Both the position numbers and the translations under genes were made by a program. This document shows, piece by piece, positions 1-64,000 of a DNA stretch of 64,000 bases (position 1 is its first letter; every line of letters starts with the position of its first letter). The notes beneath the pieces were generated by a model, which was not told the DNA's origin, searched no databases, and saw only the letters and a list, made by a program, of their open reading frames with translations. The DNA lies in assembly GCA_903895695.1 (NCBI GenBank), contig CAITUY010000116.1:1-64000 (forward strand), given 5' to 3'. The stretch comes from an uncultured bacterium. GTDB taxonomy: Bacteria; Verrucomicrobiota; Kiritimatiellia; CAIKKV01; CAITUY01.

Positions 1-137
1 AACCCCAGTTCCCGGATGGCGCCCTCGATTCCGGCGATGGTGACATCCGCGTCGAATTCGGCGACTTCTTCTTCGGGGTAGCCGAGGGCGAGGTACTCGC
101 TGCGCAAATCGTAGGTAAGGCCGACGGTTCGTTTCAC
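1..137 (-). CDS. D-alanine-D-alanine ligase-like ATP-grasp protein, N-terminus only
   Basis: The gene runs off the left edge, so only about the first 45 residues are visible. It starts with GTG at 137; AGGAG (complement of 144-148) sits six bases upstream. The N-terminus begins VKRTVGLTYDLRSEYL, followed by an acidic stretch and a predicted helix. This matches my recollection of N-termini of D-alanine-D-alanine ligase-like ATP-grasp proteins encoded next to lysine 2,3-aminomutase in PVC bacteria. It lies downstream of kamA on the same strand with an 82-base gap, so co-transcription is likely. If the assignment holds it would ligate an amino acid or beta-amino acid using ATP. The ATP-grasp core is outside the window, so the function is inferred from resemblance and neighbourhood. 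Confidence 0.6.
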   Translation of the reverse strand, partial: MKRTVGLTYDLRSEYLALGYPEEEVAEFDADVTIAGIEGAIRELG

Positions 138-179
138 ACGCGACTCCTGGGGAGTGCCATGGCCGGGAGGGATCGCGCG

Positions 180-207
180 GCGGACGGTGCGAGGGCTAGC
201 CGTCCGC
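180..207 (-). other. Hairpin between kamA and the ligase-like gene
   Basis: GCGGACGG at 180-187 can pair with CCGTCCGC at 200-207 over a 12-base loop, inside the 82-base space between the two minus-strand genes. No T-run follows on the minus strand, so it is more likely an intercistronic mRNA structure than an intrinsic terminator. Confidence 0.4.
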
Positions 208-219
208 TGCGGGGCCGGT

Positions 220-1626
220 TCAGGTGGCGGGTTCGTTCATCAGGGAGTTCAGCAAGCTGCTGAATTCCGGATGCTCCTGCTGGTGCACCATGCGCTGCAA
301 CTTGCGTTGCTGGCGGCGTTTTTGGCGATAGGCGGTGCTAGGCGTGATCGCCGAGGCCTGGCCTGAGGCCAGTTCCCAGACGCCGTGCGTGCCGCTGCGC
401 GACGCCACGGCGGGCGTGCGCTTGACCGGCTCCGTCGGTTCGGGGTAGTTCACCAGCATGCCCTCGAAGTTACGCAGCACGGTGTGCGTCGGGCTCACCG
501 AGACGATGTAATTCGGAAGCACCGGGATCTTGCCGCCGCCGTGCGGGGTGTCGACCACGTAGGTCGGGATCGCCAGGCCGCTCAGGCGGCCGCGCAGGTA
601 CTCCATGACCTCGATGCCCCGGCTGATCGGCGTGCGAAAATGCTCCACGCCGCGCACCAGGTCGCACTGGAACAGGTAGTACGGCCGCACGCGCATCCGC
701 ACCAGGCGCCGGCACAGGTCTTCCATGACGTGCGGCTCGTCGTTGATGCCGCGCAGCAGCACCGACTGGTTGCCCAGCGGGATGCCGGCATTGGCCAGTC
801 GCGCGCAGGCGGCCTCGGCCTCTGCGGTGATCTCGTTGGGATGGTTGAAGTGCGTATTGATCCACAGCGGATGATACTTCGCCAGCACCTGCACGAGCTC
901 GGGCGTGATGCGTTGCGGCAACACGACGGGTACGCGAGTGCCGATGCGAATGATATCCACGCTTGGGACGGAGCGCACGGCCTGGAGAATGCGTTCCAGG
1001 AGCGATGTCGACATCGTCAGCGGATCGCCGCCCGAGATGATGACATCCTTGATTTCCGGGTGTGCGTGCAGGTAATCGGTGATGGCGTTCAACTGGCAGA
1101 CGGAGATCGTCGACTCGCGCATCCCGGCCACGCGCTTGCGCGTGCAATGCCGGCAGTACATCGAGCAGGTCGTCGTGGACATCAGCAGGGCGCGGTCGCG
1201 GTAGCGGTGTACCAGGCCGGGCACGGGCATATCCTCTTCTTCCTCCAGCGGGTCGGCGTGAAGGAAATCAGGATCGTAGAGTTCGTTCATCTGCGGCACC
1301 GCCATCTGGAAGACGGGATCCGAGAAGTCCGCGTTCTTTACGATGGAAGCATAGTACGGCGTGATGGCCATCGGGTATTTCGCCGCGACCTTCGCGATGC
1401 CCGGGGACGAACGGAGGGACGGGAAGAACTCGATCAGCTCTTCGAAGGTGCGGATACGGTTGCGGATGTGCCAGCGCCAGTCGCTCCAGCGCGGATTCTG
1501 GCGGGGGTCGACTCGACGGGCGTCGACGGGGGCGGCGACGCCGTCAGTGGCGTTCGCCTTCGGGGCTAAAAGCGGAGGTTCATCGTTCGAGACCACGGTC
1601 TCGTTCATCATGCCGGTCATATCCAT
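220..1626 (-). CDS. kamA: Lysine 2,3-aminomutase family radical SAM enzyme
   Basis: The 468-residue protein carries the radical SAM motif CSMYCRHC with cysteines 154, 158 and 161, preceded by the family-typical DPLEEE and PVPGLVHRY segments. The PLP-lysine motif HGGGKIPVLPNY lies near residue 365. Known family members convert L-lysine to beta-lysine with SAM, a 4Fe-4S cluster and PLP. The length is closer to clostridial KamA (about 416 residues plus an N-terminal extension here) than to the shorter EpmB that acts on EF-P, so free lysine is the more likely substrate, but EF-P modification cannot be excluded. The start is supported by GGGAG eight bases upstream. A TetR gene precedes it and an ATP-grasp ligase-like gene follows, suggesting beta-lysine made here is conjugated by the next enzyme. 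Confidence 0.9.
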   Translation of the reverse strand: MDMTGMMNETVVSNDEPPLLAPKANATDGVAAPVDARRVDPRQNPRWSDWRWHIRNRIRTFEELIEFFPSLRSSPGIAKVAAKYPMAITPYYASIVKNADFSDPVFQMAVPQMNELYDPDFLHADPLEEEEDMPVPGLVHRYRDRALLMSTTTCSMYCRHCTRKRVAGMRESTISVCQLNAITDYLHAHPEIKDVIISGGDPLTMSTSLLERILQAVRSVPSVDIIRIGTRVPVVLPQRITPELVQVLAKYHPLWINTHFNHPNEITAEAEAACARLANAGIPLGNQSVLLRGINDEPHVMEDLCRRLVRMRVRPYYLFQCDLVRGVEHFRTPISRGIEVMEYLRGRLSGLAIPTYVVDTPHGGGKIPVLPNYIVSVSPTHTVLRNFEGMLVNYPEPTEPVKRTPAVASRSGTHGVWELASGQASAITPSTAYRQKRRQQRKLQRMVHQQEHPEFSSLLNSLMNEPAT

Positions 1627-1659
1627 TTGGAGACTCCCTGAAATCTGTTTCTCTCATTC

Positions 1660-1694
1660 GGCGTCGCTCGACGCCGCGCGGCCTTCCCGGCCGC
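1660..1694 (-). other. Two tandem GC-rich hairpins upstream of kamA
   Basis: GGCGTCG (1660-1666) pairs with CGACGCC (1669-1675) around a two-base loop. GCGGCC (1678-1683) pairs with GGCCGC (1689-1694) around five bases. Both lie in the 111-base space between tetR and kamA. There is no T-tract on the minus strand, so they may structure the kamA leader or mark the end of the tetR transcript. Confidence 0.35.
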
Positions 1695-1698
1695 TTCC

Positions 1699-1710
1699 TT
1701 ACGTTACGTT
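1699..1710. promoter_or_regulatory. Candidate TetR-family operator, kamA side
   Basis: The top strand reads TTACGTTACGTT between tetR and kamA. A near copy, TTACGGTACGTC, occurs on the opposite strand upstream of tetR at 2446-2457. One copy near each gene fits a local repressor site, but the motif is short and not a clean palindrome. Confidence 0.3.
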
Positions 1711-1737
1711 CACGCGCGACAGACTGGCTCGTTGGGT

Positions 1738-2373
1738 CTACACGGCGCACCTCAGGAGTTGGGGGAGGACGGCTGAGACGCTTGACCGCATCGCCGCCGT
1801 CGTATCCGACGTTTCGCCGGGGAACAGTGCCTGCTGGAACGCCAGCGCTCCAAAGGGCACCGACAGGACTGCCATGGCCAGCCGGCGCAGGCCGGCAGCG
1901 TCCGCCGGGGCTGTCGCCAACGGGCGAACGAGGTCTTCAATGGCCGCAATCACCGTTATGAACGGCCCGCGCAACTCGGCCGCGTTGGGCGGCTGCACCG
2001 TGAGCATGGCGTTCACCTGCAGGAGAAGGCGAAACCCGTCCGACCGCCGGTGGTACCAGGCCGCTTCGGCTGCCATCAGTCGGTTCAGCGCTTCGGGCAG
2101 GGCCGCCGATTCCAGGGATGTTTCGCGGAGCGCGGTCACCAGGTCTTTGGCCGCGGCTTCGGCGAGACTGAGCAACACATCACGCTTGTCATCGAAATGC
2201 CGGTAGAAGGTCCCCTTGCCGACATCAGCCTTCTCGGTAATGTCCTCAATGGAGCAAGCATCAATGCCGTGCTGCGTGAAGACAGAAAGGGCGGATTCAA
2301 GCAGACGCTGTCGCGTCTTGAGTGCGCGTCGAGCGACGCGGTTCGGTTCTGGAGGCTGGTCTGGGTCTGGCAT
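1738..2373 (-). CDS. TetR/AcrR family transcriptional regulator
   Basis: The 211-residue protein has a typical N-terminal TetR helix-turn-helix at about residues 17-62, with TRQRLLESALSVF, then IEDITEKADVGKGTFYRHF. The rest is a helical ligand-binding region that is not diagnostic. It probably represses itself and perhaps kamA, which follows on the same strand 111 bases downstream. The start is uncertain because no Shine-Dalgarno sequence precedes ATG at 2373; an internal GTG at residue 13 would still keep the whole DNA-binding domain. GTTACGTAC lies just upstream of the start codon and resembles the candidate operators at 1699 and 2446. Confidence 0.85.
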   Translation of the reverse strand: MPDPDQPPEPNRVARRALKTRQRLLESALSVFTQHGIDACSIEDITEKADVGKGTFYRHFDDKRDVLLSLAEAAAKDLVTALRETSLESAALPEALNRLMAAEAAWYHRRSDGFRLLLQVNAMLTVQPPNAAELRGPFITVIAAIEDLVRPLATAPADAAGLRRLAMAVLSVPFGALAFQQALFPGETSDTTAAMRSSVSAVLPQLLRCAV

Positions 2374-2445
2374 TTCGTGTTACGTACAAGTCAGGAATGA
2401 CTCCGCCGGCGAAGGCGACTCACTGGTCACTCTGAATATGGCTCT

Positions 2446-2457
2446 GACGTACCGTAA
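2446..2457. promoter_or_regulatory. Candidate TetR-family operator, tetR side
   Basis: On the minus strand this reads TTACGGTACGTC, matching TTACGTTACGTT at 1699-1710 at 10 of 12 positions. It lies about 75 bases upstream of the tetR start codon, a plausible autoregulatory position. The assignment rests only on the shared word and location. Confidence 0.3.
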
Positions 2458-2523
2458 CCCCCAAGCTGTTGTATAGGTTTGGCGGCAGGATAGTCGCCGA
2501 TGACGAACCCGTCAACTTGCAAC

Positions 2524-3069
2524 TCACGAAATTTTAACCTTTTTCGCTGCTTTCGCCAGAATAGCGTTGATGAAGGGAGACTTCGATTTCGTGTAGGCAG
2601 GCCTATCGTTGGCAAAACGTCGCGCCAATGTCTGCTTGAGGCGGTTGTAACGCGCGGCCTCGTCGGGGCATTGCCGCAGGTAATCCCGAAAGACCAGCCA
2701 CCGCCACCTGTGTTCGCTGCCGGCTTCGACGAGATGGAGGTGGACCGTCACGGGGTCGCCGTACACGAAGAAATGACGGCCTGGCAGTCCGAACTCGCCC
2801 ATGTAAGTGTATTTGGCCCGCGTCAGTGCCTTCGTGATCGCCGCGAGCCGCTTGAACGAGGGAATGGAAAGGGCAATGTCGACGACCGGCTTGGCCTCCA
2901 GGCCGGGGACCGCCGTGCTGCCGATGTGCTCGATGATCGGACCGCGTGCCGGGAGGTAACGTTTCAGCCGGCGTTTTTCTGCGGAGAACTGCCGCGCCCA
3001 CGCCGGGGAGTAGGGGACCAGTCTGACGGTTCCCTGTTTGAGGCCAGTCGTCGAGTTGTTTTGTTTCAT
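2524..3069 (-). CDS. GrpB family (UPF0157) protein
   Basis: The 181-residue protein shows the GrpB/UPF0157 signature: VRLVPYSPAWARQF near the N-terminus, then IEHIGSTAVPGLEAKPVVDIAL at about residues 46-67, then FFVYGDPVTVHLHLVEAG. Family members have a nucleotidyltransferase-like fold, but their cellular reaction is not established. It lies 11 bases downstream of yjbQ on the same strand and is probably co-transcribed with it. Length matches the family. No regulatory feature is visible. Confidence 0.88.
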   Translation of the reverse strand: MKQNNSTTGLKQGTVRLVPYSPAWARQFSAEKRRLKRYLPARGPIIEHIGSTAVPGLEAKPVVDIALSIPSFKRLAAITKALTRAKYTYMGEFGLPGRHFFVYGDPVTVHLHLVEAGSEHRWRWLVFRDYLRQCPDEAARYNRLKQTLARRFANDRPAYTKSKSPFINAILAKAAKKVKIS

Positions 3070-3080
3070 CGGTCGCTCAC

Positions 3081-3470
3081 TCAGTTTGCCTCAACCCAGC
3101 ACTGCCGCTGCCGCGGCCCATCGAACTCGCAGAGGTAGATGCCCTGCCAAGTCCCAAGATGCAGGCGGCCCGCCTGCACGAGCACGCGCACAGACGAGCC
3201 CATGAGGCTCGCCTTGACATGCGCCGCGGCGTTGCCTTCCGCATGCCGATAGGGGCCGTCCCACGGCACCATGCGGTCGAGGGCGCCGGCCATGTCGTCC
3301 GTGACATCCGGATCGGCGTTTTCATTGATTGTGATGCCCGCCGTCGTGTGCGGCACAAACACGGTTACCGTTCCATCCACGATCCCCAGTTCCGTGACCG
3401 CAGTCTGGACCGACCGGGTGATGGTCACGAATTCTGTGCGCCGTCGCGTGGCTACCGTGAACGCCTTCAT
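3081..3470 (-). CDS. yjbQ: YjbQ family (UPF0047) protein
   Basis: The protein of 129 residues carries the family core PHTTAGITINENADPDV, a central HVKASLMGSS segment and the C-terminal GTWQGIYLCEFDG block. UPF0047/YjbQ proteins are small beta-rich trimers with conserved histidines; some have weak thiamine-phosphate synthase activity, but the physiological role is unsettled. I chose the ATG at 3470 because the alignable family sequence begins at MKAFTVATRRR; an open frame extends 13 codons upstream to 3509. It overlaps no other gene and precedes grpB by 11 bases. A second, divergent family member occurs at 52508-52924. Confidence 0.88.
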   Translation of the reverse strand: MKAFTVATRRRTEFVTITRSVQTAVTELGIVDGTVTVFVPHTTAGITINENADPDVTDDMAGALDRMVPWDGPYRHAEGNAAAHVKASLMGSSVRVLVQAGRLHLGTWQGIYLCEFDGPRQRQCWVEAN

Positions 3471-3557
3471 ATGCCGCAGAGTATTCGGATGTACGGGGCG
3501 ATGTGTCAAGGCTTTGGGCGGGAGAACGCCTTGTCGTCACTTCCGGCAAACGCTACC

Positions 3558-5120
3558 ATGCCCGCCATGAAACCGCTTGCCAAGGAGGGACGATGGTTGT
3601 GGGTGGCGGCTTGCGCGGCGGTCGTGCTGCTCTACCTCGGCCACCTCAGCGCCTACTTCGACTTCACGGCCGACGATCCCGGCATCACGTTTCGCTATGG
3701 CGCCAATCTATTTGACGGCCGCGGCCTGGTCTATAACCCCGGCGAGCATATCGAGGGCTACAGCAATTTCGGTCACGTGGTCCTGTCGGGGCTGATCTAC
3801 AAATGCCTGTCGCTCTTCGGCGACGCCCGGTGGGGGGTGCTGTTCGCTGTGAAACTCCTCAACGTGGGGTTCGGGCTGGCGACCGGCTATTTCATCTACC
3901 GTTACGCGGTCGACATTGCGGGGCGGGGCCGGGTGGCGGGCCTCGCGCCTGTTCTGCTGGCCGCGGCCAACGGCGCCTTGCTGATTAACATCGCGTCGCC
4001 ACTGGAAACGGCCGCCTACATCATGTTGCTCACGGCCATGATGTGGGGGCTGGCGTGTTACGTTACGGGTCCGCCCGAGCGGAGCGCGCGCAGGGCGGTC
4101 ATGCTGGCGCCACTGGGAAGTGCGATCCTGCTGTGGCGAATCGACTCGCCGATGTTGTTCGCGGCGTTTGTCGCGGCGCTCGTGTTGCTGCGGCGCGGCC
4201 GGCTGCAGCGCAGCGACTGGTGGCTTCTCGGCATTTGGGCCGTCGTGTTCGGAGCCTACACTGTCTTCCGGTTTGCCTGGTTCGGCGATCTGCTGAACAA
4301 TCCCTTCTACACGAAGGTCAGGCATCGGATGGGCCTGGCCGCGCCGTTCGGGTCCCCGTACGTGGCGGGGTTCTTCCGGCTTCTGGGACTTCATGCCTTG
4401 GTGTTCGTCGCCCTGGCGACGATTGTCGTCCGGCGTTCTCCTGGAGTGTACATCCTGCCGCTCGCCCTGGTCGTTACCCAATGGTTGTACATCCTGCTGG
4501 TTGACGGCGATTGGATGGCCGGGTACCGCTTTTGGGCCGTCGTCGTGCCGGCGCTGTGCCTCGTGCTTACCGGACTCCTCGACCTGCCCGTGCCGTGGAT
4601 CGCGGCACGACCATGGAGACTGATCAAGGTGGGTGTCGTGCTGGTCGTCGCAGCCGTCTGGTGTTCGAGAGGACTCGAGCTCTACCGGGCCGTGCCGCAG
4701 GAACCGTTCCGATTCGTGCGCAGGCTGGGCGGATTCTCGCCGCGCAATCTCTATCCTTACACCGCTACTGCCGAATGGCTGAACCGCCACGTGAGCAAGG
4801 ATGCGACCATGGCCGTTGAGGAAGCGGGCTACATGCCGTTCCTCACGGGGCTCGCGGCCATCGACACGTACGGGCTGTGCAATCGGACGCTGGCGCGGGT
4901 TGACGGGCATCGGAACCGGCTGGGGCTCAAAGTGACGTGGGACCCAGCCGAGCCCGGCGTGCGATACATCCTGTCGCAAAAACCGGACATCATCGTGGTC
5001 GGGCCGGTCATCGACTGGGCCAACGCGCCGGATCGATTTCTGGGAGTCTATCGCCTGGCCGCCTCACCCCAGGCCGGGCTCAACGTGTTCCGGCGCGAGG
5101 ACAGCACGCGGGTCCATTGA
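3558..5120 (+). CDS. Multi-pass membrane protein, GT-C glycosyltransferase-like
   Basis: About 520 residues begin with a transmembrane helix and continue with roughly ten hydrophobic segments. After the first helix comes DDPGITFRYGANLFDGRGLV followed by NPGEHIEGYSNFGHV. This acidic loop resembles the first periplasmic loop of GT-C enzymes that use polyprenyl-phosphate sugars, such as arabinofuranosyltransferase-like proteins. The C-terminal 150 residues are soluble. The probable role is transfer of a sugar from a lipid carrier to an envelope glycan or protein, but donor and acceptor cannot be read from sequence. ATG codons at 3558 and 3567 are both possible starts. Neighbours point away from it (yjbQ, yceH), so it is probably monocistronic. 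Confidence 0.65.
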   Translation: MPAMKPLAKEGRWLWVAACAAVVLLYLGHLSAYFDFTADDPGITFRYGANLFDGRGLVYNPGEHIEGYSNFGHVVLSGLIYKCLSLFGDARWGVLFAVKLLNVGFGLATGYFIYRYAVDIAGRGRVAGLAPVLLAAANGALLINIASPLETAAYIMLLTAMMWGLACYVTGPPERSARRAVMLAPLGSAILLWRIDSPMLFAAFVAALVLLRRGRLQRSDWWLLGIWAVVFGAYTVFRFAWFGDLLNNPFYTKVRHRMGLAAPFGSPYVAGFFRLLGLHALVFVALATIVVRRSPGVYILPLALVVTQWLYILLVDGDWMAGYRFWAVVVPALCLVLTGLLDLPVPWIAARPWRLIKVGVVLVVAAVWCSRGLELYRAVPQEPFRFVRRLGGFSPRNLYPYTATAEWLNRHVSKDATMAVEEAGYMPFLTGLAAIDTYGLCNRTLARVDGHRNRLGLKVTWDPAEPGVRYILSQKPDIIVVGPVIDWANAPDRFLGVYRLAASPQAGLNVFRREDSTRVH

Positions 5121-5131
5121 GCGGTTGCGGC

Positions 5132-5797
5132 CTACTGGAACTGGCGCGTGAAATCCGCGAACTGGGCTTTCAGGCGTGCCAGTTCGTCCTCCATTGCCGC
5201 CACTTTCGTCTCAAGCGCAGCCAGACGGTCGTTGCCGGACATCACGATCAACCGGGCGGGTTCGGCGACGCTGGCATGGGTGGCGGGCTCCACGGCCGGC
5301 GCGCCGCAAAGCAGATGAGTATAGCGTTCTTCACGTTGGCCGACCCGGCGCGGAGTTACGGCCGCCAGGGGGCCACCCGTCCACTCCATGAGGGACTGCA
5401 TAGCCGCCTGCACGTCATCCGTGCCGGGGAGGGGGCACAGGCGCCCGGCGTGCGTGCGGAGTTCGCCCAGCGTCTGGGGTCCGCGCAGCATGAGCTCGCA
5501 GAGCACAGCCAGTTGCGGCGGCGTAAGCGGATAGACGTCGAGGATGCTGTGGCGGTACTTGGGCACGCGGCTGCCGGCCAGTGTCACCGACCAGGCGAGT
5601 TTGCGGTCACGTAGGGAGTCGAGGGCACGCACGATATCTTCCTCCGACACTTGCAGCGCCGGGTCACGATTTGACTTCTGGTTACAGGCGGCGGCTAACG
5701 CGCTCAGGGTGAGCGGGTAATACTCGGGCGTGGCGATCGACTTCTCGACCAGGCAAGCCAGCACGCGCGCTTCGATCAGGCTCAGCATTGGTTCCAT
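5132..5797 (-). CDS. yceH: YceH family (UPF0502, DUF480) protein
   Basis: The 221-residue protein matches YceH: an N-terminal winged-helix repeat with ARVLACLVEKSIATPEYYPL, then NQKSNRDPALQVSEEDI, and a second winged-helix domain with PPQLAVLCELMLRGPQT. The C-terminus (about residues 185-221) is a predicted coiled coil with regular leucines. The start at 5797 is preferred over one 19 codons upstream because GGAGGG sits six bases before it. The function of the family is not established; tandem winged helices suggest nucleic-acid binding. It is divergent from the HPr-CBM48 gene. Confidence 0.9.
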   Translation of the reverse strand: MEPMLSLIEARVLACLVEKSIATPEYYPLTLSALAAACNQKSNRDPALQVSEEDIVRALDSLRDRKLAWSVTLAGSRVPKYRHSILDVYPLTPPQLAVLCELMLRGPQTLGELRTHAGRLCPLPGTDDVQAAMQSLMEWTGGPLAAVTPRRVGQREERYTHLLCGAPAVEPATHASVAEPARLIVMSGNDRLAALETKVAAMEDELARLKAQFADFTRQFQ

Positions 5798-6005
5798 GGC
5801 GACCCTCCGGGCGAATCTGGCGAGCATGATAGTCCGATTCCGGTGCATTGGCAAATGGCGGTTCGGGGGAAACGGGCCGCGTAGACTAAGGATTTTGTGC
5901 GCAGGGTTTCAGGGGATTCCCCATAGGCGCCCTGTCAGGAATGGGTTAGGTTCAATGCTCATGGGACAGGCTACCGTGTGACCGGAGCCGTGCGATACAA
6001 TACGA

Positions 6006-6758
6006 ATGAGCGCTAGTACACAGACATGTCGGGCCAAGGTGCTGCTGGCGGATGAAGGCGGACTGCATCTCCGGCCTGCCGCCAAGCTGGTCACCGTGGC
6101 CAGCCAGTTTGATTCCGAGATATTCCTCGAGCACGAAGGCCGAAGGGCCAATGGGAAGAGCCTGCTCAGTGTCGTCATGTTGTGCGCGGAAGTGGGCGCG
6201 CGGCTAACCGTACTGGCTAAGGGTCAGGATGCACCGCAAGCGGTCAAGGCGATCCGCCACCTGTTCAAACGTTTGTTCGGCAACACGTCGGACGTCTCGG
6301 TCGGGGCCCCCGTCCTCGCGGCAGCAAGCTTGGCCGGAAGTGAGGCGGCAGTTCCGGCGACGGTTCTGGCGGCCACGTCGCGCGGCCGGCGATCGGCTGC
6401 GCTCGGCGGAGAGTTCCCGGAATCGACGGGTTTTGCGGCAGGCGGCGACGCCGCAAGTGCGGGTGAGGAGGCATCGGCGTCTAGGTCGAGGCCGGCTCGA
6501 ACGGTCAAGAAGATCCACACGTTCGTGTTCACGCCGGAGAGCCCGGCGAAAGACGTGAGCGTGGCCGGGGAGTTCAGCCAGTGGGATTTGTTGCCAATGG
6601 CGTACAGGAACGGCGTATTCCAAGCCAGCGTAAGGCTCGCGCCTGGAGTCTACCCGTATAAATTCGTCGTCGATGGGCAATGGATCGAGGACCCGACATG
6701 CGCCGAGTGCGTCCCCAACGGTCTTGGAAGCACGAACAGCGTAGTTCGCATTGAGTGA
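6006..6758 (+). CDS. HPr domain fused to a CBM48 (AMPK-type glycogen-binding) domain
   Basis: The 250-residue protein joins two recognisable domains. Residues 1-95 form an HPr-like domain with the active-site block GLHLRPAAKLV (His21, Arg23) and a regulatory-serine region NGKSLLSVVML (Ser52). A low-complexity Ala/Gly/Ser/Arg linker spans about 96-167. Residues 168-250 are a CBM48/E-set domain like AMPK beta. All five glycan-contact positions known from AMPK beta1 appear kept: Trp193, Lys219, Trp226, Leu240 and Asn244. The inferred role is a phosphorylatable PTS-type carrier or regulator that docks on glycogen or another alpha-glucan. No enzyme I, HPr kinase or glycogen gene lies nearby. No Shine-Dalgarno precedes the ATG; a TACAAT element at 5996-6001 hints at leaderless expression. 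Confidence 0.85.
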   Translation: MSASTQTCRAKVLLADEGGLHLRPAAKLVTVASQFDSEIFLEHEGRRANGKSLLSVVMLCAEVGARLTVLAKGQDAPQAVKAIRHLFKRLFGNTSDVSVGAPVLAAASLAGSEAAVPATVLAATSRGRRSAALGGEFPESTGFAAGGDAASAGEEASASRSRPARTVKKIHTFVFTPESPAKDVSVAGEFSQWDLLPMAYRNGVFQASVRLAPGVYPYKFVVDGQWIEDPTCAECVPNGLGSTNSVVRIE

Positions 6759-6904
6759 TAGACGGCCGCCGGTCGCGTGCCGCCCCGCCTGGCCTCCCTT
6801 CACGGACGAAGCTCCGGGTTGCCTCTCCAGTCTTGCTTTGGCAGCGGCAACCTCTATCATGTCGTCTCTCACACGCTGACGAGGCGTTCAGGATGGAGAT
6901 GGTT

Positions 6905-9595
6905 ATGACGGAACTGGCCAAGCAATACGACGCGAAAGCCGCGGAGACGCGGTGGTATCAGTGGTGGCTCGACAAAGGGTGCTTCCATAGCGATGCGACC
7001 CGCGGAGGCGAACCGTACTGCGTTGTGATCCCGCCGCCCAACGTCACGGGCATTCTGCACATGGGCCATGCCCTCAACAATACGCTCCAGGACATCCTGG
7101 TGCGCTGGCATCGCATGCAGGGGCGCAACGTCGTGTGGATGCCGGGTACGGATCATGCGGGCATTGCCACGCAGAACGTGGTGGAGCGAGCGCTCAAAAA
7201 GGAGGGCAAGACGCGCCACGACCTGGGGCGCGAGGCCTTTATCGAGCGCGTGTGGGAATGGCGAAAAGTATACGGCGACACGATCGTGCGCCAGCTCAAG
7301 CGGCTGGGCGCCTCGTGCGACTGGGAGCGCGAGCGTTTCACCATGGACGAGGGGCTCAGCCGCGCCGTCGAGGACGTCTTCATCCGTCTTTACGACAAGG
7401 GACTGATCTACCGCGCCAACTACATCACCAATTGGTGTCCGCGTTGTCACACGGCCCTGTCCGACGAAGAGAGCGAGCACCAGGACACCGTCGGCAAGCT
7501 CTACTACATTCGCTATCCGCTTAAGCGCGACGGGCGCGTGCTGACCGACGAATTCGTGGTGGTCGCGACGACGCGGCCGGAAACGCTGCTGGGCGACGTG
7601 GCCGTGGCCGTCAGCCCGAAAGACGAACGCTACAAAGCGCTGATCGGCAAGACCTTGAGCCTGCCCGTGCTGCACCGGGACTTGCCCATCGTCGCAGACG
7701 ATTTCGTTGACCCGTTGTTCGGGACCGGCGCCGTGAAGGTGACGCCGGCGCATGACCCCAACGACTTCGAGCTGGGGCGGCGGCACGAACTGCCGCAGAT
7801 CAACGTGATGCACGAGAACGGCACGATGAATGAAGGGGCCGGCCCTTACAAGGGTCTGGATCGCTTCGAATGCCGCAAACGGATCGTGACCGACCTGACC
7901 GCCGCGGGCCTGATCGAGAAGATCGACGATCACAAGCACGCCGTGGGCCATTGCTACCGGTGCGATACGGTCGTCGAGCCGCGCCTGTCGCTGCAATGGT
8001 TCGTGCGAATGAAGCCGCTGGCAGAGCCCGCGTTGCGGGCCGTGCAGGACGGCCGGATCCGGTTCGTTCCGGACCGGTGGAACAAGGTCTATTCCGATTG
8101 GATGGAGAACATCCGCGACTGGTGCATCTCGCGCCAGATCTGGTGGGGCCACCGCATTCCGGTCTTCTACTGCGGGCCCTGCGGGCACGAATGGGCGGCT
8201 CGTGGCAAGCCGGAGACCTGTCCCAAGTGCGGGGCCTCCACGATCCGCCAGGATGAGGACGTGCTCGACACGTGGTTCTCCTCGTGGCTCTGGCCGTTCA
8301 GCACATTCGGTTGGCCGGAAGAGACCGCCGACCTGAAGTTTTACTACCCGACGAATACGCTTGTGACGGCCTCGGAGATCATCTTCTTCTGGGTCGCGCG
8401 CATGATCATGGCGGGCTTGGAGTTCCGGGGCGATATCCCGTTTCGCGAGGTCTACATTCACGGAACCGTGCGCGATGACCGGGGCCGCAAGATGAGCAAG
8501 AGCCTCGGGAATTCGATCGACCCGCTTACCATCATCGACGAGTACGGAACGGATGCGCTCCGCTTCAGCCTGATGATGATCACGGCCACCGGACAGGACG
8601 TGTTTGTGTCGAACGATAAGTTCGAGATCGGCCGCAACTTCGCGACCAAGATCTGGAACGTGGCGCGCTATATTCAGATGCAGGGGAAGGACAGTGGGGT
8701 TCAGGGTTCAGGGGGCAGGGGGCAGGCGGCAGAAAGCGTTGCGATCGACCGAGCGTTGCTGAGCGCGGACGATCTGCACATCCTGGCCAAGCTGGACCAG
8801 GCCATGACCGCCTGTTCGGAGAATTTGAGCCGGTTCCGGTTCAACGACGCGGCCCATGATCTTTACGAGTTCATCTGGCATCAGTTCTGCGACTGGTACG
8901 TCGAGTATTCCAAGGACGTGCTGTACGGAACCGATGCGGCCCGCAAAGCGCAGGTGCTGGGCCTGATGCACCGGGTGTTCTCGGCGTCGCTGCGGCTGCT
9001 GCACCCCTTCATGCCGTTCCTCACTGAGGAGTTGTGGCACGGCATGGGTTATGGCGCGGCGGACGCCAGCATCATGACGGCGCCTTGGCCGGTCCCGCTG
9101 GGGCTGGGCGGCGACGCTGAGACAGTGGCTTATGTCGATGCGCGACACGAGTTGATTCGTTCCGGGCGCATGCTGCGGGCCGACTGCGGTTTGCCGCCGG
9201 GCCAGAAGATCGACTTCATCGTGAAACCCAACACGGAGGCCCAGGGTGCCCGGCTGCTGGCGGATGGCCGCACGATCGGCGGCATGCTCAAGGCCAAAGC
9301 CTTCAATGTGGAGCCTGCCTATGCGCCGGCCCAGGGCGTGCCTAGTGTGCTGACGGACCTGGGCACCCTCTACATGCCCATTGAGGGGTTGGTGGACACG
9401 GCGGCGGAATCGGCCAAGTTGGCGAAGCAGATCGAGGAATCCGCCACGGCCTTGGAACGCGTCAACCAGAAGCTCCAGAACCAAAGTTTCGTGAGCAAGG
9501 CGCCGCCTGAGATCGTCGCGCAGCAACAGGCCAGACAGAAGGAATTGCAGGAGACGATCGCCAAGCTGGAGCGGCTGAAATCGATGATGGGGTAG
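6905..9595 (+). CDS. valS: Valyl-tRNA synthetase
   Basis: The protein of 896 residues charges tRNA-Val. Visible motifs are the HIGH-type signature HMGHALN in the N-terminal Rossmann fold, the editing-domain block TTRPETLLGDVAVAV, the zinc-like CGPCGHEW...CPKCG knuckle, and KMSKSLGNSIDPL. The C-terminus has the usual tRNA-binding coiled coil. I chose ATG 6905 (MTELAKQYDAKAAE) because GGAG lies six bases upstream; in-frame ATGs at 6893 and 6899 are alternatives. In the linker between the catalytic and anticodon-binding domains a 37-base GGTTCAGGG/GGGGCAG tract is translated in frame (see 8696-8732). The gene is followed by a long repeat-derived hairpin. Confidence 0.97.
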   Translation: MTELAKQYDAKAAETRWYQWWLDKGCFHSDATRGGEPYCVVIPPPNVTGILHMGHALNNTLQDILVRWHRMQGRNVVWMPGTDHAGIATQNVVERALKKEGKTRHDLGREAFIERVWEWRKVYGDTIVRQLKRLGASCDWERERFTMDEGLSRAVEDVFIRLYDKGLIYRANYITNWCPRCHTALSDEESEHQDTVGKLYYIRYPLKRDGRVLTDEFVVVATTRPETLLGDVAVAVSPKDERYKALIGKTLSLPVLHRDLPIVADDFVDPLFGTGAVKVTPAHDPNDFELGRRHELPQINVMHENGTMNEGAGPYKGLDRFECRKRIVTDLTAAGLIEKIDDHKHAVGHCYRCDTVVEPRLSLQWFVRMKPLAEPALRAVQDGRIRFVPDRWNKVYSDWMENIRDWCISRQIWWGHRIPVFYCGPCGHEWAARGKPETCPKCGASTIRQDEDVLDTWFSSWLWPFSTFGWPEETADLKFYYPTNTLVTASEIIFFWVARMIMAGLEFRGDIPFREVYIHGTVRDDRGRKMSKSLGNSIDPLTIIDEYGTDALRFSLMMITATGQDVFVSNDKFEIGRNFATKIWNVARYIQMQGKDSGVQGSGGRGQAAESVAIDRALLSADDLHILAKLDQAMTACSENLSRFRFNDAAHDLYEFIWHQFCDWYVEYSKDVLYGTDAARKAQVLGLMHRVFSASLRLLHPFMPFLTEELWHGMGYGAADASIMTAPWPVPLGLGGDAETVAYVDARHELIRSGRMLRADCGLPPGQKIDFIVKPNTEAQGARLLADGRTIGGMLKAKAFNVEPAYAPAQGVPSVLTDLGTLYMPIEGLVDTAAESAKLAKQIEESATALERVNQKLQNQSFVSKAPPEIVAQQQARQKELQETIAKLERLKSMMG
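8696..8732 (+). repeat. In-frame GGTTCAGGG/GGGGCAG repeat tract inside valS
   Basis: Within valS the sequence repeats GGTTCAGG twice and then GGGGCAG-like units three times before normal codon usage resumes. It encodes VQGSGGRGQAAE in the linker that joins the catalytic and anticodon-binding domains. Its composition resembles the short word repeats found between genes elsewhere in the window, suggesting insertion into a tolerant linker. Confidence 0.6.
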
Positions 9596-9601
9596 AGGGG
9601 A

Positions 9602-9674
9602 AGTGTTCAGTGTTCGGCTTCCAGTGTTCAGGCAGCAATGTCGCTATTTCGCTGAACACCGAACACTGAACACT
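9602..9674. repeat. Long hairpin built from TGTTCAG/TGTTCGG words
   Basis: AGTGTTCAGTGTTCGG at 9602-9617 and TGTTCAG at 9625-9631 pair perfectly with the continuous arm at 9652-9674, leaving only a seven-base bulge (CTTCCAG) on the left and a loop of about 20 bases. The 23-base-pair stem stands between valS and the URO-D gene. No T-run follows, so it need not be a terminator. Related words occur at 15407, 33626 and, in variant form, 35870 and 56551. Confidence 0.8.
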
Positions 9675-9723
9675 CGGAGATTGAGCCGTCATTTGTACTG
9701 GAGCTGGGAAAGGATATTGGCCG

Positions 9724-10812
9724 ATGAGCGAAATGACAGCGCGTGAACGCGTAAAGAACCTGCTGGAGCGCAAGCCGGTCGACCGGGTGTCGTTTAATGA
9801 AAGCCTGTGGGGTGAGACGGCAAAGCGCTGGACCGACGAAGGTCACCTTAAGCAGGGCGAGGACATCGGCTGGCATTTCAAGATGGAGATCGAGAGCGCC
9901 GGGTGGCTGAACTCGGAAGGGAATCTGGACGTCCAGCCGGTCGTCGTTGAGGAGGACGCGGAAACCAAGTTGGTCAAGAACCAGAGCGGGGCGTATCTGC
10001 GCTGGTGGAAGAACAAGTCCGGCACGCCCGAGCACGTGGATTTCACCGTCAAGGACCGCGACACCTGGAACGAGCATATCAAGCCCTATCTCAAACCCGA
10101 GCGTCGGCGGGTGAACTTCGAGCAGTACCGCAACACTAAGAAGCAGGCGGCTGAGCGTGGCAACTTTTTTTGCTGGGGCGGCGTCAATGTGTTCGAACAA
10201 ATGCACCCGGTGTGCGGCCATGAGCACATGCTGGCCGGCATGGCGCTCGATCCGGATTGGGTCCGCGACATGGTCGACACGTTCACGAACCTGACGATCG
10301 GCATGTGGGAGATGCTCTTCCACGAGGAAGGACTGCCGGACGGCATTTTCTTCTACGAGGACATGGGCTTCAAGGACAAGCCGTTCATGTCGCCTGATAT
10401 GTACCGGGAGATCATCCAGCCGGCACACAAGCGGTCGATCGACTGGGCGCATGCGCGCGGGTTGAAGGTAATCATGCATTCGTGCGGCATGATCGAACCC
10501 CTGCTGCCGGGCATGATCGAGGCCGGGATCGACATGCTGCAGGCGATGGAGGTCAAGGCGGGCATGGACATGCTGCGCCTGAACAAGCTCTACGGCCACA
10601 AGATCGGCTTCATGGGCAACATCGACATCCGCGAGGTGATTTCGAACGACCGCAAGCGCATTGACGCCGAGCTCCGGAAGAAGATCCTACCGTTGATGGC
10701 GTCGAAGACGCCGTTCATCCTGTCGTCAGACCATTCCACGCCGCCGGACGTGAACTACGACACGTTTCTCTGCTTCCGCGACCGCGGCCTTGAGATCGGG
10801 AGATATCTGTAA
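9724..10812 (+). CDS. Uroporphyrinogen decarboxylase (URO-D) domain protein
   Basis: The 362-residue protein starts MSEMTARERVKNLLERKPVDR, the usual opening of URO-D superfamily methyltransferase-like proteins. It contains the barrel segments FYEDMGFKDKPFMSPDMY and VIMHSCGMIEPLLPGMIEAG. It ends with a strand carrying SSDHSTPPDVNYDTF. True HemE has a different N-terminal FLRACR-like motif, absent here. The superfamily also includes corrinoid-dependent methyltransferases such as MtaA. In PVC genomes such proteins often accompany sugar catabolism, but the substrate is unknown. It follows the hairpin at 9602-9674 and shares its frame with the orphan open frame downstream. Confidence 0.8.
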   Translation: MSEMTARERVKNLLERKPVDRVSFNESLWGETAKRWTDEGHLKQGEDIGWHFKMEIESAGWLNSEGNLDVQPVVVEEDAETKLVKNQSGAYLRWWKNKSGTPEHVDFTVKDRDTWNEHIKPYLKPERRRVNFEQYRNTKKQAAERGNFFCWGGVNVFEQMHPVCGHEHMLAGMALDPDWVRDMVDTFTNLTIGMWEMLFHEEGLPDGIFFYEDMGFKDKPFMSPDMYREIIQPAHKRSIDWAHARGLKVIMHSCGMIEPLLPGMIEAGIDMLQAMEVKAGMDMLRLNKLYGHKIGFMGNIDIREVISNDRKRIDAELRKKILPLMASKTPFILSSDHSTPPDVNYDTFLCFRDRGLEIGRYL

Positions 10813-11019
10813 TCGTCTCGGATTCAAGGTGGTGGAAGTCTGAAAGGGAGGCTACGTGAAGAAGAAACCGAACTGTGGGATTACCTGCATCTTCCCGATG
10901 TCAGTGGACTGGTCTATGTCAGGTCGAACTGGAAGCCCCCCCAAGAACGGGTCATCACCCATGAAGACTACGTAAAGCCCCTGAAGTGCGAGCATTTCCT
11001 CTGGCGAGATTTCTACAAT
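10813..11019 (+). other. Open, coding-like frame without a usable start codon
   Basis: Right after the URO-D stop the same frame stays open and reads into the orphan gene at 11020. Codons from about 10858 look protein-like (ELWDYLHLPDVSGLVYV, then THEDYVKPLKCEHFLWRDF). No ATG, GTG or TTG occurs in that frame before 11020. A GTG at 10856 with an excellent GGGAGG five bases upstream is in another frame and stops at 10975. A single-base indel in the early AAGAAGAAA stretch would join them, so a frameshift or sequence error is likely. Confidence 0.5.
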
Positions 11020-11571
11020 TTGATTCGGCAGGACAAGACCGCCTTGGGGAATTGGATGAAGGAGGCGTTCGAATACCTTGGTTATACCCCTCCCGTTGCC
11101 CTGATTGGCGAGATGTCGGGGCCAGACGATGAGGAGAACGAAAGGAACCGGCACAACTTCGTCAAACTGATGGGCGACACCCGGAGTTTGGCACACGATC
11201 TCGGCTGGAAATATGAAGCGGGCTCAATCGAGGGGCATTATTTCAGCAGGAATCCCAAGGCCAACAGTTCGGATGTGTTGATAACCGCATGTCAGACACA
11301 GCGGTATCTTTTCAGGGTGACACCGAACGAGGGCGAACTCTCCAACGTGGCGACGAGATTGGCGTGCGCCTGCAGGCAGATTGCCGATGCCCTTGCGATC
11401 CCCACGGACTTGGATATCAATGCAGTCGTTCGGGTGGGCGGGAAAACGAAGGCAATCGACATTACGACCACCCTGCGCAACATCCTGGGGACGAATACGA
11501 AGACGGTTTCGGAGATAGAGCGTCGGTTGTCGGAGTTTCACACGCCCCTCCTGATGGCCTTGCAGGGATAG
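11020..11571 (+). CDS. Hypothetical protein, start uncertain
   Basis: I do not recognise this protein. From a TTG at 11020 it is 183 residues; the same frame is open back to 10813 and the upstream part looks coding, so the real protein is probably about 235-240 residues. It is charged and without membrane segments, with IGEMSGPDDEENERNRHNF and a later region DLDINAVVRVGGKTKAID. Base composition is visibly less GC-rich than the flanking valS and URO-D genes, and it opens a patch with a MNT/HEPN pair and a decayed Uma2 gene, consistent with horizontal acquisition. Confidence 0.55.
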   Translation: MIRQDKTALGNWMKEAFEYLGYTPPVALIGEMSGPDDEENERNRHNFVKLMGDTRSLAHDLGWKYEAGSIEGHYFSRNPKANSSDVLITACQTQRYLFRVTPNEGELSNVATRLACACRQIADALAIPTDLDINAVVRVGGKTKAIDITTTLRNILGTNTKTVSEIERRLSEFHTPLLMALQG

Positions 11572-11784
11572 GGACAGGGAATCTTCATTTCCCATGGGCA
11601 TGCCCTTCGTAATTGAGTAACCCCGATTCGTTAACACGTCGAAGGCAGTCGGTGGACTCTGATGGCCCGACGTTGGGCTGCTTTGGTCGGCATCCAGATC
11701 GAACTCGATGTCATTTGCCGAGCGATTGCCAAGTTGACCACGCCGGATGTTGCTCGTCGGTCGAGTCCGTGCTACCGTACCCGC
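11572..11784. other. Intergenic region ahead of the MNT gene
   Basis: About 210 bases separate the orphan gene from the MNT gene. It holds a small hairpin (GGGAA/TTCCC) and the palindrome GGGCATGCCC just after the upstream stop codon, which could end that transcript although no T-run follows. Nothing else is recognisable. Confidence 0.4.
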
Positions 11785-12102
11785 ATGGTTGGCCGTTCAG
11801 AGATTAACCGTTATGTCGCTGCGTTGGCCCGTGAGTTCTCGCCGCGCCAGGTGGTATTGTTCGGATCGCACGCCAGCGGGCGGGCGACGGCCGACAGCGA
11901 TGTCGATCTTCTGGTGATTATGGACCGGGTCGCGGACGGCGTGGAGAAGGCAATCGAGATGCGGCGCCGTATCCCGCGAACCTTTCCGCTTGACCTGTTG
12001 GTCTGCTCGAAACGTGAGGCCGCCCGTCGCCTGGCACAAAAGGATTCCTTTTTCGTCTCCGTCGTTCGCAACGGTCAGACCGTGTATGAAGACCAGCGTT
12101 AA
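11785..12102 (+). CDS. MNT-type nucleotidyltransferase domain protein
   Basis: The 105-residue protein has the minimal nucleotidyltransferase signature VVLFGSHASGRATADSDVDL at about residues 22-41, with the GS and DxD motifs (Asp38, Asp40) complete. It overlaps the downstream HEPN gene by 17 bases, the standard layout of MNT/HEPN pairs. In characterised pairs the MNT protein acts as antitoxin by AMPylating the HEPN partner. The catalytic residues are intact here, so that chemistry is possible. I chose the ATG at 11785 because the domain begins directly after it; an open frame extends further upstream. Confidence 0.85.
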   Translation: MVGRSEINRYVAALAREFSPRQVVLFGSHASGRATADSDVDLLVIMDRVADGVEKAIEMRRRIPRTFPLDLLVCSKREAARRLAQKDSFFVSVVRNGQTVYEDQR

Positions 12103-12478
12103 GGAATGGGTCGCCAAGGCCGAGGGCGACCGGGTCTCGGCTCTGCGGGAGTTCCGGGCTCGCAAATGCCCGAACTATGACAGTGCCTGTTTCCATGCCC
12201 CGCAGTGTGTCGAGAAGCTTCTAAAGGCAACCATCGATGCAGACGGCAGAGAGGTGACCAAGGTTCACGACCTGGCGGTTTTGCTCAACGATTGTCTGCC
12301 GCGACACCCTCTCTGGGAGGCCATGCGGGGCGATTTGGAGATGTTGTCACAGTACGCGGTTCTCTTCCGCTATCCTGGTTACTCGGCAGATCGCGTCAAG
12401 GGGCGCAACGCCATCGCCGCCATGACCCGGTGCCGCAACGAGATTTTACCAGTCGTCGGTCCCACGGGCGTTCAGTGA
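12086..12478 (+). CDS. HEPN domain protein
   Basis: The 130-residue helical protein starts MKTSVKEWVAKAEGD and contains AChHAPQCVEKLLKA-like HEPN sequence (residues 30-50), VHDLAVLLNDCL and a C-terminal helix with AAMTRCRNEIL. This matches PF05168-type HEPN proteins that pair with MNT proteins. I do not see a clear R-x4-6-H RNase motif at the C-terminal helix, so RNase toxicity is not assured. The ATG overlaps the MNT gene by 17 bases, implying translational coupling. A frameshifted Uma2-family gene starts at its stop codon. Confidence 0.78.
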   Translation: MKTSVKEWVAKAEGDRVSALREFRARKCPNYDSACFHAPQCVEKLLKATIDADGREVTKVHDLAVLLNDCLPRHPLWEAMRGDLEMLSQYAVLFRYPGYSADRVKGRNAIAAMTRCRNEILPVVGPTGVQ

Positions 12479-13112
12479 AGAGCCCATCCACAGCGCGGCA
12501 TTTGCCTTACACGTGGGACGACTACCGAACGTGGCGGACGATGAGCGGTGGGAGATCGTCAACGGCGACGCCTACGCCATGTCGCCGGCGCCGCCGGTCC
12601 GGCATCAGGACATTCACCGTGAAGTTTTGATGGCGATCGGTGCTCACTTTCGCGGGCGCCCGTGCCGCGTCTATCCTAGCCCGATCGACGTTAAACTGGA
12701 CGACATGGACGTGGTGCAGCCGGATATCGTCGTCGTGTGCAAGCCGGAACAGATCACCCGGTCGCGCATTGAAGGCGCGCCCACATTGGTCGTCGAAATT
12801 CTCTCGCCCTCGACGGCGCAGCGCGATCGCGGCGTCAAGCAAGATGGATGCCTATGCCAGAGCCGGCGTTCGGGAAGTCTGGCTGGTGACGCCTTGGCCG
12901 CCGTGCATTGAGGTGTTCGTGCTGGAGGTCTGGGGTTTCGGCATCAGGCCGCCTTCATCCAGACGCAGACGCTGAAAAGCGGCACGTTCCCCGAACTCGC
13001 AGTCGACCTGACACCCGTCTTCGATTTCCCGCTCGAAGACGGCGAGGCGTGGCCGGTTGTTCGCGAGCCGCCCGGCCGCTACGCCGCCCGCCAGAGCCAG
13101 ACGGACTGCTAA
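12475..13112 (+). pseudogene. Uma2-family (DUF820) endonuclease-like gene, three frameshifts
   Basis: Family sequence is found in successive frames. A GTG at 12475 opens with LPYTWDDYRTW. Near 12533 the frame changes to give DDERWEIVNGDAYAMSPAPP and VYPSPIDVKLDDMDVVQPDI. Near 12840 it changes again to give MDAYARAGVREVWLV. Near 12940 a last change gives LKSGTFPELAVDLTPVF and ends at 13112. Joined, the pieces make a complete PD-(D/E)XK-like Uma2 protein of about 210 residues. Such proteins are abundant, poorly understood and often multicopy. The gene overlaps the HEPN stop and its own stop codon interlocks with that of the convergent GH95 gene. Decay or sequence errors could explain the breaks; three in 640 bases favours decay. 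Confidence 0.8.
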
Positions 13113-15355
13113 CCTGCCTTCAGGACGAGTGTTTGCCCGGCCGACGTATTGCACTTCAGGCCCGGCCCGGTGTGGCGTTTGCCGTTCAAGGTCCAGTGAC
13201 CCGTGAACAGGTGCGTGAGCGCTAACGGGGCGCCGGCCAGGCTTGTCACCCGGATTTCGCTGACCGCGCCTCCGTGTACCGTTGCGCCGACCAGAAACGC
13301 GCCTTCGGCGCGGATGCCGTCGAACTCCAGCGCTTGCCAGTGTTTGGGCAGACGCGGCAGAACGTGGATGCCGTCGTGCCGGTTCTGCACGAGTAGTTCC
13401 ATCACCGCCGTGACCGCACCCATGCCGGCGTCCATTTGCATGACCTCCATGAACCCGGGCGGCTTCTGGAAATCGGGCGTGGCCAGCGCGTGATCGTCCC
13501 AGGCCGTACAGCCGGGGAAGTCGGCGTTGTGCAGCGTACCGTGGCCCGCATTCGTGAAGTTCATCCGCCAGAAACGCAGCCAGTTCACGGCGGCGTCCGC
13601 CAGGCCGCATCGTGAACAGAGGATGGCGGCCCACGGGATGCACCAGCCAGTCCAGTAGCCCGCGCCCTTGCCGGTCCAGTGGGCGAGTGACCGCGCCACT
13701 ATGCCGTGATGCGCGGGCTCGAAGGGATCGATCGTGCAGAAGGGGTAGATGCCTCCCAAGTGGCTGTGATGCCGGTGGCTTTCGGCCAGGTCCTGGCCCT
13801 TCCAGAGCGCGATGCGGCCCGTCGATGCCTCGGCCGAGCCGGGCTTCCGGTCAAAGAGGGTGTAGGGTGGAAGACGGTTCTGGACGTCGGCCCAGCGCGG
13901 GTCGGCCGGTTCGCCGAGGAGCGGTGCCGCTTGCTGGAGGATGGCGCAGATCGCATGCAGGGCCGCGAGCTGGAAGCTCGCATCACGACCCCAGGCCTCC
14001 GCTCCCGCCCCCCCATACTCGGGACTGACGCTGACCGGCAGCGAGAACCGGCGCGTGCCATTTTCCTCGATTTCTTCCAGCATGGCGGCGTAGCCGTTGA
14101 ATGCGCCGTTCAGCAGGGGCCAGGCCGTATCCCTGAGGATGCCGGAATCCAGCGTGTACCGGTAGTGGAGCCAGGCCAGTTGCGCCATCCAGGCGGTGCA
14201 GGCGTGGTCGATGGTGCCGGTCCAGAAGTTGCCCACCACCTGGCAGCGATCGTCCACCGCGTGTGGCAGCAGGAGCGCGTCCCGGGTGCCGAAGAACTTC
14301 TCTCCGTTCGTCCGGAGCCGGGGCATCCATGACTGCAGCAGGGCCCAGAGCGGGCGCAAATGGCGGGTGCGGTTGGTGGCCAGGCACGGCCAGTAGATCA
14401 TCTGAACATTGATGTTGAAGTGGTAGTCGTTGCTCCAAGGCGGGAGTTGGTACTCTTCCATCCACGGCCCCTGCAACGTGGCGGCCACGCCATGGTCCGG
14501 CGTCAGCCCGGCCTGCTTGTAGACGCCGTAGTCGTAGGCAAACTGCAGGTCGGGGTCGGGAAGCCGGAGCCGCGGCACGTCGTGCCAGTAGCCGGCCCAC
14601 CAGGCGTCGGTTGCGGCGAGTTCCCGTTTGCGGTCGGCGGTAGCGATAAGGTTCTCGACAGTAGCCGTGGCATTCGGCCCCAGGGCGGTTCCCAGCGTGA
14701 TCCGGCGCTCTTCCATCGCCCATGCCACGGCCAGCGGATCGTCTTCGGGCAGGCGCTGGCAGAAACCGCCGCCGTCACGGCGGCTCCAGCGCTCGGGTGG
14801 CACGACGCCGACTGCGGCCACGGTCTCGTGGATGTGGTCCCAAGAGGGCACCAGGCGGATCGACTTGAGCGCCTCGCGCGCGGCGCGGTCCAACTCGATC
14901 CATGAAAGCTCCGCAATCATCGCCTGGCGGATCACCACGTGGCCGCGCACGCCCATGCTGTCCGCGAGGGTGACGGTGAGGGTAGCCGTGGTGCAATCGA
15001 GCACGCCCTCGCGGGGACGTATGCCCTTCCGAAAAGCCAGTTCCAGGCAACCGCCACCGATCTGCTGGGGCCGATGCGGGTGTTCGGTGGGATGCGGCGG
15101 ACCCTCAAAGAGGGTGCGGATACCGGCCATGTCACCCGCCTCCAAGAGGCGGCGCACGTCCTTATACGTGGCGCGGGTCTCGAAGGGGTTTCCGCCCCGG
15201 TGATCCCAGAAGCCGGCGCGCGCAACGGTGACATTGAGCGTATCGGTGCCCCAGACCATGAGGCCCTGCGTGCCGTTGCCTAGCAGGATGCCGGTGTGGG
15301 TTCGAGGGAGGGGGAAATGCCAGGTGAGATGAAGGGGCGGGCGTTCTTTTTTCAT
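13109..15355 (-). CDS. Glycoside hydrolase family 95-like protein (alpha-L-fucosidase type)
   Basis: The 748-residue protein begins with a beta-sandwich domain containing GILLGNGTQGLMVWG, as in GH95 enzymes. The helical barrel carries FNINVQMIYWP, whose Asn314 and Asn316 correspond to the paired asparagines of characterised GH95 fucosidases. Later come RRFSLPVSVSPEYGG and HRHHSHLGGIYPF. GH95 enzymes cleave alpha-1,2-linked L-fucose or L-galactose from glycans. The start at 15355 (MKKERPPLH) is chosen over upstream in-frame codons because those would translate the repeat hairpin at 15407. No signal peptide is evident. It probably belongs with the heparinase- and esterase-like genes nearby. Confidence 0.8.
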   Translation of the reverse strand: MKKERPPLHLTWHFPLPRTHTGILLGNGTQGLMVWGTDTLNVTVARAGFWDHRGGNPFETRATYKDVRRLLEAGDMAGIRTLFEGPPHPTEHPHRPQQIGGGCLELAFRKGIRPREGVLDCTTATLTVTLADSMGVRGHVVIRQAMIAELSWIELDRAAREALKSIRLVPSWDHIHETVAAVGVVPPERWSRRDGGGFCQRLPEDDPLAVAWAMEERRITLGTALGPNATATVENLIATADRKRELAATDAWWAGYWHDVPRLRLPDPDLQFAYDYGVYKQAGLTPDHGVAATLQGPWMEEYQLPPWSNDYHFNINVQMIYWPCLATNRTRHLRPLWALLQSWMPRLRTNGEKFFGTRDALLLPHAVDDRCQVVGNFWTGTIDHACTAWMAQLAWLHYRYTLDSGILRDTAWPLLNGAFNGYAAMLEEIEENGTRRFSLPVSVSPEYGGAGAEAWGRDASFQLAALHAICAILQQAAPLLGEPADPRWADVQNRLPPYTLFDRKPGSAEASTGRIALWKGQDLAESHRHHSHLGGIYPFCTIDPFEPAHHGIVARSLAHWTGKGAGYWTGWCIPWAAILCSRCGLADAAVNWLRFWRMNFTNAGHGTLHNADFPGCTAWDDHALATPDFQKPPGFMEVMQMDAGMGAVTAVMELLVQNRHDGIHVLPRLPKHWQALEFDGIRAEGAFLVGATVHGGAVSEIRVTSLAGAPLALTHLFTGHWTLNGKRHTGPGLKCNTSAGQTLVLKAG

Positions 15356-15406
15356 CGCGGCGTGCTCCGTGGCTGGGGCGTTGTCGGGGCAGAAGGGAGA
15401 AAAGCT

Positions 15407-15442
15407 TTCGGTGTTCAGGCTCAGGCAATCCTGAACACTGAA
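15407..15442. repeat. TGTTCAG-word hairpin between lemA and the GH95 gene
   Basis: TTCGGTGTTCAGG (15407-15419) pairs with CCTGAACACTGAA (15430-15442), 13 base pairs with one G-T wobble and a ten-base loop. Further CCGAC and CTGAACC words follow to 15457. The hairpin sits between lemA and GH95, both on the minus strand, and is related to the one at 9602-9674. Confidence 0.7.
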
Positions 15443-15461
15443 TACCGACCGCTGAACCCTC

Positions 15462-16049
15462 TTACGTGAACGCGACTTTGGGAGCCACGCGTTCCGCCGG
15501 CGAATCCACCTCAAACAACTGCGCGGCCGCGAATCCGAACATGTTGGCAACCATCACGGTCGGGAACGTCTCGCGGGCCGTGTTGTACTGCATCACGCTG
15601 TCGTTATAGGCCTGCCGCGCGAAGGAGACCTTGTTTTCGGTCGAGGTCAGTTCCTCCATCAGCGTCATCATGGTCTGGTTAGCCTTGAGGTCCGGGTAGG
15701 CTTCGGCCACGGCGAAGAGGCGGCCGAGCACGCCCGTGAGCTGGCTTTCGGCCTGCATCGCGCCCCGCACAGCGGCGGCATCCGTTGGATTGGCGGCCGC
15801 CCGTTGCGTGGCGGTGGCAGCCATATTGCGGGCCTGGACGACGGCCTCCAACGTCTCGCGCTCGTGTTTGATGTAGCCCTTGGCGGTTTCCACGAGGTTG
15901 GGAATCAGGTCGTACCGGCGCTTGAGCTGCACGTCGATCTGGGCGAACGCGTTCTTGAACATGTTCCGAAGCGTCACCAACCGGTTGTACATGCCGATGA
16001 TCATGAAGGCGATAACGACGACAACACCGATTAGAATCAAGATGGCCAT
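15462..16049 (-). CDS. lemA: LemA family protein
   Basis: The 195-residue protein has an N-terminal transmembrane helix (MAILILIGVVVVIAFMIIG) followed by the helical LemA domain with YNRLVTLRNMFKNAFAQIDV, LKRRYDLIPNLVETAKGYI and YNDSVMQYNTARETFP. LemA proteins are membrane-anchored and widespread; their biochemical role is unclear. AAGGAGAA upstream on the minus strand supports the ATG at 16049. It is divergent from the transglutaminase-like gene at 16235, so the 185 bases between them must hold both promoters. Confidence 0.93.
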   Translation of the reverse strand: MAILILIGVVVVIAFMIIGMYNRLVTLRNMFKNAFAQIDVQLKRRYDLIPNLVETAKGYIKHERETLEAVVQARNMAATATQRAAANPTDAAAVRGAMQAESQLTGVLGRLFAVAEAYPDLKANQTMMTLMEELTSTENKVSFARQAYNDSVMQYNTARETFPTVMVANMFGFAAAQLFEVDSPAERVAPKVAFT

Positions 16050-16157
16050 GGCAGATTCTCCTTGGTAACGAGTTGCTGTTGCGCGGCGTTATACGCCGCC
16101 GCCACGGCAGCGGCAAGCCGAATATGGCCGGCGGCCGGCGGCTGCGCCGCAACGCGG

Positions 16158-16186
16158 TTGACACACTGCCCGCCCCGCCGCATGCT
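16158..16186 (+). promoter_or_regulatory. Possible sigma-70-type promoter for the transglutaminase-like gene
   Basis: TTGACA at 16158-16163 is followed after 17 bases by CATGCT at 16181-16186. The minus-35 matches consensus but the minus-10 is poor. It lies about 50 bases upstream of the ATG at 16235, in the divergent lemA interval. Confidence 0.3.
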
Positions 16187-16234
16187 TGCCGGCGATGTAA
16201 CGGACCGCGCCGGACGCGGCTTCGGGAGAGACTC

Positions 16235-17947
16235 ATGACGAATCAACGCGAACTGGAGCGACGGTCATCCGCGATCACGCTTTCGGACATGGAGATCTTC
16301 ATCTTCCCCGAACTGATGATGGCGCTCCTGCTAGCCAACCTCATGTCGCCCCGCCTGTGGTTGTGGCGCGACGACCCGTGGTTCGCCGGGATGGCCCGCC
16401 TCAAGCCCTACCGCCGGATCACCCGGCTGAAGCAGTTCATCATGGATCACTATGCCTTCAACCTCGACCTCGATACATGGGGGCTTACTACCAAGGACCG
16501 CGAGAAGGAACGGTTTCACGAGTTCATTGACGATGCGACGCTCGCCCGCTCCAATGCCCTGTTCGGCTACGAGGGGGACAAGTACTACTTCGATATCGAC
16601 ATCCGGACGCATTTCGGTTTGGACAAATATACGACCGATACCATCCCGTATTGGAAGACGGAAACCATCGAGGCCATGGACGCGTTTCGACACAAGGAAG
16701 GCTACAGCACCGGCGCCGGCGAGTGTGTCTCGCTTGCCGCGCTCTACGCGGCGGCTTTGTTTGTGGTCGCCCGCATCCCCTTGCGCGACATCTTCCTGAT
16801 GGCGACCCCGCTCCATTCGCAGAACTATGTCGACGTGGATGACGGGATCCTAACGAACAACCGCCGGCTTCTGACCAAAAAGATGTGGTTCAACGGCACG
16901 GCACTGTCGGCCCAGGGCCGGCGGGCGTTGGAGAATGAACAGGTCACGGTGGTCGCGCACGAAACGGGCTTCGTGCATGCGATCTATCCCGAGGCCACGA
17001 TTGCCCCCGACGCCTACGCCCGGCTCGGCGCCAAGCTACGGAGTTTCCTGACCACGCCGCTGACGGACGAAATCCTCGGCAATTATCTTCGCCACCGGCG
17101 CGAGCTGCAGAAATGTTTTCAGCTCCGCCAGCCGATCCGCGGGGTCGACCACTATCTTCCGCTGGAAACCGCGTTTCAGTATGAGGAAGGCTGCTCTTTC
17201 CTGGCGACGGACTCTACGCGGCCGAACTTGCTCGCCGAGATCGAAATGGAGGAGTTTGTACCGACGCGGATCCAGAGCCGCATCGTGCTCAACGACCTGG
17301 AGGCCTTCGTCCGGCAAGAGAAACTCGACCTGATGAAAGAGAGCGACCAGCGCCGGCTCAAGGAGCAGTTTGCTTGCGACTGCATGAATGCGGAATGGGC
17401 AATCGAGAGCCTGATCCGCTTCTGTCACGTCGAGCCGCGCCTGCCGGACCCGGCGGGCCGGCACTTCATCCCACAGGGGGAGCCGCTTGGCCTTACCGCG
17501 GAGATGACTCGTGACGATGTTATCGCCCGCCTGGACTCGATCCGTGGCGGTAATTCCGTGGTTGATCTCGCGTTCTACGCGTACCGCGATTTGAACCGCA
17601 CGGAGGCCGCCCCGTTCGTTAAGGCGGCGCTGGAGCGCAGTCCCGTTTCAATCGCCGGCGCGCGCGGGCTCACCGATGAAGCGGTAGTGGACCGGGTGCG
17701 GTGCCTCGAATCCACCTCCATCTACGATGACCCGGGCCGCCTGGCCCAGCCGGACGAGGTCTGGAACTACGGGCGAGGCGACGGCGCCGAGAAGGCCCTG
17801 CTGCTCGCCAACATCCTGCACGAACGCCATTCCGGGGTCTCCTTGGCTGTGGACATCAGTCCCGAGCAAGCCACGCTGCGCCTGGGTTCCGGAACTTTTG
17901 CGTTCGCGTCGAGCAAAGGACTGCGACCGCAAACCTGGACGGCGTGA
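16235..17947 (+). CDS. Unrecognised protein with a predicted transglutaminase-like core
   Basis: I cannot assign a named family to this 570-residue protein. The strongest clue is GAGECVSLAALYAAALFVVA (Cys164) followed by ATPLHSQNYVDVDDG (His194, Asp200-203). This order of cysteine, histidine and aspartate with the Cys at a helix start is typical of transglutaminase/papain-like folds. An N-terminal hydrophobic stretch (residues 22-42) may associate with membrane but is not a clean signal peptide. The C-terminal 250 residues are soluble and rich in charged helices. The start is supported by GGGAGAG upstream. The gene is divergent from lemA and convergent with a heparinase II/III-like gene. Protease, amidase or inactive scaffold roles are all possible. 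Confidence 0.55.
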   Translation: MTNQRELERRSSAITLSDMEIFIFPELMMALLLANLMSPRLWLWRDDPWFAGMARLKPYRRITRLKQFIMDHYAFNLDLDTWGLTTKDREKERFHEFIDDATLARSNALFGYEGDKYYFDIDIRTHFGLDKYTTDTIPYWKTETIEAMDAFRHKEGYSTGAGECVSLAALYAAALFVVARIPLRDIFLMATPLHSQNYVDVDDGILTNNRRLLTKKMWFNGTALSAQGRRALENEQVTVVAHETGFVHAIYPEATIAPDAYARLGAKLRSFLTTPLTDEILGNYLRHRRELQKCFQLRQPIRGVDHYLPLETAFQYEEGCSFLATDSTRPNLLAEIEMEEFVPTRIQSRIVLNDLEAFVRQEKLDLMKESDQRRLKEQFACDCMNAEWAIESLIRFCHVEPRLPDPAGRHFIPQGEPLGLTAEMTRDDVIARLDSIRGGNSVVDLAFYAYRDLNRTEAAPFVKAALERSPVSIAGARGLTDEAVVDRVRCLESTSIYDDPGRLAQPDEVWNYGRGDGAEKALLLANILHERHSGVSLAVDISPEQATLRLGSGTFAFASSKGLRPQTWTA

Positions 17948-17954
17948 GGGTGCC

Positions 17955-19742
17955 TCAGACCGTAAGCATCAGCGCCGTCTCCAGCCGTCCCGCCGTGTCG
18001 GTCTTGTAGTCCGCCTCGACTTTGTAAAGCGTGTCGCGGTAGTCCCGCAGGGCATGGTCGGCCGGATTTACTGGCGTGACGCGGACCGCGAGCGGCGCGG
18101 GCGCCAGCGTCAGGGTCAAGCGGCCGATCCGCACCGTGGCGCCGGCCTCGACTGTCGGTTCGACCAGCGACCACAGAACCTGCGTCACCGGTACGCCGCC
18201 TGCCGTCCGGAAGGCGTCGGTCAGGACGGCGCTTCCGCCCTGCCGTTCCAGCCGGCGGACCCACTGTTGCAGGGCGGCCTCAGCCGGATACGCCGACGTG
18301 AGGTCGAGTTCCAGGCAGGCGCGCTCGGCGTCCGGCTCCCAGCGCAAGACGTGTCCGGCGGCCTCGCAGCCGGTGCGCTGCTCCTGGCCGTTGATCACCG
18401 GGCAGCAGTGGCCGCGGCTGGAGGCCGACAGATATGTATAACGGCGAGGGCCGAAGAAATCCGTCGTGTAGGTCGGCGCGCCGAGGTCGGGGATCAGCCA
18501 TCGTTCGTCCAGCGCGACCATGAAGTGGCCGAGATCGTTATGGTTGTGCCGCTCGCCGTTATGCCCGCCGGAAAGCGCGACCAGCAGGCGGCCGCCCGGG
18601 GCCGGGATGCGAACCATTGCGGCCTGCTGGTCGGGCAGCCACTGCGTGCCGGACGATGCTTGCAGAACGATCGACGTATCGGGCGTTGCCGCCACCCACT
18701 GCCGGTCGATGGCGTCGAGCGCATTAACAACCTGCCCGAAGGTACGGCACGGGATGTCGGCCGCCTGGCGCGCCCAGCGGCCCATCCACTCCGAACCCGC
18801 CGCTTGGGCCAGCCACGGGACGAACGCAATGTCGGCATCGGCGTGGAGGCCGCCGTCATTGCCGGTGAAGAACGAATCGCCAAATAGGTAGGAGCGGTGG
18901 GGGTATTCGGCCATGGCCTTGAAACGCTTGAGGTCGACCGTCGCCTCGAATTCTGCGCGGGTGAGACGGCTCCAGCCGAGGCAGGCCATGCCAACACCGT
19001 AGGTCCAGTAGCCCACGCCTTCGTCGCACTCGCCGGATTCGGTGAAGGCGTGTTCGAGGAACAGGTTCAGGTCTTTCAGGGCACGCGCGCGCGCTTGCGG
19101 CCGGGGAAGCCCCTGGGCGGCCAACGATTCGCAGGCGACCAGGATGCTGCCGGCGCAGACGCCGGCCCAGTTGTTGATTTGGCCCGCGGGGTTGTCCCAC
19201 CACTCCTTCGAGCCGTCGCCATACGGTTGCAGGATGCGGCGGTCGATTTCGGCGACGATCGAATCGGCAAGAGTCGCGGACACCGAATCGATCCACGGCT
19301 TCAGCGCTTGGCGGAGTTCAGCCATGAAGGCCGCCATCTCGCAAGCGGCCAAGTCGAGCACGGGGCGGGAAGTGGAGGGCAGGTCGTTGCCCGGGAGATG
19401 CGCCGAAACGGCCCATGTCGGCTCGGTGAGCATGGACCAGAGCCAGTCCAGCAGGCGGTCATCGGTGTCGGCGGGGTCGAGTCCGAGTTGGCAGCGCCGG
19501 TAGGCCAGGGCGGCGAGCGTGCCGCGATCGGTCTGCCAGAGGTTGTCCAGGCGTTCGCGGTCGTTCGAGCGTTTCGCGGCCAGATAGTCGCTTGCGGCGA
19601 CGACCGGCGGTCGCACGGGGGCCTTGTCGGCACGGGCCAGCAGGGCGTCGCGCAAGGCGGCGGCGCGTGGGTCCGCACCCATGCGCGTCCAGAAAACACG
19701 GTCGTCGATCGGGTGAAGGGTCACTCTTGTCTCGATTGCCAT
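17955..19742 (-). CDS. Heparinase II/III-like protein
   Basis: The 595-residue protein has an alpha-helical toroid region with PAGQINNWAGVCAGSILVA near residue 190 and HRSYLFGDSFFTGNDGGLH near 290. A beta-sandwich heparinase II/III-like domain follows with GGHNGERHNHNDLGHFMVAL and LIPDLGAPTYTTDFFGP. These are hallmarks of polysaccharide lyases that cleave uronic-acid glycosides (PL families related to heparinase II and oligo-alginate lyase). There is no signal peptide, so it may act on imported oligosaccharides. It is convergent with the transglutaminase-like gene (7-base gap) and divergent from the SASA-like gene. The exact substrate cannot be inferred. Confidence 0.82.
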   Translation of the reverse strand: MAIETRVTLHPIDDRVFWTRMGADPRAAALRDALLARADKAPVRPPVVAASDYLAAKRSNDRERLDNLWQTDRGTLAALAYRRCQLGLDPADTDDRLLDWLWSMLTEPTWAVSAHLPGNDLPSTSRPVLDLAACEMAAFMAELRQALKPWIDSVSATLADSIVAEIDRRILQPYGDGSKEWWDNPAGQINNWAGVCAGSILVACESLAAQGLPRPQARARALKDLNLFLEHAFTESGECDEGVGYWTYGVGMACLGWSRLTRAEFEATVDLKRFKAMAEYPHRSYLFGDSFFTGNDGGLHADADIAFVPWLAQAAGSEWMGRWARQAADIPCRTFGQVVNALDAIDRQWVAATPDTSIVLQASSGTQWLPDQQAAMVRIPAPGGRLLVALSGGHNGERHNHNDLGHFMVALDERWLIPDLGAPTYTTDFFGPRRYTYLSASSRGHCCPVINGQEQRTGCEAAGHVLRWEPDAERACLELDLTSAYPAEAALQQWVRRLERQGGSAVLTDAFRTAGGVPVTQVLWSLVEPTVEAGATVRIGRLTLTLAPAPLAVRVTPVNPADHALRDYRDTLYKVEADYKTDTAGRLETALMLTV

Positions 19743-19929
19743 GGATGATCTCCCGTGAAAGCTGGGACCGTATCGCGCCGCCGCGCACGAGACAATGCGA
19801 ATCGGCGCTCAGCGTGCGTGGCAGGACCGACGAGTTGCCGGCCAACGAAAAGCATTTGCAGTCGCGGCTCCGAAGTGGGAGCATGCCGGCTTTTTCTGTC
19901 AGACCCAACACGCATAGGAGATTGAATTC

Positions 19930-21792
19930 ATGAAGATCGAGGCGGGATTATTCGACCATATGGTCGTCCAGCGTAACCAGAAGAACGTAAGCGAAGCCGA
20001 GTTTTCCGGAACCTGCGGCGGGCAGGGGCCGATCGTGGCGACCGTGCGACAGGGCAAGCGGGTCGTGAAGGGCTTTGCCGCCGCCACGGTGGGGAAGGTC
20101 TCGCGCGGCAAGGTGAGCGGCTGCCTCAAGGGACTCCCGGCCGGCGGACCGTATGACATCGAACTCAAGGCGGGTAACGAGACGCTGTCCGTCAAGGACG
20201 TGCTCGTGGGCGACGTGTGGCTGCTCGGCGGGCAATCCAACATGCAGGGGTGTGGGTACATCCCGAAGAAACCCCTGGCCGTCGATCCCTTGGTGCGCGC
20301 CTTCTACATGGATGATCGCTGGGCGCCGGCCAAAGACCCCATTCATAACATGTGGGACTGCGTGGACCCCGTGCACGTCGACTTGTGCGGGGGCGTGCGC
20401 CCGGGCAAGCCCGCCGCGGATTGGGGCGTCTGCCCCGGCCCGGCCTTCGGGGCCGAAATGCGCCGTCTCACGGGTGTACCGCAGGGGCTCGTTGCCTGCG
20501 GGCATGGCGGCACGTCCATGACGCAATGGGATCCCAAGCGTAAGAATGAGGGCGGCAAGAGCCTGTATGGCGCGACGGAACGGCGCCTGGTCAAGAACGG
20601 CGGTCGCGCCGCAGGACTCGTCTGGTACCAGGGGTGCAGCGACGCAAACGCCGAAGCGGCGCCGCTTTATACCGCGCGGATGAAGGAACTCGTGGCCGCC
20701 CTGCGGCGCGACACCGGAGACAAGGCGCTGCCCGTCGCGATCGTGCAGATCGCGCGCGTGGTCGGCTGGGGCGCAGAAAACGCCGGGCCCTGGAACTCGA
20801 TCCAGGACCAGGAACGGCGGTTGCCGCGCGTCATCAAGGGTCTCACGACGGTGCCGGCGATCGATCTGCCGCTCGATGACGGCATCCATATCAGCGGCAA
20901 GGGACAGTACGTGTTGGGCGTCCGGCTGGCACAGGCCATGCAGGTCCTGCGCGGTGATCGCAAAGCCGGTCTGCCGCCGATCGCTCTCAAGAAGGTGTCC
21001 ATTGAGACCGTCCACGGGCTGGGGGTCGCGGTGGCCGAATTCGAGCATGTGTCGGGAAAACTGTGCGCCGGTAGCCGGCCGAATGGCTTTTCGCTGGTAA
21101 CGACCAGCAGCAGCACCAATCTGTTCGATACTGAACTGGACGGGCCGCGGGTGCGCTTGCGCAGCGGCCTGTCGCCGGCCGCCATGGCTGAAACGGCGTT
21201 GTACTACGGTTACGGCACCGATCCCTACTGCAATATCGTGGACGAGGAGGGGCGATCGCTGCCCGTGTTCGGACCGGTCCGAATGGGCGTTCCGCGCGCC
21301 GTCTCGTCCTTCGCCAGGACGGTCAGGGTAAGCGCGTTCCAGCCTTCGGCAGGCAAGCTCGAGGCACTGGAGTGCCCGGCTTCGCTCGATACGCTCGGGA
21401 TGGCCACGCGCACCTTTGGCGCTGATTTCTGCGATCTTCACGAGGAAATCGGCCAGCATGGCGGCCGCGACGAAGTCGTTTACTTTGCCTGCCGGTTCGC
21501 GTGCAAGGAAGCCATGTCGCTGGCGTTGATTCTCGGCTACGACGGGCCGGTCAAAGGCTGGGTCGACGGCAAGTTTATTGCCCACGACCCGAACGGCGTC
21601 AATCCCGCCGCAGGCGAAAAGTCTAAGGCGCGGTTCAAGGCGGCGGCGGGTGAGCACGAGATCGTGGTCGCCCTCGGCACCAACCGCGGGCTGGCCTGGG
21701 GCATCTTCCTGCGTCTCGAACGTTTCGGCGTGCCGAAGGGACTGCTGCTCAAGGGGCCGCAGGCTTACACGATGCCGGAGTTCCTGGGATAG
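19930..21792 (+). CDS. Sialate O-acetylesterase-like SGNH protein
   Basis: The 620-residue protein contains the SASA family block DVWLLGGQSNMQGCG near residues 96-110, giving the SGNH nucleophile serine, and GLVWYQGCSDANAEAAPLY near residue 225. The His-containing segment DGIHISGKGQYVLG near 317 completes the fold. C-terminal beta-rich domains follow. Family members de-acetylate carbohydrate esters, often on sialic acid or xylan. No signal peptide is visible. AGGAG nine bases upstream supports the ATG at 19930. The next gene starts 11 bases after its stop, so the two are probably one transcript. Confidence 0.82.
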   Translation: MKIEAGLFDHMVVQRNQKNVSEAEFSGTCGGQGPIVATVRQGKRVVKGFAAATVGKVSRGKVSGCLKGLPAGGPYDIELKAGNETLSVKDVLVGDVWLLGGQSNMQGCGYIPKKPLAVDPLVRAFYMDDRWAPAKDPIHNMWDCVDPVHVDLCGGVRPGKPAADWGVCPGPAFGAEMRRLTGVPQGLVACGHGGTSMTQWDPKRKNEGGKSLYGATERRLVKNGGRAAGLVWYQGCSDANAEAAPLYTARMKELVAALRRDTGDKALPVAIVQIARVVGWGAENAGPWNSIQDQERRLPRVIKGLTTVPAIDLPLDDGIHISGKGQYVLGVRLAQAMQVLRGDRKAGLPPIALKKVSIETVHGLGVAVAEFEHVSGKLCAGSRPNGFSLVTTSSSTNLFDTELDGPRVRLRSGLSPAAMAETALYYGYGTDPYCNIVDEEGRSLPVFGPVRMGVPRAVSSFARTVRVSAFQPSAGKLEALECPASLDTLGMATRTFGADFCDLHEEIGQHGGRDEVVYFACRFACKEAMSLALILGYDGPVKGWVDGKFIAHDPNGVNPAAGEKSKARFKAAAGEHEIVVALGTNRGLAWGIFLRLERFGVPKGLLLKGPQAYTMPEFLG

Positions 21793-21802
21793 CGAATCGT
21801 TC

Positions 21803-23146
21803 ATGCGAGCAACAGCGAGTTGTCTTGCTGGTCTAATCGCCGTCGCCTGGCTGGCGACCTGCCGGCCGGCGGCGGCGCAGTGGTCGGTGCAGTCGTTTGG
21901 CAGCGGGGTGCTGACCAACGTATTTGAGGTCAATGTCGGCGACGCCCGTAACGACGGCACGAATCGCGTCTATATTTCCGAGCGGAATGGCCGCGTTATC
22001 GAATGGACTTATACGGGCACGGCGTGGACGAACACGCTCGTCACGAGATGGGTGACCAACCTGGCGCTGGTGGCCATTGGCGCGGTTCGCGGCGACGGCA
22101 CGAACCGGCTCTACTTCACCGAGTACAACACGAACGGGGCGCTGCATGAGGCCCGCTGGACCGGGAGTGCCTGGACCAACACGGTTGTAGACGCGACGCA
22201 TCAGTCGTTCTGCCTGTTCACGGGGACGGGGCGACATGACGGCGTGAATCACCTGTACGTGGGAACGTACGGCGATGCCGCCCATGTCGGACGCGGGCTC
22301 TGGGAGTACACCTATGCGACAGGCGCCTGGAGCAAGCTGTGCCTCCACACCAACGGCATGGACGGCTGCGGCGCAGTCGGAGACTTGTTTAACGACGGCA
22401 CGAACTGCGTGCTTGCCAATACCACCGTGCTCGACGCGTATACTTGGGCCGGCACAAACTACGCGGCAGCGGCGATCGATCACCGCGCCGGGCTGGGGCC
22501 CGACCCCACGGATATCGGCAAAGTGCACAACGATGGGCTCACCCACGTCGTGGCCAATACCGGCACGGGGCGACTGGACTACGTCTATAGCGGCGGGGTT
22601 TGGACGACGAACCGGATCGATGCCACCGGCAAGCGCGGCGATATCCTGGTGGCCCGCCTGAAGTCCGACGGACTCCGCCGGATCTACTCAACCTACACGA
22701 CCGCGAAGGGACCGGTGCGGGAGTTCACCTGGAATAGCGGCTCGGACGCCTATACTACCAGTATCGTTGTGGATGCCACGTCGGGCGCCACGGCCAAACT
22801 GGCCGCGGGCGACGGACGCAACGACGGAGTGGCCCGGCTCTATGCCCCGGATTACGCGGGTGGCCGTGTGCTTGAGATCACGAGCACGAATCCGTTCGTC
22901 TATCCTGTTCCCCGGAGCGACCTATCCTTCGCCGGCGTGGGCCGCACGAACGGCATCCCCGTCCTCGCGCTCACGAATCTTACCGCCGACTGCGACTACA
23001 CCGTGGAGCGCGCACTCGACCTTCCGGGGGGGTGGTCGAACGCGGGAGCCTTTACGGCGGGCGCGGCGGGGACGAACTGGATCGATGCCCAGGCGCCGGG
23101 CCGGACCTTCTACCGGGCTGTCGGCCGGCAAGGCGATCCACGCTAG
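21803..23146 (+). CDS. Secreted seven-repeat beta-propeller protein
   Basis: The 447-residue protein begins with a signal peptide (MRATASCLAGLIAVAWLATC, then RPAAAQ as probable cleavage region). About seven repeats of roughly 50 residues follow, each with a GDxRxDGxxRxY-like core: GDARNDGTNRVYISE, GDGTNRLYFTEY, GRHDGVNHLYVGTY, NDGTNCVL, NDGLTHVVANT, SDGLRRIYSTY and GDGRNDGVARLYAPDY. Seven copies fit a closed beta-propeller. The C-terminal 75 residues form a separate small beta domain ending in TFYRAVGRQ, a style often seen at C-termini of PVC secreted proteins. It probably binds carbohydrate or another surface ligand. It follows the SASA-like gene directly. Confidence 0.7.
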   Translation: MRATASCLAGLIAVAWLATCRPAAAQWSVQSFGSGVLTNVFEVNVGDARNDGTNRVYISERNGRVIEWTYTGTAWTNTLVTRWVTNLALVAIGAVRGDGTNRLYFTEYNTNGALHEARWTGSAWTNTVVDATHQSFCLFTGTGRHDGVNHLYVGTYGDAAHVGRGLWEYTYATGAWSKLCLHTNGMDGCGAVGDLFNDGTNCVLANTTVLDAYTWAGTNYAAAAIDHRAGLGPDPTDIGKVHNDGLTHVVANTGTGRLDYVYSGGVWTTNRIDATGKRGDILVARLKSDGLRRIYSTYTTAKGPVREFTWNSGSDAYTTSIVVDATSGATAKLAAGDGRNDGVARLYAPDYAGGRVLEITSTNPFVYPVPRSDLSFAGVGRTNGIPVLALTNLTADCDYTVERALDLPGGWSNAGAFTAGAAGTNWIDAQAPGRTFYRAVGRQGDPR

Positions 23147-23195
23147 GCAGCCGCGGTTCGGGCACGTCGCGAAGAAGACCGGGTCGAATAAGATA

Positions 23196-23223
23196 TTGAC
23201 GGGGACAAGCCAGCCCGTAGAGT
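23196..23223 (+). promoter_or_regulatory. Predicted promoter for the aldolase gene
   Basis: TTGACG at 23196-23201 and TAGAGT at 23218-23223 are separated by 16 bases and lie just upstream of the aldolase ribosome-binding site. Their position between the propeller stop and fba and the good minus-35 make this a credible sigma-70-type promoter. Confidence 0.5.
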
Positions 23224-23255
23224 ATTCCCCCCTTCAACCCATAGGAGAGCGAACC

Positions 23256-24200
23256 ATGATTGTTTCCACCAAACAGTTGTTCAAACACGCCTACGGCAAG
23301 TATGCCGTTGGCGCGTACAACATCAACAACCTCGAGCAGACCATGGGTCTGTTCCAGGGGTGTATGGACAGCAAGGCCCCGTTCATCATTCAGTTGTCGA
23401 AGGGCGCCCGCCAATACACGCACAAGAAGATGCTCGAGGCCATGCTCAAGACGGCCAACGAGATCTTCCCGGACGCCATCTTCGCCGTGCACCTGGACCA
23501 CGGCGATGAGGCAACCTGCATGGATTGCATCGGCAGCGGCTTCTACAGCTCTGTCATGATCGACGCGAGCGGCGAGACCTTCGAGAAGAACATCGAGATC
23601 ACCAAACGCGTAGCCGATGCGGCGCACGCCAAGGGGATCGCGGTTGAAGCCGAACTGGGCAAACTGGGCGGCGTTGAGGAACACGTGTCGGTTTCCGAGG
23701 CCGATGCCAAGCTGACCGATCCCGCGCAGGCCGCGGAATTCGTCAAGAGGTCCGGCTGCGACAGCCTGGCGTGCGCGATCGGCACGAGCCACGGCGCATT
23801 CAAGTTCACCGGCAAGCAGGGACTGCACTTCGACGTGATCAAGGATATCGCCAAGCTGATGCCTGGTTTCCCGCTGGTCATGCACGGGTCGAGCTCGGTG
23901 CCCGAAGACGAGGTCCGCCGCGTGAACTTCTTCGGCGGCAAGCTGAAGGATGCCAAGGGCGTGAGCGAGAAGGACATCACCAAGGCCGGCACGATGGGCG
24001 TCACCAAGGTGAACATCGACACGGACGGCCGCCTGGTATGGTGCCGCGTCCATCGGGAGCAGTTCGCGCTCTACCCGGAGAATTTCGACCTGCGTCCTCC
24101 GGGGAAGGTCTTCATGGCCGAGTATGCCTGCTACATCGCCGGGAAGAACAAGGTTCTCGGTAGCGCGGGCAAGCTCGAGGAAGTGCGCAAGGTACTGTAA
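23256..24200 (+). CDS. fba: Class II fructose-bisphosphate aldolase
   Basis: The 314-residue protein has the class II aldolase pattern: GAYNINNLEQTMGLFQGC, the zinc-binding HLDHGDEATCMDCI block near residue 80, VEAELGKLGGVEE, GTSHGAFKF and LVMHGSSSVPEDE. NIDTDGRLVW closes the barrel. It catalyses reversible cleavage of fructose 1,6-bisphosphate to dihydroxyacetone phosphate and glyceraldehyde 3-phosphate, in glycolysis or gluconeogenesis. Other ketose bisphosphates are possible for this family. AGGAGA upstream fixes the ATG at 23256. The gene has its own predicted promoter (23196) and intrinsic terminator (24216), so it is likely a single-gene unit. The PPi-type phosphofructokinase at 54751 would supply its substrate. 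Confidence 0.92.
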   Translation: MIVSTKQLFKHAYGKYAVGAYNINNLEQTMGLFQGCMDSKAPFIIQLSKGARQYTHKKMLEAMLKTANEIFPDAIFAVHLDHGDEATCMDCIGSGFYSSVMIDASGETFEKNIEITKRVADAAHAKGIAVEAELGKLGGVEEHVSVSEADAKLTDPAQAAEFVKRSGCDSLACAIGTSHGAFKFTGKQGLHFDVIKDIAKLMPGFPLVMHGSSSVPEDEVRRVNFFGGKLKDAKGVSEKDITKAGTMGVTKVNIDTDGRLVWCRVHREQFALYPENFDLRPPGKVFMAEYACYIAGKNKVLGSAGKLEEVRKVL

Positions 24201-24215
24201 GATTCGGACCTCAAT

Positions 24216-24254
24216 GGGGCGTTCCGCGAAGGCGGCAACGCCCCTTGTTTCTTT
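24216..24254 (+). terminator. Rho-independent terminator after the aldolase gene
   Basis: GGGGCGTTCCGC (24216-24227) pairs with GCGG-C-AACGCCCC (24232-24244) around a four-base loop, with one bulged C, and TTGTTTCTTT follows. The 12-base-pair GC stem plus T-tract is a textbook intrinsic terminator. It ends eight bases before the start of the ABC exporter gene. Confidence 0.85.
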
Positions 24255-24261
24255 CTGGCCA

Positions 24262-26517
24262 ATGAATCCGTCTTCCGATCTGATTCTGCACGCGATACCT
24301 GACGCGGTCCGCGAGCGCGCGGCGGCGCTGGGCTTTCACGATGCCGACGTCCTGTTCGCAGTCCGGAGCGACTTGGATGCCGACGGGTCGTCGGTCGATG
24401 TCTGGACGATCGTCGAACGCGCGCAGCTTGCCTCCATCGTTGCTACGGGCGCCCGCGCGGGAACAGTCGTGGGGCCGTTCAAGGTCGCCGAGATCACGAA
24501 GGCGCGCGCCTTCCAGAAGGTCGGCAGCGGCTTCCTGCAGGTGCAAGTCGACGGCGTGTATGTCGATCTGGCCCGGTATGCGAATTCGCGCCGCGAATTG
24601 TTCGGCCGGGTGGCCCAGCATATCCAGCGCATGAAGGATGGCCACCCGCCGCCGGAAGAGGTTCTGGCGCGTCCGAGCGAGATGCAATGCCAGGAGTGCG
24701 GCCTGCCTTTGCCGGGTCTGCGCGCTCAGTGTCCGCGCTGCGTCGGCGGGCGCGGCATCTTCGCCCGTACGCTGGGGCTGATGCGGCCCTACCTCTCGAG
24801 CATCCTGCTGTTGCTGTTCGTGATGGTGGTGGGGGTCTGCCTCGACCTGTTGCCGCCGCTGCTGCAACGCATGATGGTCGACCGCGTGCTGAATCCCATT
24901 AAAGGGGCGCCGGTGCTGTCGCATGCCGAGTCAATCCGCCTGCTGCTGATGATCCTGCTGGGGTTGGTGGGGGCATCCGGCAGCCGCTGCCTGCTCAACG
25001 TTTTCATCGGCCGCAGCACGAGCACCATCGGCACGCGTATCACGAAGGAACTGCGCGAGCGGCTTCAGACCAAGCTGGTCAGCATGGCCGTCGAGTACTA
25101 CAACCGCCACTCGGTCGGCAGCCTGATGAGCCGGGTGCTGTACGACGTTGACTACTTTCAGGGGTTCGTGACGCAGGTCGCGCAGGGTTTCCTGCTCAAC
25201 CTGATGCTCGTGCTGGGCATCGGCGGCATGCTGTTCTACATGAACTGGAAGCTCGCGCTGCTCGTGCTGCTGCCGATTCCGTTCGTGGTCGTCGGCACAA
25301 CCTTCTTCTGGCGGCACATCTACCCGCGTTACTACAAAGTGTGGGACAGCCAGTCCAAGACGGCGCAATTGCTGTCCGGCCTGTTGTCTGGCATTCGGCT
25401 GGTAAAAGCATTCGGTCAGGAGCAGCGCGAGCAGCAGCGATTCAGCGGGTCAGCCGCGTACCTCCAGGAGAGCCGCCGCTCGCTGGAAGCGAGCGTGGCC
25501 ACGTTCAACCCGCTCATGGGCTTCGTGTTCGGGTTGGGCGGGTTGATCATTTGGTACGCCGGCGGGCGTCAGGTGCTCGAATCGCACATCAGCTTGGGAA
25601 CGCTCATGGCCTTCTTCGGGTACATGGGCATGTTCTATGGGCCGATCTCGGCGCTGAGCATGTTTACCAACTGGGTCACGGGCTTCCTTTCGGCAGGCCA
25701 GCGCGTATTCGAGGTGCTGGACGCGACTGCCGTGGTGACCGAGGTCGCCAAGCCCGTGGCCATGCCCACGATGAAGGGCCGGATCGAGTTCAAGAACGTG
25801 ACGTTCGGATACGATCCTTATACGCCGGTTCTCAAGGATGTATCGTTTACGATCGAGCCGGGCCAGTTCGTGGGGGTCGTGGGCAAGAGCGGTTCGGGCA
25901 AGACCACGTTGGTGAACCTGCTGTGCCGCTTCTATGATCCGCAGGAAGGCCAGATCTTGGTGGACGGTGTGGACGTACGTGAGATGCGCCAGGACGACTT
26001 GCACCGGCATGTGGCGCTGGTGCTTCAGGAGCCCTTCTTGTTCCGCGCCAGCATCGCCGAGAACATTGCCTACGGGCGGCCGGATGCCAGCCCGCAGGCG
26101 GTCATGAACGCGGCCCGGGCCGCGAACGCTCACGACTTTATCGCGCGCCGGCCGTCAGCCTACGACACGAAACTCGGTGAGCACGGGGCTGGTCTGTCGG
26201 GCGGCGAGCGGCAGCGCATCAGCATTGCGCGAGCCCTGCTGTGCGACCCGGGCGTCCTGATCCTCGACGAGGCCACGTCTTCGGTCGACACCGAGTCCGA
26301 ACAGGAAATCCAGAAGGCGCTGGTGGCGCTGTGCAAGGGCCGCACGACAATTGCCATCGCGCACCGGCTGTCGACGCTGAAGAATTCGGATCACATCCAC
26401 GTGATGGAGGATGGCCGTATCATCGAGTCGGGGACCCACGAGCAACTCCTGGCCCAACAGGGCGTGTACTACAAACTCGTGAAGATCCAGACCGAACTGA
26501 CGCGGTTGGAGACCTGA
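24262..26517 (+). CDS. ABC exporter (permease-ATPase) with N-terminal extension and zinc ribbon
   Basis: The 751-residue protein has three parts. Residues 1-130 are a soluble domain. Residues 143-160 form a four-cysteine zinc ribbon (Cys143, 146, 157, 160). The remainder is a type IV exporter half-transporter with six membrane segments, Walker A GKSGSGKTTLVN, signature LSGGERQRISIARAL, Walker B LILDEATSSVD and the H-loop AHRLST. The exporter part resembles MsbA-type lipid flippases. The following DUF1854 gene starts two bases after the stop. ABC/DUF1854 pairs are known beside cyanophycin genes in proteobacteria, but no cyanophycin gene lies here. The substrate is unknown; the downstream LpxL-like gene hints at a lipid. 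Confidence 0.88.
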   Translation: MNPSSDLILHAIPDAVRERAAALGFHDADVLFAVRSDLDADGSSVDVWTIVERAQLASIVATGARAGTVVGPFKVAEITKARAFQKVGSGFLQVQVDGVYVDLARYANSRRELFGRVAQHIQRMKDGHPPPEEVLARPSEMQCQECGLPLPGLRAQCPRCVGGRGIFARTLGLMRPYLSSILLLLFVMVVGVCLDLLPPLLQRMMVDRVLNPIKGAPVLSHAESIRLLLMILLGLVGASGSRCLLNVFIGRSTSTIGTRITKELRERLQTKLVSMAVEYYNRHSVGSLMSRVLYDVDYFQGFVTQVAQGFLLNLMLVLGIGGMLFYMNWKLALLVLLPIPFVVVGTTFFWRHIYPRYYKVWDSQSKTAQLLSGLLSGIRLVKAFGQEQREQQRFSGSAAYLQESRRSLEASVATFNPLMGFVFGLGGLIIWYAGGRQVLESHISLGTLMAFFGYMGMFYGPISALSMFTNWVTGFLSAGQRVFEVLDATAVVTEVAKPVAMPTMKGRIEFKNVTFGYDPYTPVLKDVSFTIEPGQFVGVVGKSGSGKTTLVNLLCRFYDPQEGQILVDGVDVREMRQDDLHRHVALVLQEPFLFRASIAENIAYGRPDASPQAVMNAARAANAHDFIARRPSAYDTKLGEHGAGLSGGERQRISIARALLCDPGVLILDEATSSVDTESEQEIQKALVALCKGRTTIAIAHRLSTLKNSDHIHVMEDGRIIESGTHEQLLAQQGVYYKLVKIQTELTRLET

Positions 26518-26518
26518 C

Positions 26519-27073
26519 ATGACGGCAACGGCAACCCACAACTATGACGATACGCGGCTGGTCGGAATCGGCGTGAGGCTGCTTCTCCCCGATGCCACCA
26601 CGATCTTCGAGGGGACGTTCTCCCTGCTGCATGTGGCCGTCAAGGGCGACACCCTGTACCGGGGCGTCTTCGCCGTTACTATGTTTCCGATTCGCCACCC
26701 CGACCGGTTCGTCTCGCTGCGCTACACCGACGACCGCGACCGCGAACAGGAAATCGGCATCATCGAGGATCTCGGCGTGTTCCCGACAGAGGCGCAGAGG
26801 CTGGTGCGCAACGCCCTGGTGAAGCACTACTACGAACAAACCGTCAGCCGCATCTACAAGGTCGACAATCGCTTCGGCCTGTTGTTCTTCGAGGTCGAGA
26901 CACAACTCGGACGGCGCGAATTCGTGATGCCCTGGCGCGGCGACCGGGCCGAGGATTACGGTGCCACGGGCAAGGTGCTGCTGGATGCCTTCGACAACCG
27001 GTACATCATCCCGGACTTGACCCGCCTCCCGGCTTCAGACCGGAATGCCTTGACCGCCTACATTTACTGGTGA
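26519..27073 (+). CDS. DUF1854 family protein
   Basis: The 184-residue protein shows DUF1854 features: RHPDRFVSLRYTDDRDREQE, IGIIEDLGVFPTEAQRLVR, VSRIYKVDNRFGLLFFEVET and a C-terminal VLLDAFDNRYIIPDLTRLP. It has no membrane segment or signal peptide. DUF1854 proteins are almost always encoded directly after an ABC half-transporter carrying an N-terminal extension, as here with a one-base gap, so a role as cytoplasmic partner of that exporter is likely. The molecular role is unknown. Confidence 0.85.
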   Translation: MTATATHNYDDTRLVGIGVRLLLPDATTIFEGTFSLLHVAVKGDTLYRGVFAVTMFPIRHPDRFVSLRYTDDRDREQEIGIIEDLGVFPTEAQRLVRNALVKHYYEQTVSRIYKVDNRFGLLFFEVETQLGRREFVMPWRGDRAEDYGATGKVLLDAFDNRYIIPDLTRLPASDRNALTAYIYW

Positions 27074-27077
27074 CGTC

Positions 27078-28211
27078 ATGACCAGCACCGTCGCGGTTGT
27101 CCGTTGCGAGCGCTACCCCGACGTCGGTGCCGCCGTGCCGCGGCTGCTCGAACTGCTCGGCGGGCTCGCCGCCTTCATCCAGCCCGGCCAGTCGGTGCTT
27201 GTGAAGCCCAACTTGCTCTCGGACCATACCCCCGAGGAGGCGGTCACCACGCATCCCGAGGTGGTGCGCGGCGTGATTCGCGCCGTCCGCGCCGCGGGCG
27301 CCAAGCCGTGGGTCGCCGATTGTCCGGCAAACGTGGCCGATCTGGCGCGTGTCTGGCGGCAGACGGGCATCGAGGCGCTGTGCCGCGACGAGGCCGTACC
27401 GCTCGTCAACCTCGAGAAGGCGGGCTCGGAGCGGGTGGAGCAGGACGGATTTGTGTTCACGATCGCGCGCCCGGTGCTGGAGGCGGATGCGATCATCTCG
27501 GTTCCCAAGCTCAAGACCCACGTGCTCACCCGCTTCACTGGCGCCGTGAAGAATATATACGGGACCATTCCTGGGTACCAGAAGACCAGCCTGCACGGCG
27601 TATATCCGCGGCCGGATGTCTTCGGCGCGCTGCTGCTGGCCGCCTACAGGAAGGTGAAGCCGGTGCTGGCGATTGCCGACGGCGTGGTAGGCATGGATGG
27701 CAACGGGCCTAGCGGAGGCCGGCCGGTGGCCCTCGGCTTCCTGGCGGCGTCCGCCGACTCGGTGGCGCTCGATGCGGTCGTGTGCCGGCGTTTCGGGATC
27801 CGGCCGGACACGGTTCCTTATCTCAGGGAGGCGGCGCGCCTGGGCGTGGGCGAGACGGCGTGGGACCGAATCCGGCGCCTGGGGGACGAGGACATGCTGA
27901 CCGCGGGGCCGGCGCTGCGGCCACCGACTCATGTGCCGCTGCAGCGCGTGCCGGACTGGCTATTGGCGCTGCTCAAGCCCGTGCTGCGGCACCGGCCGGC
28001 TTTTGGCGCCGCCTGCGTGGCGTGCGGACGATGTGCGGCCGCCTGTCCGGCCGGGGCGCTGGCCGCCCGACCGTCGGCCCCCCCGGTGCTCGATGCCGTG
28101 CGCTGCCTTGCGTGCTGCTGTTGCCAGGAGGTCTGCCCGGCCCACGCCATCGAAATGGAACCCAGTGCGCTTATTCGTGCCGTCCGGGCCTTGCGGCGCA
28201 AGCGAAGCTGA
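27078..28211 (+). CDS. DUF362 domain protein with C-terminal 4Fe-4S ferredoxin domain
   Basis: The 377-residue protein carries a DUF362 domain: VLVKPNLLSDHTPEEAVTTH near residue 41, then IISVPKLKTHVLTRFTGAVK near 138, and a GVVGMDGNGPSGG block near 210. At residues 311-355 two ferredoxin motifs follow, CVACGRCAAACP and CLACCCCQEVCP, giving two 4Fe-4S sites. DUF362 proteins are iron-sulfur proteins of unclear function. The gene starts four bases after DUF1854 and is followed 44 bases later by an LpxL-like acyltransferase. The grouping suggests one operon. Confidence 0.85.
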   Translation: MTSTVAVVRCERYPDVGAAVPRLLELLGGLAAFIQPGQSVLVKPNLLSDHTPEEAVTTHPEVVRGVIRAVRAAGAKPWVADCPANVADLARVWRQTGIEALCRDEAVPLVNLEKAGSERVEQDGFVFTIARPVLEADAIISVPKLKTHVLTRFTGAVKNIYGTIPGYQKTSLHGVYPRPDVFGALLLAAYRKVKPVLAIADGVVGMDGNGPSGGRPVALGFLAASADSVALDAVVCRRFGIRPDTVPYLREAARLGVGETAWDRIRRLGDEDMLTAGPALRPPTHVPLQRVPDWLLALLKPVLRHRPAFGAACVACGRCAAACPAGALAARPSAPPVLDAVRCLACCCCQEVCPAHAIEMEPSALIRAVRALRRKRS

Positions 28212-28255
28212 CGCCGGGGTTGACAATCGTTCCCGCTGACGGCACCTTCATCCCG

Positions 28256-29152
28256 ATGACGTATCGTCTCAAGCACATTGCCGAATATCTGCTGCTGCGG
28301 GCCGCTGCCGTGCCGTTGGTGGTCTTGCCCTATCGAGCGGCCCTGGCGCTGGGCTGGTTGGTGGCGGGTTTTGGATTTTTCATTTTACGTTTCCGGCGGC
28401 GCGAGGCTGAGCGGCGGATCCGTGATGTATTTGGTGACCGCTTCAGCGATGCGGAGGTGCGCCGGATTGCGTGGCAGTCCTTCCGTAATCTGATCTTCAC
28501 GGCCGTGGACACGATCCGGGGGCCTCATCTCACGCTCAAACAATACCGCAAAGTCGGCGATTACGGTGTGGCCATTGACACGTTGAGTCGCCAGGTGCAG
28601 AGCGGCCGGGGTGCTGTTCTGGCCACACCCCACACGGGGTGCTGGGAATTCGGCGGTATGGGCATGAGTCTGGTGGGTCTGCCGCTGTTCGTGATCGCCG
28701 GCAAGCAGCGGAACCCGTTATTCGACCGGTACCTGACGCAAACACGGGAACGCATGGGCGTCCAAGTCGTCATACGCGGGTCGTCCACGCTGCGAACGAT
28801 CATCAAGCGGCTCAGGGATGGATATATCACCGCGGTCCTGCCGGACGTGCGGATGCCGACGCCCGGGGTCAAGGTGCAGTTCCTGGGGAAAGAGGCCAAT
28901 GTCGGGCCGGGCCTGGCTCTGTTCGCCCGGCATGCCGGCGTGCCGATCTATCCAGCCCTCAATTTTCGTCATGGCTGGTCGCGGCATCAAGGCGTGATCT
29001 TCCCGCCGATCGAGGCCGACCTGCAGGCCGACAAGGACGTTGACGTGCAGCGCATCATGCAGGCGGTCTTTGACGTCTTTACCGAGGCCATCCAGCGCGA
29101 CCCCGGCCAGTGGTTCTGGTACAACAAGCGCTGGGTCTTCGACCCTGTGTGA
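28256..29152 (+). CDS. LpxL/HtrB-like lysophospholipid or lipid A acyltransferase
   Basis: The 298-residue protein has an N-terminal membrane segment (residues 17-45) and the acyltransferase motif HTGCWE, an H-x4-E arrangement with His126 and Glu131, followed by VIAGKQRNPLFDRYL and LPDVRMPTPGVKVQFLG. The C-terminal RDPGQWFWYNKRW block is typical of LpxL/LpxM-family late acyltransferases, which add secondary acyl chains to lipid A at the inner membrane. Its presence supports an outer-membrane-bearing organism. It follows the DUF362 gene closely and may work with the upstream exporter on the same lipid. The acceptor cannot be read from sequence. Confidence 0.85.
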   Translation: MTYRLKHIAEYLLLRAAAVPLVVLPYRAALALGWLVAGFGFFILRFRRREAERRIRDVFGDRFSDAEVRRIAWQSFRNLIFTAVDTIRGPHLTLKQYRKVGDYGVAIDTLSRQVQSGRGAVLATPHTGCWEFGGMGMSLVGLPLFVIAGKQRNPLFDRYLTQTRERMGVQVVIRGSSTLRTIIKRLRDGYITAVLPDVRMPTPGVKVQFLGKEANVGPGLALFARHAGVPIYPALNFRHGWSRHQGVIFPPIEADLQADKDVDVQRIMQAVFDVFTEAIQRDPGQWFWYNKRWVFDPV

Positions 29153-29165
29153 GGTCATGCGGCCG

Positions 29166-30011
29166 CTAGGACGCCGCGTTCGCGAACCCGACTTCCTTCA
29201 GCCAGCGCGCGGCTGCCGCGACCCACGGATGGCGCTGCTCGGGTTTAAAGTCGGGGGTACCGAGACCGAGCCCGTGATACCCGTGAGGGTACACATGCAA
29301 CTCGAACGGCACGCCAACCGCTTTCAGGGCCGCGGCAAATTGCAGGCTGTTGCGTACGTCCACGCAGCCGTCGTCGGAGGTGCTCCACAGGAAGCACGGC
29401 GGCGTATCCTTCGTTACTTGTCTTTCACCGGACAGCTCTTCCACGATGTCCGGCGTCGGGTCTGTTCCAAGCAGATTCTCCCGCGAACCCTGATGGGTGA
29501 ATTCGCCAAGGGTGATTACCGCATAACAGAGAATGCCCAGGTCGGGCCGGCAGGAAACGCGTTCGACCGGGTCCGCCGACGCGGCCACGCCGTCGTCGTA
29601 GTGCGTAATGGCCGTGGACGCCAGATGGCCGCCGGCCGATGACCCCATCACGCCTACACGCTTGGTATCGAGTTTCGAGGCTGCGCCATGGGCGCGGACG
29701 ACGCGGATGGCACGCTGTGCGTCCAGCAGCATGGCCGGGTGCCGGTAGCCGGCGGAGCCCAACCGGTATTTCAGCACAAAGGCTGCGATCCCGAGCTCAT
29801 TCAGCCAGCGCGCGTAATGATCGCCTTCATGGTTGGCCAGACCGCCGTAGCCGCCGCCTGGGCAGATCACGATAGAGGCGCCGGTGGCCTTGCCCGCAGC
29901 AGGATAGTAGGGAGTCAGGGTGGGGGTGTCGGTATCGGCCTGGCCTTTGGCCAGGGGCGCGGCTTGAGACCACAGTGAAAACTCTTTGTTCGGAAGCGCA
30001 ATCAGGGTCAT
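29166..30011 (-). CDS. Alpha/beta-hydrolase esterase (BD-FAE type)
   Basis: The 281-residue protein has the oxyanion segment IVICPGGGYGGLANHEGD, the nucleophile elbow GVMGSSAGGHLAS (Ser in GSSAG), STSDDGCVDVRNSL with the likely acid residue, and HVYPHGYHGLGL with the catalytic histidine. This pattern matches the BD-FAE/carbohydrate-esterase branch of alpha/beta hydrolases. No signal peptide is visible. The start at 30011 (MTLIALPNKEF) is chosen because homologous sequence begins there; a longer frame reaches 30080. It is convergent with the acyltransferase gene and unrelated to it by operon. Confidence 0.82.
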   Translation of the reverse strand: MTLIALPNKEFSLWSQAAPLAKGQADTDTPTLTPYYPAAGKATGASIVICPGGGYGGLANHEGDHYARWLNELGIAAFVLKYRLGSAGYRHPAMLLDAQRAIRVVRAHGAASKLDTKRVGVMGSSAGGHLASTAITHYDDGVAASADPVERVSCRPDLGILCYAVITLGEFTHQGSRENLLGTDPTPDIVEELSGERQVTKDTPPCFLWSTSDDGCVDVRNSLQFAAALKAVGVPFELHVYPHGYHGLGLGTPDFKPEQRHPWVAAAARWLKEVGFANAAS

Positions 30012-30076
30012 GTTCAATGCTCTTTCCCGGCAGTTGATGAAACGGGAAAGGACTATACCGGCTCTCATGCCGGGGC

Positions 30077-30430
30077 TCAAGGGCGGGGATGACCGCGACC
30101 GCGGGGCGCGCTCGAGCGTGTTTTGCGGGCTGTGCCATACGACGGTGGCGCATCGGCGGCTTTCATGTCGGCCGGGGCGGCTGGGTTGTAGGACTCGATG
30201 GCCGCCTTGACGACGGCAATCCCGCGGCCGGGTTCTGCCCCAATTGCCTGGCAGAGTCGAACGTACTCAGCCACGTCGATCCGGCGTTCGCCGGTTTCGA
30301 CTTTCCCAACCCACGTGTGAGGCTGGCCCACCCGCGCACCCACCTCGCGCAACGTGAGAGAATTGGCCGTCCGCTGCGAGCGCAGCCAGACGAGCAACGC
30401 CCGGTACGCAGGCGAGTAGATGCTCTTCAT
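30077..30430 (-). CDS. XRE-family helix-turn-helix regulator
   Basis: The 117-residue protein holds a compact HTH_XRE domain at about residues 8-70: ALLVWLRSQRTANSLTLREV, ARVGQPHTWVGKVETGERRI and DVAEYVRLCQAIG. The tail after residue 80 is low-complexity and basic. The start at 30430 gives a normal-length domain. It is divergent from the nuclease gene at 30526, with which it shares a short intergenic space, and may regulate it or itself. No operator is obvious. Confidence 0.82.
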   Translation of the reverse strand: MKSIYSPAYRALLVWLRSQRTANSLTLREVGARVGQPHTWVGKVETGERRIDVAEYVRLCQAIGAEPGRGIAVVKAAIESYNPAAPADMKAADAPPSYGTARKTRSSAPRGRGHPRP

Positions 30431-30525
30431 GGGCCGAGCATAGTGGAGGGTCATGTTTGGACCCAAAACAGGGACAGACTGCCCGGGACATAAAGTTACG
30501 CTGGCACGCCAGTCGACTCAGCCGT

Positions 30526-31449
30526 ATGCTTCGGATCATGAGACGGATCCCTGGCATGGCTGCAATATGGACGGGTGCGTTGTTCGCTTGCGTCTGGGCC
30601 ACGCCCGTGCAGGCCTGGCACTACGCCGGACATTACGCGGTCGTCGACCAGACGGCGCCGATCCTTGAAGGCCGCGTGCCCGCTTTCTTCATTGCCGGCA
30701 GCAATACCATCAGCAACTGCTCGGGAGATCCCGACACCGTCAAGGATCTGTCGCCGGACCTGCTGAAGCCGCTGGAAGCACCGGAGCATTTCTTCGACTA
30801 CGAGCGGCTTGGCGGGAACCCGCGACTGCCGGCAAAACGGCTGGACTTCCTTCGTCTTTGCAAGGAGCGAGGAATCCAGGCATCAGACGTGGGCTATTTG
30901 CCGTACGCCATTATGGAATGGACCGAAAGGCTTAAGGTGGCATTCGCGGAACACCGTCACCGGCCGAACGATGTCGCCATCCAGGCCAAGATTCTCGTCT
31001 ATGCCGGGCACCTCGCGCATTACAGCGCTGATCTGAGCCAGCCGCTGCACGTCACGATTCACTATGACGGACGCGTGGGACCGAACGGCCAACCATCCCA
31101 TACGGGCATCCACAACAAGGTCGATGCGCTGCTCGGCAAGGCGGTCTTCGAGCCCGACGTCCTCAAGGGTATCGTGCCACTTCGCCTGACGAACATTGCC
31201 GAGCGCGTCTTCGCTATTGTGCGCGACCGCGCGCCGATCGCCAGGGTGTACGAGATCGAGAGCCGGCTGCCGGCCATGGCCGACCCTATCGGCGGGGACC
31301 CGCAGGTGATGGCTTTTTGCCGTGACCGGTTGCGCGTTGCGGTCTCGCTAACGGCGGACCTCTTCCTTACCGCGTGGGAAGACTCGGCGAATGTGGTATT
31401 CCCAGAGTGGTTCGACCGGTCGCGCTCGCGTCAGGCGCCCGCACCGTAG
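30526..31449 (+). CDS. Secreted S1/P1-like zinc-dependent nuclease or phospholipase C-like protein
   Basis: The 307-residue protein has a signal peptide ending TPVQA, so the mature chain would begin WHYAGHYAVV. An N-terminal tryptophan whose amino group binds zinc is characteristic of the S1/P1 nuclease and phospholipase C fold. Further ligands are visible in FFDY, GHLAHYSADLSQPLHV (His-x3-Asp) and HTGIHNKVD (His-x3-His-like). Family members hydrolyse single-stranded nucleic acids or phospholipids in the periplasm or outside the cell. Alternative in-frame ATGs at 30538 and 30559 would only shorten the signal peptide. Confidence 0.78.
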   Translation: MLRIMRRIPGMAAIWTGALFACVWATPVQAWHYAGHYAVVDQTAPILEGRVPAFFIAGSNTISNCSGDPDTVKDLSPDLLKPLEAPEHFFDYERLGGNPRLPAKRLDFLRLCKERGIQASDVGYLPYAIMEWTERLKVAFAEHRHRPNDVAIQAKILVYAGHLAHYSADLSQPLHVTIHYDGRVGPNGQPSHTGIHNKVDALLGKAVFEPDVLKGIVPLRLTNIAERVFAIVRDRAPIARVYEIESRLPAMADPIGGDPQVMAFCRDRLRVAVSLTADLFLTAWEDSANVVFPEWFDRSRSRQAPAP

Positions 31450-31460
31450 CCGGAATCCGC

Positions 31461-32312
31461 TCAGCCCTTCATGATGGTCGTCTTGTTCGGGCTGCTGCGG
31501 CCCTCGAGATCCGGCGGGCGACGTTCCAGGGCAGCCAGGGAGATCTCGATATCTTCGACGGCTTCGTGCGGCGTCATACAGCCCACGGTTACCATGTCGC
31601 AGGGCCGGATGGTGTTCCAGGCAAATGACAACCCGACAAACGGCGTTACCCGTCCGGCCGCCATCGGTTTGATCGTCATGACGGGCTTCTTCGCCCCCCA
31701 GATCACTTTGTGGATATACTCGACTTCGACCTGCATCAGGAATCCCGCGCAATTGAAGATCTGGATGTAAGTTTCCACGTCGTACCCGTTCAGGTCGGAG
31801 TAGACGACCAGTTCCGGCATGTGCGCGGACAAGCCGGGAAGCATGCCCTCATCGCGGACCATCTTCAGGTAGTCGGGCAGCCGGTCGATGCACTGGCGGT
31901 TCTTGTTGACCAACTGTTCAGCGGACGAATGGTGGGGGAAGCAGAAGGTGGCGCCGTTCTTACGGCTCGCGGCGATCGCGGCGGCGGCTTCCTTGCGGGC
32001 GGCGGCACTGTCGTTCACATTGATGATCGGCGTATCGATTTTGATGATCTTGCGGGCGGCTCGGTCCTCGGCCATTTCGATGGCGGTCGCCAGATTCTGG
32101 TGACCGACCAGAGGGCCCATCAGCGTGTCGACACCGGCGTTCAGGAACACTTCAAGGATTTCGGCCAGGGCCTCGGGCGTGGCATTGCGGTTGCGGATCA
32201 GGCTATCGGCAGCCGCGCCCGTGTGGCTCCAGCCCAGGAACCAGTTGGTGCCGATGATCAGGCGGGAGAGCGATACGCCCCCCACGGTTGTGCGCGGAAA
32301 CTGGGTTGTCAT
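31461..32312 (-). CDS. Predicted TIM-barrel protein of unknown function
   Basis: I do not recognise a named family for this 283-residue protein. Alternating strand-helix pattern and motifs suggest a barrel: LIIGTNWFLGWSHTG, VDTLMGPLVGHQNLATAI, KIIKIDTPIINV and PVMTIKPMAAGRVTPFVG. The end, DMVTVGCMTPHEAVEDIEIS, resembles the C-terminus of aldo-keto-reductase-like barrels. There is no signal peptide or membrane segment. It is convergent with the S1/P1-like gene and lies upstream of mnmA on the same strand in order of transcription after it, separated by 106 bases. A role in sugar or amino-acid metabolism is a guess only. Confidence 0.5.
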   Translation of the reverse strand: MTTQFPRTTVGGVSLSRLIIGTNWFLGWSHTGAAADSLIRNRNATPEALAEILEVFLNAGVDTLMGPLVGHQNLATAIEMAEDRAARKIIKIDTPIINVNDSAAARKEAAAAIAASRKNGATFCFPHHSSAEQLVNKNRQCIDRLPDYLKMVRDEGMLPGLSAHMPELVVYSDLNGYDVETYIQIFNCAGFLMQVEVEYIHKVIWGAKKPVMTIKPMAAGRVTPFVGLSFAWNTIRPCDMVTVGCMTPHEAVEDIEISLAALERRPPDLEGRSSPNKTTIMKG

Positions 32313-32418
32313 AGTGGTATTTTCCGTATTCTCGACAGTTTAAAGCCTTCGCGGCCTGTCTCGGGCCGCGCAATAGGATAAACTTTCGCAAGGCCGGCGG
32401 CAAGCGGGCAACGCAGCC

Positions 32419-33564
32419 TCACTCGACAGCCTTCTCGATCACCCCGCTGCCCAGTACGAGATCGCCGTCGTAGAACACGACCGTCTGGCCGGGGGTGACG
32501 GAAAGCTGCGGCTCCTCAAAGGCCAGTGTTGCCATCCCCTGCGCCTCCATGGTGAGCTGGCAGGCTGCTTCGTGGTGCTGCTGTCGGATTCGGGCCGCCA
32601 CGCGCAAAACCGCACCGGCAGGGGGCTCTGGCGCAATCCAGTTCAGGTCAGCGGCCATCAGTCCCGGCGCAAAACAGTCGCGCTGGGTTCCGACGACGAC
32701 GGTGTTCGCGCAGGCATCGAGGCGGATCACGTAGAGGGGCTCGGCGGTGCCGCCAATGCCCAGTCCTTTGCGCTGGCCCACCGTGTAGTGAACGATGCCG
32801 CGGTGTTCGCCCAGCACGCGGCCCTGCAAATCGATGATGGGGCCGGGCGTCTGGCCGTCGCGGTTGAACAGCACGCCGTAGTCCTTGCTTTCAATGAAGT
32901 TCTGGCTCTCGTCTTTGTCGGCGAGGTCATGCCACCCGATCTCGCGGGCCAGGGCTTTGACCTGGGTCTTGGTCAGCCCGCCCAGCGGAAAAAGCACCTG
33001 CGCCAACTGGGGCTGTGACAACCGCGAGAGGAAGTAGGTCTGGTCCTTGGCCCCATCAATCGCCTTACGCAATAGCCAGCGGTCGGTCCGGGTGTCGTGC
33101 TCCACGCGGGCATAGTGACCTGTGGCAAAGCGGTCGAACGCGATGCCCATGGCCCGTGCGCGATCCAGGAGCAGGCCGAATTTCATGGCGCGATTGCACC
33201 GCACGCAGGGATTCGGGGTGCGACCGGCCACGTACTCGGCGCGAAAGTAGTCCAGCACCTCGGCCGCGTATTCCGCAGCCAGCGGCACGACCCGATGGGG
33301 GATGCCCAGACGTTCCGCGAGGCCCTGGGCGGCGGCAATGTCGCGGGCCTCTCCGGGACCATAGCACCCGGAGCGCCCCTCATCGGGGAGGGGCAGTGAG
33401 CCGTCCCAGATCTGCATGGTCAGGCCGATCACATGGTAGCCGTGCTGCTTCAGGAGCCAGGCCGCCATGGATGAATCCACGCCGCCGCTTAGACCCACGG
33501 CGACCGTAACGTCGCCTGTGGCGTCCGGCAGGCCGGGAATGGACTCTGGAATCGATGTTGTCAT
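32419..33564 (-). CDS. mnmA: tRNA-specific 2-thiouridylase MnmA
   Basis: The 381-residue enzyme has the PP-loop GLSGGVDSS at residues 24-32, the first catalytic cysteine in NPCVRCNRAMKFG near residue 120, RFATGHYARVEHD, KDQTYFLSRLSQ and VGQRKGLGIGG. MnmA uses ATP and a persulfide relay to install 2-thiouridine at wobble U34 of Lys, Glu and Gln tRNAs. The second catalytic cysteine is less clear: the usual segment reads VVVGTQRDCF but the central CxxC-type partner sits within SQNFIESKDYG, where many homologues have SxxxCF. That deserves checking. It is divergent from the PfkB-HAD gene. Confidence 0.93.
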   Translation of the reverse strand: MTTSIPESIPGLPDATGDVTVAVGLSGGVDSSMAAWLLKQHGYHVIGLTMQIWDGSLPLPDEGRSGCYGPGEARDIAAAQGLAERLGIPHRVVPLAAEYAAEVLDYFRAEYVAGRTPNPCVRCNRAMKFGLLLDRARAMGIAFDRFATGHYARVEHDTRTDRWLLRKAIDGAKDQTYFLSRLSQPQLAQVLFPLGGLTKTQVKALAREIGWHDLADKDESQNFIESKDYGVLFNRDGQTPGPIIDLQGRVLGEHRGIVHYTVGQRKGLGIGGTAEPLYVIRLDACANTVVVGTQRDCFAPGLMAADLNWIAPEPPAGAVLRVAARIRQQHHEAACQLTMEAQGMATLAFEEPQLSVTPGQTVVFYDGDLVLGSGVIEKAVE

Positions 33565-33625
33565 GGACTATCATGCTCCGGGGAGGCAATATGAGGCTGC
33601 TGAAGAACGAGTGCAAGAATGAGGT

Positions 33626-33651
33626 TTCAGCGTTCAGTGTTCGGTGTTCAG
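33626..33651 (+). repeat. TTCAG/TTCGG word repeat upstream of the PfkB-HAD gene
   Basis: Four seven-to-nine-base words (TTCAGCG, TTCAGTG, TTCGGTG, TTCAG) run directly into AGGAG at 33650-33654, the ribosome-binding site of the next gene. Only one arm is present, so no long hairpin forms here. The words match those of the hairpins at 9602 and 15407. Confidence 0.7.
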
Positions 33652-33660
33652 GAGTGTGGC

Positions 33661-35562
33661 ATGCTGACAAAGACACAATTGACGGGATTGCTGAGCCATC
33701 TGCCGCAAGTGCGCGTTGCCGTGGTGGGTGACTTCTGCCTGGACGTTTACTGGACCATTGACCCTGCCGCGTCCGAAAAATCGCTCGAGACCGGGCTGCC
33801 GACGCGTCCCGTGCGCGGGCAACGCTGCAGCCTCGGCGGAGCCGGAAATGTCGTCAACAATTTGATCGCCCTGGGCGTCGGTCGTGTTGCCGCTTTTGGC
33901 GTAGTGGGCGATGACCCGTTCGGACGGGAGACCCGGCGTCTTCTGGAGGGCGGCGGCGCGGCGTGCGGCGGCGTCCTGACCCAGGCGGGCGACTGGGACA
34001 CGCCGGTGTACATCAAGCCTTTGCGCGAGGACCGCGAGGAGAACCGCCTAGACTTCGGGAACTACAACAGGCTTCGTGACGAGGTGGGCGCGACGCTCGT
34101 CGCGGCCCTGGCCGCCCGGTTGCCTGAGTTGGATGCTGTGGTTATCAACCAGCAGTTGCTTGCAGGGATCCATACCCCGCACGTGCAGAAGCTGCTCAAC
34201 GGCCTGTTTCGGTCCAACCCGGATGGTATCTTTGTCTACGACGCGCGGCACCTGGCCGGGGTTTACGACGGATGTCTCCTCAAGGTGAACGATCTGGAGG
34301 CCACCGCGCTCTGCGGCGGCACCTACGAGCCCGGCGACGCGATCACTTTGGAGGAGGCGCGCGCCGCGGCGGTGCGGCTGTTCGAGCGGCGCCGCAAGCC
34401 TGTCTTCGTTTCGCGCGGTGCGCGCGGCTGTCTCGTCGTGGATGCGGACGGCTTGCAGGCCGTGCCCGGGTTGCATATCACCAACCCGACCGACACGGTC
34501 GGCGCCGGCGACAGCATGCTGGCCGGGATTACGGCCGCGCTCGCGGCGCGGGCGACGCCCACCCAGGCGGCGACGTTCGGGAATTTCGTGGCCGGCGTGA
34601 CCGTCCAGAAGCTGTTTCAGACCGGCACCGCCACGCCGGCCGAGATTCTGGCCATCGGCTCCGACCCCGACTACGTCTACGCGCCCGAACTGGCGGACGA
34701 CCCGCGGCGGGCGTGCCACCTCGAAGGCACCGAAATCGAGGTCGTGGAGACGCTGCCGCAGAACGTCAGGATCACCCACGCGATTTTCGACCACGACGGC
34801 ACAATCTCCACACTGCGCCAGGGGTGGGAAGCCGTGATGGAGCCGATGATGATAAAGTCCATCCTCGGCGAGCGCTACGCGGTGGCTGACGAAACCTTGT
34901 ACGGCCGCGTCGTCAAACGGGTGCGCGACTATATCGACAAGACCACGGGCATCCAGACCCTGACGCAGATGCAGGGCCTGGCGCGGCTCGTGCGAGAGTT
35001 CCGTTTGGTGCCTGAGGCCGAGGTGCTCGATGAGCATCGCTACAAGGCGATTTATCTCGACGCCCTGATGGGGCTGGTGCGGGAACGGCTGGCCAAACTC
35101 CGGCGCGGCGAACTCGACGTGGCCGACTTCACGGTCAAGAACGCGCCGGCGGTGCTGCGGCGGTTGCACCAGGCCGGCGTCATGCTCCACCTGGCCAGCG
35201 GCACCGACCAGAACGACGTGGTCGCCGAGGCCGAGGCGCTGGGGTACGCGCCGCTCTTCGAGGGCCGCATCTACGGGGCGATGGGTGACGTGACCCAGGA
35301 AGCCAAGCGGATCGTGCTCGACCGCATTCTCAGCGGAATCGGGGCCGACCACATGGGGCAGGTGGCGACGTTCGGCGATGGGCCGGTTGAGATTCGCGAA
35401 ACGCGGAAACGGGGCGGGGTGTCCATCGGGATCGCCAGCGACGAGGTGCGGCGCTACGGGCTGAGTGCCTCGAAACGCAGCCGGCTGATCAGGGCCGGTG
35501 CCGTGCTCGTCGTGCCCGATTTCTCGCAGGCTGACCGGCTTCTGGCCGTGCTGGGGTGTTGA
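33661..35562 (+). CDS. PfkB-family sugar kinase fused to a HAD hydrolase
   Basis: The 633-residue protein joins two enzymes. Residues 15-325 are a PfkB kinase close to the RfaE/HldE kinase type: VAVVGDFCLDVYW, a GGAGNVVNNLIALG block and the catalytic DTVGAGDSMLAG (Asp284). Residues 368-633 are a HAD phosphatase with motif I FDHDGTIS (Asp377, Asp379), motif II LASGTD, a probable Lys in AKRIVLD, and FGDGPVEI as motif IV. A helical cap sits between motifs I and II. The pairing suggests sequential phosphorylation and dephosphorylation of a sugar, as in ADP-heptose synthesis, but the capped HAD is larger than GmhB. AGGAG six bases upstream sets the ATG. Confidence 0.85.
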   Translation: MLTKTQLTGLLSHLPQVRVAVVGDFCLDVYWTIDPAASEKSLETGLPTRPVRGQRCSLGGAGNVVNNLIALGVGRVAAFGVVGDDPFGRETRRLLEGGGAACGGVLTQAGDWDTPVYIKPLREDREENRLDFGNYNRLRDEVGATLVAALAARLPELDAVVINQQLLAGIHTPHVQKLLNGLFRSNPDGIFVYDARHLAGVYDGCLLKVNDLEATALCGGTYEPGDAITLEEARAAAVRLFERRRKPVFVSRGARGCLVVDADGLQAVPGLHITNPTDTVGAGDSMLAGITAALAARATPTQAATFGNFVAGVTVQKLFQTGTATPAEILAIGSDPDYVYAPELADDPRRACHLEGTEIEVVETLPQNVRITHAIFDHDGTISTLRQGWEAVMEPMMIKSILGERYAVADETLYGRVVKRVRDYIDKTTGIQTLTQMQGLARLVREFRLVPEAEVLDEHRYKAIYLDALMGLVRERLAKLRRGELDVADFTVKNAPAVLRRLHQAGVMLHLASGTDQNDVVAEAEALGYAPLFEGRIYGAMGDVTQEAKRIVLDRILSGIGADHMGQVATFGDGPVEIRETRKRGGVSIGIASDEVRRYGLSASKRSRLIRAGAVLVVPDFSQADRLLAVLGC

Positions 35563-35602
35563 CCGCTCGGAATGGGGTTGTCCGGAGGCATACGAGGGAA
35601 TC

Positions 35603-35878
35603 ATGCAACGACAGATATGTTGGATCGATAGGCTTGAGGACGGCGTGAAGCGCGAGGTGCGTGTCAGCGTCGAGAACACGGCGGTCAAGTGGCAGTTCAA
35701 GCGCTCCGACGAGGAACGCTGGGACTATAAAGGCCCGCCGACCAAGGCCGATTGGGATGCCCTGCTGCAGAAGGTCGACAATCGCTATCACCGCCGAACA
35801 GCGTCACAGGGCAACCTGGATCTAGTCAGGCGGCTGCACGCGGCGGCGACGGCGGGTTCGAGTTCTGTCGGTTCTTAG
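35603..35878 (+). CDS. Small hypothetical protein
   Basis: This 91-residue protein (MQRQICWIDRLEDGVKREVR) is hydrophilic, with a central KWQFKRSDEERWDYKGPPTK and a C-terminal helix. It has no membrane segment or known motif that I recognise. GAGGGAA lies just upstream of the ATG, and it starts 40 bases after the PfkB-HAD gene in the same direction, so co-transcription is likely. Its last codons run into the left arm of the inverted repeat at 35870. Confidence 0.65.
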   Translation: MQRQICWIDRLEDGVKREVRVSVENTAVKWQFKRSDEERWDYKGPPTKADWDALLQKVDNRYHRRTASQGNLDLVRRLHAAATAGSSSVGS

Positions 35879-36004
35879 GTCTTGGTTCTTTGTTCCTGGT
35901 TCGTCACACGGCCAGCCGTGTTCGCTGTCATCCCCAGTACAGCCAGCGCCAAGATGCATCGGAACATCAGCTAACCAAGAACAACGAACCAAGAACCGCG
36001 AACA
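35870..36004. repeat. TTGGTTCTT-word imperfect inverted repeat at a convergent junction
   Basis: The left arm (35870-35904) reads repeated GGTTCTT/GTTCCTGG words; the right arm (35972-36004) carries the complement, ACCAAGAACAACGAACC and AAGAACCGCGAAC. About 20 of 24 core bases can pair. It fills the gap between a plus-strand small gene and the minus-strand ABC-F gene, ending close to both stop codons. It may act as a bidirectional transcription boundary. Confidence 0.65.
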
Positions 36005-36008
36005 CTTC

Positions 36009-37871
36009 CTATCGCGGTTTCGCCGCGGTCGCCGCGGCCACGGCCACGGCTTCCAGTTCTTCCCAACGTTTGTAGGCGATCGCTAGCTCGGGTCCCAGGT
36101 CCTCAACGCGTTGGGTGGCTTGGGCGATTTCCGCCCGTGGCTTCCGGAAGAAAGCCGGGTCGGCCATGCGGGCATGCCACTGCGCCTGTTCGGCTTCGAG
36201 CGCCTCGATGTGGCCCGGCAGGGACTCCAGCTCGAGCTTTTCCTTCATCGTCAGGCGACGGACCGGCGGCGCCTTGGGCGTCTTGGGCGCTGCCGGCGCC
36301 GTCGACGTTGCCGGGGTGCGGGCGGGCGACGGAGGCAGCACTCGCCGCGCGGCCCAGTCGTCGTAGCCGCCCACGTATTCGTTCACGTACCAGCCTTCGT
36401 CGGGGCCGAGCCATTCCCCGGGCCGGTCGGGATGGTGCTTCTCGAAGACAAGTACGCTCGTGACGACGTTGTTGAGGAAGGCGCGATCGTGGCTGACGAG
36501 CAGGACGGTCCCCGCATAGGCGTCCAACTGTTCTTCGAGCAGATCCAGCGTGTCCAGGTCGAGATCGTTGGTGGGCTCGTCGAGCACGAGCACGTTTGAC
36601 GGTTCCGCGAACAGGCGTGCGAGCAGGAGGCGGTTGCGTTCGCCGCCGGACAAGACCCCAGCCGGTTGGCGGGCCCGGTCGGCTTCAAACAGGAAGTCCT
36701 GCAAGTACCCCAGGATGTGGCGTCGGTTTCCGCCGATCATGACGAACTCGCGGCCCTGTGCGATATTGTCGGACAGCGACGCCGTGTCATCGAGCTGCGC
36801 GCGCAGTTGGTCGGAGTAGGCGATCTGAAGATTGGTGCCGTGAACAACGGATCCTGACTGAGGCTTGAGCCCGCCGGCTTTTTCGGCCTCGAGCAGCAGC
36901 CTCAGCAGCGTGGTCTTGCCGCACCCGTTGGGGCCGAGAATGCCCACCTTGTCGCCGCGCGTGATGACCGTGGTGACATCGCGGACAACCGGTTTGGCGC
37001 CGAACCCAAAGGAAACGCCGTCGGCTTTCAGGACGATATGTCCCGTGCGACCAGCTTCCTGGACGGCCATCTGAACGGGTCCACTGCGTTCGCGGCGTTG
37101 ACGGCGATCGGAACGCAGGGCTTCGAGCGCACGCAGTCGTCCCTGGTTGCGGACGGTACGGGCTTTGACGCCCCGCCGGCGCCAGGCTTCTTCCTTCTCC
37201 AGCTTCTTGTCGAACTGTTCCCAGTGTTGCGACTCCGTCGCCAGCGCCTCTTCCTTGCGCTGCAGGAACGTGTCGTAATTGCAGTCCCAGTCGCTGAGTT
37301 TTCCCCGGTCCAACTCGACAACGCGCGAGGCGAGGCGGCGCAGGAAGGCGCGATCATGGGTGACGAACAGGAACGTGCGACAGCGCCGGAGCAGGAAGTT
37401 CTCCAGCCAGGCGATGGAGTCGACATCCAGATGGTTGGTGGGCTCGTCAAGAAGCACGAGGTCGGGTTCGCCGAGGATCGCCTGGGCCAGGAGCACGCGG
37501 CGGCGCGTGCCGCCGGACAGTGTTTCGAAATCGGCTGCCGGATCGAGGTCGAGCCGGCTGAGTGCCTGGTGGGCCTCCAGGAGGCGGCGGTCGTCGTCGG
37601 CATCCGGGCACACGATGTCCAGCACGTGGCCCTTTAGATGCGTGGGCACCTGCTGGGGCAGGCGAGTGACATGCAGGTTGGGTGAGCGGGCTATTTCACC
37701 GGAATCCGGGGTTGCCTCGCCGGCGAGAATGCGCAACAGGGTACTCTTGCCGGCCCCGTTGGCGCCGAGCAGGCATACGCGGTCGCCGCGTTCGATATGC
37801 AGTTCGACGTCATCCAGCAACGGCTCGCCGCCGAAACTGAGGCTGATATTCTTGAGACTGAGCAAAGCCAT
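36009..37871 (-). CDS. uup: ABC-F family ATPase, Uup type
   Basis: The 620-residue protein has two ATPase domains and no membrane segments. The first has LLGANGAGKSTLLR, ETLSGGTRRRVLLAQ and LVLLDEPTNHLDVD; the second has ILGPNGCGKTTLLRLL, GVLSGGERNRLLLARL and VLVLDEPTNDLDLD. An interdomain linker holds the coiled ABC-tran_Xtn region with EALATESQHWEQFDKKLEKE. A C-terminal coiled coil (about 550-620) after a Pro/Ala-rich stretch points to the Uup subtype, which acts on ribosomes or branched DNA intermediates. I use ATG 37871 (MALLSLKNISLSF), where the family sequence begins. Confidence 0.9.
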   Translation of the reverse strand: MALLSLKNISLSFGGEPLLDDVELHIERGDRVCLLGANGAGKSTLLRILAGEATPDSGEIARSPNLHVTRLPQQVPTHLKGHVLDIVCPDADDDRRLLEAHQALSRLDLDPAADFETLSGGTRRRVLLAQAILGEPDLVLLDEPTNHLDVDSIAWLENFLLRRCRTFLFVTHDRAFLRRLASRVVELDRGKLSDWDCNYDTFLQRKEEALATESQHWEQFDKKLEKEEAWRRRGVKARTVRNQGRLRALEALRSDRRQRRERSGPVQMAVQEAGRTGHIVLKADGVSFGFGAKPVVRDVTTVITRGDKVGILGPNGCGKTTLLRLLLEAEKAGGLKPQSGSVVHGTNLQIAYSDQLRAQLDDTASLSDNIAQGREFVMIGGNRRHILGYLQDFLFEADRARQPAGVLSGGERNRLLLARLFAEPSNVLVLDEPTNDLDLDTLDLLEEQLDAYAGTVLLVSHDRAFLNNVVTSVLVFEKHHPDRPGEWLGPDEGWYVNEYVGGYDDWAARRVLPPSPARTPATSTAPAAPKTPKAPPVRRLTMKEKLELESLPGHIEALEAEQAQWHARMADPAFFRKPRAEIAQATQRVEDLGPELAIAYKRWEELEAVAVAAATAAKPR

Positions 37872-38012
37872 AGGCGCGTTTTCCCGGACAGTTATGAAAA
37901 TGGGCGGGCATGATAGCAGAGCAGGCAGCGGTATCCAAGCAGAAGCCGGGAGCACAATTGACCGGCCTCCGGCGATTGGCTATCTTCTTGGTCAGAGTGA
38001 AGGAGGCCGCAC

Positions 38013-38246
38013 ATGCTAGCCATACAAGGTATCTACGACAGCAAGACGATCCAGCCACTAGAGCCGGTTCGAGCGCACGCGAATGTGAGAGTGATCATCA
38101 CGTTTATGGAGTCCGAACCGTTGAGCGACCTGCCGGTAACGCAAATTGAGGACGTGGCCGGGTGCCTGCATTACAGCGGTCCGGCCAAGACGATGGCCGA
38201 TATGGAAACGGCGATTCGGAAGGGCGTTGCGGAGCAGTGGAAATGA
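38013..38246 (+). CDS. Antitoxin of a VapBC-type pair (AF2212-like)
   Basis: The 77-residue protein starts MLAIQGIYDSKTIQPLEPV, resembling DUF104/AF2212-like antitoxins, and ends GPAKTMADMETAIRKGVAEQ, a tail typical of PIN-linked antitoxins. It overlaps the start codon of a PIN-domain open frame by four bases (ATGA), the usual coupling. Its partner is truncated after 24 residues, so the antitoxin appears to be orphaned. Confidence 0.75.
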   Translation: MLAIQGIYDSKTIQPLEPVRAHANVRVIITFMESEPLSDLPVTQIEDVAGCLHYSGPAKTMADMETAIRKGVAEQWK

Positions 38247-38317
38247 TGGCCGTGGACACCAATGTGGTCGTGCGTTTTCTCACCCGCGACGATGCCAAAG
38301 TGAAACGCGGTCGGTGA
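38243..38317 (+). pseudogene. Truncated PIN-domain (VapC-like) toxin fragment
   Basis: The frame begins MMAVDTNVVVRFLTRDDAKV and stops after 24 codons. The opening strand with DTNVVVRFLTRDD is the first PIN active-site segment, carrying the first catalytic aspartate. Everything after it, including three further acidic residues, is missing. A GTG-initiated remnant reading VAEVVRGELE follows in another frame before the next gene. The toxin cannot be functional as annotated. Confidence 0.8.
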
Positions 38318-38346
38318 GTGGCGGAGGTCGTTCGTGGAGAGCTTGA

Positions 38347-39237
38347 ATGAAGGCTGAATTTACTTTTCAACTCAATGATCTTCTGCAGAAACACGGTATT
38401 CGTCCCGCAGAGGTGTTGGTCGTACGCCATCGCCCCGTGGAGCCTAAGCTGCGTAAGACACTCCCATGGCTGGCTTCAGCCAAACCCGATCTTTATAACG
38501 CATACCAGCAGGCACAATTCCCGAAGGTAGAGAAGGCGTTTACGCGAGCCAAGTACATAGCGTCATTCATAGGTGTCGATGCTGGTACGGCACTGTTTAT
38601 TGGACTCTATGCGGTGAAGGGCTGGCGACCGCTCGGCTTGAAGGGGTTTTGGCGGATTCCCGCAAACAAGGAACTTCATGAGTCTTTCGGGATGGCTGGA
38701 TCTGGGGGGGGACGGTCCACGACCCTGTGGTTTAACCTAGTCCTCAATAGCGAATTCTACCAAGACTGGCGTGGACGTTTGGTCATTCGCTGGCCAGGGC
38801 CTGAAAGATCCTGGTGGCGGTGGGCAGATCGCAACATTTTCGAAATAGGCGCGATCCGCGAGTCAGTCGCCTTCGAAGAAGCAATGCCGGCGTGGAACGA
38901 TCTGGTCGTAACATGGCCGGAATTGAAGGTACTGCCTTCGAAATGGAGGGTCTCGCTGAGGGAGTGGCGTGGCATTTACTACATTGTGGATTCCGTAGAT
39001 GGCCGAGGATACGTCGGCGCAGCCTATGGTGCCGAGAATATTCTGGATCGGTGGCTAAACTACTGTGTATCCGGCGATGGCGGTAACAAAAAACTGCGAA
39101 AATGCGACCCGAATAATTTCCAATTCAGCATCCTCGAACGTGTTTCGCCCGATATGCCGTCCGACCGGGTCATTGAATTAGAGCAAACCTGGAAGACCCG
39201 ACTCCACACACGGGAATATGGCCTTAATGAGAATTAG
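38347..39237 (+). CDS. GIY-YIG nuclease-domain protein with an uncharacterised N-terminal domain
   Basis: The 296-residue protein carries a GIY-YIG domain at about 207-290: RGIYYIVDSVDGRGYVG (Gly209-Tyr211 and Gly221-Gly224), an arginine at 235 in the first helix, and a C-terminal VIELEQTWKTRL with the candidate metal-binding glutamate. Residues 1-200 are of unknown family and rich in tryptophan. GGAGA seven bases upstream supports the ATG. Composition is visibly less GC-rich than the flanking genes, and the start lies on the truncated toxin remnant, which suggests recent arrival. Possible roles are a homing- or defence-type nuclease or a restriction enzyme without a visible methylase. Confidence 0.78.
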   Translation: MKAEFTFQLNDLLQKHGIRPAEVLVVRHRPVEPKLRKTLPWLASAKPDLYNAYQQAQFPKVEKAFTRAKYIASFIGVDAGTALFIGLYAVKGWRPLGLKGFWRIPANKELHESFGMAGSGGGRSTTLWFNLVLNSEFYQDWRGRLVIRWPGPERSWWRWADRNIFEIGAIRESVAFEEAMPAWNDLVVTWPELKVLPSKWRVSLREWRGIYYIVDSVDGRGYVGAAYGAENILDRWLNYCVSGDGGNKKLRKCDPNNFQFSILERVSPDMPSDRVIELEQTWKTRLHTREYGLNEN

Positions 39238-39314
39238 CCGCGAACCCGATGCCGTCTTGGGTGGGTATTGGCTGAAATAGCAGAGGGGCAAGGCGGTGGA
39301 GTTAGGGAGGATAC

Positions 39315-39581
39315 ATGCCGGAAATAAGTAGGTTTCTCGGGATTATTATCCGGATGTTTGCAGAACCGGAAACGCAGCACCACATGCCGCAGTTCCATGC
39401 CTACTATCAGGGCAACGTTGCCGTGTACGCCATAGAAGGGATCGCCTTGCTGGCTGGTGAGTTACCCAAGCGGCAACAGAGGCTGGTGGAAGGCTGGGCG
39501 GAATTGCATCAGGATGAATTGAGGGCGGACTGGGAACGTCTGATGTCAGGTCGAAATCCGGCGCCGATTCCGCCGCTTTGA
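39315..39581 (+). CDS. DUF4160 protein
   Basis: The 88-residue protein reads MPEISRFLGIIIRMF, then HHMPQFHAYYQGNVAVYAIE, GELPKRQQRLVEGWAELHQD and ends NPAPIPPL. These are the DUF4160 signatures, with the HxPHFHA-like histidine cluster. DUF4160 genes commonly precede DUF2442 genes and the pair behaves like a toxin-antitoxin-like module by genome context. The stop TGA at 39579 lies 14 bases before the next start. Confidence 0.88.
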   Translation: MPEISRFLGIIIRMFAEPETQHHMPQFHAYYQGNVAVYAIEGIALLAGELPKRQQRLVEGWAELHQDELRADWERLMSGRNPAPIPPL

Positions 39582-39595
39582 TAGAGGAGGCGACG

Positions 39596-39985
39596 ATGAA
39601 ACACGAGTTACACCAGGTGACCTCCTTCTCGATAGTCGGTCCTTACGTTTTGCGACTGGTCTTCGAAGATGGAACGTCGCAGACGATTGACTTCCGTCCC
39701 GTTCTGAAGGGCGAGATGTTCAGCCCCCTGCGTGAACTGGCGCTGTTCAATAGGGCGCGACTTGACCCGGAGTGCCACACCGTAGTGTGGCCGAACGGCG
39801 CGGATTTCGATCCGGCGACGCTACATGATTGGCCGGAATGTTCGGCAGATTTCATTGCGATGGCCCGGAAATGGGCGGAACCGGGACACCCACTCTTGGC
39901 AGTGGCCGAAGGAGACCGGGGGTATGTGACCAAGCGGCCCAAACGCCTGTCGAAGGTGGGAAAGAAGGCAGGTAACCGCGCATAG
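39596..39985 (+). CDS. DUF2442 protein
   Basis: The 129-residue protein contains the DUF2442 core: LRLVFEDGTSQTIDFRPVL, MFSPLRELALFNRARLDPEC and HTVVWPNGADFDPATLHDW. A basic tail follows. GAGGAGG lies upstream of ATG 39596, favouring it over the upstream in-frame codon that overlaps the DUF4160 stop. DUF2442 proteins have a small beta-fold and are usually encoded with DUF4160 or alone; their action is not well defined. Confidence 0.88.
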   Translation: MKHELHQVTSFSIVGPYVLRLVFEDGTSQTIDFRPVLKGEMFSPLRELALFNRARLDPECHTVVWPNGADFDPATLHDWPECSADFIAMARKWAEPGHPLLAVAEGDRGYVTKRPKRLSKVGKKAGNRA

Positions 39986-40212
39986 CGCGATGGGCATGGA
40001 TGGGATGGGCCATTCGGGCTAACCCTTGACTGTTGGTATTCGGCTGGGCTGCGGACGGCTCGGAGATCCGTCCCTACCTGCCGCACGCGGAGTCCGAGGG
40101 GAGCAGAACGGTTTGCTCGCCGATCGTTCGGCCTTCACTCGTGCTGTCACTCGTGCTTGAACCGGACCCGGTTCTGCGCTATCAAGAGATTTCCCAACAG
40201 GCGGCAGGAGCT
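39986..40212. other. Intergenic region upstream of gatC with a REP-like hairpin
   Basis: About 230 bases lie between DUF2442 and gatC. GGACGG (40053-40058) can pair with CCGTCC (40068-40073), with inner CTC/GAG pairing, followed by CTACC. This GGACGGCTC..CCGTCCCTACC style resembles dispersed palindromes in related genomes. No clear promoter was found; TTGACT at 40026 lacks a good minus-10. Confidence 0.4.
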
Positions 40213-40527
40213 ATGACACAAGCATACCAGGACACGCAGCAGGCGGGCGCGACGATCGACGTGCGCTATGTCGCCAATCTGGCCCGGCTCAACCTGACGG
40301 ATGCGGAGGTCGCGACGTTCCAGGCCCAACTCAGCCAGATCGTGGCGTATGTCAACGAGATCCGCGCGCTGGATGTCGAGGGCGTCGAGCCCACTGCGCA
40401 TGCCGCGCCGGTCCGCAATGTGTTTCGGGACGACGTGGTCGTACCAGGCCTGGAGCGCGAACAGGCGATCGCCAATGCCCCAGAGCACAGCGCTGACCTG
40501 TTCAAGGTCCCGACGATCGTGGAGTAG
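40213..40527 (+). CDS. gatC: Aspartyl/glutamyl-tRNA amidotransferase subunit C
   Basis: The 104-residue protein has the GatC pattern IDVRYVANLARLNLTDAEV, QLSQIVAYVNEIRALDVEGV and a C-terminal APEHSADLFKVPTIVE that wraps around GatA. GatC stabilises the GatA-GatB complex, which converts mischarged Glu-tRNA-Gln and Asp-tRNA-Asn to Gln-tRNA-Gln and Asn-tRNA-Asn. The start at 40213 follows CAGGAG; a longer in-frame reading upstream has no homology. It leads a gatC-gatA-gatB operon with a six-base gap to gatA. Confidence 0.94.
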   Translation: MTQAYQDTQQAGATIDVRYVANLARLNLTDAEVATFQAQLSQIVAYVNEIRALDVEGVEPTAHAAPVRNVFRDDVVVPGLEREQAIANAPEHSADLFKVPTIVE

Positions 40528-40533
40528 CGACGG

Positions 40534-41994
40534 ATGAGCGAACTGCATACCCTGGGCGTGCACGAGGTGCTTGAACGGCTCAACCGCCGCGAGTGCTCCT
40601 CGGAAGACATCGTCCGCGATGTGCTGGCCGCGATCGGGCGCATTGACGGCACCATCGACGGCTATCTTTCCGTCGCGGCCGAGGACGCGCTTGCCCAGGC
40701 CAGGGCCGCAGACGAGGCGCGCCGCCAGGGCGCCGGTGGCCGCCTGCTCGGTGTGCCGATCGCCGTTAAGGACGTGCTCAACGTCAGGGGCCAACCCTGC
40801 GGCTGTGCCTCGCGTATTCTTCAAGGCTATGTCTCGCCCTATGACGCCACAGCCGTGGCCCGCCTGCGCGCCGAGGGGGCCGTTTTCCTGGGGCGCACCA
40901 ACATGGACGAGTTCGCCATGGGCTCCAGCACCGAGAACTCGGCGTTCAAAGTCACGCGGAACCCGTGGAACCGCAATTGCGTGCCCGGCGGTTCCAGCGG
41001 CGGTTCGGCGGCCGTGGTCGCGGCCGACGAGGCGATCGCGGCCCTGGGCTCGGATACCGGCGGCTCGGTCCGCCAGCCGGCCTCGTTCTGCGGGTGCGTC
41101 GGGCTCAAGCCGAGTTACGGCAGGATTTCGCGCTACGGGCTGACGGCGTTTGCCTCATCTCTGGACCAAATCGGCCCGATGACCAAGTCCGTGCGCGACG
41201 CGGCCTTGCTGTTGCAGGTCATGGCGGGCCACGATCCGCATGATTCCAGTTGCCTGCCCGACCCGGTGCCCGACTATGCCGCGGCATTGGTGCCTGATCT
41301 GAAGGGGATGAGGCTGGGACTGCCGCGCGAATACTTTGTGGGAGGCTCCGACCCGGAGGTCGAGCGTGCCATTCGCGCGGCTGTCGAAGTCTGCCGCGGG
41401 TTGGGGGCCGAGATCGTGGATGTCGCCCTGCCGCACACGCCGTACGTGATCGCCACGTATTACGTCATCGCCACGGCCGAGGCCTCCGCCAACTTGGCGC
41501 GGTTCGATGGCGTGCGTTATGGCACCCGGGCCGCGGGTGCGGAGGATCCGATCGACCTCTACAAGCGGACCCGCGAGCAAGGCTTCGGGCCAGAGGTCAA
41601 GCGTCGCATCATCCTGGGCACGTACGTGCTCAGCAGCGGCTACCACGACGCGTATTACCTCAGGGCCCAGAAGGTCCGGACGTTGATCCGTCGGGATTTC
41701 GAGCAGGCGTTCCAGTCTTGTGATGCGATCGTGGCGCCGGTGGCGCCGACGCCGGCGTACCCGATCGGCGAGAAGGGCGGCGACCCACTCCAGATGTACT
41801 TGGGCGATATCTTTACGGTGCCGGTAAACCTGGCGGGCATCTGCGGGATGTCGGTGCCCTGCGGCTTCACAACCCGGCAGATGCCGGTGGGTCTTCAGAT
41901 TCTCGGACCGGCCTTGGGCGAGGGGAGCATTCTACGCGTGGGCCATGCCTACGAGCAGGCGGGTGGTTGGAGCCACCGGCGCCCGCCCCTATAA
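40534..41994 (+). CDS. gatA: Aspartyl/glutamyl-tRNA amidotransferase subunit A
   Basis: The 486-residue amidase holds the catalytic Lys in GVPIAVKDVLNVRG near residue 75, the Ser-cisSer in GGSSGGSAAVVAAD and the nucleophile serine in LGSDTGGSVRQPASFCG near 170. GatA releases ammonia from glutamine for the GatB transamidation step. Length matches the family. It lies between gatC (6-base gap) and gatB (11-base gap), all in one operon. Confidence 0.97.
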   Translation: MSELHTLGVHEVLERLNRRECSSEDIVRDVLAAIGRIDGTIDGYLSVAAEDALAQARAADEARRQGAGGRLLGVPIAVKDVLNVRGQPCGCASRILQGYVSPYDATAVARLRAEGAVFLGRTNMDEFAMGSSTENSAFKVTRNPWNRNCVPGGSSGGSAAVVAADEAIAALGSDTGGSVRQPASFCGCVGLKPSYGRISRYGLTAFASSLDQIGPMTKSVRDAALLLQVMAGHDPHDSSCLPDPVPDYAAALVPDLKGMRLGLPREYFVGGSDPEVERAIRAAVEVCRGLGAEIVDVALPHTPYVIATYYVIATAEASANLARFDGVRYGTRAAGAEDPIDLYKRTREQGFGPEVKRRIILGTYVLSSGYHDAYYLRAQKVRTLIRRDFEQAFQSCDAIVAPVAPTPAYPIGEKGGDPLQMYLGDIFTVPVNLAGICGMSVPCGFTTRQMPVGLQILGPALGEGSILRVGHAYEQAGGWSHRRPPL

Positions 41995-42005
41995 ACGGAA
42001 TCGAC

Positions 42006-43439
42006 ATGGGTAAATACCGCACAACCATCGGCCTTGAAGTCCACGTCCAACTCAAGACGCATTCCAAGATGTTTTGCGGATGCGGTACGGACTTCGGGGC
42101 GCCGCCGAACACGCACGTGTGCCCCGTGTGCCTCGGGTATCCGGGGGCCTTGCCGGTCATGAACCGCGACGCCATCCGGCTGACGGTGATCTCGGGATTG
42201 ATGCTCGGATGCCGCATCAATTCCTACAGCAAGTTCGACCGCAAGAACTACTTTTACCCGGACATGCCGAAGAACTACCAGATCACACAGTACGACCTGC
42301 CGCTCTGCCTGGGCGGGAGCGTCGAAATCGAGGTTGGCGGCCGGGTCAGGACCATCGGAATCACGCGCATTCACCTCGAGGAAGACGTCGCCAAGAACCT
42401 GCACTACGCGACGTGGAGCGGAATCGATTTCAACCGGGCGGGGGTGCCGCTCATGGAGATCGTGTCGGAGCCCGATCTGGAATCTCCCGAGGAGGCGTCG
42501 GCCTATCTCCTGGCGCTTCGGCAGATTCTGACCTACGCGGGTGTCAGCGACTGCAATCTCGAGGAAGGCAACATGCGCTGCGACGCCAACTGCAGCCTGC
42601 GGCCTGCCGACCGGGTCGAGCTCGGCACGAAGGTTGAGATCAAGAACATCAACACCGTCAAGGGGGTGCAGGGCGCCCTGGAGTACGAGGAGATCCGCCA
42701 GGCCGAGGCACTGGACGGCGGCCGGACGATTGTCCAGGAAACGCGGCGCTGGGATGCCGACCTGGGGATCACCTCGTCGATGCGGACCAAGGAAGACGCG
42801 CACGACTACCGCTACTTCCCTGAGCCGGACCTGATGCCGGTGGCGTTGCCGGCCGAGCAAGTGGCGGCGTGGAAGGCGGCCCTGCCCGAGTTGCCCCAGG
42901 CGCGTCGGGAGCGCTTTGTGGCGCAGTACGGCCTGCCGGAATACGATGCGCGGGTGCTGGCGGCGGAACGCGCGGTGGCCGACTATTTCGAGGCGGCACT
43001 GCGCCTCATCCCGGGGTCCCCCAAGGCGGTTTCGAATTGGGTCATGACTGACGTGCTGAGGGTGCTGTCTGAACGCACGATCGACATCGGGCGGTTCCCG
43101 ATCCCGGCGGACGCGCTCGCGGAATTGATCGGCCTGGCCGAGAAGCGTGTCATCAATTCCAACACGGCCCGGGACGTGTTTGCGCTCATGCTTGATGAGG
43201 GCGGCCGGGCGGGCGACATTGTCAAGACACGCGGCCTGGCGCAGGTCAGTGACACCGCTGCGATCGAAAAGGTGGTCGAGCAGGCCATCGCGGAGAATGC
43301 CAAGTCGGCCGAGGACTTTCGCCAGGGCAAGGCAGCGGCGCTCAAGTTCCTGGTGGGGCAGGTGATGCGCCTGAGCAAAGGCAAGGCCAATCCCCAGATG
43401 GCGACCGAAATGCTCGTCGCGCGGCTTGGCAAAGGATGA
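42006..43439 (+). CDS. gatB: Aspartyl/glutamyl-tRNA amidotransferase subunit B
   Basis: The 477-residue protein starts MGKYRTTIGLEVHVQLKTHS and carries CGCGTDFGAPPNTHVCPVCL (zinc-site cysteines), FYPDMPKNYQITQYD, the GVPLMEIVSEPDL block and EGNMRCDANCS. The C-terminal tail domain has GKANPQMATEML. GatB activates the tRNA-linked carboxylate with ATP and adds ammonia from GatA. The presence of gatCAB implies indirect Gln- or Asn-tRNA formation. The ATG at 42006 is where family sequence begins. Confidence 0.97.
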   Translation: MGKYRTTIGLEVHVQLKTHSKMFCGCGTDFGAPPNTHVCPVCLGYPGALPVMNRDAIRLTVISGLMLGCRINSYSKFDRKNYFYPDMPKNYQITQYDLPLCLGGSVEIEVGGRVRTIGITRIHLEEDVAKNLHYATWSGIDFNRAGVPLMEIVSEPDLESPEEASAYLLALRQILTYAGVSDCNLEEGNMRCDANCSLRPADRVELGTKVEIKNINTVKGVQGALEYEEIRQAEALDGGRTIVQETRRWDADLGITSSMRTKEDAHDYRYFPEPDLMPVALPAEQVAAWKAALPELPQARRERFVAQYGLPEYDARVLAAERAVADYFEAALRLIPGSPKAVSNWVMTDVLRVLSERTIDIGRFPIPADALAELIGLAEKRVINSNTARDVFALMLDEGGRAGDIVKTRGLAQVSDTAAIEKVVEQAIAENAKSAEDFRQGKAAALKFLVGQVMRLSKGKANPQMATEMLVARLGKG

Positions 43440-43558
43440 CCCGCACGGCGTTTGACCGTCGCCGCGGCAACGTGGTAGACTCGGGATTCGCGGACTTTGT
43501 GCTCGATGAACGCAAGACTTGGCCCGGACGGCAGGGCAGGCCATGAAAGGAAGCGGCG

Positions 43559-45262
43559 TTGACGGCAAATGATGATTATGTCCTGGAGGTCCTGAAGGAA
43601 GAGGGCCTTGTCACGCCGGAGCAGATCGCTCACGTGCAGCGACGGGCATCGGCGCAGGGGTCGATCGTCGATGGCCTGGTCGCGTCCAAACTGCTGAGCG
43701 CGGAGGATATCCTGCATGTCGTCGCGGCTCGCTTCGGCATGGAAATGATCAGCCTTGCCAACCTTCAAGTTCCGCCGGAGGCCATTGCGGCCGTCCCAGT
43801 CGAGACGGCCCGCAAGTACCGGGTGGTGCCGATTTCCAAGCACGACAACACGCTCACGGTGGCCATCGGCGACCCGCTGGACGTGGATACGCTGGACAGC
43901 CTTCGGTACGTGCTGAAGTGCGATGTCGAGGGGGTCGTGGCGCTGCCGGCTGAAATCAAGGTCGCCCAGGAGCGCTACTATGCCACCGAGGCGTCCATCG
44001 AGACCATGATTGACCAGTTGACGGACGGCACGGTTGACATGGTAGCCGCCGGGCGAGTCGACATGCGTGAGGAGGCCGATGTTGCCGAGTCCGACGTGCC
44101 GATCATCAAGCTCGTGAGCCTGATCATTTACGAGGCCCACCGGAATCGGGCGTCAGACATTCACCTGGAACCCTTGGAAAAGCGGTTCCGCGTGCGCTAC
44201 CGCATTGACGGCGTGTTGCACGAAGTCGACAGCCCGCCCAAGCGCCTGCAGGCCGCCATCATCAGCCGTATCAAGATCATGGCCACGATGAAGATCTCGG
44301 AGAAACGCGTCCCACAGGACGGCCGCATTCAGGTCAACGTCAAGGGGCGCGAACTCGACCTGCGTGTCTCGACCGTGCCGACAAGCCATGGCGAAGGCGT
44401 GGTGATGCGTATCCTGGACAAGCAGAACCTGGCGCTGGGCCTGCCTAAACTCGGGTTCCTGGCCGACGACCAGGAGATCTTCATGCGCCTTATCGCGCAG
44501 CCCGACGGCATCCTGCTCGTCACGGGGCCAACCGGGTCTGGAAAAACCACCACGCTCTACGCGTGTCTTAACCATGTGAACCGGCCCGATCGCAAGATCA
44601 TCACGGTCGAGGATCCGGTCGAGTACCAGCTTTCGGGCATCAACCAGGTGCACGTGCGCGAAGACATCGGCCTCACCTTCGCAGTGGCGCTGCGCTCGAT
44701 CCTGCGCCAGGCGCCTAACATCGTGATGATTGGTGAAATCCGCGACGTGGAGACCGCGCGGATCGCCATTGAGGCGTCGCTGACCGGTCACTTGGTCTTC
44801 AGTACGCTGCACACCAACGACGCCCCGAGCGCCATTGCCCGTTTGCAGGATATCGGCGTCAAGCCGTTCCTGGTCGCCTCGTCGCTGCGCGCGGTCATGG
44901 CCCAGCGCCTCATCCGGTGCGTGTGCGAGAACTGTCGCGAGGAACACAAACCGACGGCGACCGAAATGAAGCTCCTGGGGCCCGCCGCCGAGCAGTTTGC
45001 CAATGTGCAACTCTTCAAGGGGCGCGGTTGTAACAATTGTTCGCTCACGGGGTACAGGGGCCGGGCCGGTATCTTTGAGATCTTTGAAGTGAACGAAGAT
45101 ATCCAGCGCATGATCTTCAGCAAGACGCCGTCATCGGAAATCCGACAGCGCGCGCGGGAACTCGGGATGCGTACGCTTCGCGAGGACGGTTTGCGGAAAG
45201 TCGTCATCGGCATGACGACCTTGGACGAAGTGTTACGCGCCACTATGGGAGACGTGGACTAA
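43559..45262 (+). CDS. Type IV pilus or type II secretion assembly ATPase (PilB/GspE family), copy 1
   Basis: The 567-residue ATPase has an N-terminal MshEN-like domain (residues 1-150 with [19 protein letters not shown]), the [20 protein letters not shown] segment, Walker [16 protein letters not shown], Asp box [11 protein letters not shown], Walker [17 protein letters not shown] and a zinc tetracysteine CVCENC...GCNNC. It drives pilus or pseudopilus extension from the cytoplasmic face. It uses a TTG start at 43559, chosen because AAGGA lies seven bases upstream and no in-frame ATG fits. It overlaps the pilT-like gene by one base. Confidence 0.9.
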
Positions 45263-46353
45263 TGGCGAACACCAACCAGATCGAAATGAATGACCTGCTC
45301 GATCTCGCGGTCAGCGAGGGCGCCTCGGACCTGCATCTCGAGGTCGGCGTACCGCCGGTCCTGCGCATCCACGGGCACATGCAGCCGCTGGAAAGCGCGC
45401 CGCTGGTCCCCGAGGATACTGAGAGGCTGATGAAGAGCATCACGTCGGAAAATCACCAGCAGCGCCTGCGCGAAGGCGGCGGCTCCGACTTCGGTTTCAG
45501 TTTCGGCAAGAAAGCCCGGTTCCGCGTCAGCGTGCTCAAGGCCAAAGGGCACGTGGGCATGGTGCTGCGCCAGATTCCCTCCAAGCTCATGTCGCTGGAC
45601 GATATCGGGTTGCCCGTGCAGGTGAAGGAACTGCTCTTTCGCCCGCGCGGGTTGATCCTGGTGACGGGACCGACCGGTTCGGGCAAGACGACGACCCTGG
45701 CGTGCATGCTCAACATGATCAATGAAGAGCGCGAGTGCCACATCATCACGGTCGAGGACCCGATCGAATATTACCATGAACACCGCAAGTCGGTGGTGAC
45801 GCAGCGGGAAATCGGCGTGGACGTGCCGTCGTTCGAGGAGGCGATCCGGCGCGGGTTGCGCCAGGATCCCGACGTGATCCTCGTGGGGGAAATGCGTGAC
45901 CTGGAGACCATGAGCGCCGCCATCACCGCGGCCGAGACCGGTCACCTCGTGTTTGCGACGCTGCATACGACGGGCGCCGCGCGGACGGTTGACCGCATCG
46001 TGGATGCGTTCCCGACCACGCAACAGTCGCAGGTGCGGACCCAGTTGGCGTCGGGCATTGTGGCGATCATCTCGCAGCTTTTGCTCGTGCGCACGGACGG
46101 GCCCGGCCGCGTGGCGGCCTTCGAAATTCTGATCACGACGCCCGCCATCCAGGCGCTGATCCGCGAGAGCAAGACCTACCGGGTTACGTCGGAAATCCAG
46201 ACGGGGGCGAAATACGGGATGATCACGCTCGACGCCTACCTGATGGCGCTCTACCAGGCCGGCAAGATTTCCTATGAGGACCTGATCACGAAGTCCCAGG
46301 ACCCCGAATCGATTGTCGTGAAGCTCGAAGAAACGCAGCGCAAGAGAAGGTAG
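45262..46353 (+). CDS. pilT: Type IV pilus retraction ATPase (PilT family)
   Basis: The 363-residue ATPase shows the PilT pattern: [20 protein letters not shown], Walker [39 protein letters not shown], Walker [18 protein letters not shown] and the C-terminal [20 protein letters not shown] (a variant of the AIRNLIRE motif). PilT depolymerises type IV pili for twitching motility and DNA uptake. The ATG overlaps the stop of the upstream PilB-like gene (TAATG), so translation is coupled. The next PilB-like gene starts seven bases later. Confidence 0.94.
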
Positions 46354-46359
46354 ACCGGC

Positions 46360-48072
<1,713 letters not shown>

Positions 48073-48145
48073 CGGGAAGCGGGACGGTTCAGGCCTGCGC
48101 CCCGAACCCTGTCACGGGAGCTGCCGCTACACGAAAGGATTAATC

Positions 48146-49069
48146 ATGGAAAATGTCGTCATCATCGGTACAGGCCCGGCTGGTCTCACGGCCGCCATCT
48201 ACACCGCCCGCGCCAATCTCGCCCCGCTCATCATGGAGGGGCCCCAGCCGGGCGGCCAACTGACCACGACAACCGACGTTGAGAACTATCCCGGTTTTCC
48301 GGACGGGATTGACGGGACAACCCTGGTTGTGAAAATGAAAGAGCAGGCGGAACGCTTCGGCGCGCGCGTCGTGTTGTCCGAAGTGACCTCCGTTGATTTC
48401 TCGGGCAAACCCCTGCGGGTGACGACCGACGACGGGAAGACCATCGAGAGTCGAACGGTGATCGTGGCGACGGGGGCCCGGGCCCGCTACCTGGGCATCG
48501 AGTCGGAGCAGAAACTGATCGGCCGCGGCGTGTCGGGCTGCGCCACCTGCGACGGCGCGCTCTACCGGGACGTTCCCGTGGCCGTCGTGGGCGGCGGCGA
48601 CACGGCCATGGAGGATGCGCTGTTCCTGACGCGATTCACCTCGCACGTGACGCTCATCCATCGCCGCGACGAATTCCGCGCCTCCCGCATCATGGTGGAT
48701 CGCGTCAAAGCTAACCCGAAGATCGCGATACGCTATGACACGGTCGTGGACGAAGTCCTGGACGTGAGCCGTAACGAGGTGACCGGGTTGCGTTTGCTGA
48801 ACGTCAAAACCGGTGTCAAGGACGAGATCACGGTGTCAGCCATGTTTGCCGCCATCGGCCACGAGCCGAACACAAAGCCGTTCAAGGGGCAACTGGAGAT
48901 GAACGCGACGGGCTACCTGGTCACCACGAACACGCGCACCAATGTGGAAGGCGTCTATGCGGCGGGCGATGTCCAGGATCCGACGTATCGGCAGGCCGTG
49001 ACGGCGGCAGGCACCGGCTGCATGGCGGCGCTCGAAGTGGAGCGTTTCTTGGCGCATCAGGCGCACTGA
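48146..49069 (+). CDS. trxB: Thioredoxin reductase
   Basis: The 307-residue flavoprotein has FAD motif VVIIGTGPAGLTAAIYTARA, the redox-active CATC (Cys132, Cys135) in GCATCDGALY, the NADPH motif VGGGDTAMEDALFLTRF and the C-terminal GVYAAGDVQDPTYRQAVTAA. It reduces thioredoxin with NADPH in the cytoplasm. An AAAGGA eleven bases ahead supports the ATG at 48146. It lies 74 bases after the second PilB-like gene and is convergent with the long propeller gene, with five bases between their stops. Confidence 0.96.
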   Translation: MENVVIIGTGPAGLTAAIYTARANLAPLIMEGPQPGGQLTTTTDVENYPGFPDGIDGTTLVVKMKEQAERFGARVVLSEVTSVDFSGKPLRVTTDDGKTIESRTVIVATGARARYLGIESEQKLIGRGVSGCATCDGALYRDVPVAVVGGGDTAMEDALFLTRFTSHVTLIHRRDEFRASRIMVDRVKANPKIAIRYDTVVDEVLDVSRNEVTGLRLLNVKTGVKDEITVSAMFAAIGHEPNTKPFKGQLEMNATGYLVTTNTRTNVEGVYAAGDVQDPTYRQAVTAAGTGCMAALEVERFLAHQAH

Positions 49070-49074
49070 TGGGG

Positions 49075-51771
49075 CTACGGTTTGTTCGGCGCAGCATACC
49101 GATGGATGGTCAGGTCCGCGGTCGAGATGAACCAAAGCTCGCGTCCTTTCGCGGCCAGGAATGGACCGATCCAGTGCTGGCGCGCATCGTCCGACTCAAA
49201 CGCGAACGAACCCAGCAGATCGCCATTGGCGCTATACAGCAGCATGTCTTTCCCCCGCCTGACGTAGACACGTTGTCCGTCGTAGGCCAGCCTTGCCACG
49301 TAGTCCGAACCCGGCAACTCGAACGTCGACCGCGCATCGCCGGCTGGGCTGAAGGTGCTGACCGAATGCGCTCCTGACTGACTGTTGGCCGCAACGGCCA
49401 GTGATCCATCGCTCGCGACGGCGGCCGTGCGGGGGTATTCCAGCCACTGTCCGTCGGCCCGGCGGCTGATGCGTCGAGCGATCTCGTGCAGGTTTTTCAC
49501 GAGGTAAACGTGGTTTTCCCCGACTATCCAGCAAAGGTCGTTCGTCGGCTGGAAGTACCAGTCCTGGCTGCTGGAGTTCACGTCAACCTTGCTCCATCCA
49601 CTCCGGCTCAGGTCGTCGTTGAACCTGAGGAATCCGCGGTTGCAGGAAACCAAAGAGAGATACGCGCTCCCATCCCGGGAGACTGCGACATGCCCGACGT
49701 CGCTGAGCGGCGTCAGATCCTGTGGGTCCGGGACGCATTGTCCCAAGTGCTTTCCGAGCGCGTCGAATACATGCACACACTTGGCCCTGCGATCCGAGAC
49801 ATAGACGCGATCGTCAGGTCCCACGTACGCCTGATCCGGGTCGCGCAGGATCGATGGGGTCGGCTTGTCTCCCAGAATCAAGTCGACAACGCCGTTGGTG
49901 GTCAGGCGCAACAGTGAATCGCCGTCACATGTCCACAGGTCGCCCTGGGGTGAAAGTTTGACGCCATCGTGGATACAGAACGGACGCCCGTCGGCAAATC
50001 TGGGGCTAGACTCAAAACGAATCTTGCCGGTGGGGTCCAGCCGCACCAACGTCTGTTTGGCATCAAAGTCATAGACAATGAAACCGCCGTTTTCGTCCGG
50101 TGCCAGGTCCGTTGGGTAGCTGGGCTTCCGTCCCCAGGCTTTTGTCAGGTCCAGGAAACGCTCGAAGTTTCCTTTCCGGTCGAACACCTGAATGGTGTCC
50201 CGGACAACATCCAGCACCGCGAATTCGTTGGTGCCCGAGCGGGTGACGTCCTCGGGGTGGAGCAAATCCTCGGGTTCACCTGAATGGCCGTTCTGTTCCC
50301 TGTTCCACGTCACGGTGCCAGTGGCGTCGAACAGGAAGATCCCTTCAGAAGAGGAGTATCGCGATCGGCGTGCCGTCACCGCAACGAAGCTCCCGTCCGG
50401 GAACCCAGCCACGGCTTGCACACAGGGCGACATCGCGTTTGTCATCGGCTCCACCGTCCCGGCGTCGAAGTCGGCCAGGAACCACTGGGCCTTCCCGTCG
50501 ATCTCTTGATCCGAGACGGCGATCACAAACTTCCGTCCACCAACGCTCGCCGGGTTCGAGAACTGAGTCGGCGTCGGCTTGTTGTCGACGGGCACTTGCA
50601 GTTCCTTCATCACGTCGCCTTTCTGGGATAGATACAGGAGGCATGGCGGCGTATCCAGTCGCGCCCGCAACGCACAGATCGCGCCTTCGGAAGCGAAGTC
50701 AAACGATCTCAGGTCACGAATCTGGGACGGCTCGCCGGCATCGCCGCCGGCTAGTTTGGTTTCGCCGAGCCGGCGCAATGACACTTTCGGGCGCACGGGC
50801 GCGGGCTCCGGTGCCGGGCGAGGCCACGTATAGGGCGACTGCCCGGTGCGCATCACGTTCCATCTGCCGCTCGGCTGCGGCTCTACCGCAAAGGAAACTC
50901 TCAGCGCCTCTTTGACGAAATGCAGGTCAAAGGTCCCGTTGGTTCGAGCGGCCAGGATTCCGCCATGCTCCTTAACTAACTTCTGGACTTCGTCCTCACG
51001 GGCATTGTCTGACGGCACGGAGTAGTCGTCATCCAAGGGGAGCGTCCAGACGGGCTTCCCGGATACGTCAACCAGCGTGAAGACGGCTCCGACACGGGGA
51101 TAGTCAGCCATCCACCAATGGATCAACACGAGCGGGGTTGAGGGCAGGGCTCTTGCCGCAACGATCGACAGACGCGCCTTGTTCGTGGGCATCTGCGTCT
51201 GAGGCGCGAGGGTGTCCAGCCGCTTGCCGCTCTTGAGGTCGTAGCTCCACCATTGTTCGGTGCCCTGGTTCAGGTCCGGGTCGGCGATGCGGATCACCGC
51301 ACGATTGGCAGGCTCACTGACCAGTACCCCCTGAGCGAGCGGATTCGCCGACTCATCATCGATGTACTGACTGCTCTCGCGGCGGTGTACATCCTTAGCC
51401 AGCAGTTCCCCTTTGGGCGAGAGGATCACCACCGTGAAGTCCCCCCGGCCCGCCGCGTACCCTTTGTCCGAGAACCCCCCGGGGCCGTAACTGTAGGCAT
51501 AGCCCGCCACGTATCCCGAGTTGGCGACAACGGCCTCCCAGAGGGTAAAGGGGAAGCGATTCGTCCACACGATCTCGCCATTTCTCATGAACCGGTAATC
51601 CGCGGGACCGCCCCCACAGAGATCGGTTGGGTTCACGAATAGGGCGTATTCAGCCGACGGGGAAGCATGCGTCTCCGGGTTAAGGATTGTCGGCCGCCAC
51701 TGTGCCATCGTCGACGAACCGAGGGTCAGCGACAGGCCAATAAGCAGCGTTGTTGTTCGCGGCATCTTCAT
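49075..51771 (-). CDS. Large secreted beta-propeller-rich protein of unknown function
   Basis: The 898-residue protein begins with a signal peptide (MKMPRTTTLLIGLSLTLGSS, cleavage near TMAQ). The body is beta-rich. From about residue 350 on it contains repeated NHL/SMP-30-like propeller strands: NEFAVLDVVRDTIQVFDRKG, NGGFIVYDFDAKQTLVRLDP, DDRVYVSDRRAKCVHVFDAL and DGQRVYVRRGKDMLLYSANG. The N-terminal 330 residues look like a separate beta domain. No catalytic motif is recognised. Such PVC proteins are thought to be surface or periplasmic binding proteins. It is convergent with trxB and follows a lytic transglycosylase gene by three bases, so the two may be co-transcribed. Confidence 0.65.
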   Translation of the reverse strand: MKMPRTTTLLIGLSLTLGSSTMAQWRPTILNPETHASPSAEYALFVNPTDLCGGGPADYRFMRNGEIVWTNRFPFTLWEAVVANSGYVAGYAYSYGPGGFSDKGYAAGRGDFTVVILSPKGELLAKDVHRRESSQYIDDESANPLAQGVLVSEPANRAVIRIADPDLNQGTEQWWSYDLKSGKRLDTLAPQTQMPTNKARLSIVAARALPSTPLVLIHWWMADYPRVGAVFTLVDVSGKPVWTLPLDDDYSVPSDNAREDEVQKLVKEHGGILAARTNGTFDLHFVKEALRVSFAVEPQPSGRWNVMRTGQSPYTWPRPAPEPAPVRPKVSLRRLGETKLAGGDAGEPSQIRDLRSFDFASEGAICALRARLDTPPCLLYLSQKGDVMKELQVPVDNKPTPTQFSNPASVGGRKFVIAVSDQEIDGKAQWFLADFDAGTVEPMTNAMSPCVQAVAGFPDGSFVAVTARRSRYSSSEGIFLFDATGTVTWNREQNGHSGEPEDLLHPEDVTRSGTNEFAVLDVVRDTIQVFDRKGNFERFLDLTKAWGRKPSYPTDLAPDENGGFIVYDFDAKQTLVRLDPTGKIRFESSPRFADGRPFCIHDGVKLSPQGDLWTCDGDSLLRLTTNGVVDLILGDKPTPSILRDPDQAYVGPDDRVYVSDRRAKCVHVFDALGKHLGQCVPDPQDLTPLSDVGHVAVSRDGSAYLSLVSCNRGFLRFNDDLSRSGWSKVDVNSSSQDWYFQPTNDLCWIVGENHVYLVKNLHEIARRISRRADGQWLEYPRTAAVASDGSLAVAANSQSGAHSVSTFSPAGDARSTFELPGSDYVARLAYDGQRVYVRRGKDMLLYSANGDLLGSFAFESDDARQHWIGPFLAAKGRELWFISTADLTIHRYAAPNKP

Positions 51772-51774
51772 CGG

Positions 51775-52368
51775 TCATTCCCGCTCCCGGCCGGAGTTTC
51801 CCAGGCGAAGCCAGGGGCGGCCGAACGTGCGATAGTGGAGGAGCACATCAGCGACGTATTGCTGCGTCGAGGGATACGTTATGGCGGCGGCCAGGGACGT
51901 GCCGTTGGTGCTGGCGGTTCTCTCCCAGCGGAAGGCCTGCGCATGACCCGCGTTGTACTCAGCCAGGACGATCGGCAGAGGATCGCGCCGGTCTGCCCAG
52001 CGATCCGTGGCCCGCCGGAGACACCATGCGCCGACCAGGATGTTCGTTTCGGGATCGATCAGGTCGGCCCGGCTGAACCGGGCGAGGCCCTCCTTCTTCG
52101 CCCATTCCTGGCCGATGACGGGCCTCACTTGCATCAGTCCAAGTTCGCCGGCGCGACCCACGGCAGCGTGGTGGAAATGCGTTTCCTGCCAGATCACGGC
52201 TGCGATGAGCCGCGGCGGGACACCGTAACGGACGGCAGCCGGTTCGATGGTGTCGCGGTACTGCCAGGCCCTAAGCTCGAAGCGGAAGGCCCAGAGCCCG
52301 CCCGCGGCGAGCAAGGCCAGAACGGCCGTGCCGAATAGCGCGCGGGCTAACCTGAACGGGCGTCTCAC
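51775..52368 (-). CDS. Membrane-anchored lytic transglycosylase (SLT domain)
   Basis: From a GTG at 52368 the protein is 197 residues, with a transmembrane anchor ([18 protein letters not shown]) and an SLT domain: [20 protein letters not shown] with the catalytic glutamate of QETHF, then [13 protein letters not shown] and [12 protein letters not shown]. It would cleave peptidoglycan between MurNAc and GlcNAc in the periplasm. Longer in-frame starts reach 52509 but would extend into the yjbQ-like start region and add no homology; none has a clear Shine-Dalgarno. It precedes the large propeller gene by three bases. Confidence 0.8.
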
Positions 52369-52507
52369 GAGGCAGAAGATAGAGGGTTGCGGGGTGAGTG
52401 TCGAGGCCGGGCAGGATGTCGTCAAATGGTGGCGGAAGGGGGCGCCCATGCTTCGGGCTGGTCTTGCGGCGCGGGTGAGGGTAGTTTCCGGGGTGGGAGG
52501 CGGAAGC

Positions 52508-52924
52508 ATGAAGAGCTATCGTCGGGAATTGTGGTTTGAGTTGCCGGTGCGGCGCGGGTTCGTCAGTATCACGCCGCAGGTCGAGGAGTGCCTGCGCACC
52601 AGCGGGATCCGCGAAGGGTTGTGCCTGGTCAACGCCATGCACATCACGGCCAGCGTTTTCGTCAATGACGATGAGTCCGGCCTGCACGCCGATTTTGAAC
52701 GCTGGCTCGAGAAACTGGCCCCGGAGAAACCGCACAGCCAGTACGCCCACAACGGCGCGGAAGATAACGGCGACGCCCATCTCAAACGGCAGATCATGGG
52801 CCGTGAGGTTGTGGTCGCTATCACGAACGGCAAACTCGACTTCGGTCCTTGGGAACAGATCTTCTATGGCGAATTCGATGGCAAGCGGCGAAAGAGGGTG
52901 CTGGTAAAGATCATCGGGGAGTGA
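52508..52924 (+). CDS. YjbQ family (UPF0047) protein, second copy
   Basis: The 138-residue protein reads [60 protein letters not shown] and [18 protein letters not shown]. This is the UPF0047 core, but the block that reads PHTTAGITINENADPDV in the copy at 3081 is [17 protein letters not shown] here, so the two are divergent paralogues. Its function is unsettled, as for the family. GGGAGGCGG upstream supports the ATG at 52508. It is divergent from the lytic transglycosylase gene. Confidence 0.87.
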
Positions 52925-52932
52925 AGCTTGGC

Positions 52933-52961
52933 TTGACGATGTAACCACATGTGACTACATT
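52933..52961 (+). promoter_or_regulatory. Promoter with palindromic operator for the Phd/PIN operon
   Basis: TTGACG (52933-52938) and TACATT (52956-52961) are separated by exactly 17 bases. Inside lies TGTA-N2-CACATGTG-N2-TACA (52940-52959), a 16-of-20 palindrome that overlaps the spacer and minus-10. Toxin-antitoxin operons are commonly autorepressed from such sites. Transcription would begin at about 52968, the antitoxin ATG, implying a leaderless message. Confidence 0.65.
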
Positions 52962-52967
52962 TGTTGT

Positions 52968-53258
52968 ATGAAGAAGACCGGAAAAGCAATGAAGCCGACC
53001 GCCTATCCGGCTGGCGGTGGCACAGTGTTCTCGGTGCGGGAGGCCAAGGCGCAACTGTCGGCCCTTGTCGGGCGGGCCGCCGAGGGAGAAGAAATCACGA
53101 TCACGTGGCATGGCCAGTCCCGTGCCAGGCTCACGCCGCTTCCGGCCGCCGTCAGGGTTATGCGGGTGAACCGTGCGTGGCTCAGATCGCAGCCGCCTGG
53201 CCGACAGGGCTCGCGAGCCGAGGACCTCGTTCGGTCCGATCGCGACGCACGGGGGTAA
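52968..53258 (+). CDS. Phd/YefM-family antitoxin
   Basis: The 96-residue protein has the Phd/YefM N-terminal pattern TVFSVREAKAQLSALVGRAA, then EGEEITITWHGQSRARLTPL, which forms the DNA-binding dimer. The basic C-terminal part would neutralise the toxin. Start choice is between ATG 52968, which would be leaderless from the predicted promoter, and ATG 52989, with a weak GGAAAA ahead. The PIN toxin gene begins three bases after the stop, and the palindrome upstream is the likely self-operator. Confidence 0.87.
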   Translation: MKKTGKAMKPTAYPAGGGTVFSVREAKAQLSALVGRAAEGEEITITWHGQSRARLTPLPAAVRVMRVNRAWLRSQPPGRQGSRAEDLVRSDRDARG

Positions 53259-53260
53259 GC

Positions 53261-53692
53261 ATGTACCTGGACAGCGCTATCCTGGTCAAACTGGTCGTGC
53301 GCGAGCCGGACAGTGAATATTATGCGGATTTTGTGGATGGCCAGTCTGCCGTGTTCTCCTCGGAGCTCACGATTGTCGAATGCCGGTCGGCTTTGCTCCG
53401 GAAGCAAGCGCAAGGACAGCTTGCCGCTCGGACCTGCAGCGGCGCCTGGGCGCGCCTGCAAGCGCTTTGGTCCGGCGGCGGTCTTGTGCTTTATCCCGTC
53501 AGCCTCGCCGTGTTGCAGGAGGCGGGGGAGACGATCCAGCGTTGCACCGGACACGCGCCTCTGCGCACGCTCGACGCCATCCACATCGCCACATGCCTGC
53601 GTTCACGAGCCTATCCACTGGTGACAAACGATGGCGTTATGCGTGCGGCTGCCGAGATCCTAGGCGTGCCGCTGAGTCAAATGCCTGATTGA
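53261..53692 (+). CDS. PIN-domain toxin (VapC-like)
   Basis: The 143-residue protein starts MYLDSAILVKLVVREPDSEY, with the first PIN aspartate in LDS, then SSELTIVECRSALLRKQAQG with the conserved glutamate, and LRTLDAIHIATCLRSRAYPL with the third acidic residue. TNDGVMRAAAEILGV carries the last. All four acidic positions appear intact, so it is a probable RNase toxin. It pairs with the Phd-type antitoxin three bases upstream. A hybrid Phd/PIN pairing is common. Contrast the broken PIN gene at 38243. Confidence 0.88.
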   Translation: MYLDSAILVKLVVREPDSEYYADFVDGQSAVFSSELTIVECRSALLRKQAQGQLAARTCSGAWARLQALWSGGGLVLYPVSLAVLQEAGETIQRCTGHAPLRTLDAIHIATCLRSRAYPLVTNDGVMRAAAEILGVPLSQMPD

Positions 53693-53703
53693 CGATTCGA
53701 GGC

Positions 53704-54750
53704 ATGAAAACCGCCGAATTCGATTACGAGCTGCCACCCGACCTGATCGCCCAGCACCCGCTGGAGGATCGGGCCGCGGCTCGCATGATGGTCGTGGATC
53801 GCGAGAGGGGGACACTGGTTCATCGCCGGGTGGGCGACCTGCCGGAGTACCTTCGGTCGGGCGACGTGCTGGTCGTCAACGACACGCGCGTGATCCCGGC
53901 GCGGTTGCTGGGCGTCAAGGAGGCGACTGGCGGCCGGGTCGAGTTGCTGTTGCTGGAAGAACTGGCGCCGGGGCGCTGGCAGGCGTTGTGCGGGGCCTCG
54001 CGGCGTCCGCAGCCCGGCGCGCGCCTGCGGCTGGGCGGGGGACAACTCCTGGCGACGGTCGTGAATCATGAGCCCGACGGCCGGGTCGTCGTCGACTTGA
54101 CGGCCGAACGTCCGCTGGCCGAGGTGCTTGAGGAGGTCGGCCTCACGCCTCTGCCGCCCTACATCAAGCGCGACTACGCGAACCCCGAAGCGATCCAACC
54201 GGACCGGCACGACTACCAGACGGTTTTTGCCCGCGTGCCCGGGGCCGTGGCGGCGCCCACCGCCGGCCTCCATCTCACCGACGCGCTGCTTCAAGCGCTT
54301 GCCGCGAAAGGCGTGAACCGCGCGGCCGTGACGCTGCACGTAGGCCTGGGCACATTCCGACCCGTCGATGCCGAGGAGGTGGAGGGCCACCGCATGGAGG
54401 AGGAGCGTTTCACCATTGCCGAAGACGCTGCTGCCGCCATTGCCGCCGCCCGGCCTGGCGGGGGGCGCGTGGTGGCGGTGGGGAGCACGGTGGTGCGGAC
54501 GCTCGAGAGCGCGGCGGCGTGGCACGGCCGGGTATGCGCCTGCAGCGGCCGGACGGATCTGTTCATCCGTCCGCCCTATGCCTTTAAGGTCGCGGATGCG
54601 ATGCTGACAAATTTCCATCTTCCGCGGTCAACGCTCATCATGATGGTCACCGCGCTGGCCGGGATTGATCTGGTCCGACGCGCGTACCGCGAGGCCGTGG
54701 CAGAGCGTTACCGGTTCTACAGCTATGGCGACTGCATGTTGATTGTCTAG
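53704..54750 (+). CDS. queA: S-adenosylmethionine:tRNA ribosyltransferase-isomerase
   Basis: The 348-residue protein opens FDYELPPDLIAQHPLEDRAA and contains DVLVVNDTRVIPARLLG, YIKRDYANPEAIQPDRHDYQ, VAAPTAGLHLTDALLQAL, HVGLGTFRPVDAEEVEGH and NFHLPRSTLIMMVTALAG. QueA transfers and isomerises the ribose of SAM onto 7-aminomethyl-7-deazaguanine in tRNA, making epoxyqueuosine. Length and motifs match the family. ATG at 53704 is chosen as the start of homology. It is convergent with the phosphofructokinase gene and their stop codons abut. Confidence 0.96.
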   Translation: MKTAEFDYELPPDLIAQHPLEDRAAARMMVVDRERGTLVHRRVGDLPEYLRSGDVLVVNDTRVIPARLLGVKEATGGRVELLLLEELAPGRWQALCGASRRPQPGARLRLGGGQLLATVVNHEPDGRVVVDLTAERPLAEVLEEVGLTPLPPYIKRDYANPEAIQPDRHDYQTVFARVPGAVAAPTAGLHLTDALLQALAAKGVNRAAVTLHVGLGTFRPVDAEEVEGHRMEEERFTIAEDAAAAIAAARPGGGRVVAVGSTVVRTLESAAAWHGRVCACSGRTDLFIRPPYAFKVADAMLTNFHLPRSTLIMMVTALAGIDLVRRAYREAVAERYRFYSYGDCMLIV

Positions 54751-55959
54751 CTACTTCTTGACCACCTTGACACCCTTGAATCGGCCGATCTTCGGCAGGG
54801 GGCCGACGATCGGGCCGGCATAGGCCAGAAATGCCGATGTGACGTCGTTCGCCTCTTTGGTGATGAACTCGTCCGGCACATGGCGCGTTTCCTTGGAAAC
54901 ACTGGCCAGCGGGACGCGCTCGAAATACACCGCATACTTCTTGCCCGGCTTGCGGCGGATGGCGATCGAGCCGCTGGGTTCCTTGCCCTTGAGCGCTTCC
55001 TTGACCGCCAGCATGCCGACGGTGCGCGCTTCCTTGGCGTCCACGGCCGACACGAGGCCGGGGAATGAACGCTGCAGGTAGCCGAATGTGTCGGCGCGCA
55101 CGCGGGTGATCTTGGTGCGGTTCTTGATCTCCGTGGCGAGCAGATCGCCCAGGGCGCCGGTGCCGCTGAGTTGCACGTTGCCGTGCGAGTCGACCTCCTT
55201 GGAGAATTTCGCGGCAATGGCCGTGCCGTTCTCGTCGGCGATGCCCTCGGATACCGCGATCACGCAGCGGCCGTACTTCGCATAGACGCGCTCGACGTCG
55301 GCGATGAACTTTTCGGTGATGAACGGGCGCTCGGGCAGGTAGATCAGGTGCGGGCCGTCATCCGGGTAGACGCGGGCCAGGGCCGAGGCGGCGGTCAGGA
55401 AGCCGGCGTGGCGGCCCATGATGACGTTGATCTTCACGCCGGGCAGGGCGCGGCTGTCGAGGTTGTCGCCCATGCTGGCACAGGCGACGAACTTGGCGGC
55501 GCTGCCGAAGCCGGGCGTGTGGTCGTTCTCACGCAGATCGTTGTCAATCGTCTTCGGGATATGGTAGCAGCGCAGGTCGTAGCCGACCTTTTTGGCGTTT
55601 TCGTTGATGATGTGCGTGGCTTCGGCGGAGTCGTTACCGCCGATGTAGAAGTAGTAGCGGATGTTGTACTTCGTCAGGATGCCGAATACCTTGGCGCATT
55701 CCTCGTCGGACGGCTTCTTGCGGGCCGACCCGAGGGCCGAGGCCGGGGTGTTGGCGACGGCTTCCAGCGTGGTGGCGCTCTCCTTGCGCATGTCGATGAA
55801 GTCTTCCTCGAGGATGCCCTTCATCCCGTGCAGCGCGCCATAGATGCCGCCGATATCCTTCGACAGCTTGGCCTGCAGGACGGCGCCCACGAGGCTCTGG
55901 TTGATGACGACGGTCGGTCCGCCGCTCTGTCCGATCAGCATGTTTCCTTTAGCCGGCAT
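54751..55959 (-). CDS. pfp: 6-phosphofructokinase, probable pyrophosphate-dependent type
   Basis: The 402-residue protein carries the PFK fold with LIGQSGGPTVVINQSLVG, YIGGNDSAEA (107-113) and the phosphoryl-transfer block PKTIDNDL (135-142). Lysine 136 replaces the glycine of ATP-dependent PGTIDND, and Asp110 stands where ATP-PFK has a glycine; both substitutions are typical of pyrophosphate-dependent enzymes. It would phosphorylate fructose 6-phosphate reversibly with PPi. AAGGAGAAGG upstream fixes the ATG at 55959. Together with the class II aldolase at 23256 it suggests a PPi-linked glycolysis. Confidence 0.88.
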   Translation of the reverse strand: MPAKGNMLIGQSGGPTVVINQSLVGAVLQAKLSKDIGGIYGALHGMKGILEEDFIDMRKESATTLEAVANTPASALGSARKKPSDEECAKVFGILTKYNIRYYFYIGGNDSAEATHIINENAKKVGYDLRCYHIPKTIDNDLRENDHTPGFGSAAKFVACASMGDNLDSRALPGVKINVIMGRHAGFLTAASALARVYPDDGPHLIYLPERPFITEKFIADVERVYAKYGRCVIAVSEGIADENGTAIAAKFSKEVDSHGNVQLSGTGALGDLLATEIKNRTKITRVRADTFGYLQRSFPGLVSAVDAKEARTVGMLAVKEALKGKEPSGSIAIRRKPGKKYAVYFERVPLASVSKETRHVPDEFITKEANDVTSAFLAYAGPIVGPLPKIGRFKGVKVVKK

Positions 55960-56099
55960 GAGTCCTTCTCCTTGCTTTTTGGGCGGGTGTTTCTGGGCCC
56001 GCAAATCGCGGCGTACTCTGGCACAGCAGGGCGCGGCGTTCAAGTTTTTCGTCCAGTTTCAAGCTGTTGAACCTGTCGCAACGGTCTATACTGCGGCCC

Positions 56100-56543
56100 A
56101 TGCGACGGGTAATGGCGTGGTTACTCTTGATGGCCGGATTGCTCCTGTTTGGCTCGGGGTGCGCCACGGTGCATCCCCCGCGCGGCGTGCCCAACGTGGA
56201 ACGGACAGTGCTCGCCACGGGGTACTGCCCCTGCCGTGAGTGTTGTGGTTGGCGTCGGAATTGGCTGGGCCGACCGGTCTATGCGAGCGGTCCGCTGGCC
56301 GGCCAGCGCAAGGATGTGGGCATGACCGCCAGCGGCACCCGGGCCCACAAGGGAACGATCGCCGCGGACACCAGCCGCTACCCGTTCGGGACGATCTTCT
56401 ACATTCCGGGCTACGGGTACGGCCGCGTCGAGGACCGGGGGGGCGACATCAAGGGCGATCACATCGACCTGTTCTTCGAGAGTCACCGCGAGGCCCTGGC
56501 CTGGGGCAGACGTTACCGGCAGGTGCAGATTTGGTTCCAGTGA
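56100..56543 (+). CDS. 3D-domain lipoprotein
   Basis: The 147-residue protein has a lipoprotein signal with a cysteine after LLLFGSG (Cys21), then the 3D domain: TVLATGYCPCRECCGW, ASGTRAHKGTIAADTSRYPF and the DRGGDIKGDHIDLFFE block with the three conserved aspartates. 3D domains form a MltA-like barrel and often act on or bind peptidoglycan. The lipobox is only moderately good. The gene follows a minus-strand phosphofructokinase divergently, so it has its own promoter. Confidence 0.82.
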   Translation: MRRVMAWLLLMAGLLLFGSGCATVHPPRGVPNVERTVLATGYCPCRECCGWRRNWLGRPVYASGPLAGQRKDVGMTASGTRAHKGTIAADTSRYPFGTIFYIPGYGYGRVEDRGGDIKGDHIDLFFESHREALAWGRRYRQVQIWFQ

Positions 56544-56550
56544 GGCATCA

Positions 56551-56571
56551 GTGAACAGTAAACAGTGAACA
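56551..56571. repeat. GTGAACAGT-word repeat at a convergent junction
   Basis: GTGAACAGTAAACAGTGAAC runs between the stop of the 3D-domain gene and the stop of the minus-strand orphan gene. It belongs to the same style of short-word repeat as those at 9602, 15407, 33626 and 35870, with the word GTGAACAGT. Only one arm is present. Confidence 0.6.
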
Positions 56572-56573
56572 AC

Positions 56574-58529
56574 TCACGCCAGTTTGATATGGCGGCGGAT
56601 CTCGGTGGTCAGGGCGACGCCATCGGTGCGGTTCAGTCGGTCCAGCACACGTTCCCAACGGTAGGCGAAACTGCCGTGCTCGTCACGGCGGCGGTGTTTA
56701 AACAGGGTGTCGAAGGCCCGTTTCCGTTTCCGGTATTCCAGTTGAATGTGGGTGAAGCGTTCATGGAAGGCGCTCGCGTAGGCGTCGGCCACCGCTTCAT
56801 GCTCGGGGGTGAACGGGGTACGGCGGTTGACCGGGGCGGCATAGGCGGCCGCGTGCGCTTCCAGCGGCGAGGTGTAGTCGACAAACGTTCCGGTGTGGTC
56901 GGCCACGACGATCTCGATCGGCATGCCGGCCTCGTCCTCGAGCATGATCTCGTCGCCGTCGTCGAACAGCACGCGGTTCTGCAGGTTCATGCGGCCGACG
57001 ATGATATTCGTGGCGGCCGTACGGCCCAGCAGGGCGGCGAACTGCAGCGCGTACTGGCTATTCTGATACCGCAGGCGGGGGATCTTGTCCGTCGCGATGC
57101 CCACGATATAGTCGCGTTCGAAGTACGTGCTCCAGATCATCTGGCCTTCGTATTCGCGCCGGGCGCCGCGGTAGCGCTCGCTGATCTTGCGCGTGGTGAT
57201 GCGGGGCGGGAGGTTCATGCCCAGTTGGCGACACCCGAGCCGCCGGTCCAAGATGTAGTCGGTGTAGTCCTCGGCCTCCATGATGGCGCGCAGCAGGTCC
57301 TTGTTCTCGTCGAGGTGTTCGCGAATGCCCCACTTCTGCATGCGGAGGATGCGCACGAAGGGCTGCGGCGTGGCGCGCTGCTTGATCTCGGCCACGTAGA
57401 CGTCGCGGCGGCCGGCGGCGGAGGGGCGCTGGGAGAGCGAACCGATGATGCGCCCGATGTTGACGTACTCGAGATCGCCGAACTCGCGCACGAAATTGAA
57501 GATGAACCCGCGGGCCTTTTCGTCGCACAGCAGCCGCAACTCCGGCGAATCCGGGTTGCGTTCGAATTCGTCGAAGATCGGGTCGAACACCAGTTCGCCC
57601 TCCTCGATCCGTCCCCCGGGCAGCCACTCAATCTGCATGTAGAACTCGGAGCTCAACCCCAGGAAAGTTTCTTCGGAAATGGTTTCGTCACGTTGGGCGA
57701 GGAGGGCGGCGAACATGCAGTTGCGCCATTCGATGTTGTCGAGGTTATCCTCGCGCAGGTCCGTGCGGACGGCCGCGCGGAATTGCGCCTTGATGGACTC
57801 GTAGATGGAGCGGAGGCCATCGGGGCCGGATGTCTGGACATCGCATGCCGCGAAGTCCTTGGCGCCGAAAGAAGGCGCCGCCTCGAAGAACGAGATTTCG
57901 GGGTACCCGCGCCGGTTGTGGCGGCTTGAGAAATCGCGGATCTCACCCAGATGCTCGGCGAGTTCAAGAGGGGGGAGGTCGGCGAGCGATTCGAAGGCGG
58001 CGTAGGTGAGGAATCGCGTGCCCACCACGCGGTTATAGTAGTAGATGGGCCGGCCGCCGATGCGGAGTCGCGAGGATTCGATCATGGCCTTCATGTCCTC
58101 GGGCGTGTGGGGCAACGCGGCGATGCGCCAGCTCTCGCCCCGTTCCTTGATGGCCTGGCGGACCTTGAGGTTCATGACGTGAAGAAACTTGATCTTCTGC
58201 TTGGAGACCAGTTCTTGGAGTTGGTCGTCAGCCTCGAACGCCAGCGGCATATTGTCGGGATCGGGCCGGATCAGGATGGCGTTGTCGTCGACGATGAGGT
58301 CGACCGACTGCTGCCATTCGACCATTTCCTCCTCTTCAGTAAGTGGCGGGATACCCACGGCGCCGCGGTCGGCATTGACGGCATGCACGTAGGCCATGCG
58401 CTGCGTGGCATGGATGCCCGGCAACGTGACCAAGGTCCGTGCGCGCGGGAATAGCGTGGCGATCCGCGACCGCAGGTTCCCCTGAGCGTCGCGGGCGAGC
58501 GGGTGGTCGCCAATGATCCGGATCGGCAT
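56574..58529 (-). CDS. Large conserved-looking protein of unknown function
   Basis: I do not recognise a family for this 651-residue protein. It has no signal peptide or membrane segment. The N-terminal half is mixed alpha/beta with LIVDDNAILIRPDPDNMPLA. The central region contains DLEYVNIGRIIGSL and VYVAEIKQRATPQPFVRILR. The segment NIIVGRMNLQNRVLFDDGDE followed by IEIVVADHTGTFVDY (509-551) is reminiscent of a kinase-like catalytic loop with an N and a later acidic D-x-T-G. This resemblance is weak and may be chance. The start at 58529 (MPIRIIGDHP) is where protein-like sequence begins. It is divergent from infA. Confidence 0.6.
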   Translation of the reverse strand: MPIRIIGDHPLARDAQGNLRSRIATLFPRARTLVTLPGIHATQRMAYVHAVNADRGAVGIPPLTEEEEMVEWQQSVDLIVDDNAILIRPDPDNMPLAFEADDQLQELVSKQKIKFLHVMNLKVRQAIKERGESWRIAALPHTPEDMKAMIESSRLRIGGRPIYYYNRVVGTRFLTYAAFESLADLPPLELAEHLGEIRDFSSRHNRRGYPEISFFEAAPSFGAKDFAACDVQTSGPDGLRSIYESIKAQFRAAVRTDLREDNLDNIEWRNCMFAALLAQRDETISEETFLGLSSEFYMQIEWLPGGRIEEGELVFDPIFDEFERNPDSPELRLLCDEKARGFIFNFVREFGDLEYVNIGRIIGSLSQRPSAAGRRDVYVAEIKQRATPQPFVRILRMQKWGIREHLDENKDLLRAIMEAEDYTDYILDRRLGCRQLGMNLPPRITTRKISERYRGARREYEGQMIWSTYFERDYIVGIATDKIPRLRYQNSQYALQFAALLGRTAATNIIVGRMNLQNRVLFDDGDEIMLEDEAGMPIEIVVADHTGTFVDYTSPLEAHAAAYAAPVNRRTPFTPEHEAVADAYASAFHERFTHIQLEYRKRKRAFDTLFKHRRRDEHGSFAYRWERVLDRLNRTDGVALTTEIRRHIKLA

Positions 58530-58690
58530 AGGCGGCAGAATAACACCGACGACCGGCGTTTGCACCGGTTTTTGGGTGGGTGTGTCGGCCTTGAATCGCC
58601 GCGCGGCACCATTGACAGGATGGACTCCGTTATGATACCTACGGGGCCGCTTGAAAACGCGGAGCCTCGGTTCCGTGGGGGAGAACACGC

Positions 58691-58921
58691 ATGCCGGAAG
58701 AAACCAAAGACGATGCAATTCGGGTTGATGGAACGGTGGTCAAGGTACTGCCGGCCACCATGTATCGGGTGAAGCTCGATAACGGGCACGAATTGCTCGC
58801 TCATATTTCCGGAAAGATGCGCAAGCATTTCATCCGCATCACGTCGGGTGACAAGGTCACGGTCGAGATCTCGCCCTACGACCTGACCAAGGGGCGCATC
58901 ACCTACCGTCACAAGACGTGA
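58691..58921 (+). CDS. infA: Translation initiation factor IF-1
   Basis: The 76-residue protein is the S1/OB-fold IF-1: [40 protein letters not shown] and the C-terminal [21 protein letters not shown]-1 binds the ribosomal A site with IF-3 during initiation. Length and sequence match the family. It lies alone between divergent and convergent neighbours, 161 bases from the orphan gene start. Confidence 0.95.
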
Positions 58922-58936
58922 CCGGGTCTGCCTTCA

Positions 58937-59779
58937 CTACTTCAGCCGCAGCCGCTTGAGCCAGGCCGTGAAATCGGCGGGCAGCGGACTCTCGCCCCGG
59001 ATGGTCTTTCGGGTCCGCGGTGATACGAACTGAATCGCCGCCGCATGCAGCAGTTGGCGCTCCACGTGGCGCACCTCCGGGGGGAGCACGTGGCGTTGCC
59101 CATAGTTGCGTTCGCCCAGGATCGGGTGGCCGATGCCGAGCAGGTGAATCCGGATCTGGTGGGTCCGGCCGGTATCGATCTTGAGCCTGACGTGGCTGGC
59201 CGTGTCATTGGCGTCGAGCACATGCAGGTGGGTGACGGCCGGCGTATTCTCGATAGGGCGCTCGATGGTCCGGTCCTTCTCGCGGATCCGGCCCACCACC
59301 AGGGCGTGGTACAGTTTCAGCACCCGCCCGGCCCGAAACACCTCCACGAGGTCGTCGAATGCCTTGGCGTGGCGTGCGCAGAGGAGGCACCCGGATGTGT
59401 CGCGGTCGATCCGGTGGGCGGCACAGAGGTCGGGGGCGGCGAGTTGCACGCGCAGGAGGGTCTCCGCGCTGTCCGGTCCGTTTGCGGCCAGCCCCGCCGG
59501 CTTGTCGATGACGACGAAGTCGGGGTCGTTGATCAGCACGCGCAGTTGGGGGGCCGTTTCGATGGTGGGGGTGGCGGGGGCGACGGCCGGGCTTTCGATC
59601 GTATCGCCGCGCTGCACCGTGTGGCGGGCCATCCAGACGCGCCGTCCGTTGATGAACACCTGGCGCAGGTCGAGCAGCGACTTGGCGCGATTGCGCGAGA
59701 CGCCCAGGGCATGGGACAGAAAATCTTGTAGCGTCAGGCCTGCCTGATCGTCGTTGACTCGCCATTGACGCGTTTGCAT
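58937..59779 (-). CDS. RluA-family pseudouridine synthase
   Basis: The 280-residue protein has an N-terminal S4 domain (LQDFLSHALGVSRNRAKSLL) and the RluA catalytic block CAAHRIDRDTSGCLLCARHA, where the HRxD-type aspartate is the nucleophile, then YHALVVGRI, DTGRTHQIRIHLLGIGHP and GERNYG. It isomerises uridine to pseudouridine in rRNA or tRNA; the target site cannot be inferred. The ATG at 59779 (MQTRQWRVNDDQAG) is preferred to an upstream in-frame codon by homology. It is convergent with infA. Confidence 0.92.
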   Translation of the reverse strand: MQTRQWRVNDDQAGLTLQDFLSHALGVSRNRAKSLLDLRQVFINGRRVWMARHTVQRGDTIESPAVAPATPTIETAPQLRVLINDPDFVVIDKPAGLAANGPDSAETLLRVQLAAPDLCAAHRIDRDTSGCLLCARHAKAFDDLVEVFRAGRVLKLYHALVVGRIREKDRTIERPIENTPAVTHLHVLDANDTASHVRLKIDTGRTHQIRIHLLGIGHPILGERNYGQRHVLPPEVRHVERQLLHAAAIQFVSPRTRKTIRGESPLPADFTAWLKRLRLK

Positions 59780-60126
59780 GGGGGTATTATGCCTGTTGGC
59801 GCGCAAACGTCCAGCCCCGCGAGAGAAGAGAATGTCAGGTGGTCATCCTTGTAGTGAGGTCAACTTTTGGTAGCATGCGTGGCTTTGGTCCGGACACCCG
59901 CTCGCCCACGCGCGTGCATCGGGGCGTGGCTTTGTCCGGTCGGCCTTAATGTGTGGCAACGGCCCAAAGAGAGATACAACGGATGGCTGGTAATGAGGGT
60001 GGGGGTAGGGGACATGGGTGTCGCCGCGCTGCGGGCGAAACGGCGGGAAGGGCGCGTCGCGAGCCGATGAATGGCCGCCCACCGATACGTGTCGCCGTCA
60101 GATGCGGGTGCGGGACGATTCGGAGC
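59780..60126. other. Intergenic region with two imperfect 16-17-base direct repeats
   Basis: This stretch between rluA and the membrane-protein gene is rich in G and C and has no clear gene. GCGTGGCTTTGGTCCGG (59877-59893) recurs as GCGTGGCTTTGTCCGG (59924-59939), 47 bases apart. Part of it could be coding if the downstream gene starts at 60067 instead of 60127. No tRNA-like or terminator structure is evident. Confidence 0.35.
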
Positions 60127-61065
60127 ATGATTGGCGCCGCGCTCCTTGCCTGCCTCAGGGTCGGGGATTGTGCCGCCGATGTCCCGGGCGACTTTTTTGA
60201 CCGGCATCGCGAGTACATGGATCTGGTCTTCTATGACCCGTCGTATCTGTACGCCCAGTACCTACGCGAGCCCAGTCACCACGAAAGCGGGCAGACCGAG
60301 GAAGCCAGCCTCGATTATTTCTACCTCGAGGCCGACGCCGCCGTGGGTCTGACCGCGGAAAGCGCCATATGTGCGGATCTCGAGTTCGCCTCACGACGTT
60401 ATGATTTCGACCGCCCGGGAAACTCCAACCGGCCGCTGGGCACGCCCACGTTGTATCAGGTTCAAACCCTCATAGCGGCAGGCGGCTTCGTCAGCGATGA
60501 CTTGTTGCTGGCCTGGACGTTCTATCCCGGCCTCTATTCCGATTTCAGCCAGGCACTTGACTGGCAGGATTTCCAGTGGGCCAGTGGTCCGATCGCGTGT
60601 TATCGGCTGACACCCCGTTTCGCGGTGCATGTCGGGGTTCAGGCCTCTGTGGACGACTGGCGCCGCTCGCTTTACCCGGTGGGCGGGATTAGCTACCTGT
60701 CTGAAGACGGTCGACTGCACATCAACGCCACCGCTCCGTTCATGTTCCGGGTCGGCTACAGACCGGTGGGGACCACGGAATACTTTGCGCAGGTGTGGTA
60801 TTCCGAAAGCGACTACCACGCCTATCTTGGCCCGGAGGAAGTGGACTCGCGCGTCAGGATCACCGACGTGAAGGCCGGGTGTGGCGTCGTATTGGAGATC
60901 GCCAGGCATCTTGACCTGACGTTGGAGTGCGGCTGCAGCGTTGCCAATGCATTTAAGGTGAAGGAGGGCGCGGTGGCCGAGCAGGACGGGAGCTCTGGCG
61001 TCTGTCCTTATATCTCGGTGGCGCTGGGGGCGCGCACCGACGAGACGCTCCGGCGGTTGCGGTGA
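60127..61065 (+). CDS. Predicted outer-membrane beta-barrel protein
   Basis: The 312-residue protein starts with a short hydrophobic leader (MIGAALLACL) and continues with alternating beta-strand-like sequence ending in aromatic residues, for example LDYFYLEADAAVGLT, LLAWTFYPGLYSDFSQ and YFAQVWYSESDYHAYLGPEE, and the C-terminal strand CPYISVALGARTDETL. This pattern suits an outer-membrane beta-barrel, perhaps of the DUF6268 type, but I cannot confirm the family. No convincing Shine-Dalgarno sequence marks a start; ATG 60067 is an alternative. Nothing is visible about its ligand. Confidence 0.5.
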   Translation: MIGAALLACLRVGDCAADVPGDFFDRHREYMDLVFYDPSYLYAQYLREPSHHESGQTEEASLDYFYLEADAAVGLTAESAICADLEFASRRYDFDRPGNSNRPLGTPTLYQVQTLIAAGGFVSDDLLLAWTFYPGLYSDFSQALDWQDFQWASGPIACYRLTPRFAVHVGVQASVDDWRRSLYPVGGISYLSEDGRLHINATAPFMFRVGYRPVGTTEYFAQVWYSESDYHAYLGPEEVDSRVRITDVKAGCGVVLEIARHLDLTLECGCSVANAFKVKEGAVAEQDGSSGVCPYISVALGARTDETLRRLR

Positions 61066-61171
61066 TAGAGCCTGCTTGGGGGCGAAGGGGCGAAGTCCTT
61101 TGAGCGGAACCACTTGACAGGCACACATGGCTGCGAGACATTGCCAATTCAGATAGATGCCCTTGTAACGA

Positions 61172-61534
61172 ATGAAACCACTCCTGATCACGGTTCTCTG
61201 GGCCTTAAACATTCTGGTTGATTCCGGGGGGCATTTTGCATTCAAGCTGGCGGCGATTGAGCCGGCCGCCGATGCGTCCACGCTGGAACACTGGCGCCAT
61301 ATGCTGAGGCGACCTTGGCTGTGGCTGGGGATTTTCTGCTTCATCGCAGAGTTTGTTCTCTGGCTGGCGTTCCTCTCATTGGTCCCCCTTGCTGAAGGCG
61401 TCTTGCTCGGCATGATGAGCATTGTGGTCATCATGGTCGGCGGCCGCATCGTGTTTAAGGAGCATTTCACACGGCCGCGAATTATCGGTATGGCCTTGAT
61501 CATTGCCGGCGTCGCCATCGTGGGGCTCGGCTAA
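61172..61534 (+). CDS. EamA/SMR-like small membrane protein, subunit 1
   Basis: The 120-residue protein has four predicted helices: VLWALNILVDSGGHFAFKLA, LWLGIFCFIAEFVLWLAFL, LLGMMSIVVIMVGG and GMALIIAGVAIVGLG. It is the size and pattern of an EmrE- or ArnE-type half-transporter of the drug/metabolite superfamily. It is immediately followed, without a gap, by a second such protein, so a heterodimer is likely. Paired half-transporters of this type flip amino-sugar or lipid-linked intermediates across the inner membrane, as ArnE/ArnF do, though the substrate here is unproven. Confidence 0.75.
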   Translation: MKPLLITVLWALNILVDSGGHFAFKLAAIEPAADASTLEHWRHMLRRPWLWLGIFCFIAEFVLWLAFLSLVPLAEGVLLGMMSIVVIMVGGRIVFKEHFTRPRIIGMALIIAGVAIVGLG

Positions 61535-61927
61535 ATGTCACTCAAGAGATTCTATCTCCTGGGTTTTGTCGTGCTGATGGTGGTCGATACCTTTTCCCAG
61601 ATCTGTTTCAAGATGGCAGCCACGCACGCTGAACCCTTCCGGATTGAACCGGAGTGGGTGATTCGTGTGGTGACCAATCCCTGGGTCTATGGCGCCATCC
61701 TCGGCTATATCGGTGCATTCGTGACCTGGATGACCTTGCTGAGACATGCTCCGGTCGGGCCGTCATTTGCCGCATCCCATCTCGAGGTGGTCGGCGTCAT
61801 GATTGTTTCCGTGCCGCTTTTCGGTGAGGCGCTCAGCGCCTGGCAGATGGTGGGCGCGGCCCTCATTGTTGCCGGCGTGGTCAGTCTGGCCATAGGTGAG
61901 ACATCTGAACCCCATGTCCAAGTGTGA
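61535..61927 (+). CDS. EamA/SMR-like small membrane protein, subunit 2
   Basis: The 130-residue protein also has four helices, with FVVLMVVDTFSQICFKMAAT, GAILGYIGAFVTWMTLLR, VVGVMIVSVPLFGEALSAWQ and MVGAALIVAGVVSLAIGE. Its ATG directly follows the stop codon of the first subunit (TAAATG), a coupled arrangement. The DegT aminotransferase downstream overlaps its end by 14 bases. The three genes are therefore one translationally coupled set. Confidence 0.75.
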   Translation: MSLKRFYLLGFVVLMVVDTFSQICFKMAATHAEPFRIEPEWVIRVVTNPWVYGAILGYIGAFVTWMTLLRHAPVGPSFAASHLEVVGVMIVSVPLFGEALSAWQMVGAALIVAGVVSLAIGETSEPHVQV

Positions 61928-63116
61928 GCTTCCGCCAACTGCGGGACTGCCTCTGCTGTTTAAGGACCTCCTTTCAGGCAGAGCTGGCGATTTTTCGCAA
62001 CAGCTTGCCGCGTTTCTCGATGTGCCCGAAGTCGGTGTCGAGTGCTCCGGGACGGCAAGTCTCATCGTGATCCTCGAAACACTACGGCGACGTTCAGGTC
62101 GAACGCGTGTCGTTGTCCCGGCCTATACCTGCCCCTTGGTTGTGTTTGCGGTGGCACATTGCGGCCTGGAAGTGCAGGTTTGCGATGTTCGCCTCCGAAG
62201 TTTCGAGCTCGATCCGGGGACATTGGCAAAGCTTTGCGATGAGGGTACTCTGGCCATAATTCCCACGCATCTGGGTGGTCGCGTCGCCGACCTTGATCCG
62301 GTCGTCAGAGTTGCCCGGCACTGCGGCGCGTACGTCATCGAAGATGCGGCGCAGGCCCTGGGAGCTCGCCGCCAGGGGAAGAGCCTTGGTTTAGTGGGCG
62401 ATGCAGGCTTCTTCAGCCTGGCGGCCGGCAAGGGGCTGACGCTTTTCGAGGGGGGGCTTTGGCTAGCCGCCGATGCTGGACTTCGCGCTGAACTCAAGAA
62501 TACGTCGCAAGAAATCGTCCCCCGCAAGCTTGGATGGGAAGCATTGCGCTGCCTTGAATTACTGGGTTACGCGCTGGCCTATCGTCCGCACGGCTTGCCT
62601 TATGTTTATGGCCGAGCCTTGCGGCGAGCATTGCGCCAGAACGATCCGGTAGCGGCCGTCGGCGACTACTTCTCTCCGGACATTCCTGTCCATCGGGTGT
62701 CACCATGGCGGCAGGCCGTCGGCTGCCGCGCCTTGTTGCGCCTGCCCGCCTTCCAGCGAGAACTGGCCGGTCGCGCCGCGCAGCGCCTGCCCCGCTTGGC
62801 TGGCATACCAGGCGTGGAGGTGCTCTCCGATCCTCCTGGTGTTTCGGGAACCTGGCCTGTATTCGTCGTGCTGCTGCCCAGCGAAGCGATTCGCGACCGT
62901 GTGCTGGGCGAGTTGTGGGGCGCCGGAGTCGGGGTTGCCCGCATGTTTGCCTTCGCCTTGCCGGACTATGCCTACCTGCAGCCATGGGTCGGCCATGGCG
63001 TTGCCCCCAATGCCCGGGAGTTTGCGGCTTGCAGCTTGACGATTACCAACAGCCCCTGGCTCGACGATGCCCAATTCGATCAAATCCTCGGCGTGCTGTC
63101 GCGGCATTGCTGCTGA
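61914..63116 (+). CDS. DegT/DnrJ/EryC1/StrS-family aminotransferase
   Basis: The 400-residue protein has the DegT fold: SGTASLIVILETLRRRSGRT, PAYTCPLVVFAVAHCG and IPTHLGGRVADLDPV. YVIEDAAQALGARRQGKSLG carries the aspartate that holds the PLP pyridine nitrogen, and FFSLAAGKGLTLFEGGLWLA the PLP lysine in the GKGLTLFEGG motif. These enzymes transaminate keto-sugars into amino-sugars for surface polysaccharides or antibiotics. It is coupled to two SMR-like half-transporters upstream, as in aminoarabinose-type lipid modification, but is not close enough to ArnB to name it. Its end overlaps the ureohydrolase-fold gene by 37 bases. Confidence 0.8.
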   Translation: MSKCELPPTAGLPLLFKDLLSGRAGDFSQQLAAFLDVPEVGVECSGTASLIVILETLRRRSGRTRVVVPAYTCPLVVFAVAHCGLEVQVCDVRLRSFELDPGTLAKLCDEGTLAIIPTHLGGRVADLDPVVRVARHCGAYVIEDAAQALGARRQGKSLGLVGDAGFFSLAAGKGLTLFEGGLWLAADAGLRAELKNTSQEIVPRKLGWEALRCLELLGYALAYRPHGLPYVYGRALRRALRQNDPVAAVGDYFSPDIPVHRVSPWRQAVGCRALLRLPAFQRELAGRAAQRLPRLAGIPGVEVLSDPPGVSGTWPVFVVLLPSEAIRDRVLGELWGAGVGVARMFAFALPDYAYLQPWVGHGVAPNAREFAACSLTITNSPWLDDAQFDQILGVLSRHCC

Positions 63117-63982
63117 CTGGCGGATTCAATCCAGTCAAGTAATTGCCGATTGACTGACATCTGCTGTGCCTGCCATAGGGCCAGCGTGTCGACCGGTATG
63201 GCCGGTTGCTGGTCGAGGGCACTGAGCCACCGCTTCCACGGCGTCCGGTAATGATGGGCCGAGACTTCGCCGGTAATGTCACTACCGACCAGCTTTCCTG
63301 ACAGAGCCGCTATCAGTTGGCGAGCGTTGCCGAGATCGAAATGGCCCTGGTCCCAGTTGGTGCGTGCCACCTCGGGCGCGAAGACATCCTTGTCGATGGA
63401 AAGGTAGGCTGCGCCGGGAATGTTCTCGCGCAAGGTTTCGACAAAATAGCTGACCAGTTCCCCGGCTCCGGAAAATGACCGGAAACCCTTGGCCAGTCCG
63501 GGCAGGCTCGCCCAGCGCGTATCGACCCCTATTGTCCAGTACTGCACCTTGCCGCGGAAGATTGGCAGCAGATGGTTCTCCCATGCGTGTTGCCAGCCGA
63601 CATCCGGCGAGCTGACGCCGAGGACGTGTACGCAGCGGACGTGGGGCAGTCTTGCCGCGTGCAGGACCCACGAGCCGCAGTGGATGCCAAACGGGAAACG
63701 CATATTGTCCGGGTGGTTGTCGAGCACGACCACGTCGAAAGGCGCCTGATGCGCGAGGCGCTCGATCAAGAGCTGGCTGATGTGGTGAAAGTCGCCGCTG
63801 CCCATGCAGACCGTGCCGTGAGTGCAGGGGATTTGTTCATTAAGCCGGTCGCGAAAGCGTTTCCAGGTCGACCACGTACAACCGAAGCGAATGGCCTCCT
63901 GCCAGTCCGCAAGGTCGAGAACACGTGCCGTGTCGAGACCATGAAGCGAAGCGTCGATGTCGAGAACCAGCGTTCGATTCAC
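63080..63982 (-). CDS. Ureohydrolase (arginase-fold) family protein
   Basis: The 300-residue protein shows the ordered metal motifs of arginase-like enzymes: GSGDFHHI (61-68), VVLDNHPDN (86-93, matching DAHxD) and LSIDKDVF (194-201, matching SxDxD). The metal-binding pattern is nearly complete, although GGDH is altered to GSGDFH. Arginase-family members hydrolyse guanidino compounds; the substrate is unknown. It begins with GTG at 63982, with GAGGAG nine bases upstream. It is convergent with, and overlaps, the DegT gene by 37 bases, so both may be limited by shared sequence. The rest of the cluster lies past the window. Confidence 0.72.
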   Translation of the reverse strand: MNRTLVLDIDASLHGLDTARVLDLADWQEAIRFGCTWSTWKRFRDRLNEQIPCTHGTVCMGSGDFHHISQLLIERLAHQAPFDVVVLDNHPDNMRFPFGIHCGSWVLHAARLPHVRCVHVLGVSSPDVGWQHAWENHLLPIFRGKVQYWTIGVDTRWASLPGLAKGFRSFSGAGELVSYFVETLRENIPGAAYLSIDKDVFAPEVARTNWDQGHFDLGNARQLIAALSGKLVGSDITGEVSAHHYRTPWKRWLSALDQQPAIPVDTLALWQAQQMSVNRQLLDWIESASQQQCRDSTPRI

Positions 63983-64000
63983 CGCTGCATCTCCTCGAAC

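Follow-up and report, generated by a model that had tools for sequence, protein, structure and literature searches.

The window, the whole stretch of 64,000 nucleotides analysed here, comes from an uncultured bacterium of the class Kiritimatiellia and contains on its forward strand an open reading frame (ORF) of 250 amino acids at positions 6006-6758, with its ATG at 6006 and its stop codon at 6756-6758. The ORF joins an HPr domain to an AMPK-type carbohydrate-binding module (CBM) and sits between a divergent yceH-like gene and valS, both annotated in this analysis. Its features are as follows.

6006..6758, + strand: HPr-CBM fusion gene, 250 aa (domain matches and homologous two-domain ORFs)
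6033..6269, + strand: HPr domain, aa 10-88 (PF00381, 83.4 bits; fold match to 3ihs, TM 0.89 on the target)
6066..6068, + strand: codon of His21, equivalent to the phosphocarrier His-15 (His in six of seven fusions, Tyr in G455)
6159..6161, + strand: codon of Ser52, equivalent to Ser-46, the HprK site (Ser in seven of seven fusions)
6270..6524, + strand: predicted disordered linker, rich in Ala, Gly and Ser, aa 89-173 (pLDDT mostly below 55 in residues 100-160)
6465..6471, + strand: GAGGAGG, the linker's strongest Shine-Dalgarno-like site, with no start codon after it
6525..6752, + strand: AMPK-type carbohydrate-binding module (CBM48/PF16561), aa 174-249 (51.8 bits; fold match to 1z0m, TM 0.95 on the target)
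6582..6584, + strand: Trp193, aligned with AMPK beta1 Trp100 (alignment to 1z0n and fusion alignment)
6660..6662, + strand: Lys219, aligned with AMPK beta1 Lys126 (alignment to 1z0n and fusion alignment)
6681..6683, + strand: Trp226, aligned with AMPK beta1 Trp133 (alignment to 1z0n and fusion alignment)
6723..6725, + strand: Leu240, aligned with AMPK beta1 Leu146 (alignment to 1z0n; L, M or F in the other fusions)
6735..6737, + strand: Asn244, aligned with AMPK beta1 Asn150 (alignment to 1z0n and fusion alignment)

Both domains are intact. The Pfam model PTS-HPr (PF00381) matches amino acids 10-88 with 83.4 bits (E = 1.2e-23; cut-off 23) and is covered from position 3 to 80 of 81, while the HPr family TIGR01003 of NCBIfam matches with 73.7 bits against a cut-off of 47.9. 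His21 lies within the motif GLHLRPA and Ser52 within GKSLL, as a preliminary description of the locus had it, and Arg23 is present as the equivalent of Arg-17. The C-terminal half matches AMPK1_CBM (PF16561) over amino acids 174-249 with 51.8 bits (E = 9.9e-14; Pfam cut-off 26.8); with the general CBM_48 model it falls below the cut-off (16.8 vs 22.4 bits), which three other fusions exceed. A phmmer search of the PDB led from the N-terminal half to HPr chains and from the C-terminal half to AMPK beta chains. The protein stops with the CBM, at residue 249-250, and the C-terminal region of AMPK beta that binds the alpha and gamma subunits is absent. In an AlphaFold2 model built from an 82-row alignment, block-mean pLDDT is 86-98 at residues 1-90 and at least 94 from residue 171 on, residues 90-160 lie below 70 and mostly below 55, and pTM is 0.48; the model is one of two well-folded domains on a disordered tether. 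By Foldseek, the predicted N-terminal domain superposes on HPr 3ihs (TM 0.89 on the target, rmsd 1.2) and the C-terminal domain on the AMPK beta1 CBM 1z0m (TM 0.95 on the target, rmsd 1.2). The HPr and AMPK-type CBM assignments, first made from the letters alone, are borne out by family models above their cut-offs and by these fold matches, and the low pLDDT between the domains agrees with the disordered linker proposed at the same time. Upstream, inspection of 5981-6008 revealed an ATG without a Shine-Dalgarno sequence and a TACAAT a few bases before it, at which a promoter scan gave no match; the transcript could be leaderless.

Both domains recur, above their Pfam cut-offs and in the same order, in six further ORFs; these come from five other genomes that span two classes within the phylum. 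One each is found in G001, G002 and G004, which belong to the window genome's own family, one in G455, from the Lentisphaeria, and two in G630, of the same family as G455; the Lentisphaeria and the window genome's class are sister classes. Linker length across the fusions is 24-79 aa. All 346 available genomes of the window's class and all 198 of the Lentisphaeria were scanned, along with sampled genomes from elsewhere in the phylum, and in this set the fusion amounts to seven genes in six genomes. It is therefore rare, as had been suspected, and its confinement to one species can be rejected, since two classes carry it. A scan of GTDB contigs gave single-domain matches only among the best 80 listed. 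Two scans of viral contigs returned no HPr-CBM fusion, and a viral origin was set aside.

Aligned with 1z0n by HMMER, the window protein places its five putative glycan contacts opposite W100, K126, W133, L146 and N150 of AMPK beta1. None of the seven fusions departs from Trp193, Lys219, Trp226 or Asn244, and the Leu240 position is L, M or F. The preliminary claim that all five contacts fall on conserved residues thus holds for the alignment throughout, and for conservation among homologues at four positions, Leu240 being the exception. The equivalent of T148 is Ser242. In AMPK beta1, mutation of W100, K126, W133, L146 or T148 markedly reduces glycogen binding (PMC2642990), and in PTST both Trp equivalents, tested jointly, are needed for starch binding (PMC4339375). 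On the HPr side, Ser52 and Arg23 are invariant (7/7), and His21 is kept in six fusions and replaced by Tyr in that of G455. The residue after the His is Leu or Met in the fusions; this is compatible with an enzyme I (EI) partner, because planctomycete HPrs encoded directly before EI share it.

The fusions are of common descent. In the CBM tree (n = 108) the seven fusion CBMs fall into one clade of ten (support 98/86), and in the HPr tree (n = 88) the seven fusion HPrs belong to a single twelve-member group (80/84) that is distinct from the 31 HPrs adjoining hprK. Both trees, which rest on about 80 columns, share one split, with G001, G002 and G004 on one side and the window gene, G455 and G630 on the other; independent recent fusions are disfavoured, since both halves cluster with this matching split. 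A few unfused HPrs and CBMs sit inside the fusion groups of both trees, and the window's HPr half is most closely related to another HPr of its own genome, unfused and encoded on contig C201 (62% identity). The trees are most simply read as a single ancient fusion followed by losses. Repeated fusion, losses or re-fusions are also possible, because the support of the HPr group is just 80/84 and unfused members occur in both trees.

Separate HPr and CBM genes also occur side by side. In G013 a CBM gene with its own ribosome site follows an HPr gene after 25 bp on the same strand and in the same frame; in G114 a receiver-HPr (REC-HPr) gene is followed by a CBM gene overlapping it by ATGA; and in G631 the gene of a PRC-barrel/CBM protein begins 184 bp after an HPr gene. 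The latter protein (L256:632-1774) carries its AMPK-type CBM at its end. Chance would yield approximately 0.03 HPr-CBM neighbours among 35 non-canonical HPr genes (P ~4e-6 for those observed), an estimate that assumes three CBM genes per genome and becomes P = 0.002 under a deliberately generous assumption; the 35 loci were not sampled at random, and these statistics are guides. Since fusion and adjacency both occur, the two parts appear to work together. The fusion would have arisen when adjacent hpr and cbm genes, such as relatives still have, lost the stop codon that separated them.

The linker may retain a trace of such an origin. In five of the seven fusions (G001, G004, G455 and both of G630) an in-frame ATG stands right after a near-perfect Shine-Dalgarno sequence, in G455 as AGTAAGGAGGCGGAA-ATG. 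Each of these sites takes first or second place when all codon positions of its gene are ranked, and is stronger than that of any ATG-started ORF of at least 200 aa in the neighbouring DNA examined. When the upstream codons were recoded synonymously, the P values were 0.16, 0.018, 0.011, 0.035 and 0.16 for the five relatives and 0.86 for the weak site of G002, with a combined P of 0.002. In the window gene, GAGGAGG (6465-6471) occupies the place of the relatives' Shine-Dalgarno and ATG, and the start codon is missing. As the simplest reading, the linker site would be the old ribosome site of a formerly separate cbm gene, and in the five relatives it may still yield a free CBM product.

Gene order around the fusions varies. 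Those of G001 and G004 precede a homoserine-kinase-like gene (thrB); downstream of those of G002 and the first copy of G630, and on one strand with them, come kaiC, two kaiB and a PAS histidine kinase gene in that order, in G002 with a NarL-type regulator after these; that of G455 is located after PAS kinases; and the second copy of G630 adjoins a GvpL/GvpF gene and an NtrC-type regulator. The GvpL/GvpF gas-vesicle protein, directly downstream of this copy, is encoded at L253:5998-6750. Across the seven fusion loci neither a constant neighbour gene nor an adjacent glycogen-metabolism gene was found. A KaiBC link as a general rule is unsupported, with two of the seven fusions so placed and KaiB in 5 of 22 related genomes. 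The window's own genome encodes kaiC, two kaiB and a PAS histidine kinase on contig C86 (1-9540; L285), with a NarL-type regulator nearby; the contig ends just upstream of kaiC.

More widely in the phylum, HPrs are often fused to two-component proteins or encoded beside them, which speaks for a regulatory role. HPr-receiver fusions lie in G114 (L214:3957-4709), G060 (L310:4944-5795), G007 (L037:735-1490) and G180 (L216:4377-5036), and HPr genes are found behind PAS-kinase/NarL pairs in G005, G086 and G013. Because one fusion has Tyr for His, Ser is universal, the HPr branch is separate and two-component genes are repeatedly neighbours, the data point to regulation rather than sugar phosphotransfer. 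Of the earlier suggestion of a PTS-type carrier or a target of Ser-kinase signalling, the phosphotransfer half is the weaker one, given the Tyr of G455 beside a Ser kept in 7/7, the separate branch and the two-component context.

The preliminary description had noted no partner kinase or EI in the window; in the genome as a whole both exist, with hprK, a canonical HPr gene and EI in a row on contig C94. The genome has four EI-type genes, five HPr genes (four besides the fusion), two full glycogen phosphorylases (GlgP) with strong matches and two GT5 glycogen-synthase-type matches. HprK was found in all 22 genomes compared, in 21 of them above the cut-off. Since HPr of E. coli binds and regulates glycogen phosphorylase (PMC11046441; PMC5320558), this enzyme is the first candidate client. 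Further HPr types were encountered along the way. An HPr-like protein of the window's genome (C209:59438-59674; L005/L042) has HARVAA replacing HARPAA by the active-site His and a very long branch in the HPr tree, and a divergent type with the motifs GIHCRPSA and DLRSLL is encoded at L290:4504-4821, L308:3916-4233 and, in the window's genome, L004:1495-1821. In G001 and G004 this GIHCRPSA type is flanked by a sensor protein on one side and an NtrC-type regulator on the other.

The window protein resembles HPr (PtsH, PF00381/TIGR01003) in fold, in its His-15 and Ser-46 equivalents and in the Arg two residues past the His, but adds a C-terminal domain of glycogen-binding type; in the fusions, Leu or Met replaces the Ala that follows the His in PtsH, and they are not encoded with EI or HprK and form a separate HPr branch. 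Crh of B. subtilis is an HPr-like regulator with Gln in place of His-15 and without a second domain; the fusion of G455, with Tyr for His and the Ser kept, is the sole one to fit this pattern, whereas the window protein retains His21. With the glycogen-binding domain of AMPK beta (PF16561, CBM48) the protein shares the predicted fold (TM 0.95) and the glycan-contact residues, here attached to HPr and not to a Ser/Thr kinase complex. In PTST and other plant CBM48 targeting proteins (PMC4339375), a CBM48 likewise brings another function to an alpha-glucan, although PTST targets starch synthase and the window protein carries an HPr domain. In the E. coli HPr-glycogen phosphorylase complex, HPr acts directly on glycogen metabolism by binding the enzyme, without a CBM, whereas the window's HPr would sit on the polymer. 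Known HPr fusions (FruB/MTP, DhaM, IIA-HPr and HPr-EI; PMC2405797) likewise build HPr into a longer chain, but there it is joined to PTS components or DHA-kinase phosphodonors and not to a module that binds glycans. Each domain is thus well known and their combination apparently undescribed: a search of the open literature, which leaves most subscription journals outside, found no work joining HPr with CBM48 or a glycogen-binding domain, and no description of the fusion's relatives or of the linker start.

We favour, with moderate confidence, the reading that the protein is a regulatory HPr docked on alpha-glucan inside the cell; that it binds glycogen and is phosphorylated, which partner it has and in which direction it exerts control are all inferred. 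Judging by its fold and residues, the AMPK-type CBM would bind glycogen, and the flexible linker would hold the HPr domain at the surface of the glycogen particle. HPr kinase/phosphorylase would set the HPr switch through Ser52 in line with the cell's energy status and glycolysis, and in most members EI would also set it via His21 according to PEP state, as suggested by both sites being intact and by HprK and EI being encoded in the genome. Recognition of the fused HPr by HprK or EI is assumed, because its branch differs from the hprK-linked one. Depending on the switch, a partner in glycogen metabolism would be bound or released, most simply glycogen phosphorylase by analogy with E. coli. The original idea of an HPr tethered to alpha-glucan thus gains support from the predicted fold and the contact residues; against docking count the lack of any fusion beside a glycogen gene, the varying neighbours, the one member without His and the fact that CBM48 modules can lose glycan binding or serve protein contacts.

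Among the alternatives, a two-component adaptor deserves the most weight, though clearly less than docking. The HPr domain would then contact sensor kinases, receivers or KaiC, and the CBM would be a module that binds proteins or just lends stability, glycogen not being its ligand. It would account for the phylum's HPr paralogues fused to receivers or encoded behind PAS-kinase/NarL pairs, for the G002 and G630 fusions upstream of kaiC-kaiB-PAS kinase genes and for the absence of the phosphocarrier His from one fusion, but it leaves the glycan contacts kept in 7/7 fusions without a purpose, as a non-binding module would not need them, and the window gene and the fusions of G001 and G004 have no such neighbours. 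A glycogen-level sensor, in which glycan occupancy of the CBM would alter HPr phosphorylation by HprK or EI and so report stored carbon, seems to us unlikely: AMPK, which is inhibited by branched glucans via its beta subunit (PMC2642990), offers a precedent, its contact residues are conserved in the fusions and HprK is present in 22/22 genomes tested (21 above cut-off), yet the long disordered linker and the pTM of 0.48 give no sign of a fixed HPr-CBM interface to transmit binding.

It is improbable that the protein is a usual phosphocarrier of the sugar PTS whose C-terminal domain is mere decoration. Its active-site His and Arg are kept in 6/7 fusions and EI genes are present in the genome, but in the tree the fused HPrs stand separate from the one encoded in the hprK-hpr-ptsI operon, no fusion adjoins EI and one has no His. 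We give hardly any credence to an artefact or a decayed gene, whether by assembly join of two genes or by chance read-through. Separate halves do occur in G013, as ORFs in one frame divided by TGA, but read-through there was set aside, since the CBM gene has its own ATG and ribosome site. Because six more two-domain ORFs exist in five independent genomes, the window ORF is neither chance nor an assembly join; the seven independent fusion ORFs, their concordant trees and conserved residues refute the artefact. The doubts raised at the outset over domain identity, over the contacts in homologues and over a sequencing join have therefore not materialised.

The docking reading can be extended, speculatively and with little confidence, to a bacterial AMPK-like glycogen sensing, in which a glycogen-stationed, phospho-switchable HPr would link the energy signals of HprK and EI, and in some lineages a KaiBC clock-like module and sensor kinase, to stored carbon; the nested gene would yield, besides the full HPr-CBM protein, a free CBM that starts inside the linker and competes for glycogen, and the window's lineage would have lost the internal start codon and kept the ribosome site.

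HPr is a central carbon-status switch of bacteria and glycogen one of their main carbon stores, and HPr-CBM probably ties energy signalling to stored glycogen. An AMPK-type glycogen-docking module would here be used by an unrelated bacterial energy-signalling system, and the old question of PTS-state control over glycogen becomes directly testable with one small protein. The finding also opens the way to a group of regulators built on HPr, with fusions to CBMs or receivers and genes near KaiBC, in the Lentisphaeria and a sister class.
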